34,107 nt of DNA from a virus, in IMG/VR virus record IMGVR_UViG_3300036945_001338, positions 1 to 34,107 of that record; one strand, written 5' to 3'. The position numbers were made by a program, and so were the translations under genes. Shown piece by piece: positions 1-34,107 of this stretch. How positions within the stretch are numbered: the stretch's first letter is position 1; each line of letters starts with the position of its first letter. The notes under the pieces were generated by a model. That model searched no databases. It was not told the DNA's origin and worked only from the letters and a program-made list of their open reading frames with translations.

Positions 1-271
1 AGAATATTTATATCTTGATAGTGGAGATAAATTCCCTTCAGATGAGATTCCGACTGAACTTAAAAAAGCTGTAGCAGAAGGTGCTTATATCGAATACTCA
101 ACACCATCAGTTTTATTCGAAGAAGGTGGATCTTCAAAGAAAGTAAAAAGAAAAAAAATAGATGTGATTGAAACAGAATATTTTTCTTCTACAGGATCTG
201 TTCCATATCCAAAACTTAAAAAGATGGTTTCAAAATATACTATATCTGGAATAATGGCTGTGAGATCATGA
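1..271 (+). CDS. Head-tail connector protein, C-terminal part (cut by window edge)
   Basis: An open frame enters from the left edge (codons start at base 2) and ends at TGA 269-271, giving about 89 C-terminal residues. The stretch beginning near SDEIPTELKKAVAEGAY and ending PYPKLKKMVSKY resembles the family often labelled putative DnaT-like ssDNA-binding in phages. In that genomic position the family is generally a head-tail connector/adaptor rather than a replication protein. The stop overlaps the next start as ATGA, which points to translational coupling with the connector gene that follows. The N-terminus lies outside the window, so full length and start are unknown. The assignment rests on weak similarity plus position at the head of a tail module. 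Confidence 0.6.
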   Translation, partial: EYLYLDSGDKFPSDEIPTELKKAVAEGAYIEYSTPSVLFEEGGSSKKVKRKKIDVIETEYFSSTGSVPYPKLKKMVSKYTISGIMAVRS

Positions 272-630
272 GTGATGCACTTGAAGCATATAATCAGATA
301 AAAGAAGATGGTGGAGAAGCTATTATCATATTTAATGGAATAGATATGATAGATCCAGTAGAAGAAGACATTATAGACGGAACAGATATAACTGTAAATA
401 CATATGGTGTTAGAACAAACTTTAAAGAAGAACTTGTAGATGGAACAATGATAAAGAAAGATGATTGTAAGATAATTGTTCCAGCATACGGTCTTGATTC
501 AATAGATATAAAAAATAATTATACGAGATGTTCTGTAACATTTTCAAGTACTCAATGGAATATAATCGATGTAAAACCGATATCACCATCAGGTACTGAC
601 ATAATATATTATTTACATGCAAGAAAATAA
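268..630 (+). CDS. Head-closure / head-tail joining protein
   Basis: This 120-residue protein has the look of a small beta-rich head-closure (stopper) protein. A central motif reads VDGTMIKKDDCKIIVPAYGL, followed by a C-terminal strand pattern around WNIIDVKPISPSGTDIIYYL. This matches the usual layout of siphovirus connector proteins: an oxidised-side G-x-I-x-x-G/D-D turn, then W-x-I-x-x-V and a final hydrophobic strand. Such proteins bind under the portal/adaptor ring and close the filled head before tail docking. Its ATG overlaps the upstream stop (ATGA), and the next gene starts 11 nt downstream. The family is called from pattern and order, not from a search. Confidence 0.6.
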   Translation: MSDALEAYNQIKEDGGEAIIIFNGIDMIDPVEEDIIDGTDITVNTYGVRTNFKEELVDGTMIKKDDCKIIVPAYGLDSIDIKNNYTRCSVTFSSTQWNIIDVKPISPSGTDIIYYLHARK

Positions 631-641
631 GGCTGAATTTA

Positions 642-1271
642 ATGATTGATATAACTTTTGGTGGAAGAAATAAAGATTATGAGACTTACAAAAGCCTCTC
701 TAAGAATCTATCAAAAGATGTCAATTCATTTAAGAGAGAGATAAATGCTCTTAAAAAAGCGATAGAAACAGAATTCGATATTATTTCAGCAAATGTTTAT
801 ACAGACTTTTTTTCAACTCTCGTTAAGAGAACACCTATTTTAACAGGTAACGCAAGATTGAATTGGATGATAAATACATCAGGAGTCAATGTAGATGTGA
901 TTCCTTATCCTGGAGATAGAACTCCAATTCAAGATAGAACATTCTTCAAAAAGAGCCTTGCAACTAAAGTTAAGGGATATAGATCGAGAGGATATACAGC
1001 AAAAGGTAAAAGGGTTGCAGGTTTATTCTCTATGGCAAAATCAGCTTCTGTAAATGCAGAAACAAGGATGAAGATAAAAGTATTTAGAGATAATTATCTT
1101 AGTCTGAAACCAAAATCTGTATTTATATTCAATAACGCAAAACATATATCAGCTCTTGAGCATGGACATTCAGGTCAAGCTCCCAATGGAATGCTATCAA
1201 TAACTGTACAGGATTTTGCAAGATTGATCAAGAGACATTCTTCTGGATCTCCTATTTTTAGGAATTATTAA
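642..1271 (+). CDS. HK97 gp10-like tail completion/neck protein
   Basis: A 209-residue protein of the HK97 gp10-like family. The N-terminal half has a charged helix (residues 10-45), then VKRTPILTGNARLNW, the typical R-TP-TG-R/A-L/N-W motif of this family. The C-terminal part contains FIFNNAKHISALEHGHSGQAP followed by G-M-L and a final helix, again the family hallmark (N-x-x-Y/H-I-x-x-L-E-x-G-x-S-x-Q-A-P). These proteins act in the neck or during tail completion. It sits between the head-closure and tail-terminator genes, and its stop shares one base with the next start (TAATG). Confidence 0.8.
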   Translation: MIDITFGGRNKDYETYKSLSKNLSKDVNSFKREINALKKAIETEFDIISANVYTDFFSTLVKRTPILTGNARLNWMINTSGVNVDVIPYPGDRTPIQDRTFFKKSLATKVKGYRSRGYTAKGKRVAGLFSMAKSASVNAETRMKIKVFRDNYLSLKPKSVFIFNNAKHISALEHGHSGQAPNGMLSITVQDFARLIKRHSSGSPIFRNY

Positions 1272-1678
1272 TGATAAGATCATCTATCAGAAAAGCCTTT
1301 GTATATAAATTGACTGAAGACTTCGATTCTATAGAGTCTAAAGATCTCGTAGAAAATAGAGAGTTTGTACCTCCAATATCTTCTCCATGGATAAGATTGA
1401 CAATAAGATTTGGAGATGTTTTTGATGGAGAGCTTGGTGGTGGAATAGATATAGAAGGCGGTATAGCATTTATTGATGTATTTGTTCCTAAAAATTCGGG
1501 TGATAATGAAGGTCTCGATTATTCAGAGACTCTAAGATCTTTGTTTAAAGATGAAGATCTGACATATGATGGCATGGTTGTCCCTTGCCAAAAAGTAGAT
1601 ATTGAAACTATTGGTGGGGAAGATGATTATTATCATCAACAAGTTAGAGTACATTTTTACAATTTTGTTCAAAAATAA
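1271..1678 (+). CDS. Tail terminator protein (putative)
   Basis: A 135-residue alpha/beta protein in the standard tail-terminator position, between the gp10-like gene and the tail tube gene. Its features fit that role: an N-terminal helix, PWIRLTIRFGD and AFIDVFVPKNSG strands, then a helical segment with LRSLFKDEDLTYDGM and a closing strand pair ending VRVHFYNF. It resembles small phage tail proteins such as the DUF4128 group, which cap the tail tube at its head end. The start overlaps the previous stop by one base. Sequence similarity in this family is low, so the call is mostly by order and predicted fold. Confidence 0.55.
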   Translation: MIRSSIRKAFVYKLTEDFDSIESKDLVENREFVPPISSPWIRLTIRFGDVFDGELGGGIDIEGGIAFIDVFVPKNSGDNEGLDYSETLRSLFKDEDLTYDGMVVPCQKVDIETIGGEDDYYHQQVRVHFYNFVQK

Positions 1679-1687
1679 GGAGTCAAC

Positions 1688-3064
1688 ATGTCAACAGAAA
1701 TAGGTTTAGCCAGAAAACATAAAGTATTTGTAGTTAAAGAAACGACTACAGGTACTCTCAAATTCCCTGCTGATGGAGACTTGATTCTTCCTGCTGGTAA
1801 TGCAAAAATCAACCAGAATCCTGAGTTTAAAGATTCTGATGAACTCAGGGACACCCTTGATATTATAGATCAGTTTCCGAATGCTCGTCCTGCTGGTAGT
1901 TGGTCTATTCCTATGTATTTTAGACCAAGTGCAACAGCGGGTCTTCAGCCACAGGGTGGACCTCTTTTCGAGTCTCTCCAAGGAAAAGTTGGAGCTTCAA
2001 CTTTTACTATTGCAGCTTCCGTTCTCGTAGGTGCGACAAGCATTCCCTTTACAACTCTTGCAGGAGATAGACTTCCAGGAAAAGGTGTTGTAACGATCCA
2101 GACAGAAGATATTTATTATAGTTCTGTAGTTATGTCAACTGAGACTGCTGGTACTTTTACTGTAGGTATAAGTGGTAGAGGATATAATGGAACAACTGCT
2201 GCTGCACATGATGGTAGTGTAACACCTATCACTGGATGTGCTCTCAAAAGCGTTTTTTATAAACAAGACACTACATCACCTTCATTCAGTATGTGGACAA
2301 AAACTGATCACCTTGTGCAAGGTCTTTCTGGATGTACTGCATCGGAACTGAAAATCGACCTCAATAACGAAGGTGCTGTAATGTTCAGTTTTTCAGGCCA
2401 AGGTATGGAAATGGTTTGGGCTGGAACAAGTACTGCTGCTGGAGCTACTACATCAACAACTCTTATAGTTGTTGATGCTGGATTATATTCTGTTGGAGCA
2501 AGGATTTATAATGCGACAACTGGTGTTGACAATTCCGGCGATGGATATGTGATCACAGCTATAAATTACGGTACAGACGCTCTCACACTTGACGATGCTA
2601 TTGTAGCAAGCCTTAATGATGTTATTGCTGGTTTTCTACCTGATGGAACTGCAAAAGCAGATCCTATCGAATCTAAGGATACCACAATTTATATTGATGG
2701 ATCACCAGCGAAAATTAGAACTTCCACCTTGACTATTTCTGCACCGAAAAACTACTTGACTGATGAGGTAGGTACTCAGTATCCAGAAGAGTATGTTGAA
2801 GATGTTAGAAAAGTAACGGCTGATTTCAACCTGTATTGTAAACCAGCAACTGTAAAATACATCCGAGACGGTTACGAAGCAAATGAATTTATCTTCAATG
2901 CAACACTCGGAGACACTGTTGGATCAATTCTTGAAATTTACAATGCAAGATGTCGAACAACTGCTCCTGAAATCGGAGAAGATGGTCCTACAATGACTCT
3001 TTCAATGACGATGACTGCGCTTGGAACAAATGGTGAAGATAGTTGTGATCTGATTGTAAGATAA
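1688..3064 (+). CDS. Major tail tube protein with inserted beta modules
   Basis: A 458-residue protein preceded by a good ribosome site (AAGGAG, 5-6 nt before ATG), in the place of the major tail tube protein. The N-terminal part (about 1-100) and the C-terminal part (about 320-458, with TSTLTISAPKNYLT and a final MTMTALGTNGEDSCDL strand pattern) look like the tube fold. Two extra beta-rich modules seem to be inserted. One, at about residues 105-175, contains GRGYNGTTAAAHDGS, the RG-x-x-GT-x-A-x-H signature seen in many phage structural proteins. The other, at about residues 250-315, contains GDGYVITAINYGTDALTLDD. The length is well above the usual 150-300 residues, consistent with surface-displayed insertions. 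Confidence 0.75.
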   Translation: MSTEIGLARKHKVFVVKETTTGTLKFPADGDLILPAGNAKINQNPEFKDSDELRDTLDIIDQFPNARPAGSWSIPMYFRPSATAGLQPQGGPLFESLQGKVGASTFTIAASVLVGATSIPFTTLAGDRLPGKGVVTIQTEDIYYSSVVMSTETAGTFTVGISGRGYNGTTAAAHDGSVTPITGCALKSVFYKQDTTSPSFSMWTKTDHLVQGLSGCTASELKIDLNNEGAVMFSFSGQGMEMVWAGTSTAAGATTSTTLIVVDAGLYSVGARIYNATTGVDNSGDGYVITAINYGTDALTLDDAIVASLNDVIAGFLPDGTAKADPIESKDTTIYIDGSPAKIRTSTLTISAPKNYLTDEVGTQYPEEYVEDVRKVTADFNLYCKPATVKYIRDGYEANEFIFNATLGDTVGSILEIYNARCRTTAPEIGEDGPTMTLSMTMTALGTNGEDSCDLIVR

Positions 3065-3073
3065 TATAAAGTT

Positions 3074-3128
3074 TCGGCTCTGTAAGTCCTTGCGTTTTCT
3101 CGCCTGTTTGTCGCAAGGCATGAGCCGA
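3074..3128 (+). other. Structured intergenic RNA, terminator-like compound hairpin
   Basis: The 130-nt gap between the tail tube and G genes contains a two-level hairpin. The outer stem TCGGCTC (3074-3080) pairs with GAGCCGA (3122-3128). The inner stem CCTTGCG (3088-3094) pairs with CGCAAGG (3112-3118). Between them is an asymmetric internal loop (7 nt against 3 nt), and the inner loop has 17 nt. TTTTG follows, a weak U tract. The inner loop CTCGCCT (3099-3105) is also complementary to AGGCGAG at 3149-3155, so a loop-downstream interaction is possible. It may be a partial terminator that lowers expression after the abundant tube gene, an mRNA-stabilising 3' end, or a translation control element for G. 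Confidence 0.6.
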
Positions 3129-3194
3129 TTTTGAAAAAATAATAAAATAGGCGAGGACAAACAACACAGGCAAATATAAACAGGAGTAAGACAA

Positions 3195-3647
3195 ATGGGA
3201 CTCAAGCTTAAAACAAACAGAAAAGAAATTTGGATTAAACGCTGTAAAGACAAGAACTTGCCAGAAAGCAAGAAAAACCCCGTAGTAGCTGAATATAAAG
3301 TATTTCCAGCGACTCCAAGTGAAGTTCATGAGATGTTCAGAAATAGTGAAGAAGAATCTTTTTATTCAATGCCCACTGAAAGCAAAATGAAGAAAAAAGA
3401 AACTGTCCGTGAATTGAAAGTTAATTCAGTAAAATTCACTATTGAGAGAGCTAAAAAATGTATTCGTGGATGGAAAGGTCTTACAGCAGAAAATGATGAA
3501 GGCGTAGAAGTCGATATCAAATATTCTGAAGAGATGGTTGAAACTTTGTATGAACTCAATCCAGAAGAAATCAATTGGGTACTTGAAAAAATTGATGAAA
3601 TTTCTTCTATTATTGATAAAACAGAGGAAGAAGAAATAAAAAACTAA
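3195..3647 (+). CDS. Tail assembly chaperone G (zero-frame product)
   Basis: A 150-residue, Lys/Glu-rich, mostly helical protein between the tail tube and tape measure genes, where siphoviruses encode tail assembly chaperone G. The start ATG has AGGAG about 8 nt upstream. The last codons are ATA AAA AAC TAA, which contain the slippery heptamer A AAA AAC directly before the stop. Chaperone G coats the tape measure protein and helps recruit tube subunits. It is made in excess over the frameshifted G-T form and is absent from the finished tail. Sequence similarity within this family is poor. The call rests on position, size and the frameshift signal. Confidence 0.85.
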   Translation: MGLKLKTNRKEIWIKRCKDKNLPESKKNPVVAEYKVFPATPSEVHEMFRNSEEESFYSMPTESKMKKKETVRELKVNSVKFTIERAKKCIRGWKGLTAENDEGVEVDIKYSEEMVETLYELNPEEINWVLEKIDEISSIIDKTEEEEIKN

Positions 3648-4048
3648 GAGACTTCGCACGTAGGTCTTTCAGTGACCACAGCACTGCAACGTGCGAAGAG
3701 TGCTTTGATATATGGGGAGATGACACTCCATGCGATGATTGTGATAGAAAACCTCTTCTTAAAATCAATCATATTGCATGGGAACACTGGAGCGCAATCA
3801 ACCAAATAGATAGACCACCATCAAATGGTTTCGGAGGAATCCCGACAATACCCTCAAAAGTTCTTAGAGATTATTGTCGGGATTTTAATTTATCGGAACT
3901 CGAATACAAAAAAATGTTTGCTGTGGAAGTTCAATTCAAAGAGTCTATGGCTGATCGCCAGAAATCTAATGAAAGAGTTGAGCAAAATAAAAAAGATTTT
4001 GAAAAGATAGAGAGTCAAAAGAAACTACCCGTAACACGTAAAAAATAA
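3195..4048 (+). CDS. Tail assembly chaperone G-T, -1 frameshift fusion
   Basis: A second open frame, -1 relative to G, runs without a stop to TAA 4046-4048 and has no useful start of its own. Slipping on A AAA AAC (3638-3644) joins G residues 1-150 to 134 further residues read from base 3644, giving about 284 residues. The T part begins LRDFARRSFSDHS. It carries a paired cysteine motif, CEEC then CDDC, spaced like a small zinc ribbon. It continues with INHIAWEHWSAINQ and ends in a long charged helix. In lambda-like systems the T domain contacts tube subunits. The T stretch has an independent methionine only near its middle, so frameshifting is the sensible route to expression. Confidence 0.88.
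3638..3698 (+). promoter_or_regulatory. Programmed -1 ribosomal frameshift signal
   Basis: The slippery heptamer A AAA AAC (3638-3644) is in the correct phase for the G frame (codons AAA, AAC). A 7-nt spacer (TAAGAGA, starting with the G stop codon) follows. Next comes a perfect 10-bp stem, CTTCGCACGT (3652-3661) with ACGTGCGAAG (3689-3698). The 27-nt loop can form a small inner helix: GGTC (3663-3666) with GACC (3674-3677), or CAGTG (3670-3674) with CACTG (3682-3686). Heptamer, spacer and stem all fit the classical design for tandem -1 slippage. Confidence 0.9.
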
Positions 4049-4058
4049 GGAAAAATCA

Positions 4059-7000
4059 ATGGGTCTTTCTATGGAAATAACGACTGCTTCTGCAAGAACA
4101 GAACTTGAGTCGTTACAGAAAAGTATAGGAAAAACTGGTACGGATATAGTTTCTGTAAAAAAGAAAATAGATTCTCTTGGAAAAACTGTTGATGGAATGG
4201 CAAAAGCTTTTGAGAAAGCTGGTGATAAAGCTTCTGCCGCTTCATATAAAAAATTAGCTAATGAAATATCGTCTATAAGTAAGAATATGTCCACTTTAAA
4301 AGGTGGAATGGATTCATTAGATTCAGGAGCTAAGAAGACAGGTAAAAGTGTAAAAAATCTTTCATCTCAACTTAATCAGGTTTCTGAGTCAGCAGAAAAA
4401 CAAAAACAAAAACTTGATAAAACAGTTATATCTACAAGCAAGCTCTTAGAAAAGAACACACAATTAAATACAAAACTAAAAGAAACTGAGTCTAATTATA
4501 AAAAATCAGGAAAAGCTATTTCTGATAGTGAAAAGCTATTAGCTAAATCACAGAAGACAACTGAAAAACTTCAAAAACAATACGACAATCTTTCAAAAAA
4601 GAGTAAAGAAACATCTGATACTAATCAAAGGTTAGGTGGTAGAGTCTCTTATTTAACAAGTGAAATTTCAAAACTTGAAAAACAGATGAGAGATACGAAT
4701 AAAGAACTTTTAAAATCAGGGAAAATAAATCTTGATTTACAGAAAAAGAATTCAACACTTGGTAATTCTTATATAAAGATAAACACTGAAAATAAAAAAC
4801 TTCAATCAGAATTATCTGCATCAAGAAAAGAAGCATCAAAATTAACATCAGAAATAAATAGGCTTAATGCTGCCGCATTAAAATCAGGGAAAGCGAACCT
4901 TGAATTGCAGAAAAAAGTTTCTGCTCTTGGAAATCAGATGCGTAAAGCTAAGATCGAAATAGATCAGAGTGAACAAGTTATCAAACATTATGAAAAAGCT
5001 ACAAAAAAATTATACAATGAGAATTTAAGACTTACAGCTAAAATAGAAAAACAAACTGCCGCTTATAAAAAACTCAGAGGAGAGCAAAACACTCTCCAAT
5101 CTTCTATGAATAGAGTTATGAAGATTGCTTCTACTCTTAGGAACGTCATGTTTCTCGCAGGAGTAACAATGGCATGGAAAAGATTTAGTGACGACATCAT
5201 TAAAGTTGGTTCAGATTTCGAAACATTAATGAAGCAGGTTGGAGGTGCTACAGAGACAATCAAAAAAGGTATGGTAACGCAAGACTTTATTGACCTTCAA
5301 AAAACAATTATGAGTCTCGGAGAGTCAACAGAGTATACTTCAATACAAGGTGCTGAAGCTGCAAAACATTTAGCTATGGCAGGTTTTAGAGTTGGGCAGA
5401 TTCAAGCCGCCTTAAAGCCGGTAATGGATCTTGCAACGGCTGGTCAAATTGAACTCGGTGAAGCTGCTGAATTCGCTACTGGTGCATTAACCTCTATGGG
5501 GCTGATCACCTCTGACACAACACAGTTAATGGCGAATATGGAAAGGATTAATAATGCACTTGTGTTCTCTGCCGTCCAAACAAACGTTTCAATTGAAGAT
5601 CTTGCAGAATCTTTCAAATATGTAGCTCCTCAAGCAAGAAACATGGGTATGAGTATTGAGGATCTATCTTTATGGCTTGGTGTGCTTGGTAACTCTAATA
5701 TTAAAGCAAGTGCGGCAGGTACGCAGATGTCATTTGCTTTAATGAGACAAGCCGAAGCTATGAGAAAACTCGGTATGGCTTCTCAAGGTAATGACTTCTT
5801 ATCCATGCTGAAAGAAATAAATAAGCAAGGGTGGGGAGCAGAAGAGATAAATCAAGTTTTTACTGCCCGTGGTTCAAGGCTTATTCTCTCTTTCAAAAAC
5901 GTAGTCCCTGTTTTTGAAAGACTTAGAGATGCACAGAAAAAATCAAATGATTATGCAAAAGAGCTTGCAGAAATCATGCGAGATACAACTACTGTAAACT
6001 TTCAGAAATTTTCTTCTTTAATAAATAATATAAAAATCGTCGGATTCCAAAAGGGAGCTACTGACCTTAATTTTGCATTAAAAGGTCTATATAAAACTGT
6101 ATCAGACAATAGAGGTGAATTTGAGGGATTCGCTAAAGTTCTTGTTGATATTCAATCTTACTTAATTGACAATATTTCGTCGATTATAGAGATGGGAAGA
6201 TCTTTAAAAGATTTGTATGATGAGAATCCAAGAATACTTGAAATGGCAGCAGGTTTTGCCACACTTGCTGCTGTACTATCAGGAAATCCTATTATTGCCA
6301 CTGGAATTGGAGCTGGAGCTTATACAATTCATCAAATGGGAGAAAGAACAAAAGATCTCTCTTCCGATGTTGGCGAACTTATGCTCAATTTGAGCAAGCT
6401 TCAAAAAATAAAAGAGAAAATGGAGGATTACGATACAGCGAAGAAATATGTTGGATCTCTTCGTGGTGGTTCGACATTAAAAGACAACCTTGTTTTAACT
6501 AATGCAAGAAAACAGATGGAAGACGCTATGTCTTCTGCTGGATATAAATATAATGATAAATTCGGAAAAGATATTTCATATGAAGAATTAAATGAAAAAA
6601 TAGGTAAAATAGAGTCAGATTTATCTCTTAAAAAAGATCGTTTGTCAGCATTGCTTGGAACAACAATGAATATCACAAATGATCTCGCGATGGAATTCAA
6701 AAAAGATTCAGATCTTACAAAGACATTCTCAGAAGAAATATTTGCAGGAATCAGAGAAAGCGAAGATATTTTAACAAGAGCGAATGACGAGCTAATTAAC
6801 CTTCAGGAAGAAACTGATAAGTTAGGTCAGTTTGGAGGTAAAATAGGAGCTAATGCTAAAGGTGGACTAAAATATATTGGTGGGCCAACTTTAGAGACTC
6901 AAAAAGATCAATTAAAAAAAGAGACAGAAGATAAGGTAAAAGATCTTGAAAATTCAGTAAAGTACTTTTCTGAAAAAGTATCTAAACTTCAAGATGAATA

Positions 7001-10000
7001 TTTTGCTGCTTATGAAGAATTTTCTCTGGTTGGTCCAAGACCTGAAGTCCTTTTATCTACAGAAGAAGAAAGAGTTGCTTGGGAAAAATCTAATGCAGCA
7101 GTAGAAAAATCAAGAATTAATTTAAACAATTATACCGAATCTTTAAAAATAGAACAAAATAAAATAAATATTATTAAGAATAAAGGCGCTATGGAAGGCG
7201 CTATGCTCGACAGACAAATCGCTCAAAGAAATTATCAGAATTTGAAAGCGGGTGTTGATGCAGTAAGATCTTCAGAGCAAGAAATTTTAAACACAAAAAA
7301 AAGTTTCTTTGAGGAATATGAGACTTGGAATTTATCTAAGTTTAAAGATCTGAACAGAAAAGAGATGAAAGCAAAAATTCAAGCTGAGTCGGATAAAATT
7401 AGTGATTTTAAAACCAGCTATGAGCTTGCAGACCCTGCTTCAAAAATGTCTACAGAAAAATATAATACAGCTCTTTCGAATATGAATAAAAATCTCGCTG
7501 AGATGAAAAGACAAGCCGGTACAAAGCTTGCTCTCGATTCTTCAAGAGAATCAGAAAATAAAAGAAAGCAAGAATACGACTCCCTTAAACAATCAGAAGA
7601 AACTCTTTATCAGTTAAGAAGATCAAATTACGAAACATATCAAGAGTGGAACGCAGAAAAAACAAGAGAGTTTAAACAAAAAGAAATAAAGATGGAGATT
7701 GATGCTCAAAAAGAAGTTATCAATCGCATGAAGACAGATAGAGTTAACAAGGTTGATAAAAGATCTACAGAACAATATAAAAAAGATTTGAAAGTCCAAG
7801 AAGACATACTTATAGAAATGGAAGGAAGTAAGTATGATAGAGGCAATGCTTTAAATTCAGAAATCGCTCTAAGGGAAATTCAAATCAGAGAAACTGTAGC
7901 TGATCAAATGAGAGATCTCGACGATAGGATATTTGATATAAAAAAATCAAATGCAGAAGATCTTGATTTTTTCACAAATAAGAATTCAAATGAGTATTAC
8001 AAAAGAGAGCTTGAAAGAGCTATAGATTTAGAGAATAAAAAGAAAGACCTTTGGACAACTACAGAGATGTTAAAAACTGGTCCAGACTCAATGATATATG
8101 ACGATATAAGAAAAATTGAGTCACAATGGGAAGATCTTATCGTGCAAATGTCTAAAAATATAGGCATTCAAATGGACAAGTTAACATCAGTCACTTTTAA
8201 AAGTGTAGGAGAAAATTTAAAGTCTACAATTGACTCTTCTTTATCTGGAGTATTGACAGATGCTCTCACAGGTGAATTAGATAGCTTCGAAGCATACTTT
8301 TCAGAATTTACAAATAGTCTGGCAGGTATGTGGTCATCTATGGCTTCCAATATGATAATTAATCAGCAAACACTTGGAGGATTAAGTGGATTAGGAACTG
8401 TTGGAGCTATGGGTGCTGCCGGATTAGGAATCATGGCTGTATCATCTATTTTTTCTTCAAGAGAAAAAGCGAAAGCAGAAAAAGCAAGAAAAGCTGCATT
8501 AAGAGAACAACTCAAAAGTGAACTTGGAGATTCAATAGCTCAACTTGAACTCGGTGATGCTGGATATCAAATTTACCAACTCAACGCTAAAATAAAAGAT
8601 TTGACAGAACAAGCTAAGGATGCCGGATATCCTATTGCAGAAATAATCAAGTTAAGAAAACTTGAAACCAAAGAGATACTCGATAGTATAAAGGCCCAAT
8701 ACTCATCAGCAAGTACGAGTATGACAGATTTCGTTCAAGGTGTAATTAGAGATGATTGGTCAATGACCGATTGGCAAGCTGAATACGATAGACTTCATGA
8801 AGATCTTTTATCTCTTGATCAAACGTCTTCTGACTATAGAGATGACTCAATTGAGATACTGAATGAACAGTTTGAAGCTCTAAAGATGATTTATGATATT
8901 CAGAAAGAGCAGTTGTCAGCACTTGAAAGTTTAAGTGAATCACTGACGACTCAGATTTGGGATCTTCAGAATACAGAAAATATGCCTACTTCACTTGAGA
9001 ATTTTCAAGCTCAGTATGACAAATTAATGTTAGCTGCCACTACTCCTGGTGCAAGTGGATTTATAAATACTGAAGCCGTTTCTGATTTTCAAGATTTTGT
9101 ATCTCAATATATAGATAAATTTTCTGCTGCTGGATATGATTATCAAGATTTGATTAGTGGTGTTGTTGGAGATTTAAGTGATCTCCAAGTTGACGTTCAG
9201 TCCGAATCAGAAGCCCTTGCTATAGCTATTAGAGCTAACACAGAAGCTCTTGAAGGAGATCAAGGCGTTATAAATGCTATTAATAGTCTCGCTCAAATTA
9301 CACAGGAGATCGCTGACAGGGAAATTTATAAGACTTGGAAAGAGTCTATGCCGAGTATGCCAAATATAGAAGATTACAAATCTAAGAATTATAGTCTTGG
9401 TTATTATGATTCGTTAAAGAGCGAGGTTGGAGGAGGTAATCCTGACTCTTTACTTCCTATTCTTGGCATATATCATAAACAGATTGAAGCTCAAAAAGTA
9501 TTAGATTGGGCGTCTCTTCTTGAATCAGGTATTTCTCCTGAAATTGACAATTGGAAAAAAGATTTAGTAGCAGCTTTCGATCTTCTCGATATACAATCTG
9601 CTATTGATGCTATGAAAAATGGATCTTTTGGAGAATATAGAAATGAAATTAATGAAGATTATATCAAACTTTTTGATTTAGTTAAGAATATCCCTGCTTT
9701 TGCAAAAGGTGGGTGGTCAAATTCTCCAAGCATTTTCGGAGAAACAGGTTATGGAGAATATGCAGTTCCAGATAAAAACAATCCGAATAACTCTCACTTT
9801 CTTCAATCTGTAGGTGTTGATTCAAATGAAATAGGAACGCAAATTGGAAACATAGTTTCGAAAGCTATACGTTCAGCAATAGCGGATTTGGGATTGAATT
9901 CAGGACAATCTGGAGATATCGTGATTAAGATAGATGAGAGAGAAATAGCAAGAGCAGTTTTGTCAGATACAAAAAAGAATCCGACTCCACTTAGGAGGGT

Positions 10001-10010
10001 CTTATCATAA
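4059..10010 (+). CDS. Tail tape measure protein
   Basis: At 1983 residues this is by far the largest gene, directly after G/G-T, as expected for the tape measure protein that sets tail length. Residues 1-350 are almost continuous coiled coil with repeated K/E/S/Q-rich heptads. The TP901-type core domain follows (about 370-560), with GGATETIKKG, TEYTSIQGAEAAKHLAMAGF and the LATAGQIELGEAAE motif. Hydrophobic, glycine/alanine-rich segments near residues 727-757 and 1438-1465 may insert in the host membrane at DNA entry. More coiled coil fills 800-1400. The C-terminus has AFAKGGWSNSPSIFGETGYG (about 1878 onward), the typical tape-measure end motif. By the common rule of about 0.15 nm per residue, a tail near 300 nm would be expected (inference). 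Confidence 0.95.
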   Translation: MGLSMEITTASARTELESLQKSIGKTGTDIVSVKKKIDSLGKTVDGMAKAFEKAGDKASAASYKKLANEISSISKNMSTLKGGMDSLDSGAKKTGKSVKNLSSQLNQVSESAEKQKQKLDKTVISTSKLLEKNTQLNTKLKETESNYKKSGKAISDSEKLLAKSQKTTEKLQKQYDNLSKKSKETSDTNQRLGGRVSYLTSEISKLEKQMRDTNKELLKSGKINLDLQKKNSTLGNSYIKINTENKKLQSELSASRKEASKLTSEINRLNAAALKSGKANLELQKKVSALGNQMRKAKIEIDQSEQVIKHYEKATKKLYNENLRLTAKIEKQTAAYKKLRGEQNTLQSSMNRVMKIASTLRNVMFLAGVTMAWKRFSDDIIKVGSDFETLMKQVGGATETIKKGMVTQDFIDLQKTIMSLGESTEYTSIQGAEAAKHLAMAGFRVGQIQAALKPVMDLATAGQIELGEAAEFATGALTSMGLITSDTTQLMANMERINNALVFSAVQTNVSIEDLAESFKYVAPQARNMGMSIEDLSLWLGVLGNSNIKASAAGTQMSFALMRQAEAMRKLGMASQGNDFLSMLKEINKQGWGAEEINQVFTARGSRLILSFKNVVPVFERLRDAQKKSNDYAKELAEIMRDTTTVNFQKFSSLINNIKIVGFQKGATDLNFALKGLYKTVSDNRGEFEGFAKVLVDIQSYLIDNISSIIEMGRSLKDLYDENPRILEMAAGFATLAAVLSGNPIIATGIGAGAYTIHQMGERTKDLSSDVGELMLNLSKLQKIKEKMEDYDTAKKYVGSLRGGSTLKDNLVLTNARKQMEDAMSSAGYKYNDKFGKDISYEELNEKIGKIESDLSLKKDRLSALLGTTMNITNDLAMEFKKDSDLTKTFSEEIFAGIRESEDILTRANDELINLQEETDKLGQFGGKIGANAKGGLKYIGGPTLETQKDQLKKETEDKVKDLENSVKYFSEKVSKLQDEYFAAYEEFSLVGPRPEVLLSTEEERVAWEKSNAAVEKSRINLNNYTESLKIEQNKINIIKNKGAMEGAMLDRQIAQRNYQNLKAGVDAVRSSEQEILNTKKSFFEEYETWNLSKFKDLNRKEMKAKIQAESDKISDFKTSYELADPASKMSTEKYNTALSNMNKNLAEMKRQAGTKLALDSSRESENKRKQEYDSLKQSEETLYQLRRSNYETYQEWNAEKTREFKQKEIKMEIDAQKEVINRMKTDRVNKVDKRSTEQYKKDLKVQEDILIEMEGSKYDRGNALNSEIALREIQIRETVADQMRDLDDRIFDIKKSNAEDLDFFTNKNSNEYYKRELERAIDLENKKKDLWTTTEMLKTGPDSMIYDDIRKIESQWEDLIVQMSKNIGIQMDKLTSVTFKSVGENLKSTIDSSLSGVLTDALTGELDSFEAYFSEFTNSLAGMWSSMASNMIINQQTLGGLSGLGTVGAMGAAGLGIMAVSSIFSSREKAKAEKARKAALREQLKSELGDSIAQLELGDAGYQIYQLNAKIKDLTEQAKDAGYPIAEIIKLRKLETKEILDSIKAQYSSASTSMTDFVQGVIRDDWSMTDWQAEYDRLHEDLLSLDQTSSDYRDDSIEILNEQFEALKMIYDIQKEQLSALESLSESLTTQIWDLQNTENMPTSLENFQAQYDKLMLAATTPGASGFINTEAVSDFQDFVSQYIDKFSAAGYDYQDLISGVVGDLSDLQVDVQSESEALAIAIRANTEALEGDQGVINAINSLAQITQEIADREIYKTWKESMPSMPNIEDYKSKNYSLGYYDSLKSEVGGGNPDSLLPILGIYHKQIEAQKVLDWASLLESGISPEIDNWKKDLVAAFDLLDIQSAIDAMKNGSFGEYRNEINEDYIKLFDLVKNIPAFAKGGWSNSPSIFGETGYGEYAVPDKNNPNNSHFLQSVGVDSNEIGTQIGNIVSKAIRSAIADLGLNSGQSGDIVIKIDEREIARAVLSDTKKNPTPLRRVLS

Positions 10011-10535
10011 ATGCATCAAGATTATCTACCTACAGTTTCAGCAGATTACTTTGATGTACCCTTGACATTAAAGCCGACTCAATCTATTTCTTTCCCGACA
10101 GAGAAGAAGCAGAAAGTTTTCAAGACAGATGGTAACTCTAAAGAAGTTACAACTCTGTCTAAAAATAACTGTGTATATATTTCAGTAGGATTTGAAAATC
10201 TAAATTCTACAAATAAAGATATTTTACTGGATCTTTATCTTGATCTTTATAAGGCGAATGGATTACAGAAAAGCTTTTTATTAAATCATCCTACGGATGG
10301 AAGCCAATATGTTTGTCGTTTTATGGATAATATCTCTGAAACGATGCAAAGGAATTTTAGACATTCATATTCGAGGATGTCTTTACTTGCAATTGGAGCT
10401 GATAGAAATTTAATAAGTACTCAAACATGGATTGTTGGTGGATCTTCTGTCGGATATATTCCTATTACGACTAAAGAAGAAGTTCTATTTGGTGGAGATA
10501 CTACAACATTTAGTGGAGACAGTGTGGTGTGGTAA
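10011..10535 (+). CDS. Distal tail protein, paralog A
   Basis: A 174-residue protein that starts on the base after the tape measure stop. AGGAGGG lies about 13 nt upstream inside the tape measure gene. It is visibly homologous to the next gene: both begin with an aromatic DY and a second ADY, share a FENL/IENL strand, then a helix ending KANG, then SFLLNHP or SFLFKHP, then YVCRF or FVCRF, and later IGADRNLI or IGIDRNLI with WIVG. The order after the tape measure gene suggests the distal-tail/minor tail protein (lambda gpM-like) slot. It carries an additional C-terminal strand tail, GGDTTTFSGDSVVW. Exact role unknown. Confidence 0.55.
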   Translation: MHQDYLPTVSADYFDVPLTLKPTQSISFPTEKKQKVFKTDGNSKEVTTLSKNNCVYISVGFENLNSTNKDILLDLYLDLYKANGLQKSFLLNHPTDGSQYVCRFMDNISETMQRNFRHSYSRMSLLAIGADRNLISTQTWIVGGSSVGYIPITTKEEVLFGGDTTTFSGDSVVW

Positions 10536-10538
10536 AAT

Positions 10539-11003
10539 ATGTACAGTGATTATTTCATAAGCACACAAGCAGATTATATAAACGAGATTTTTGATTTTTA
10601 TCCAGAATCATCTATCTCTTTTTCTGCAACAAAACATCAAAATTCTTCAAATGGAATTGATGATATAAAATTTGTATCTCACCTTTCAGAATCAAGTGAA
10701 GGTAGTTTTTCTTTTTCAATAGAAAATTTATCTATAGCCGAAAGAGATGAGATACTTGATATATTTATAAACGAAAATAAAGCTAATGGAATATCAAATA
10801 GTTTTTTATTTAAACATCCAATTTATAATGAATATTTTGTATGCAGATTTTCAGGGCAGATAACTGATTCTTTATATAGGCATGAGAGATATTCCTACGA
10901 TAAAATAGATTTAGATATTATAGGTATAGATAGGAATTTGATAAACATAGACTCTTGGATTGTTGGAGAAGAACCTACAGAAGAATATATTTATTATATA
11001 TAG
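10539..11003 (+). CDS. Distal tail protein, paralog B
   Basis: A 154-residue tandem paralog of the preceding gene, 3 nt downstream, with the same order of motifs (ADY, IENL, NKANG, SFLFKHP, FVCRF, IGIDRNLI, SWIVG). It is more acidic and lacks the extra C-terminal tail. Tandem duplication at this site could produce a mixed ring or two stacked rings between the tail tube and hub. It ends with TAG and is followed by the putative tip protein. Function is inferred from position only. The homology to its neighbour is seen directly. Confidence 0.55.
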   Translation: MYSDYFISTQADYINEIFDFYPESSISFSATKHQNSSNGIDDIKFVSHLSESSEGSFSFSIENLSIAERDEILDIFINENKANGISNSFLFKHPIYNEYFVCRFSGQITDSLYRHERYSYDKIDLDIIGIDRNLINIDSWIVGEEPTEEYIYYI

Positions 11004-11015
11004 GACTGGAAATAT

Positions 11016-11573
11016 ATGTCGAACGAAATAGTAACAGGTATCGGTCCAAAAAACACTACTCAAAAATTGTGGAAAGTTACTTCTATAGGTGGATGGGAAG
11101 GAGATCACAATTTAGCAGTAGATATATCTAAAAGATATATAGTTTTTATCTGGATATATAAAGAAGCCTTAGTTGATACAGATCCATGTACAATAAGTTT
11201 TGGGATAGATGGAAATGTTTTGAATAATGAGATAGGATCAGCAGTTTCATCACCATATTTTGTTTTATCAGAGAATTGGGTGGGTGAAACAATTTTAAAT
11301 GGTTATATTGGAGAATGGCTTTTATGTGTTGGAAATATATTTCCAAGTACAACTGAAAATAATCCAATAACATATAGCGGTATATATGATCTATCTGGAG
11401 AAAGAATAGTAGAAGGAATTGACTATAGATGGAGTGCAGACCCATCACTTTGGGATGGAGAAAGAATTATCCAAGATAATGAATCAAACGAAGTTCTAAT
11501 TATAGCGAAACCTGCTATATACCAATTCGACGAAAATAAAGGCCCATTCATTGAAAATATTCTTGGGATATAA
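11016..11573 (+). CDS. Putative tail-tip beta-sandwich protein
   Basis: A 185-residue protein, almost all beta by appearance and tryptophan-rich, lying between the distal-tail pair and the large hub gene. Segments such as RYIVFIWIYKEA, SSPYFVLSENW, EWLLCVGNIFPS and IYDLSGERI follow the pattern of concanavalin/carbohydrate-binding-like domains found in phage tail-tip proteins (VWVKK, NPYF, WYLLVG, YD-x-x-TG). This suggests an accessory receptor-contact protein, perhaps made separately here but fused to fibres in other phages. No enzyme motif is seen. The fold call is tentative and comes from my own pattern match. Confidence 0.4.
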   Translation: MSNEIVTGIGPKNTTQKLWKVTSIGGWEGDHNLAVDISKRYIVFIWIYKEALVDTDPCTISFGIDGNVLNNEIGSAVSSPYFVLSENWVGETILNGYIGEWLLCVGNIFPSTTENNPITYSGIYDLSGERIVEGIDYRWSADPSLWDGERIIQDNESNEVLIIAKPAIYQFDENKGPFIENILGI

Positions 11574-11576
11574 AAG

Positions 11577-14354
11577 ATGATATCTAATTCTATAAAAATA
11601 ACTAATAATTTAACAGCGGTTTGGCTTATAGAATTCCAAAACTATAGATGGGCAACTTCTAATTTTTTATACAATGGAAGTTATTATACAGGGAAAATCC
11701 AAAATTTTTCAGGCATATCTGAAACTGTATGTAAACCTCAAGATAATTCTATTCCAGATAAAAATCTCAACTTCTGCATACCTGATGAAAATAATATTGT
11801 CAATGGTCAAAGAGGAGAATCAGTTATCGTAAGGTTGATAATTGATGATCAGCAATTTTTATCTTGGAATTTTATAGTTTCCACTTTTTCAAAATATTAT
11901 GATAAAGCATATTTTGATTGTATTGACTTCTTTTCTTATTCTATTGAAGATGTCGATTATCCAAGAACAGACCTAATAAATCCTCTTGATACTTCAAGTT
12001 CTACTCATTCTGGCTCTGAAAACGCATGTATACCTATAGTCTATGGTAATCCATATATACCTCTTAGATCTCTCCTTGTAGGTTCAAATCGGGCTTATGT
12101 ATTAGGAGAAGATGATGGATCTACATATACGATTGATTCAGTTTCATATCCTGTTGAATGGGATGAGAAAGCTGAATTTTTAGCTGCAAATTACACATTT
12201 ACTCAATCTTCTTATAACGGGTTAAGAGTCTTCGTACCATATATAGCAACTGGTGGAACTGCCGGTTTTTTTGAAAGTAGTGGGTCACTTCTTGATATGC
12301 CTACAAAATTCTCTAAATCAACGACATCAGGAATAACAAATCCGGCTGACATCATATCAAATATCATACAAGATCTTGGACATACACTTTCTGCTATTGA
12401 TACAGCATCTTTCGCCTATTGTGAAAATATATATTCTACCATTGGATTATCTTTCAATGCTGGATTTTATGATAAAAAATCAGCGAAAGAAGTTCTATGT
12501 AGCGTTCTATCAGCTTGTAATTCTACGATAAATATTTATGACAAAATATACCTAAAATATGTCGGAGATGCATCATTAGCTACAATAAATAGAAACGATA
12601 TCGCAGATTTTTCTTTTTCTGAAAATGTATTAAAAAATATTAATGATGCTGGCATTGTAGAATATTATGAAAATGTTCAAGCTGGAGATGAAAAAAAACG
12701 GAAACAAATTTACGTTCCAATATCTGGCACAACATATTCGAATGCGAGTTCGGATACATTTTTAATTCCATACATATCTGACACAGTTATTTTACAGCAA
12801 TTAGCAAGAATTTATTTTAGAAAGAAATATTGGTATGCTGGAGATGTAAGCTTTGATATTAAAAAAAGATATTTGAAATACGAGTGCGGAGACAAAATAA
12901 CTATATTAGATGATCTTTACGAAAGTGGAGATTATTATATTTCTTCAAAAAATATAGGAGAAGATCTATCTCTTAAATTTTCATGCGAGAGATACCTTGA
13001 CGATATAGGTCAAATAGAAGATTACGAACCAGATCCTCAAACAATTGTCGAAGATACTTCAGATAGACTTTATTATGCTACACAAGCATATAATACAATA
13101 GGATTTGTTAATGCTGCTAATTGTCGGATATACGGGAATTCTATAAAAAAAATATCTGGAGCATCATCTTGGACTTCTGCAAGTGCTTACAGTCGCGATT
13201 CAAAAGTAGATAACTCGAAGATCTCTTTTAAGTCGTCTCAAACAAATTGTCTTTTAGCTGTCGGTTTAAGTATTGATCCAACGATTAATTTCAACTACAC
13301 ATCGATAAATTATTGTTGGATGTTAAAAGCAGATGGAACTTGTGAAGCTTTTTCTTCAGGAACTTCTCTTGGTACATTTGGGTCTTACACAGAATTATCT
13401 CAATTTGAAATAGTCTATGATGGTTATAAAATAATATTTTATTTAGATGGAGATCCAAAACATACAATATCAGGGGTATCTGAAGGTCTTAGATTTTACG
13501 TTGACTCAAGTTTTTACACTCTTGATGGAGCTATAAATAGTGTTGTTTTTGAGGCTTACGGAGATGTTACACAAACAGCTATAAACAATGGAGTTATAAC
13601 TTCTGGTTATATCGGTGATAAAGCAATAGATGATGATCCAACTCTTGGTATTGATTTCAATAATGCTAACATAATTGTTGGTGGAGATGGCGAACTTTCT
13701 CTTTCTGGATCTTTGACTGTTAACTCTGGAGGAGGGATAACAGTAAATGACGGTGGTGGAATTACTGTCAATTCAGGTGGTGACATATCTTTAATTTCAT
13801 CAGACACAGATCCTTATGATTTATCAACTATATATTTCAAACATGGAGCAAGTGACACAGATCCTATAAAATTCGAGGCTTATGTCAGTTCAGGCCAAAA
13901 ATACCTATATATTCAAACTGAAAATGATATTTCGAAATATCTTAGAATTGGATCAAGCGGTCAGAGGTGGAAAAGTGTTCAAATAAATGCTCAAGGGTTT
14001 GGAGCTATAGTAACTGATACGGCTTATAAAACAACATCTATGTCTTTATCTGAGGATTATTTTATTTCAGAACTTAGAGAATATTACGACTCGGTTGAAC
14101 ATAGAGGGTATTTTAATATTGTTGTCGCTCCAGAAGGAGATATAGTCTACACATCTGTTTATAATACAAAAATGGTTGTTCTTCGAGCACCAATTGTTTG
14201 CAATTACGTTCCAATTATGACATCCCCTGGATCTACTTATGATGGGCTAATTCCATACAATGGTCATTTTTATTTCTATATAGATAGCTCAACAGATCTT
14301 CCATATATTCGGTTTAAAGATTCAACAGGGACTTACATAACAAAGGCGATATAA
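11577..14354 (+). CDS. Tail hub / receptor-binding tip protein
   Basis: A 925-residue protein, the second largest of the tail module. The N-terminal region (about 1-500) looks like a tail hub, with DYPRTDLINPLD and ACIPIVYGNPYIPL, as in hub/tip attachment proteins of lambda-like tails. A lectin-like beta sandwich seems to occupy about residues 515-665 (CLLAVGLSIDP, FEIVYDGYKIIFYLDGDP). A short glycine repeat near 710-740 (VNSGGGITVNDGGGITVNSG) looks like the start of a trimeric fibre shaft. The last 180 residues are beta-rich, contain STIYFKHGASDTDPIKFEA and end PYIRFKDSTGTYI, as in fibre tips. It probably binds the host receptor and triggers opening of the tube. The product names are inferred. 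Confidence 0.65.
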   Translation: MISNSIKITNNLTAVWLIEFQNYRWATSNFLYNGSYYTGKIQNFSGISETVCKPQDNSIPDKNLNFCIPDENNIVNGQRGESVIVRLIIDDQQFLSWNFIVSTFSKYYDKAYFDCIDFFSYSIEDVDYPRTDLINPLDTSSSTHSGSENACIPIVYGNPYIPLRSLLVGSNRAYVLGEDDGSTYTIDSVSYPVEWDEKAEFLAANYTFTQSSYNGLRVFVPYIATGGTAGFFESSGSLLDMPTKFSKSTTSGITNPADIISNIIQDLGHTLSAIDTASFAYCENIYSTIGLSFNAGFYDKKSAKEVLCSVLSACNSTINIYDKIYLKYVGDASLATINRNDIADFSFSENVLKNINDAGIVEYYENVQAGDEKKRKQIYVPISGTTYSNASSDTFLIPYISDTVILQQLARIYFRKKYWYAGDVSFDIKKRYLKYECGDKITILDDLYESGDYYISSKNIGEDLSLKFSCERYLDDIGQIEDYEPDPQTIVEDTSDRLYYATQAYNTIGFVNAANCRIYGNSIKKISGASSWTSASAYSRDSKVDNSKISFKSSQTNCLLAVGLSIDPTINFNYTSINYCWMLKADGTCEAFSSGTSLGTFGSYTELSQFEIVYDGYKIIFYLDGDPKHTISGVSEGLRFYVDSSFYTLDGAINSVVFEAYGDVTQTAINNGVITSGYIGDKAIDDDPTLGIDFNNANIIVGGDGELSLSGSLTVNSGGGITVNDGGGITVNSGGDISLISSDTDPYDLSTIYFKHGASDTDPIKFEAYVSSGQKYLYIQTENDISKYLRIGSSGQRWKSVQINAQGFGAIVTDTAYKTTSMSLSEDYFISELREYYDSVEHRGYFNIVVAPEGDIVYTSVYNTKMVVLRAPIVCNYVPIMTSPGSTYDGLIPYNGHFYFYIDSSTDLPYIRFKDSTGTYITKAI

Positions 14355-14355
14355 A

Positions 14356-14538
14356 ATGCAAAACAATCAAAATAATGAATCAAAAATAATAACAGAAAAA
14401 ACAAAACAAAGATTTGGAGAACTTCTTTTTAGAATAACAGAACTTGAAACCATTCTTCAGGTTAAAGAGGAAGAAATCCAAAGCTTAAATGACCATATCA
14501 AAAAACTAAAATCAGCTATGGGGGATGTAGATGAGTAA
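14356..14538 (+). CDS. Small coiled-coil protein
   Basis: A 60-residue, strongly helical protein. Residues 18-50 form heptads (FGELLFRITELETILQVKEE and onward) compatible with a coiled coil. It starts one base after the hub gene stop and overlaps the next small gene by 8 nt. No signal or membrane segment is present. Similar short coiled-coil proteins often lie between tail-fibre and lysis genes, but no function can be assigned. Confidence 0.6.
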   Translation: MQNNQNNESKIITEKTKQRFGELLFRITELETILQVKEEEIQSLNDHIKKLKSAMGDVDE

Positions 14539-14704
14539 ACTAAAAAATTTCTTTATAAAGAAGCCTATGAAAATAATTTCTTCAATTCTCTATTGCTATA
14601 TACTGAGAAACTACATTAAAAACTTTATTAATGATGATAACAAAACATGGGATGATAATATTATAAAAGCTCTTGATGAGATTTTTGAACATAAGAAAGG
14701 TTAA
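14531..14704 (+). CDS. Very small basic protein, overlapping gene
   Basis: A 57-residue reading frame that starts MSKLKNFFIKKPMKI and ends EIFEHKKG. The start lies inside the end of the previous gene, with ATGGGGGATGTAG just before the ATG giving a G-rich ribosome site. It then fills the otherwise empty gap to the next start, 2 nt after its stop. The N-terminal half is basic with a hydrophobic run (IISSILYCYILRNYI) that could be a short membrane-associated helix. The C-terminal half is acidic and helical. Tight packing supports it being translated. No family recognised. Confidence 0.55.
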   Translation: MSKLKNFFIKKPMKIISSILYCYILRNYIKNFINDDNKTWDDNIIKALDEIFEHKKG

Positions 14705-14706
14705 AA

Positions 14707-15147
14707 ATGTCTACATATGAAGCTGCAAGCTTAATTATTTCTATCGGTACATTTCTTCTTGGGGCTTGTTTCGGCTTGATCGCATGGGGCAGAATGCAAC
14801 AGTGGAAAGACCACATCACTGAAACTGTAAGAGATATCAAAGATAGATTAGATAGGGGAGATAATTATCTCAGAGATGGAGAGCTTTGCTTAGAAGATAT
14901 AAAAGAATTAAAAAGCAAACTTTTCTCTGCTGATGGATCTCCTACTTATATAACAAAGGAAATGTGTAAGATGCAAGGGAAATACATAAAAGAAAGTTTA
15001 TCTGTACAGATTTCAACACTAAAAGAGCTTGTTGAAACGAGGAATAGGACGATCTACGCAACTGACGACTCAATTAAAGATATGATGCAAAAAATTCTTT
15101 CATCAGTTGAAAAAGATCGACATATGGATCAAGTTATTCATAAGTAG
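14707..15147 (+). CDS. Membrane-anchored coiled protein, holin-like
   Basis: A 146-residue protein with a single N-terminal hydrophobic segment at about residues 6-28 (AASLIISIGTFLLGACFGLI), followed by a long soluble, charged helical domain. It is the last gene before the terminator of the tail unit, where phages frequently place lysis or membrane proteins. One TM helix plus a cytosolic coil could fit a holin/spanin-like or tail-associated membrane protein. No endolysin is present nearby, so lysis function is only a guess. The membrane segment is clear from sequence. Confidence 0.6.
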   Translation: MSTYEAASLIISIGTFLLGACFGLIAWGRMQQWKDHITETVRDIKDRLDRGDNYLRDGELCLEDIKELKSKLFSADGSPTYITKEMCKMQGKYIKESLSVQISTLKELVETRNRTIYATDDSIKDMMQKILSSVEKDRHMDQVIHK

Positions 15148-15150
15148 CGG

Positions 15151-15189
15151 CTAAAGGCTGTAGCACAAATACTACAGCCTTTAGTTTTT
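15151..15189 (+). terminator. Rho-independent terminator at convergent gene junction
   Basis: A perfect 13-bp stem, CTAAAGGCTGTAG (15151-15163) with CTACAGCCTTTAG (15172-15184), has an 8-nt loop and is followed by TTTTT (15185-15189). It lies 4 nt after the last plus-strand gene and abuts the stop of the minus-strand gp46 C-terminal gene at 15188. The T run supports plus-strand termination. On the minus strand the same stem lacks a clear T run, so use in that direction is less certain. Confidence 0.9.
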
Positions 15190-15802
15190 AAACTCTCGTC
15201 ACTTCACTGTACTTTCCGTTATGTACAACAATATATTTGTTTCCAGTTAATGAGCACAAATTTTTATCATGAGTTACAATTATAAATTGTACTCCAAATT
15301 TATCAGATAAGAAACTTACGATCTCCCCGAATTTAGCTGTTAGTAAACCAAGATTTGAAACAGGTTCATCAAAAATTAGAGTATTTCTTAGATTTTTCTC
15401 AGAAAGAATATGAAATACTATTTTAAATACAAAACCAATAGTGCTTATTAGTCCTCCTCCGACATCTGTTTTTAAATCATCCAACTCTTCCTCACCATCA
15501 AAAATCTTCGGCTCCCACTCATAACCTCCAGCTTTTTCTTTCGGTGATAATTCAAAACGATATTCTCTGTCGTCCCAAATAAAAGAAATAACTTCATTTA
15601 CAGTTTCTTCTACTGTGGACTTGAATCCTAACTGAACTTCGTGCATAGAAGAAGAAATTATTTCTTTTGCATCTTCGAAAATTATTAAATCTTTTTTCGA
15701 AGATGCAAGTTTACTTGAGAGTTTTTTGTATTTAGTATCAAGATTTTCAAGATTAACTTTTAATCTTATATACTTTTCTTTGAGATCTTCAACGTTTTGC
15801 AT
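15188..15802 (-). CDS. Rad50/SbcC-like ATPase, C-terminal half (split gp46)
   Basis: This 204-residue protein is the C-terminal half of a gp46/Rad50/SbcC ATPase. A short coiled coil (about 1-50) leads into the ATPase lobe. That lobe contains the ABC signature-like DVGGGLIS (113-120), the Walker B segment TLIFDEPVSNLG (141-152, with D145 and E146) and the switch histidine in VTHDK (176-180). There is no Walker A, which lies in the separate N-terminal half at 17939-18985. Together the halves make about 552 residues, close to T4 gp46 (560). The start overlaps the end of the Ntn hydrolase gene by 14 nt and lacks a strong ribosome site, suggesting translational coupling. The expected partner is the gp47-like nuclease at 16515-17354. 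Confidence 0.85.
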   Translation of the reverse strand: MQNVEDLKEKYIRLKVNLENLDTKYKKLSSKLASSKKDLIIFEDAKEIISSSMHEVQLGFKSTVEETVNEVISFIWDDREYRFELSPKEKAGGYEWEPKIFDGEEELDDLKTDVGGGLISTIGFVFKIVFHILSEKNLRNTLIFDEPVSNLGLLTAKFGEIVSFLSDKFGVQFIIVTHDKNLCSLTGNKYIVVHNGKYSEVTRV

Positions 15803-16250
15803 TTGTTTTTGTAGCCCAAACTGTTTTAAAAGTCCTTATTTTGCCTCCAGTGAAAACATCTCTCTTAGCTGCCATTTTAACAGATTCTGCTGCTGTTTTT
15901 CCGAGATCAAGAGCTGTCAAAGCGTAACTTCCACCACTTCCAAAAGCATAACTTCTTTTTGGATTCATATCGCAAACAACAAGGCGACCTTCGTATAATC
16001 CAACGTTCTTCAAACCGTCTTTACTTACGATAAGACCCTCGATATCTGTATCTATTTCATCTTCGTCATAAGCGCATTCAGAAATATACATATCGAATAA
16101 TTTTTCAACCTTTCCCACTTCCCCACAGAAAAAACCAACGAGTCCATCTCTCAGATATTTTTTATCAAAATTGTCATCGACGATCCTCTGACCGCCAACA
16201 CATCTGGAGTCGTAAGCTACAATACCGTCCTTATAACTAATTGTTGTCAA
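15789..16250 (-). CDS. HslV/proteasome-beta-like Ntn hydrolase
   Basis: A 153-residue protein of the Ntn-hydrolase (HslV/proteasome beta) type. It begins TTG-ACA-ACA, giving M-T-T-I-S-Y-K-D-G-I-V-A-Y-D-S-R. Removal of Met1 would expose the catalytic Thr. D14 and K30/K31 fit the Asp and Lys active-site positions, and AFGSGGSYALTALDLGKTAAE (about 102 onward) matches the GSGG segment of the family, followed by TGGKI. The TTG start is preferred: the nearby ATG runs into TGA after two codons, a GGGGG ribosome site lies 5 nt upstream, and the Thr must be residue 2. HslU is not in the window. A role in protein processing or anti-host proteolysis is inference. Confidence 0.85.
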   Translation of the reverse strand: MTTISYKDGIVAYDSRCVGGQRIVDDNFDKKYLRDGLVGFFCGEVGKVEKLFDMYISECAYDEDEIDTDIEGLIVSKDGLKNVGLYEGRLVVCDMNPKRSYAFGSGGSYALTALDLGKTAAESVKMAAKRDVFTGGKIRTFKTVWATKTNAKR

Positions 16251-16275
16251 ATCATCCCCCTTTTATTACATTAAA

Positions 16276-16503
16276 TTATTCGCAAGCTTCGAGTTTTTCT
16301 TTGATTTTTTTAAGAATACTTTCTTTTTTCTCCTTTAGGGATTCAATTTTTTCGTTTGCTTTTGAGATTCCTTCTTCAATAGAATCTATATCGATATCCA
16401 TTTCTTTCAGCTCTTCTATTGCTTTGTTTCTTCGATCTTCTTTTATTCCTATTTCAATTTTTTTATCATCTATCTTTTTCTTTAAGTCTCTAATGCTTCC
16501 CAC
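16276..16503 (-). CDS. Small coiled-coil protein, possible Rad50 arm fragment
   Basis: A 75-residue protein that is almost entirely one charged coiled coil (LKKKIDDKKIEIGIKEDRRN through IESLKEKKESILKKI). Translation starts at GTG 16501-16503, with AAGGAG about 8 nt upstream and no good ATG. It lies between the gp47-like nuclease and the Ntn hydrolase, inside the region that separates the two halves of gp46. The N-terminal gp46 half has a long coiled-coil arm while the C-terminal half has only about 45 residues of it, so this gene could supply part of the returning arm. That is speculative; it may be an unrelated small helical protein. Confidence 0.6.
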   Translation of the reverse strand: MGSIRDLKKKIDDKKIEIGIKEDRRNKAIEELKEMDIDIDSIEEGISKANEKIESLKEKKESILKKIKEKLEACE

Positions 16504-16514
16504 TAAAAATCTCC

Positions 16515-17354
16515 TTAGAATATAATTTTTCTCAATCTCTCTCTATTATCTTTCTTTTTAATTTTATCATTTATTATTTTTATTATATCTGTATTTTCCC
16601 CTTTTGCAATATTAAAATCTATTTTTGATTCAGATCTTACGGAAATGTGTTTTCGAGATATAACATCAGGTTTGGAAGGGAATTTTATCATTTTAATGTT
16701 ATCATTTTCAAGGAAATAAAAACTCGGCTCATAATCAGCGTAATAATCAGAAGCGTCGTCCCTTAGCATCACTCCAGAATTGAGAATTGTATTATACTTT
16801 GTTTTTACAAGAAATCTTCTGTGTATGTCCGAGGTTACAATATAATCGTATTTACTATTTTCTATCGCAAATTCTTCTGCATCTTTTATTGCCATGTTTT
16901 TTATTGCCATTTCTCTGGTACATATACTTGCGTGTATTGCAAGTAGGTTATTTTCTGTTTCGGGAATGATAGGATCTTCGCCAAAATCGCATCCAAAAAC
17001 ATTGTACTCTTGAATTTGTGTTGGGATATTTCTATATATTCTCTTCATGTATCCATGTTCTATAAGGATGCCAATAGTGCTTGGTTGGTCAGATCTACAA
17101 AAGCGATCATGTTGTCCTAAACAACAATAGAAATTTTGTTTCAGGTTTTTTAATTTATTCATCAATATCCAAAGTGACAGAAAATCTCTTGGTTTATCTG
17201 TAGTATCCCCGCTGGATATTATATCTGCTTTATTTTCATTTGCAAAATTAATCAAGAAGTCCAGTTTTTCATTTTGAGCCTCCAGAAAATTATCTGTACG
17301 GCATACTGGATTTTGAGATGTGATGTGCATATCTCCCAATAAAATCAATGACAT
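16515..17354 (-). CDS. Mre11/SbcD-like nuclease (gp47-type)
   Basis: A 279-residue metallophosphoesterase, the nuclease partner of gp46/Rad50. Metal-binding motifs are in order: GDMH (D8, H10), SSGDTTDKP (D50), LGQHDR (Q81, H82, D83), AIHASI (H141) and TSDIHRR (D176, H178). In the third motif Gln replaces the usual Asn of GNHD. The C-terminal part (about 200-279) is basic and Lys-rich, probably for DNA or partner contact. T4 gp47 is 339 residues, so this version is shorter and the capping domain is reduced. It lies just downstream of the HNH gene and upstream of the coiled-coil gene. It is expected to resect DNA ends for recombination-dependent replication. Confidence 0.88.
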   Translation of the reverse strand: MSLILLGDMHITSQNPVCRTDNFLEAQNEKLDFLINFANENKADIISSGDTTDKPRDFLSLWILMNKLKNLKQNFYCCLGQHDRFCRSDQPSTIGILIEHGYMKRIYRNIPTQIQEYNVFGCDFGEDPIIPETENNLLAIHASICTREMAIKNMAIKDAEEFAIENSKYDYIVTSDIHRRFLVKTKYNTILNSGVMLRDDASDYYADYEPSFYFLENDNIKMIKFPSKPDVISRKHISVRSESKIDFNIAKGENTDIIKIINDKIKKKDNRERLRKIIF

Positions 17355-17363
17355 AAAGACTCC

Positions 17364-17942
17364 TTAAATCAAATTGCGCTCTTTTAAATATATATAAGAG
17401 GTAGACTCTATTGAACAAGTCCACTCCTGGTTATCAATCTCTGCTTGGTATCTCGCTCTTACTGCATCGTTAAAATTTAAAAAATATCCAAGGTGTTTAT
17501 ATTTTGAATTTATCATTATCCGCGACTCCCACTTATTCGACCTTTTCTTCCAAGATACTCCAGTAACTCCTGATGTGTTATTTTTAGAAATATTACAATT
17601 CTGTTGGTTGCACATTGAAGATGCTTCTCTAAGATTATCCCATTTATTGTTAGATCTATTCCTATCCATGTGATCCACTTGGTTTTCAGGGAAATAACCT
17701 TCTTGATAAAGAAAAGATAATCTGTGAGATTTGTATAATTTAGAATTTAACATAATTGATAAATATCCATCCCTTTTATCTATATGCCCAGCCTCTTTAT
17801 TTGCATATTTTGAATTCCAATTATTCCACCAATGGATATTCTTAAAATGACTCAAAGGTCTTTCATTCCAAGTGAATACACCTGTATCTGGATTATAATG
17901 CAAAGCTTCTTTTAAATATTCTTGCGTCAATTTAGTTTTCAT
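17364..17942 (-). CDS. HNH-AP2 homing endonuclease (copy 1)
   Basis: A 192-residue free-standing HNH endonuclease. The first 120 residues hold the HNH_3 fold: the motif HRLSFLYQEGY (H73), then QVDHMDRNRSNN (D90, H91) and DNLREAS (N103). An AP2-type DNA-binding domain follows (about 122-170, NTSGVTGVSWKKRSNKWESR, then LGYFLNFNDAVRARYQAE). I use the ATG at 17940-17942: the protein then begins MKTKLTQEYL, aligning with the paralog at 29351-30190, and this ATG overlaps the TGA of the gp46 N-terminal half as ATGA. An upstream in-frame start at 17972 would add 10 residues without support. It probably caused, or travels with, the split of gp46. Confidence 0.9.
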   Translation of the reverse strand: MKTKLTQEYLKEALHYNPDTGVFTWNERPLSHFKNIHWWNNWNSKYANKEAGHIDKRDGYLSIMLNSKLYKSHRLSFLYQEGYFPENQVDHMDRNRSNNKWDNLREASSMCNQQNCNISKNNTSGVTGVSWKKRSNKWESRIMINSKYKHLGYFLNFNDAVRARYQAEIDNQEWTCSIESTSYIYLKERNLI

Positions 17943-18985
17943 AATATTAACTCTTGTTGACATTCCGGACAAATTTTATACCCAAGATATTCATCTTCAA
18001 GGTCTCCCAGGTCCTCTTTAGATAAAGATAACTGTTTCGACAATTTTTTTAATAACAACATTTTATCCAATTTGTCCATTTCAATTTCTTCTTTTTTATT
18101 CAACTCATCTAAAGAAGATTCAAGTTTAGAGACAATATGAAACGTTGACTCTAAAATCTTCAGACCTTTAGTTTCTCTATTATACAAACTAATGTCTTTA
18201 TAGCAAGATATTATTTTTTTATTTTTCTCTTCAGCTTCTTCAAGTGACTCGTATTTCTTTATCAGTGATTCGCAAAATTCAATATTCTTTCTTATCAAAT
18301 CAGAATCGAAAGATATCAAGTCATCTTTTATTCTATGTATTGTTGAAAGATATTTTTCTTCATCTTTAATTTTGATTTCACATCTTTTGACATCAAGAAA
18401 CATTTGATCGATACCTGATAAATCAAACTTCTTTATGTCAATCTTCGTCAATCTTGCTTCTTCTTTTAATTCTTTACATTCTCTTTTTAATCTTAGAACT
18501 TCTTTGTTTACATCTTTCAATTTTACGTCAAATTGGTGTATTCCTATTGTTTGATTTATCTTTCTTGATATTTCTCCATTTCCAGTAAATAATAAATAAG
18601 GTAGATCGAATTGCCAAGAGAAGTTATCAGATGTCATCTTTATTTCATTCAAGACTTCATCTGGCACTTTTTTATTTAGATCTAAAAAGACTTTATCTTC
18701 ATCTGAATCTGATTTTATTGTGTATTTTGCTGTTTTCTTGGTCTTCTCGAATTGGATTAAGCAATCACTGAATTCAGCATCTATCACAGTTACTGGATCT
18801 TTCTTAGCAAACTTTGAAATATATTTATCACCACTTGGTTTATTCTCAACAAGAAGTCTCAGAGCATTCAGTGCTGCTGATTTGCCATGACTACTCAAGC
18901 CATAGATAACGTTTAAATTTTCACAGAATTCAAACGTAGAATCTTTGTGAGATTTGAAATTTTTTATACTGAGATTTTTTATCAC
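17939..18985 (-). CDS. Rad50/SbcC-like ATPase, N-terminal half with zinc hook (split gp46)
   Basis: A 348-residue protein matching the N-terminal half of gp46/Rad50. Strands IKNLSIKNFKSHKDSTFEF open the ATPase. Walker A is YGLSSHGKSAALNAL (GLSSHGKS, 29-36). QFDLPYLLFTGNGEISRKIN lies in the Q-loop region, and a coiled-coil arm covers about 150-335. The protein ends six residues after CPEC (C339-C342), the zinc hook by which Rad50 dimers join. It therefore stops at the point where a normal Rad50 arm turns back. The stop TGA overlaps the HNH start, and the start overlaps the stop of the upstream 236-residue gene by 4 nt. The missing C-terminal lobe is encoded at 15188-15802. Confidence 0.88.
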   Translation of the reverse strand: MIKNLSIKNFKSHKDSTFEFCENLNVIYGLSSHGKSAALNALRLLVENKPSGDKYISKFAKKDPVTVIDAEFSDCLIQFEKTKKTAKYTIKSDSDEDKVFLDLNKKVPDEVLNEIKMTSDNFSWQFDLPYLLFTGNGEISRKINQTIGIHQFDVKLKDVNKEVLRLKRECKELKEEARLTKIDIKKFDLSGIDQMFLDVKRCEIKIKDEEKYLSTIHRIKDDLISFDSDLIRKNIEFCESLIKKYESLEEAEEKNKKIISCYKDISLYNRETKGLKILESTFHIVSKLESSLDELNKKEEIEMDKLDKMLLLKKLSKQLSLSKEDLGDLEDEYLGYKICPECQQELIL

Positions 18986-19692
18986 TTTGAGATAATCTCC
19001 TTGACTTTATCTTTTATTATTTCTCTATCCATTAAATCAATTAAAAATTTATGATCACCGTGTTCTCTTGTGTATTCTTTATTTGCAATTTTTTCTTTTA
19101 GGCTTAATTTGAGAGAGCATCGATCATCAGCATCTTCTATTTTTATTAGAAAATTTTCGAAATAAATATTTGATTCGTCACATATATTTTTTATTTTTCT
19201 CAATTCTTTTAACCCGTTTGGAGATAGATCACACGCAAAATATATTCTGCTTTTGGCATGTCTTTCGACTAATATCTTTACTGATAATAAATTGAATTCA
19301 TTATAAATAATTGCGTCTACACCAAATTCAAGACTTGTTTCAAGAATAAGAGAATCGCATGTGTCAAAATCTCTATTGATTAAAATAACTTTTTCATTTT
19401 TATAAGAATTAAAAAATTCAAAATCAGGATTTATTTTATCTGTTAAATCAGAGAAATATAAAATCTTTATAATTGAATTTCTTAGTTTACTTTTCAATCC
19501 AACTTCAGCCTTATGAAAATTCAAGCCCACTAAACCAGTTTTAACAATGTCGAATTTTGAATTAATTCTATTTATTAAATGGTTTATAGTGGGCTTGAAT
19601 CCAAGATCAGAACACTCTTGGATAATCTCAGGAAGGATTAGTTGAACTAATTCTTCTAATTGACTTCTTTTTGAGCTTATCTTTAGTGGCAC
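18982..19692 (-). CDS. Unknown protein, possible degenerate TOPRIM fold
   Basis: A 236-residue protein between endonuclease VII and gp46-N. Translation probably starts at GTG 19690-19692: GGAG lies 7 nt upstream, and no later methionine keeps the conserved-looking N-terminus. It overlaps the end of the endonuclease VII gene by 65 nt. The N-terminal 50 residues are helical and could be a small DNA-binding unit. Residues 98-165 (EKVILINRDFDTCDSLI, then IYFACDLSPNGLKELRKI) have the spacing of a TOPRIM domain, with an acidic D-x-x-P-x-G loop as in Topo VI-A/Spo11, but the first catalytic Glu appears to be Asn or Arg. This is a weak resemblance. Treat function as unknown, probably DNA-related from context. 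Confidence 0.6.
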   Translation of the reverse strand: MPLKISSKRSQLEELVQLILPEIIQECSDLGFKPTINHLINRINSKFDIVKTGLVGLNFHKAEVGLKSKLRNSIIKILYFSDLTDKINPDFEFFNSYKNEKVILINRDFDTCDSLILETSLEFGVDAIIYNEFNLLSVKILVERHAKSRIYFACDLSPNGLKELRKIKNICDESNIYFENFLIKIEDADDRCSLKLSLKEKIANKEYTREHGDHKFLIDLMDREIIKDKVKEIISK

Positions 19693-20176
19693 TGTTATTC
19701 TCCATGTACTCTTTTATATCTTTAATAATCTTCTTAAACTGAGCATTCATATTCATTGACTCTGGAAATTCAGGAAGAGCTTTTCTCGGATAAACTTCTC
19801 GGAAATATTTCTGAATGTTTTCTACTTGTTTCTTTGTTATCTTTTTGAATTCAGTCGGGTGGACATAATTCGTTTTGAAGTTTTGCCGATAGTTCACAAG
19901 ATTTAAGAGTATTTCATCAAGATCATCTATTTTTATTCCAGCTCTTGCACAAGAGTTTTCTATCCTTCCGAGAAAAAAATTACATGAATTACAAAGGACA
20001 CCCCTGCACAACCCCGTTCCTTTAATTTTTCTTCGGTGAAAATGATCCAGTACAGCCCTTTTGATTTCATTTTTACAGATTGGGCAAATACCACCTTGCT
20101 CTTTTAACAATTTGTCTCTTAGAATCTTGAGATCTTTTTGTTTCATTTCTATAAATTCAGGTATTTCAGTGTCCAA
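19628..20176 (-). CDS. Recombination endonuclease VII (T4 gp49-like)
   Basis: A 182-residue protein with the endonuclease VII signature. Zinc ligands are C31 and C34 (GGICPICKN) and C62 and C65 (GVLCNSCN). The catalytic pair is D44-H45 in AVLDHFHRRK, and N66 follows the second zinc pair. This enzyme resolves Holliday junctions and branched DNA before packaging. A GGAG 7 nt upstream supports a TTG start (20174-20176), which overlaps the stop of the preceding gene. A later ATG (20141-20143, residue 12) would also give a protein close to T4 gp49 in its N-terminus. The C-terminal region is Lys-rich and overlaps the next gene. Length is similar to T4 gp49 (157). Confidence 0.92.
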   Translation of the reverse strand: MDTEIPEFIEMKQKDLKILRDKLLKEQGGICPICKNEIKRAVLDHFHRRKIKGTGLCRGVLCNSCNFFLGRIENSCARAGIKIDDLDEILLNLVNYRQNFKTNYVHPTEFKKITKKQVENIQKYFREVYPRKALPEFPESMNMNAQFKKIIKDIKEYMENNSATKDKLKKKSIRRISSTNPS

Positions 20177-20594
20177 TATTTGTCTCCGGGATAGTTATAG
20201 TCCGTGAATGAGGAATGAAGTCTAAATTATCTATAAACTTTTGCATAGCCTCAGAGATCGAATCTCTTTCAATCTGTTCAATCGAATCGCTTTTGCAGAA
20301 GTAGGACAAAAGGGAAAAATTCATAGATACAGAAATCAATTTAGCGATACATTGCTCAAGATATAAAAGGAATTCTTCTTCTGTTGTCTTTCTCTGAAAC
20401 AGATTGTCTATATATTTCTTTGAATGAGCTAAACCTGTTTTCGAGCTATTTATTCTAATTGCAATTTCTTGTCTCTCTTCAGAACCACTAAATGCTGAAC
20501 CAATAAGATAAGATGCAAGAACTTGCTTTTCGAGTTCCAAAAGTTCGAGAGTCTTTGGTTTTTCTTCTTTTTCTTCTGTATCTTTATTTTCCAT
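20166..20594 (-). CDS. Unknown acidic helical protein
   Basis: A 142-residue protein lying between the 5' nuclease and endonuclease VII genes, with its stop inside the endonuclease VII start. The first 20 residues are charged and probably disordered (DTEEKEEKPKTLELLELEK). The rest is helical, with hydrophobic stretches (VLASYLIGSAFSG, CIAKLISVSMNFSLLSYFC) that are amphipathic rather than clearly membrane-spanning. No recognisable motif. The location in a tight recombination/repair cluster suggests an accessory function, which the sequence itself does not show. Confidence 0.6.
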   Translation of the reverse strand: MENKDTEEKEEKPKTLELLELEKQVLASYLIGSAFSGSEERQEIAIRINSSKTGLAHSKKYIDNLFQRKTTEEEFLLYLEQCIAKLISVSMNFSLLSYFCKSDSIEQIERDSISEAMQKFIDNLDFIPHSRTITIPETNIGH

Positions 20595-20603
20595 TGTTGT
20601 TTC

Positions 20604-21494
20604 CTATTGCAATCTGAAAGTATTAGTCCAATCTATCATCGATAAGTTATTTGTAAAACTGTGCATATGGTGTTCGGTAAAAACGTTTTTAAAGTCCCTC
20701 TTATATCCATAAAACTTCTTGATATCATGAACGACTATCGGATCTGCTTTATTCTGGAAGGGAAGAACAGAAACAGTTAAATAATCTTGGAATAACTTTT
20801 GATCTATTTTTTCGGGGAAAGGAATCTCTTTTTTTATAATTTTATTTGCATTAACCTTTCCGATTTTTTCAAAACCTGGGACTTCATTCTTTTTACCAAT
20901 TAAAGCTTTTCTTATAGGTATTTCTATAGGTGAGACTCCAAGTTTCTTCTCAACACTAACTCTTGTGAACGATTCATCTTTTATCATATTATAGCAATGG
21001 ACTCTCCACTTGATAAGTTGAAATAAATCTTCATCAGTTGAGATGATAATTATTTTATTTGAAGACTGATTTTCACTTACATGAGCAGCTATTAAATCAT
21101 CACCTTCATATCCATATTGGTTGAAACACTGAAATCCGAGAGAAGGCAAAATGTCATTATTAAGATATTCTATAACTTTCTTCTTTAGAGATTTATTTTC
21201 TTGATCTATTTCGTTTTTATGTTGTTTATACCAAGGATATACTTGTGCCCTATATGAATCATCACTATCAAAGAAAAAAATAAGGACAGAATTTCCAGAC
21301 ATTTTTCTTATTTGAAGAACCCTCTTCATAAACAAGAAGAGGGTTATATCCCAAATATTAGACTTAGAAGCAGATTTAGCTCCGTGATAGCATTGAGAAC
21401 CAAGATTATCCCCATCAATAAAGAAAAGAGTTTTATTCTCAATTTTGAGAATATCTCTTCTTTTTGAATTAGAATTTGCTTTTTCTTGGTTCAT
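20604..21494 (-). CDS. 5'-3' nuclease, FEN/RNase H-like, altered active site
   Basis: A 296-residue protein of the FEN1/T4 RNase H/5'-3' exonuclease family, which removes RNA primers and flaps. Motifs: LFFIDGDNLG (D27, D29), FFFDSDDSYR (D76, D78), YGYEGDDLIA (E130, D132, D133) and ISTDEDLFQL (D154, D156). The helix-hairpin-helix region reads GKKNEVPGFEKIGKVNANKI. In active FENs its front is normally G-D-x-x-D-N-x-x-G, so the two second-site aspartates are Lys and Glu here. This resembles E. coli ExoIX/Xni, which lacks the second metal site. AGGAGA lies 7 nt before the ATG, and the start overlaps the recombinase gene by 26 nt. Confidence 0.88.
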   Translation of the reverse strand: MNQEKANSNSKRRDILKIENKTLFFIDGDNLGSQCYHGAKSASKSNIWDITLFLFMKRVLQIRKMSGNSVLIFFFDSDDSYRAQVYPWYKQHKNEIDQENKSLKKKVIEYLNNDILPSLGFQCFNQYGYEGDDLIAAHVSENQSSNKIIIISTDEDLFQLIKWRVHCYNMIKDESFTRVSVEKKLGVSPIEIPIRKALIGKKNEVPGFEKIGKVNANKIIKKEIPFPEKIDQKLFQDYLTVSVLPFQNKADPIVVHDIKKFYGYKRDFKNVFTEHHMHSFTNNLSMIDWTNTFRLQ

Positions 21495-22719
21495 TTACTT
21501 TCTCCTCTCTCGTTAACCAAACATCTTCGACAACTCTTGATAAATGATCTTCAAGGTCATTATCCTCAATGATCTGAGTCAATCGGATTCTTGTTACAGT
21601 TTTTTCAGAAAGAAGACTTCTTTTAATCCTCAATTCTTTTGAAACTGTCTCAACTGGATAAGATTCTTTATAACCAATCAGATAGTTAATACAACTTCCA
21701 ATATTATCGACTCCATAATCCATAGTGATAATTGTATCTGCTTCTCTGAAAGCTTTTGAGACTTTGCTTCTTTTTATTTTAGCTCTTGTCTGAATAGCTC
21801 TCAAAAACTTTTGTCCATCAACTGTCTTGTCGAGTTTATCATAAACACTGAGCCAAGGAACAAGATGAGTATAGAAATTTAGAGAACCTTCTCCAGTTCT
21901 GTAAACCTCTTTGAAAGTAGTCCCGATCTTAACTCTTGTTTGGGAAAGAATGATCAAAGTGACATCTCTTCCGTTCATGAGTTCACAAACCTGTTTGAAG
22001 AATGTTTTTGAAGCATAAGCGGCTTTATCAAGATGGAAAGATCCTTTTTTCTTATCATCTTGATCTGACTCTTTCTTCTTGCTTGGCTTCTTATTAGGAT
22101 CATCAGCTTTTGCTTCAGCTTCGAAGCTTTTCATTTCTGTATCTGATTTTACAGCATCCCAAGAGTCGATGACATAGACAAGGCCAGTATCTTCTTTCAG
22201 AGTTTGAATTCTATTGAAAAAATCATGAGCGATCTTCTCAATTGTAGGTAGACCTTGCCAAATACAACTTCTAACAAAATCTTCACTATCATTTTTTGCA
22301 TTTTTGTTCCCAAACATCATGTCAATATCGAAGTCCATAACTGCTTCGTTATTGTTATAAACTATTTCTACCTTCTTTGTCTGAGGAAAGTGTTTGGATT
22401 TTTTAAGCTTATAGAAAGCTCTTGCACATACTTCTAAGGCGAAGATAGTTTTACCGGCAGAGCCATCTCCAACAAAATTTGTGATTCTACCTCTCGGAAT
22501 TCCACCATTAACACCTAACTGAGAACAGGCAAGATTCATAGGTGTGCTTCCAGTATCCAGCCAACTAATCGTTTTAGGATCAGCTATTGGCCTTAGAAAA
22601 TCAGGGACTTCATCTGACTCCATATCTGAAACACGATCTTCAATTTCTTGTTCAATAATATCTTTTTCTGTATCTTCTTTCTTATCTGTCTTAACATTTT
22701 TTTTAGAAACTTTCACCAT
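21469..22719 (-). CDS. UvsX/RecA-like recombinase
   Basis: A 416-residue RecA-family strand-exchange protein. The N-terminus (1-40) is charged and disordered. The core includes GIPRGRITNFVGDGSAGKTI (Walker A GDGSAGKT, 84-91), VEIVYNNNEAV (strand with the NNE motif), LVYVIDSWDAV (Walker B, 180-190) and LIILSQTRVKIG (L2-side strand with Q260). A Lys/Asp/Ser-rich insertion at about 199-228 lies between Walker B and the next helix, in the DNA-binding loop area, and is unusual. Length is near T4 UvsX (391). It sits between gp32-like SSB and the 5' nuclease genes, so it likely forms filaments on gp32-coated DNA in recombination-dependent replication. No UvsY homologue is recognised. Confidence 0.9.
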   Translation of the reverse strand: MVKVSKKNVKTDKKEDTEKDIIEQEIEDRVSDMESDEVPDFLRPIADPKTISWLDTGSTPMNLACSQLGVNGGIPRGRITNFVGDGSAGKTIFALEVCARAFYKLKKSKHFPQTKKVEIVYNNNEAVMDFDIDMMFGNKNAKNDSEDFVRSCIWQGLPTIEKIAHDFFNRIQTLKEDTGLVYVIDSWDAVKSDTEMKSFEAEAKADDPNKKPSKKKESDQDDKKKGSFHLDKAAYASKTFFKQVCELMNGRDVTLIILSQTRVKIGTTFKEVYRTGEGSLNFYTHLVPWLSVYDKLDKTVDGQKFLRAIQTRAKIKRSKVSKAFREADTIITMDYGVDNIGSCINYLIGYKESYPVETVSKELRIKRSLLSEKTVTRIRLTQIIEDNDLEDHLSRVVEDVWLTREEKVNEPRKSKF

Positions 22720-22737
22720 AAAATCCTCTTTAAATTA

Positions 22738-22765
22738 TTCAAGGGCTACCGAAATAGCCCTTGAA
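22738..22765 (-). terminator. Hairpin between SSB and recombinase genes
   Basis: A perfect 11-bp stem, TTCAAGGGCTA (22738-22748) with TAGCCCTTGAA (22755-22765), and a 6-nt loop that reads TTTCGG in the minus-strand RNA. It lies in the 54-nt gap downstream of the SSB gene and upstream of the recombinase start. No strong U tract follows on the minus strand (AATAATTT), so it could be a weak terminator/attenuator that lets less recombinase than SSB be made, or an RNA-processing/stability hairpin. Confidence 0.65.
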
Positions 22766-22773
22766 ATTAAATA

Positions 22774-23985
22774 TTAATAATACCAGCGTTCTACATTTGA
22801 AAACATGTCTTCTTTGTCATCACCTGTATCGATTTTATGGAATTTACAAAACGCTTTCTGATCAGATTCGCTAAGATCATCAAAGTAAATTTCGATGTCA
22901 GAGATATCATCTTTGTCGGGGAATAACTTTTTTGAATCATCTTCGCTATCTTTCTCTTTATTAAGAAAGAATTTCTTGATAGCAATTTTCATCTTTCTTT
23001 CATTCCCAAGATTTTCTTCATCGATTTCAATATCATTTTCTTCGATGAATTCTTCCATCTCTTCAGCAGAAGCTTCATTATAATCGAATTCTTTCTTCGC
23101 TTTTTTCTCTTTTCTGTCCTGAAGTCTTGACTTTCTTTCTTCTTTTTTCTCGGACTTGTCCTCTTTATCTTCAGATGAATCTTTTCGTGTTTCTTTAGAA
23201 GATTCCTTCGGAGATTCGTTGTTGATCATAGCTTCAAGGTCTTCGTAGCTAAGAACAACAATAAGTTCATCAAGAGGAGGTAGTTCAAGAACTCTATCAA
23301 TCAAATCATCTGAGATAGGATCTCTTTTTTCAAGAGAGTAACCTGTGAAATCAGGCATAGTCCCATCTTCAGTTTTCTTCTCTCCAACAGAAAAAGAAAT
23401 TGTTCTTCCATTTTCATAGTCAGAAATATCGATTGGTTTCCCTTTTCCTCGACCTTCACCTTTCTTAATAAGAGGTTTGATCTTCCATCCCATGAAGTAT
23501 GCAGCAATTTCCATAATCTGCACACCTTTTGATTTTTCATCAGTCGTGGTGTCATTCTGAATATAATAAAGCTCACGCTCTTTAACTTTCAGAGAATTGA
23601 TGACTTTTTCATTTTCAGGATCGTTTGCCATTAGATCGATTCTCTTTTCACAAATCGGGCATGGCAAATTTTTATGGGGAAACATAGCTCTCGGACAGAT
23701 GACATTACGTCTGCCGTTTGCTGTTTCGATATTGTGACACTTTGTAACGAGAACGTAAGTATCGTCACCTTCTTCAAGATTGGGGTCTTTTGTTCCAGCA
23801 AAATATGCAAGCATATTTACGTAATAAGGATCATCAGACTTCTTGAATTGAGCGATAGACAGTTTGTGTTCCCTCATCAGATCTGCATTCAGATATGAAA
23901 AGAACTCTCCACCACCGTGACGTTTTGCCCTGTTTTCGCTACTTTTTTTCAGTAATTTCTTTTTCTGCTCTAATGTTAAAGCCAT
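22774..23985 (-). CDS. gp32-like single-stranded DNA-binding protein
   Basis: A 403-residue protein with the layout of T4 gp32. A basic N-terminus (LEQKKKLLKKSSENRAKRHG) is suited to cooperative self-interaction. A core OB-type region bears a zinc site formed by H84, C97, C109 and C112 (KCHN, VICPR, LPCPICEKR). Ligand spacing 13-12-3 matches the 13-10-3 of T4 gp32. A long flexible linker (about 265-310, Lys/Glu/Ser-rich) is followed by an acidic C-terminal domain rich in Asp/Glu (EEMEEFIEENDIEIDEEN) for partner binding. It is about 100 residues longer than T4 gp32 (301) because of the linker and tail. It lies directly upstream of UvsX in the operon. Confidence 0.88.
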   Translation of the reverse strand: MALTLEQKKKLLKKSSENRAKRHGGGEFFSYLNADLMREHKLSIAQFKKSDDPYYVNMLAYFAGTKDPNLEEGDDTYVLVTKCHNIETANGRRNVICPRAMFPHKNLPCPICEKRIDLMANDPENEKVINSLKVKERELYYIQNDTTTDEKSKGVQIMEIAAYFMGWKIKPLIKKGEGRGKGKPIDISDYENGRTISFSVGEKKTEDGTMPDFTGYSLEKRDPISDDLIDRVLELPPLDELIVVLSYEDLEAMINNESPKESSKETRKDSSEDKEDKSEKKEERKSRLQDRKEKKAKKEFDYNEASAEEMEEFIEENDIEIDEENLGNERKMKIAIKKFFLNKEKDSEDDSKKLFPDKDDISDIEIYFDDLSESDQKAFCKFHKIDTGDDKEDMFSNVERWYY

Positions 23986-24048
23986 TTTTAATTTCTCTTT
24001 CTTTTAGTTTCTGTTTCGTTTAATTTTCTTTTTAGTTTAGTTTTTAAT

Positions 24049-24522
24049 TTAGTTTCTATTCTTTTCTTTTTCTATTTCTCTATTTATTTTTTCTTCTGGG
24101 ACTCCTATAAAACCACTCAATGTAAGTTTCACAGCAGACTCTATTAATGACCTCCTTTGACATGCTGAAAAATAATCTGTTATCGATTTCTCTTCTTCCT
24201 GAATAGACTCGGCCTGTTTGTCAATAATAACTCTTATTTTTTTATTTTGCTTCTTTAACTCTTGTGAGTATCTATCATCAGCTACGACAAGATGTTTTAA
24301 ATGAGTGTCAGATAGTTTTGGGTCTGACCTCTTCATTTCACAATAGAGTTTACCGTAAAGGATGACAAGCTCATTTTTTTGATTCTTTTGAGTTTCCTTC
24401 AAGATATTGTCAAGCTTCTTTGCTCTTGATTTTTTATCTGCCATTACAGATCCGTATTTCTGAACAAGATCTCCAAGTCTTTCTATCTCTAATGGTAGGT
24501 CGTATTTGTTAAACGGTTCCAT
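24049..24522 (-). CDS. Unknown helical protein in replication cluster
   Basis: A protein of 157 residues using ATG 24520-24522 (MEPFNKYDL). AAAGG lies 6 nt upstream, so this is better than a TTG 6 nt further up. It is nearly all helix, with a conserved-looking mid part (LYGKLYCEMKRSDPKLSDTH) and a C-terminal EEKINREIEKEK tail. It sits between clamp-loader-side genes and SSB. In size and place it could be a mediator, a helicase-loader-like protein or a UvsY-like factor, but no motif supports any of these. Confidence 0.65.
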   Translation of the reverse strand: MEPFNKYDLPLEIERLGDLVQKYGSVMADKKSRAKKLDNILKETQKNQKNELVILYGKLYCEMKRSDPKLSDTHLKHLVVADDRYSQELKKQNKKIRVIIDKQAESIQEEEKSITDYFSACQRRSLIESAVKLTLSGFIGVPEEKINREIEKEKNRN

Positions 24523-24571
24523 AGTCAACCTTTTTAAAAGGAAATGATTTTAAATATTTATGTTATAATAG

Positions 24572-24763
24572 CTAATATGTTTCGTCTTTAACGATATTTA
24601 GATGTTGAATGTTATCAACAACAGCAACTCTTTTTATGAAATATCTAACTTTATTTTCTACAATATCTTGCCCTGGTCCGAATAGACGTTTAAAAATCAT
24701 AGGTTCTGACCATAAAAGTTTCCCGTAAATATCTCTGTAATGAATAGTGTCAATTTTATACAT
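24572..24763 (-). CDS. Small unknown protein
   Basis: A 63-residue protein with a strong ribosome site (AGGAGG, 6 nt before ATG) and a start 10 nt after the clamp-loader stop, so it is very likely translated. It begins MYKIDTIHYRDIYGKLLWSE and contains beta-like strands with a GPG turn, and no metal or membrane motif. Function unknown. Confidence 0.65.
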   Translation of the reverse strand: MYKIDTIHYRDIYGKLLWSEPMIFKRLFGPGQDIVENKVRYFIKRVAVVDNIQHLNIVKDETY

Positions 24764-24772
24764 ATAACCTCC

Positions 24773-25729
24773 TCACGAATAATAATTGTAAATTAAAAGA
24801 GCAAGACCCGGTTTGCCAGAATAAATAACTGTTTCTTTAAAAACTTCAAGTATCAATGAAGCTCTCAGTCTCATTTCTTCTTTTTTCTTTTCATTTCCAA
24901 ATGGTTTGACCATTATTCGATAGAAATAACTTATGATTGCCATTCTTATCGATTCAGGAGCTTCTTTAATTGAATCAAGGAGTTCGAAAGCTTTATCCAT
25001 ACTTGACTGGTTCATTAACTCTGAAACAAGATCTTTGATTTCAACATTCTCTGATCCAGATACAAAATCTTCCAAATATTCATTTATTTGATCTGGTTTC
25101 AAGTTTCTTATCGCTTCAAGTATGCTCATGATGTCCCTTGGACAACCAGCCGATACTTGATAAACTTTTTCTATAGTTCTTCCGTCTATCTCAATACTCT
25201 CTTTTTCACACGTATCATTTATGAGAGAAACAGAATGTTCTTTCGATAATTCTTTGAACTTGTATTTTGTAGCCCTTTTTACAATAGCTGGTTTCAATTT
25301 TTCTGTTTCGGTGGTGCATAAAATAAAAAAAGTATTTTCAGGAGGATTCTCAAGTAGGTCAAGTAAACAGTTTTGCCAAGAGATACTCGCCATATGGACT
25401 TCGTTTAGAATGTAAATAGCGCACCCGTACATAGGAGAGTAACTACACTCTTCGACAATCTCCCTTGCGAACTCTACACCTGTTTTGTCTGATACGTTGA
25501 TTTCTTTAACAGACAAACTATTTCCACCATACTTCTTCACAATGAAAGATGACATCAATTTTGAGAATGTAGTTTTACCTGTACCTGAAGATCCAGAAAG
25601 CAAGAAAGTATCAGCATCAATTTTCTTGATATGAGATATGAACGATTTCCTGTTAGTTTCATTTCCAAATAGTTCTGAAAATGTCTTCGGCCTGTACTTG
25701 ATTTTCATTGATTCTTTGTGATCTGTCAT
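24773..25729 (-). CDS. DnaX-like clamp loader ATPase
   Basis: A 318-residue AAA+ clamp loader subunit. KYRPKTFSELFGNE is the typical N-terminal motif of DnaX/RFC subunits. Walker A is GSSGTGKT (46-53), Walker B-like is YILNEVHMAS (107-116, with Asn instead of the first Asp of DEVH), and AIVKRATKYKF covers the SRC region (the usual S-R-C is K-R-A). Sensor 2 is SAGCPRDIMSILEA (193 onward). A C-terminal helical collar follows. DnaX-type tau is much longer, so this looks like a gamma/delta'-length loader. ATG overlaps the preceding stop by 4 nt (ATGA). It should load the beta-like clamp at 31264-32361. No second loader subunit is obvious in the window, so it may work as a homo-oligomer or with an unrecognised partner. 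Confidence 0.85.
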   Translation of the reverse strand: MTDHKESMKIKYRPKTFSELFGNETNRKSFISHIKKIDADTFLLSGSSGTGKTTFSKLMSSFIVKKYGGNSLSVKEINVSDKTGVEFAREIVEECSYSPMYGCAIYILNEVHMASISWQNCLLDLLENPPENTFFILCTTETEKLKPAIVKRATKYKFKELSKEHSVSLINDTCEKESIEIDGRTIEKVYQVSAGCPRDIMSILEAIRNLKPDQINEYLEDFVSGSENVEIKDLVSELMNQSSMDKAFELLDSIKEAPESIRMAIISYFYRIMVKPFGNEKKKEEMRLRASLILEVFKETVIYSGKPGLALLIYNYYS

Positions 25730-26010
25730 ACTAATCCTTTATATTGAGTTTTTCGGTTTGATTTCCAAGTTCTCTGTTTCGTTCTTCTATCATCATCCCA
25801 TGCATTTGGAAGCTTTTTATAAGACCTTTTTCTTCTTATTAATTTTGTAAAACCTTCAAATTCGTGAATACAGTTCAAGCGTCTTTCATTGGTTGTTTTT
25901 ATTCTTTTCCAGTATCCACCACGTTTTCGCTTCCTAACAAACGGAACTGGATCAAATCTGTATTTATATTTTATTTTACTGTAATAAGAAGCCAAATAAA
26001 AGATGTTCAT
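25726..26010 (-). CDS. Small very basic protein between polymerase and clamp loader
   Basis: A 94-residue, Arg/Lys-rich protein with pI clearly high. It overlaps the polymerase stop at its start and the clamp-loader start at its end by 4 nt each (ATGA-type), so it is translated as part of the same coupled unit. It begins MNIFYLASYYSKIKYKYRFD and ends WKSNRKTQYKGLV; the middle has several K/R clusters (RKRKRGGYWKRIKTTNERR). It could bind DNA or RNA, or act as an accessory factor of the replicase. No family is recognised. Confidence 0.7.
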   Translation of the reverse strand: MNIFYLASYYSKIKYKYRFDPVPFVRKRKRGGYWKRIKTTNERRLNCIHEFEGFTKLIRRKRSYKKLPNAWDDDRRTKQRTWKSNRKTQYKGLV

Positions 26011-29000
26011 AGATTCCTCTTTACCATTTCATAAAATTTTTTAAGAGACTTTTTGAATTTCATTTTATTCTCTTGTCCAATATACGCAAAACCTGTAGAA
26101 TAACCATAAAATATAAAACTCTTATATCTCTCACTCCAAATAAACTTACCGTAAAATTCTGAGGCTCTTGCTTCTGGATTGAAAAATTCAACAGAAATTC
26201 TTCCTAAAGCAAGTATTATTTTCGGTTTAGCATGGAATATTTCTTTCTCTAAATGTTTAGCACATGCATTTTTTTGCTCATCGATCGGTTTCTTCCCTTT
26301 TCCTGGAAAACACTTTGTGCAACAAGCGATAGTGAGATCTTCATAGTTTACCCCAATATCATACAGATCCATCAAAACTTCATTTGCGACATTGCAAGAA
26401 AACAATTTATTATTTTGGTTAGCATCAGAATATGACGGATGCTCTGTTATTATCATCAAATTCTTATCGCCAAATACAGTCTCAAATGGATTTCCATTAA
26501 GACTGCACCCATTACATTCGAATTCATAGAAGTCTCGTTCTACGTTCTGAATGAGCTTAATTTCTGGATACTTTTTACCATTAAAGATCTTATAAATAAT
26601 TTCTTCTGAATATTTCTTTTTACATAAATCAAGAAGAGTTTTTCCTATGACTTCAAGATCGTTTGATATTGGGAATTCAAATAATTCCTGGACTTCAAGT
26701 TTGGGTTTCTCATTGTAGTCCCAACTGCCTATAGTCGTCAATAGTTTTTTTATTTTTGTTTCGTTCTTACTTCTCTCTGGTGTCGAGTAAAACCCGGAAA
26801 ATGGTTTGAATTTTTGCGGAATTTCGAGAGATGCTTCAATGGCCTGTTTTTCTCCGAGACCTTTTATTTCTGAAAAAGGGGCAAGAAGGATATTGTCATT
26901 AACTGTCCAAGTGGAGGCTTTTGAATAGCCTACTTTTGGGAGTTTAATAGATAACCCATAATCATAAGCTTCTTTGATGATAGAGCCTTTTTTATCATCC
27001 TCTCCCATCGTTAAATTTGCACAATAAAAGTGAGATGGATAGTGGATTTTTAGCCAAGCAGTAACATAACTCAAGAAAGCGTAACTTACTGAATGAGATT
27101 TATTGAAAAGGTAATTAGCAGAAGCTTCGAGTTCAGTCCAGAATTGTAGGGCTTCATCTTTTGTAAATGTCTTCTCTTTTAAGCATCCATTTACGAACAT
27201 ATCTTTATACTGGTCGAACTCTCTAACATCTCTTTTTTTACCAATGATCTTTCTGATGTTGTCGGCAATGACAAAAGAAAGTCCAGCTAAACGGGTAAAC
27301 ATAAACATGATTTGTTCCTGGTAAGGTATCAAATTGAGTGTTTCTTTCGTTATATCATCATATATCGGATGCCTCTTTTCCCATGTCTTTCCATGTTTTC
27401 TTAAAAGATATTCATCAGCGATACCGGAATCTGAAGCTCCAGGTCTTACAAGAGCAACACATGCACTCATATCTTCAAAGCATGAAATACCAAGCTTTTT
27501 TATATAATCAGTCATTGTCCTTGTATTCATTTGGAATATTCCAGCAGTATTACCTTTTGATAATTCTTTGAATACCTGCTGATCATCAACATCGAGAAAA
27601 GATCTTATATTGTATTCTTTACCTTCTGTTTCTTTTATTAATTTGAATGTTTCATCTACAATTGATAGTTGAGATAATCCAAGTAGATCGAGCTTCATCA
27701 AACCAGAATCTTCTGCATCGTGCATATCCCAATTAACTACGATATGACCACTTCTTTTTGAGAGATTGCATTGCCCTGATTTAGTTAGATCTTCTTTTGA
27801 TACTACAACAGCAGAAGCATGTTGCCCACACCCTCGAACAGTACCTTCGAGTTTTTGAGCGTATTCGACTATTTTTGGATATTTACTTGCAAAAGCTCTT
27901 CCTTCTTCAGTTTTTTCTATGGCATTTTTTATTAAATCCTCACCTTTATCTTCGAGAGATTTAGCAAAAATATCCACCTCCTCAAGAGGTATGCCGAACA
28001 CTCTTGAAACATCTCTGATAACGCTTTTCCCTTTTAAATATGAAAACGTAGAAACGCCAGCAACATTATTCTTTCCATATTTATCTATGAGGTATTGCCT
28101 CGCTTCTTCTCTTCTATGTTTTGGTATGTCAATATCAATGTCCGGGAACGAGGCTCGTTCCCTATTTAAAAACCTCTCAAATATAAGGCCATGTCTTATT
28201 GGGTCTATTTCAGTTATACCGAGGATATAAGAGATCAGTGAGCCAGCGGCCGAGCCACGGCCAGGACCAGGAGTCCACCCTTGATTCCTACACCACTCAA
28301 GGAAATCCTGCACAATTAAAAAATATGTTTCAAAATTCTTTTCAGTAATTACTTCATATTCCATTCTTGCTCTATCAAGATATTCTTTATTGTCTGACAA
28401 TTTGAATCCGAGTCTTTTTTCTGCTCTTTCTGTATAAAGTTTTTTAAGATTTTGTTTTGGAGATAATTGCGGATAAGGTCTAAAATCAGGAAGTGAAATA
28501 TCTCTTTTCTTTATTCTAAAGTCCTTACACTTTTCTGCAATTTCAAGTGTATTAAATAAAGATTTCTTTGCTGTCTTCTCGTCAACAATACCTCTTGTGG
28601 CGTAATTCTCAAGGATTTCATCCCATGACTGAAGATAGCTTCCTTCGAATTTGAACCTGAATCTATTAGGATCATCCATTGTGGTTTTAGTTTGTATGCA
28701 TAAAAGGACATCATGGATAATATGATCTTCTTTATTTACATAATGAGAGTCACAAGATGTGACCAATTTGACCCCAGTCTTTTTGTTTAATTCAAGACAT
28801 TTTTTATTAATCGAGTCTTGTGCATCAAGATGATGAGGCATTATCTCAAGGTATAAATCATCTTTCATTTTGCTATGAAGTTTATTGAAGAATTCTTCTG
28901 ATTTGTCGAGATTTAAAAAACTTCCAGCGCAAGCTGTAGAACAAATTGTTCCTTCACAGAACTCATAAAGAATATTGAAGTCTATCTTTGGTCTTCTATA

Positions 29001-29342
29001 GAAATGTTTTAGATTGGCTATAGACAACATATTTAGGATGTTTCTCCATCCAACTTCGTTTTTCGCAAACAAACAGACATGTCCCGATTTGCCTTTAAAG
29101 TCATCGTATGAGGTTACGTAAAGTTCTACTGCTGCAATCGGGATTATGTCGTTTTTAATGCAATCATCTTGGAAGTTTATACAATTGTCCACCGAGGCAT
29201 GATCTGACAGAGCCATATATTGGAAGTTCATCTCTTTTGCTCTTTGTGCGTACTCATGCGACTTTGCAAGGCCATCTAATAATGATCCTCGATCTGAGTG
29301 ATTATGAAGATGGCAAAAATTCCTATTTTTTATATTGGACAT
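26007..29342 (-). CDS. dnaE: DnaE-type DNA polymerase III alpha with C-terminal UDG-like domain
   Basis: A 1111-residue family C replicative polymerase. The PHP domain (1 to about 270) starts HLHNHSDRGSLLDG with H11, H13, H15, then D47-H48, E73, H88 and D198-H200, so metal ligands are kept as in proofreading-competent PHP domains. The catalytic aspartates are D401 and D403 (FPDIDIDI) and D552 (KLDLLGL), preceded by GPGRGSAAGSLISYILG. Fingers and a helix-hairpin-helix (GLGEKQAIE) follow; the fingers end at about 880 and VQELFEF (884-890) may be a clamp-binding peptide. The usual OB/tau-binding tail is missing. Instead, about 935-1111 looks like a family 4 uracil-DNA glycosylase with Fe-S cysteines C943, C946, C1011 and C1027. 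Start ATG is 9 nt after the HNH gene. Confidence 0.95.
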   Translation of the reverse strand: MSNIKNRNFCHLHNHSDRGSLLDGLAKSHEYAQRAKEMNFQYMALSDHASVDNCINFQDDCIKNDIIPIAAVELYVTSYDDFKGKSGHVCLFAKNEVGWRNILNMLSIANLKHFYRRPKIDFNILYEFCEGTICSTACAGSFLNLDKSEEFFNKLHSKMKDDLYLEIMPHHLDAQDSINKKCLELNKKTGVKLVTSCDSHYVNKEDHIIHDVLLCIQTKTTMDDPNRFRFKFEGSYLQSWDEILENYATRGIVDEKTAKKSLFNTLEIAEKCKDFRIKKRDISLPDFRPYPQLSPKQNLKKLYTERAEKRLGFKLSDNKEYLDRARMEYEVITEKNFETYFLIVQDFLEWCRNQGWTPGPGRGSAAGSLISYILGITEIDPIRHGLIFERFLNRERASFPDIDIDIPKHRREEARQYLIDKYGKNNVAGVSTFSYLKGKSVIRDVSRVFGIPLEEVDIFAKSLEDKGEDLIKNAIEKTEEGRAFASKYPKIVEYAQKLEGTVRGCGQHASAVVVSKEDLTKSGQCNLSKRSGHIVVNWDMHDAEDSGLMKLDLLGLSQLSIVDETFKLIKETEGKEYNIRSFLDVDDQQVFKELSKGNTAGIFQMNTRTMTDYIKKLGISCFEDMSACVALVRPGASDSGIADEYLLRKHGKTWEKRHPIYDDITKETLNLIPYQEQIMFMFTRLAGLSFVIADNIRKIIGKKRDVREFDQYKDMFVNGCLKEKTFTKDEALQFWTELEASANYLFNKSHSVSYAFLSYVTAWLKIHYPSHFYCANLTMGEDDKKGSIIKEAYDYGLSIKLPKVGYSKASTWTVNDNILLAPFSEIKGLGEKQAIEASLEIPQKFKPFSGFYSTPERSKNETKIKKLLTTIGSWDYNEKPKLEVQELFEFPISNDLEVIGKTLLDLCKKKYSEEIIYKIFNGKKYPEIKLIQNVERDFYEFECNGCSLNGNPFETVFGDKNLMIITEHPSYSDANQNNKLFSCNVANEVLMDLYDIGVNYEDLTIACCTKCFPGKGKKPIDEQKNACAKHLEKEIFHAKPKIILALGRISVEFFNPEARASEFYGKFIWSERYKSFIFYGYSTGFAYIGQENKMKFKKSLKKFYEMVKRNL

Positions 29343-29350
29343 AAAAATCC

Positions 29351-30190
29351 TTAAATTAAATTATGATCTTTTAGGTACTTGTAAGAAGAAGAATTCTCTT
29401 TAAATCTCCAAGCAGGGTTTTCTAATTCTGCTTGATACCTTCTCATAACTGCGTCGTTAAAACTTTTGAATGAACCAAGATATCTGCTTTTTCCTTCCGA
29501 TCTAATATATGCATACCAGACATTATCATGTTTTCTCCACCATACGCCGCAAACTCCAGATATGTTATTTGATTTAATATCACTGCTTGTAAAGTCTTTT
29601 ATGGAGAAGTCTTCTAATAAATTATTATCTTTCAGGTACTTATAGGCAGAGGACTCTATAGAGCATGTCCAGTTTGGATTTTCCACTTCTTCTTTATACC
29701 TTCTCATAACAGCATCTTCGAATCTATCGAACCTCCCAAGAATGAAATTCCTAATGGAAATTGTTATTTGAGCGACCCATTTTTTCCTTGCTACCTCCCA
29801 GTATACGCCCGTAACTCCTGACGTATTCGCTGAGGATAAATGGCTGTTCTGAAGGTTGCACTGTACAGATACTTCTCTTAAATTATCCCACTGATTATTT
29901 AATTTATTTTTGTCTATGTGGTCAACATGATTTTCTGGAATGTAACCCTCAACATATAAAAATGCGAGTCTGTGAGCATAATATAATGTATAGTTTATTG
30001 AAATTAAAGTATACCCTGTCTTAGAGTAACGACTTCCAGCTATTTCATTTGCATATTTTGTATTCCAAGCCTTCCCTGAACCGATAGTCTTAAAATGACT
30101 TTCCGGCCTTTCATTCCAAGTAAAAATACCAGTTTCTGGATCATAATGCAAACATTCTTTAAGATATCCTTGAGTCAATTTATTTTTCAT
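29351..30190 (-). CDS. HNH-AP2 homing endonuclease (copy 2, two AP2 domains)
   Basis: A 279-residue free-standing HNH endonuclease, paralogous to the one at 17364-17942 over its whole length (shared MKNKLTQ/MKTKLTQ start, FTWNERP, WDNLRE). HNH residues: H73 (AHRLAFLYVEGY), D90/H91 (HVDHIDKNKLNNQ), N103. Two AP2-type domains follow in tandem: about 122-172 (NTSGVTGVYWEVARKKW, LGRFDRFEDAVMRRYKEE) and about 208-258 (NISGVCGVWWRKHDNVW, LGSFKSFNDAVMRRYQAE). Each is followed by a similar S-S-x-Y-K-Y-L-K-D-x-N-L segment. The second domain seems to come from an internal duplication. The gene is 8 nt upstream of dnaE, the replicative polymerase, a usual target zone for homing genes. Confidence 0.9.
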   Translation of the reverse strand: MKNKLTQGYLKECLHYDPETGIFTWNERPESHFKTIGSGKAWNTKYANEIAGSRYSKTGYTLISINYTLYYAHRLAFLYVEGYIPENHVDHIDKNKLNNQWDNLREVSVQCNLQNSHLSSANTSGVTGVYWEVARKKWVAQITISIRNFILGRFDRFEDAVMRRYKEEVENPNWTCSIESSAYKYLKDNNLLEDFSIKDFTSSDIKSNNISGVCGVWWRKHDNVWYAYIRSEGKSRYLGSFKSFNDAVMRRYQAELENPAWRFKENSSSYKYLKDHNLI

Positions 30191-30197
30191 AAATTTC

Positions 30198-30827
30198 CTA
30201 TCCGCAGATTTCTTCTATTAATTTAAGTTCTTTAATCCGGTTAATAATTTTTTCGAACTCTTTTTTCAATTTTTCGTAATCGCTTAAACACTTGCCACAA
30301 TTTAAACAAGCCTTTTTATAGAAACATCCTTTAAGATAATATTTATTTCCATCAATTATAAACATATTAAAGTACCCAGCATGATTTCCACTCTCATTAA
30401 AATCTTCGATATTATCTTTTAGGTGTGGATATAATTTGATAAATTCATCATACACATTATATTTAGCTCCAAATTTTATATTTGTTCCTTCGCCAACAGG
30501 ACAATCGCAAATAACATTTTTAAAATTATTATCGAATTCTTCTTTTGATATTTCGTTCCATACTTTGGAAGAAATTCTCCGATTATCTGAACTGAAGAAA
30601 TCTCGAACTGACAAGTCTGGATCATAAGGAGAACCTTTTATATTTTCTATATTTTTTATTTTATTTGATAGGATCGAATAACAGAACATGTCAATAGTTG
30701 ACATGTATGAATCTCCACCTCTATTTTTGAAATATCCAACTTTTACACATCCAGAACTATTTGTAATTTTACTTTTCTTTGAACATTTTTCTATGATACA
30801 TTTTGAGAAAAAATTAGTAAAGTTCAT
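30198..30827 (-). CDS. Unknown cysteine-rich protein
   Basis: A 209-residue protein with an AGGAG ribosome site (AAAGGAGATCTT before ATG) and an inverted repeat upstream. It is unusually rich in cysteine: CIIEKC near the N-terminus, CDCPVG (about residues 109-112), GCFYKKACLNCGKC (about 167-180). The last cluster, C-x-x-C-x-x-C, could bind zinc or an Fe-S cluster. The C-terminus is a charged helix (YEKLKKEFEKIINRIKELK). It is placed between the clamp-side genes and the HNH-dnaE pair. No family recognised. Confidence 0.6.
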   Translation of the reverse strand: MNFTNFFSKCIIEKCSKKSKITNSSGCVKVGYFKNRGGDSYMSTIDMFCYSILSNKIKNIENIKGSPYDPDLSVRDFFSSDNRRISSKVWNEISKEEFDNNFKNVICDCPVGEGTNIKFGAKYNVYDEFIKLYPHLKDNIEDFNESGNHAGYFNMFIIDGNKYYLKGCFYKKACLNCGKCLSDYEKLKKEFEKIINRIKELKLIEEICG

Positions 30828-30862
30828 AAGATCTCCTTTAAATTTGATATTTTTATGGTTAT

Positions 30863-30901
30863 ACCCAATTGGATATTTTTTATAACTATATCCAATTGGG
30901 T
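30863..30901. repeat. Perfect inverted repeat with two CCAATTGG palindromes
   Basis: The 14-nt arms ACCCAATTGGATAT (30863-30876) and ATATCCAATTGGGT (30888-30901) are perfectly complementary, with an 11-nt spacer TTTTTATAACT. Each arm contains the 8-bp palindrome CCAATTGG (30865-30872 and 30892-30899, centres 27 bp apart). It lies in the 85-nt gap between the 111-residue gene and the cysteine-rich gene. It could be a terminator (no strong T run on the minus strand), an mRNA hairpin, or a double operator for a dimeric repressor. Confidence 0.75.
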
Positions 30902-30912
30902 GTTTTAAAAAA

Positions 30913-31248
30913 CTATTTCTCTTTTTTCACATCTACGTTTTTGGTACTTGCTGCCAAGGCTTTAACAAACCCTCCTTTGCTGAGAATCATCTGAATAGCT
31001 TCCTGCTTAGAGAGACCTCCTTCGCTTGTGTAAAGTTTGATGTGCTTAATATCTTGCCGGACACGCCAAGTTTCAAAATCCTCAATAGGTTTCTTCAAAC
31101 TACCAAGCAATTCAGAAACACTTTCGGCAGAATCGAGAAGTATAGGAGTAAGTGCAGGAATAAACTTTGTCATTTCTTTAATAACATCTGAATATTCAAC
31201 GATCACTTTCATAATACTTTCAAGTTGCTTAATGTCTTCTTCTTTCAT
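30913..31248 (-). CDS. Unknown helical protein downstream of the clamp
   Basis: A 111-residue protein, mainly helical (MKEEDIKQLESIMKVIVEYS, IKHIKLYTSEGGLSKQEAIQ) with a basic tail (STKNVDVKKEK). It starts 15 nt after the sliding clamp stop, with an AAGGAG ribosome site, and is followed by the strong inverted repeat at 30863-30901. The repeat may mark the end of the clamp transcription unit. No motif points to a function. Confidence 0.65.
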   Translation of the reverse strand: MKEEDIKQLESIMKVIVEYSDVIKEMTKFIPALTPILLDSAESVSELLGSLKKPIEDFETWRVRQDIKHIKLYTSEGGLSKQEAIQMILSKGGFVKALAASTKNVDVKKEK

Positions 31249-31263
31249 TTTTTCTTCTCCTTT

Positions 31264-32361
31264 TTAAACTTTAGGTTGTGCCCGTGTATAAAGAGCGTAT
31301 TGACCGTCATCACCTGAGACTACTCTTACAAGAGTCTCGTCTTCACTGATTTCAAACTCATTTTTGATTTTCATAATACTCTCAAAATGATCCATAAGCA
31401 AGGCGAAATTCAATTCACAATCAATATCATTCTCTGTAGGAGATTTGACGATAATCTCACTCTTAGTCTTTGGAGAGTTGGATTGTGAAATAACTGTCAT
31501 CTCACCATCAAGAAGAACGAATTCGATGAAAGGGCTTTTCTTCTTGTCGTTGATCGTTTTGATTTCAGGCATCTTGTCAAGAATTTCTCCAGGAATCTTA
31601 ACGAAGTGACCACTTTTGAAATTTTCAACAAAGTCAAGAATTCCTGACAGTGATGTGAAGTTATGCTGTCTGAAACCGCATTCGACTCCAGCACCATAGA
31701 AGAAAGCCCATCTTTTGTCAACAGCGTATTCATTAACTTCCATATTTTTCAGTGTTTTGATAGCTGCCTGTGAAAGACCGAATTCCTTCTGGAATTCCTG
31801 ATCGATTTCAACAATAGAAATTCTCTGATTATCAGAAGAAAAGATCTTATCATCTTTCATCCAAACCAGTGAAAAAGGTGTTGTCTCTTTCGACTTCTGA
31901 GTAGTTTTTTCACAGAAGGCAATACCATTATGGAATCTTTCAGGAATCTCAGATGCATCGACATCAGAACTACAAGTAGGGATCACATCATTAACATTGG
32001 GGATAATCTTAACAGAGAATGTTGTATTCGTCTTTGCAGCACCATCGGTATCAATACTTACTGAAAGAACTTCTCCATTCAATTCGAAATTAACACCTTT
32101 ATCGACTCCTTTCGTTTTCACTTTATCGATAAAATTGAAGAACTCATCTGGAACACAGATACCTTGTTCTCCCGTAATCTTTACAGGAGCTTCGATCACA
32201 ACGAAGATGTTGGGATTGATTACAAGGACTTTATTCTTTGCAAGAATAATCTGCCCCATGTAATCTCCGAACATAACAGGGATTGATTCATTTTTAGCAA
32301 TGGCATCTTTGATCTGATTCATTGCTTTTTTGATCTGAAATAGTTTAATTGAAAATTGCAT
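31264..32361 (-). CDS. Beta-type sliding clamp (DnaN-like)
   Basis: A 365-residue protein, the same length as bacterial DnaN (366 in E. coli), and it fits a three-fold repeated beta-alpha-beta clamp domain. The first repeat begins MQFSIKLFQIKKAMNQIKDAI, and the spacing IPVMFGDYMGQIIL then FVVIEAPVKITGEQGICVPDEFFNFIDKV follows the DnaN plan. Later are CELNFALLMDHFESIM and a final RVVSGDDGQYALYTRAQPKV, matching the DnaN C-terminal end where the M-P-M/R-L segment sits. Bacterial conserved motifs are blurred, so this is a diverged clamp. Together with DnaE and the DnaX-like loader it completes a Pol III-style replicase. It follows the highly charged gene at 32391-33401. Confidence 0.75.
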   Translation of the reverse strand: MQFSIKLFQIKKAMNQIKDAIAKNESIPVMFGDYMGQIILAKNKVLVINPNIFVVIEAPVKITGEQGICVPDEFFNFIDKVKTKGVDKGVNFELNGEVLSVSIDTDGAAKTNTTFSVKIIPNVNDVIPTCSSDVDASEIPERFHNGIAFCEKTTQKSKETTPFSLVWMKDDKIFSSDNQRISIVEIDQEFQKEFGLSQAAIKTLKNMEVNEYAVDKRWAFFYGAGVECGFRQHNFTSLSGILDFVENFKSGHFVKIPGEILDKMPEIKTINDKKKSPFIEFVLLDGEMTVISQSNSPKTKSEIIVKSPTENDIDCELNFALLMDHFESIMKIKNEFEISEDETLVRVVSGDDGQYALYTRAQPKV

Positions 32362-32390
32362 TTATCGAATCCTTTATTTTTGTTTAAAAC

Positions 32391-33401
32391 TTAAACACCT
32401 TGATAATTTTCGATTGCCAAAACAATATCTTTCAGAAGAGTCACAAAACCTTTATCTACTTTCGGAGAGATTGTCAACGTAGAAGACTTTGTATCTGAGC
32501 AAGTGCAATTGCCTGAACACCCTGAGCTTTTCTCACTTTTTGTTTCGCTGATGATTTTCATGACTTTTTCGTCTTCATCATCACCATCGTCAGTATCTGT
32601 GACTTCTTCTTTTTCGACTTTTTTCTCAGTCTTTTTTGTCTTCTTCTCTTCTTTCTCAATCTTTTCAACTTTGTCTTTCTTTGAAGACTTTGTTTCTTCT
32701 TTTTCTTCTGGTTTGTCCTCAGCCTTTTCAGAATCTTTAGATTTCTTTTTCTCGATAGGAATGATAATGATTTCTTTGCCTGAAATTTTCTCCCAGAGTT
32801 CTCTTGATTTTTCTGGAAGGTAGTCAGTGTCAGTATCATTTAATTCTGTACGTAGTTCATCAAAAAATGCCTGAGCAGTTCCTTCAGTTACTTTTGTCTC
32901 AATGAGAGATTCGTCACTAAGAATGATTGAGTCCTCTTTACACAGAGCATTCAGGTCGACATAGAAATCAAGGATATCTTCGAACTTAACTTTGATTTTT
33001 TCTTTCTCTTTTTTACCCTTATCCGTTTTCTTATCCTTTCCTTTGGTGTCTTCTTTATCAGTTTTTGATTCTTTCTCTGATAGATTTTTTTTGATCATCT
33101 CAAGAACTGGTTTCAACTTTTTAAAACCTTCGAATTCGTCATTGTCTTTCAATGCGTAATACATATCGAGAGCATCTGAATCGAGCTTTGATGATAGTTC
33201 TTCGAAGATTTCAAGAGCTACATCAATATCTTCTGTGAAGTTGATATTTCCGTCACCATCCTCTGAAGAATCACGATATCCAATTTCTTCGAATTCTTCT
33301 GGCTGGATAGGAAAGATGTCATCTTGATCTGCATCAATGACAAATACCGTTGCGTCTACGAAATTCTCGATCTCTTCAATTTTCAAATCTTTCTTTTTCA
33401 T
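32391..33401 (-). CDS. Highly charged, low-complexity unknown protein
   Basis: A 336-residue protein upstream of the clamp. Its N-terminal 100 residues are acidic with DEDG-type patches (SSEDGDGNINFTEDID). Two Lys/Glu-rich linkers (about 110-140 and 218-275, EKEEKKTKKTEKKVEKEE) separate a short compact middle domain (about 140-210) from the C-terminus. The C-terminal part has a cysteine cluster SGCSGNCTCSD and a final helix. Such composition is typical of a flexible protein-interaction hub, as in phage replication accessory proteins. The opposite strand also has an open frame here, which is only a result of the Lys/Glu bias. No enzymatic motif seen. Confidence 0.7.
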   Translation of the reverse strand: MKKKDLKIEEIENFVDATVFVIDADQDDIFPIQPEEFEEIGYRDSSEDGDGNINFTEDIDVALEIFEELSSKLDSDALDMYYALKDNDEFEGFKKLKPVLEMIKKNLSEKESKTDKEDTKGKDKKTDKGKKEKEKIKVKFEDILDFYVDLNALCKEDSIILSDESLIETKVTEGTAQAFFDELRTELNDTDTDYLPEKSRELWEKISGKEIIIIPIEKKKSKDSEKAEDKPEEKEETKSSKKDKVEKIEKEEKKTKKTEKKVEKEEVTDTDDGDDEDEKVMKIISETKSEKSSGCSGNCTCSDTKSSTLTISPKVDKGFVTLLKDIVLAIENYQGV

Positions 33402-33442
33402 TTTCTTTGTTTCTCCTGTTTGTTGTTTTTTGCTTTTAGTTT

Positions 33443-33796
33443 TTATTCAATTACATAAATTTTATTTTGACGACCCCACATAGGGTCTGGCACAAATAAA
33501 GAGTCAAGAGGAACTTCGTGTGATGGTTTACCATTTTTAGAATCAAATTTAACTCTATATGAAAACGTCATAACATCAAAATAGATTTTACCTGTATATT
33601 CTTCATAATTTATTTTTAGGTCAGAATCTTCGACAAGTCTGTCTGGTCCAATACCTCCAGAACTAAGAATCATCTTCCCATTATTAATATCCTCTTTATT
33701 CAAAAAAATAAGGTATTTTATTTTTGAATTACCATAGATAGGTTTTTCAGAATCATCTCTTATTAAGAGATAGGCATCACTTGCTTTATTTTTCAT
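33443..33796 (-). CDS. Unknown small protein
   Basis: A 117-residue, beta-rich protein of unknown role. It starts MKNKASDAYLLIRDD and ends DPMWGRQNKIYVIE. The tract KIYFDVMTFSYRVKFDSKNG suggests a beta sheet. It is preceded by AGGAG and lies between the charged gene and another small gene, in a likely early transcription unit. No family recognised. Confidence 0.6.
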   Translation of the reverse strand: MKNKASDAYLLIRDDSEKPIYGNSKIKYLIFLNKEDINNGKMILSSGGIGPDRLVEDSDLKINYEEYTGKIYFDVMTFSYRVKFDSKNGKPSHEVPLDSLFVPDPMWGRQNKIYVIE

Positions 33797-33819
33797 TTTG
33801 AGCTTTCTCCTGTTTTTGT

Positions 33820-34074
33820 TTAACTCACTAAAAGATTATCATCAATTGGGTTTGTACAATCTGGAGCGGGTCCATTTATATCTGCTACAGGACCAATCCA
33901 TTTATAAATACCCATCTTAGAAGATAACCAACCATCTTTAAGAGGAATCCACCAACATCCATTTCCCCAAGCTCTATACCTCGTTTCTCCATCCCATCTA
34001 TCATCAATAGGTTTGCAAATATACCATCCAGGCTCAGATGGTTCTATATTTTCGTTGTCTATAAAATTTTCCAT
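33820..34074 (-). CDS. Unknown Trp-rich small protein
   Basis: An 84-residue protein with seven tryptophans (PGWYICKPIDDRWDGETRYR, GNGCWWIPLKDGWLSSK, KWIGPV). It resembles short beta-rich, often phage-only proteins, perhaps with the GWY-x-C fold found in several hypothetical phage families. It is the last complete gene at the right edge. The final 33 nt of the window hold only its upstream region. Confidence 0.55.
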   Translation of the reverse strand: MENFIDNENIEPSEPGWYICKPIDDRWDGETRYRAWGNGCWWIPLKDGWLSSKMGIYKWIGPVADINGPAPDCTNPIDDNLLVS

Positions 34075-34107
34075 AAAACTAGCCTTATTTACTTTAAAAT
34101 ATATCTC

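Follow-up and report, generated by a model that had tools for sequence, protein, structure and literature searches.

A phage DnaE-type DNA polymerase bearing a degenerate family 4 uracil-DNA glycosylase-like domain at its C-terminus

Why would a phage replicase carry a uracil-DNA glycosylase (UDG) fold whose catalytic motifs are degenerate? The question is raised by a DnaE-type, family C polymerase encoded in IMG/VR virus record IMGVR_UViG_3300036945_001338, positions 1 to 34,107 of which were analysed (hereafter, the window). It is encoded by the minus strand; the plus-strand frame of 26007–29342 is full of stops. The original prediction, made from the DNA sequence, was that residues 935–1111 replace the OB/tau-binding tail of DnaE with a family 4 UDG-like domain that retains its Fe–S cysteines, and that this domain may be a sensor of uracil or modified bases rather than a glycosylase. 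The architecture itself is not new: Timinskas et al. (2013; PMC3919608) noted that some strains of Yersinia pestis and Salmonella enterica have an accessory DnaE in which a UDG takes the place of the OB domain and CTD. What is new is its scope in phages.

The family C core is as predicted. Pfam assigns PHP (residues 11–170), DNA_pol3_alpha (298–555) and finger (559–723) domains together with a weak HhH match (796–867); phmmer against the PDB also matches the core to DnaE, and in a full-length model (pLDDT 88) residues 4–875 correspond to DnaE with a Z score of 48.5 (PDB code: 5lew). The polymerase triad (Asp403, Asp405 and Asp552) does not vary across the alignment, and the nine metal ligands of the PHP domain, as the motif is defined in PMC12926913, are all in place (His13, His15, Asp23, His48, Glu73, His88, Cys138, Asp198 and His200); the enzyme, therefore, looks like a working replicase, and its PHP exonuclease is possibly active. 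Pfam finds neither an OB domain nor a CTD in this polymerase: the core is followed by a linker, and then by the UDG fold. A [QK]-E-L-F-x-F motif is conserved in the linker (QELFEF at residues 885–890 in the window), and is possibly a clamp-binding peptide.

A relationship of the tail to UDGs, on which the original prediction stood or fell, is borne out by sequence and predicted structure alike. PF03167 matches residues 959–1103 with E = 2.4e-8 when the full polymerase is searched, improving to 1.1e-9 when the search is confined to residues 900–1111 (212 residues), and the only significant phmmer matches of the tail in the PDB are UDGs (T. maritima TM0511, 1.9e-9; Thermus thermophilus (Tth) UDG, 8e-8; S. 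tokodaii UDG, 8e-7). An AF2 model of residues 890–1111, built with 46 sequences (pLDDT 84), was compared by VIA-align with the UDGs from S. tokodaii (Z 22.9, 178 residues aligned, rmsd 2.4) and Tth (Z 21.9); across the family 4 structures 4zbx, 1ui1 and 1vk2, Z is 21–23 over 175–180 residues. In the full-length model, residues 935–1111 superpose on family 4 UDGs (Z 21.6) and are set apart from the core by the largely low-confidence linker. The predicted tail has the alpha/beta fold of family 4, and the polymerase belongs to the DnaE–UDG variant of PMC3919608, in which PF03167 replaces OB and CTD.

Table 1. Features of the polymerase and of its replication operon (window coordinates)
Feature	Positions	Strand	Basis or remark
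DnaE-type family C DNA polymerase with C-terminal UDG-like domain, 1111 aa	26007..29342	(-)	
DnaE core (PHP, palm/thumb, fingers, HhH; residues 4–874)	26720..29331	(-)	Pfam, model
Linker, residues 869–935	26538..26738	(-)	Largely low confidence in model
UDG family 4-like domain, residues 935–1111	26010..26540	(-)	Pfam, phmmer, model
Putative Fe–S ligand pair C943-x2-C946	26505..26516	(-)	
Putative Fe–S ligand pair C1011 + C1027 (K-C-F-P ... C; KCFP at 1010)	26262..26312	(-)	
Degenerate motif 1, TEHPSYSDANQN at residue 966	26412..26447	(-)	Family 4: GE[GA]PGxxED
Degenerate motif 2, GYSTGFAYI at residue 1080	26079..26105	(-)	Family 4: HP[AS]
94-aa protein (phrog_12793)	25726..26010	(-)	Overlaps polymerase stop codon
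Clamp loader ATPase, replication operon	24773..25729	(-)	Adjoins DnaE also in L016, L022, L024, L098
UvsX-like recombinase	21469..22719	(-)	Syntenic with polymerase in relatives
Exonuclease, replication operon	20604..21494	(-)	
Sliding clamp (phrog_947, DNA polymerase processivity factor)	31264..32361	(-)	

With the family 4 enzymes (Tth UDGa, 1ui0/1ui1; TM0511; S. tokodaii, 4zbx) the window tail shares the fold and all four [4Fe-4S] cysteines (Cys943, Cys946, Cys1011 and Cys1027, precisely those named beforehand), including the 16-residue spacing of the second pair, and we infer that the cluster is bound. The uracil pocket of Tth UDGa is formed by Glu41, Gly42, Glu47, Phe54, Asn80 and His155; the side-chain of Asn80 reads uracil through bidentate hydrogen bonds, and His155 contacts O2 (PMC5387724). 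Glu41, Phe54 and Lys83 are kept in the window tail, which is, however, fused to a polymerase and differs at the remaining positions: the alignment gives Gly42 to His, Glu47 to Asp, Asn80 to Cys (Cys1007), Asn89 to Gly, and His155 to Ser or Tyr (a matter of one alignment column). Thus, both catalytic motifs are degenerate, as had been noted: motif 1 (TEHPSYSDANQN) reads TEHPS...D rather than GE[GA]PG with Glu47, and, since the protein contains no His downstream of residue 1037, the catalytic His of motif 2 is missing under any alignment. A reading of TEHPSYS as a motif 2 of the form HPSY was rejected, the match (6.6 bits, E = 61) being at chance level. In Tth UDGa, k2/Km falls from 2.4e5 to 94 in H155S (~2500-fold), to 5.5e3 in N80A (~40-fold) and to 2.0e3 in E47A (PMC5387724). 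It is almost certain from its residues that the window tail does not act as a uracil glycosylase; moreover, because Asn80, His155 and Gly42 are gone, recognition of uracil has probably been lost.

A single-sequence scan of viral contigs returned no matches, and an alignment was, therefore, used as the query; two such scans of viral contigs gave ~150 loci. An independent model derived from four stand-alone family 4 UDGs matches the C-terminus of ~50 of the DnaEs, always at the same place, and has no significant match to any unrelated ORF. Besides the window, 52 DnaEs with fused tails were tabulated from the viral-contig sample and GenBank, nearly all of them from phages and including four GenBank phage DnaEs, although sampling is biased towards the queries and these counts cannot serve as frequencies. 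The suggestion that a UDG was fused independently to a family C polymerase is true, but the fusion is widespread and had already been published (PMC3919608). Three matches described as fecal 'phage' UDGs (L005–L007) were rejected as fusions, as they are stand-alone family 4 UDG genes beside bacterial-looking genes; the matches in genome contigs are Aquificota DnaEs that have no UDG tail.

A tree of 96 cores (FastTree, with local support values only and some long branches) resolves two groups: clade I, in which the sister of the window is L103 (support 97), and clade II. Fifteen members of clade I keep the four cysteines, Asn80 and His155, and four (the window, L103, L016 and L086) are degenerate with the cysteines kept, although their pocket residues differ. 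Eight clade I polymerases (L019–L023, L100, L101 and L105) have no tail, and no stand-alone UDG gene was found in the flanks examined near tailless DnaEs. Clade II, comprising DnaEs of phrog_405/phrog_4335, includes those of Rhizobium phages RHph_N1_15/B1VFA, Pseudomonas phage nickie and Klebsiella phage p4727 (~110 kb). Like the window, these carry a degenerate C-terminal UDG-like domain, but their cores fall outside its clade: all clade II tails are degenerate, with the cysteines mostly lost (most of the phages named lack at least one), and most members share a regular alternative pattern (Asp41, Glu47 and Asn-Pro), of which Asp41 and Asn-Pro, common to most of these phages, are unlike the window. 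The sister of clade II, L034, is intact. On the simplest reading, the ancestral tail was an intact UDG, which decayed about three times within clade I and one further time ahead of clade II. Additionally, six clade I members (L018, L092–L094, L031 and L086) have a further domain of ~150 residues at the position of the linker, preceding the UDG, so that replacement of the OB/tau tail, though no OB domain was found in the window polymerase, is an incomplete description of the clade; assignment of this domain as an OB fold in L018, L031 and L086 was unsupported by Pfam or by a PDB profile search.

Signs of selection are seen in some intact and in some degenerate fused tails. In L015 and L017, motif 1 reads GQDPG, combining E41Q with G42D, and both His155 and Asn80 are present. 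Singly, either substitution costs Tth UDGa two to three orders of magnitude in activity, whereas the pair is within about 5-fold of wild type (PMC5387724); the co-occurrence suggests that catalysis has been selected for in L015 and L017. The 15 clade I copies may be active as glycosylases, since they keep the ligands, Asn80 and His155, and two have the compensating doublet. For degenerate tails, omega was estimated by the Nei–Gojobori method for the tails and cores of the same polymerases in clade II pairs; for the window copy itself, no closely related sequence turned up. Tail omega is ~0.04–0.47 and near that of the corresponding core in most pairs (for example, 0.12 and 0.12, or 0.14 and 0.15, tail and core, respectively), with L066/L052 and L044/L051 having tail values above the core. 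The clade II tail is, therefore, under purifying selection comparable to that on the polymerase core: a tail without catalytic residues is still maintained.

The polymerase gene stands in a replication operon with the order sliding clamp, HNH endonuclease, polymerase, 94-aa protein, clamp loader, UvsX-like recombinase, exonuclease and endonuclease VII, and in clade I relatives several of these genes also adjoin DnaE. Given that the operon supplies a clamp, clamp loader, UvsX and exonuclease, binding of host tau would be unnecessary. Our preferred reading, to which we assign a probability of roughly one-half, is that the window tail is a glycosylase-derived, tethered module for DNA binding or docking in a self-contained phage replisome. 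The polymerase would serve as replicase in a phage that encodes a clamp and clamp loader itself, to whose DnaE a complete, probably active family 4 UDG became fused; in the window copy, the uracil-reading and catalytic residues would then have decayed, whereas the Fe–S ligands and fold were retained. Tethered by a flexible linker beyond the HhH region, where the OB and tau-binding domains would otherwise be, the tail may help to keep the polymerase bound to DNA or within the replisome. A partial parallel is the vaccinia D4 UDG, described in PMC4450493 as an essential component of the processive polymerase complex: here too, a UDG is part of a viral replicase, but the analogy is one of use only, as D4, a protein in its own right, is bound through A20 and the window tail is a fused domain. 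One point weighs against DNA holding: family 4 enzymes push the motif-2 loop into DNA, and, with this loop lost, the DNA surface of the tail may differ. Moreover, the tailless clade I polymerases indicate that the tail is dispensable in some phages.

Contact with DNA need not be involved at all if the tail, standing where the OB domain and tau-binding CTD would be, merely docks onto the phage clamp loader, clamp or helicase. The phage-encoded clamp and clamp loader, the flexibility of the linker in the model and the tolerated decay of the pocket are in keeping with this, but UDG folds are DNA binders, and the full active-site motifs of many fused relatives would be needless for pure docking; we regard it as unlikely, albeit the foremost of the alternatives. 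Somewhat less probable is the sensor originally proposed, in which a dead pocket binds a template base and stalls or marks the polymerase. It resembles read-ahead recognition in archaeal family B polymerases, the UDG fold does adjoin a polymerase, and His155 mutants of Tth UDGa have a near-normal Km (PMC5387724), so that binding by dead enzymes is still conceivable. UDG-like domains also occur on family A polymerases (Thermus phage phiLo, 9qhs; Rhizobium TM39 and Bacillus BSTP phages; Yersinia P744), although there the domain is N-terminal, the polymerase is of another family, and L009 and L010 have motifs that are intact or almost intact; UDG-bearing phage polymerases are found in base-modifying phages, that of P744 lying beside hydroxymethylpyrimidine, dUTPase and thymidylate synthase (TS) genes, and 9qhs was solved 'with modified template'. 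The degeneracy part of the proposal stands, but the sensor itself is weakened: the uracil-reading Asn80 is Cys, His155 is replaced, and motif 1 and the motif-2 loop are altered. Furthermore, dUTPase, TS and ThyX were not found in the window, a genome fragment, and a search of 11 clade I fusion records found neither dUTPase nor TS (ThyX is present in three), although these are also fragments and the missing genes are, therefore, weak evidence. In the same 11 records the fused domain is the sole UDG, and no association with uracil-containing or modified DNA was found among the fragment records of clade I. A composite account, in which the clade I tail is a competent UDG acting at the fork and, in the window lineage, became a reader of an unusual or modified template base controlling the polymerase, seems to us improbable.

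Equally doubtful is that the tail is a functionless remnant of a fused UDG that was formerly active, retained only because its removal needs a deletion. The separate loss of active-site residues about three times in clade I and the existence of tailless relatives would fit, but the window copy retains its four cysteines and a complete fold-bearing sequence, and the degenerate clade II tails are under the purifying selection noted above. Least probable of all is a glycosylase of altered specificity, with a new pocket (His42 and Cys80) acting on a different base: families 2 and 6 of the UDG superfamily have no motif-2 His (PMC5387724), and the alternative pattern shared by most of clade II could be read in this way, but motif 2 of the window has neither His nor Asn, and its pattern differs from that of its sister L103. 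The reading as a tethered DNA-binding or docking module is the one that we favour.

The accessible text of PMC3919608 gives the DnaE–UDG variant a single sentence. It has the same PHP–Pol3–HhH core followed by an archaeal-type UDG (PF03167) with no OB or CTD, but is presented there as a rare bacterial accessory polymerase, with neither catalytic state nor Fe–S ligands given, whereas the window copy belongs to a clade I phage replicase and has four cysteines but no catalytic motifs. Compared with that sentence, fusions of polymerase and glycosylase in phages are far commoner than implied. In the open-access literature, we found nothing on 9qhs or phage DnaE–UDG proteins, and no account of their clades, of intact versus dead copies, or of a dead form that retains the Fe–S ligands. 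Clade I, with apparently intact and dead tails on one replicase, offers a natural comparison for repair, base reading and DNA holding; if dead tails do raise processivity, phages and poxviruses would have independently recruited the glycosylase fold to this end. The orientation of the fusion also differs between polymerase families, the UDG being at the C-terminus in family C and at the N-terminus in family A.

Among the fused family-4 UDGs, two loci (L015 and L017) read GQDPG at motif 1, a natural, paired Gln41–Asp42 change (Thermus thermophilus UDGa numbering); this doublet is the one engineered in Tth UDGa (PMC5387724). In six other loci (L018, L092–L094, L031 and L086), a conserved domain of ~150 residues, with an invariant GGxYG-like stretch, lies between the HhH and UDG domains; by sequence, it matched no Pfam family or solved structure.

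Several of the DnaE genes are split or carry insertions. The DnaE–UDG of L048 (3066–7772; at least 1569 aa) carries an intein (PF14890), which is located between the fingers and the HhH, and includes an HNH-like part. In L074 and L082, a clade I-like DnaE is encoded by two ORFs with overlapping profile coordinates (in L082, 5998–7461 and 8278–9930, separated by a gap of ~800 bp); an intron, an intein remnant or an insertion are possible explanations. The DnaE of Klebsiella phage p4727 (L004; 4034–8274) is likewise in two polymerase parts, and the intervening ORF looks like an HNH homing endonuclease. The Aquificota DnaE genes (L171, L173–L176 and L179) each contain at least one large in-frame insertion, located at shared positions of the core, these probably being inteins. 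Within the window, one of the two HNH genes of the replication operon lies directly upstream of the polymerase.

Other genes of the window
Feature	Coordinates	Remarks
HNH endonuclease	29351–30190	phrog_99; replication operon
HNH endonuclease	17364–17972	phrog_99; replication operon
HslV-like peptidase family gene	15789–16250	phage-borne
ATPase-like gene	15188–15802	adjoins HslV-like peptidase gene

An N-terminal UDG domain is also found on family A polymerases, namely, those of Yersinia phage P744 (L010), Rhizobium TM39 (L009) and phage hits H134–H144. These are often adjoined by a dCMP/cytidine deaminase gene and, in P744, also by genes for a hydroxymethylpyrimidine synthase, a dUTPase and TS. 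The three records with stand-alone UDG4 genes, L005 (MT839790), L006 (MT836347) and L007 (MT837376), are labelled Bacteriophage sp.; they carry bacterial housekeeping-like genes and probably represent bacterial contamination.
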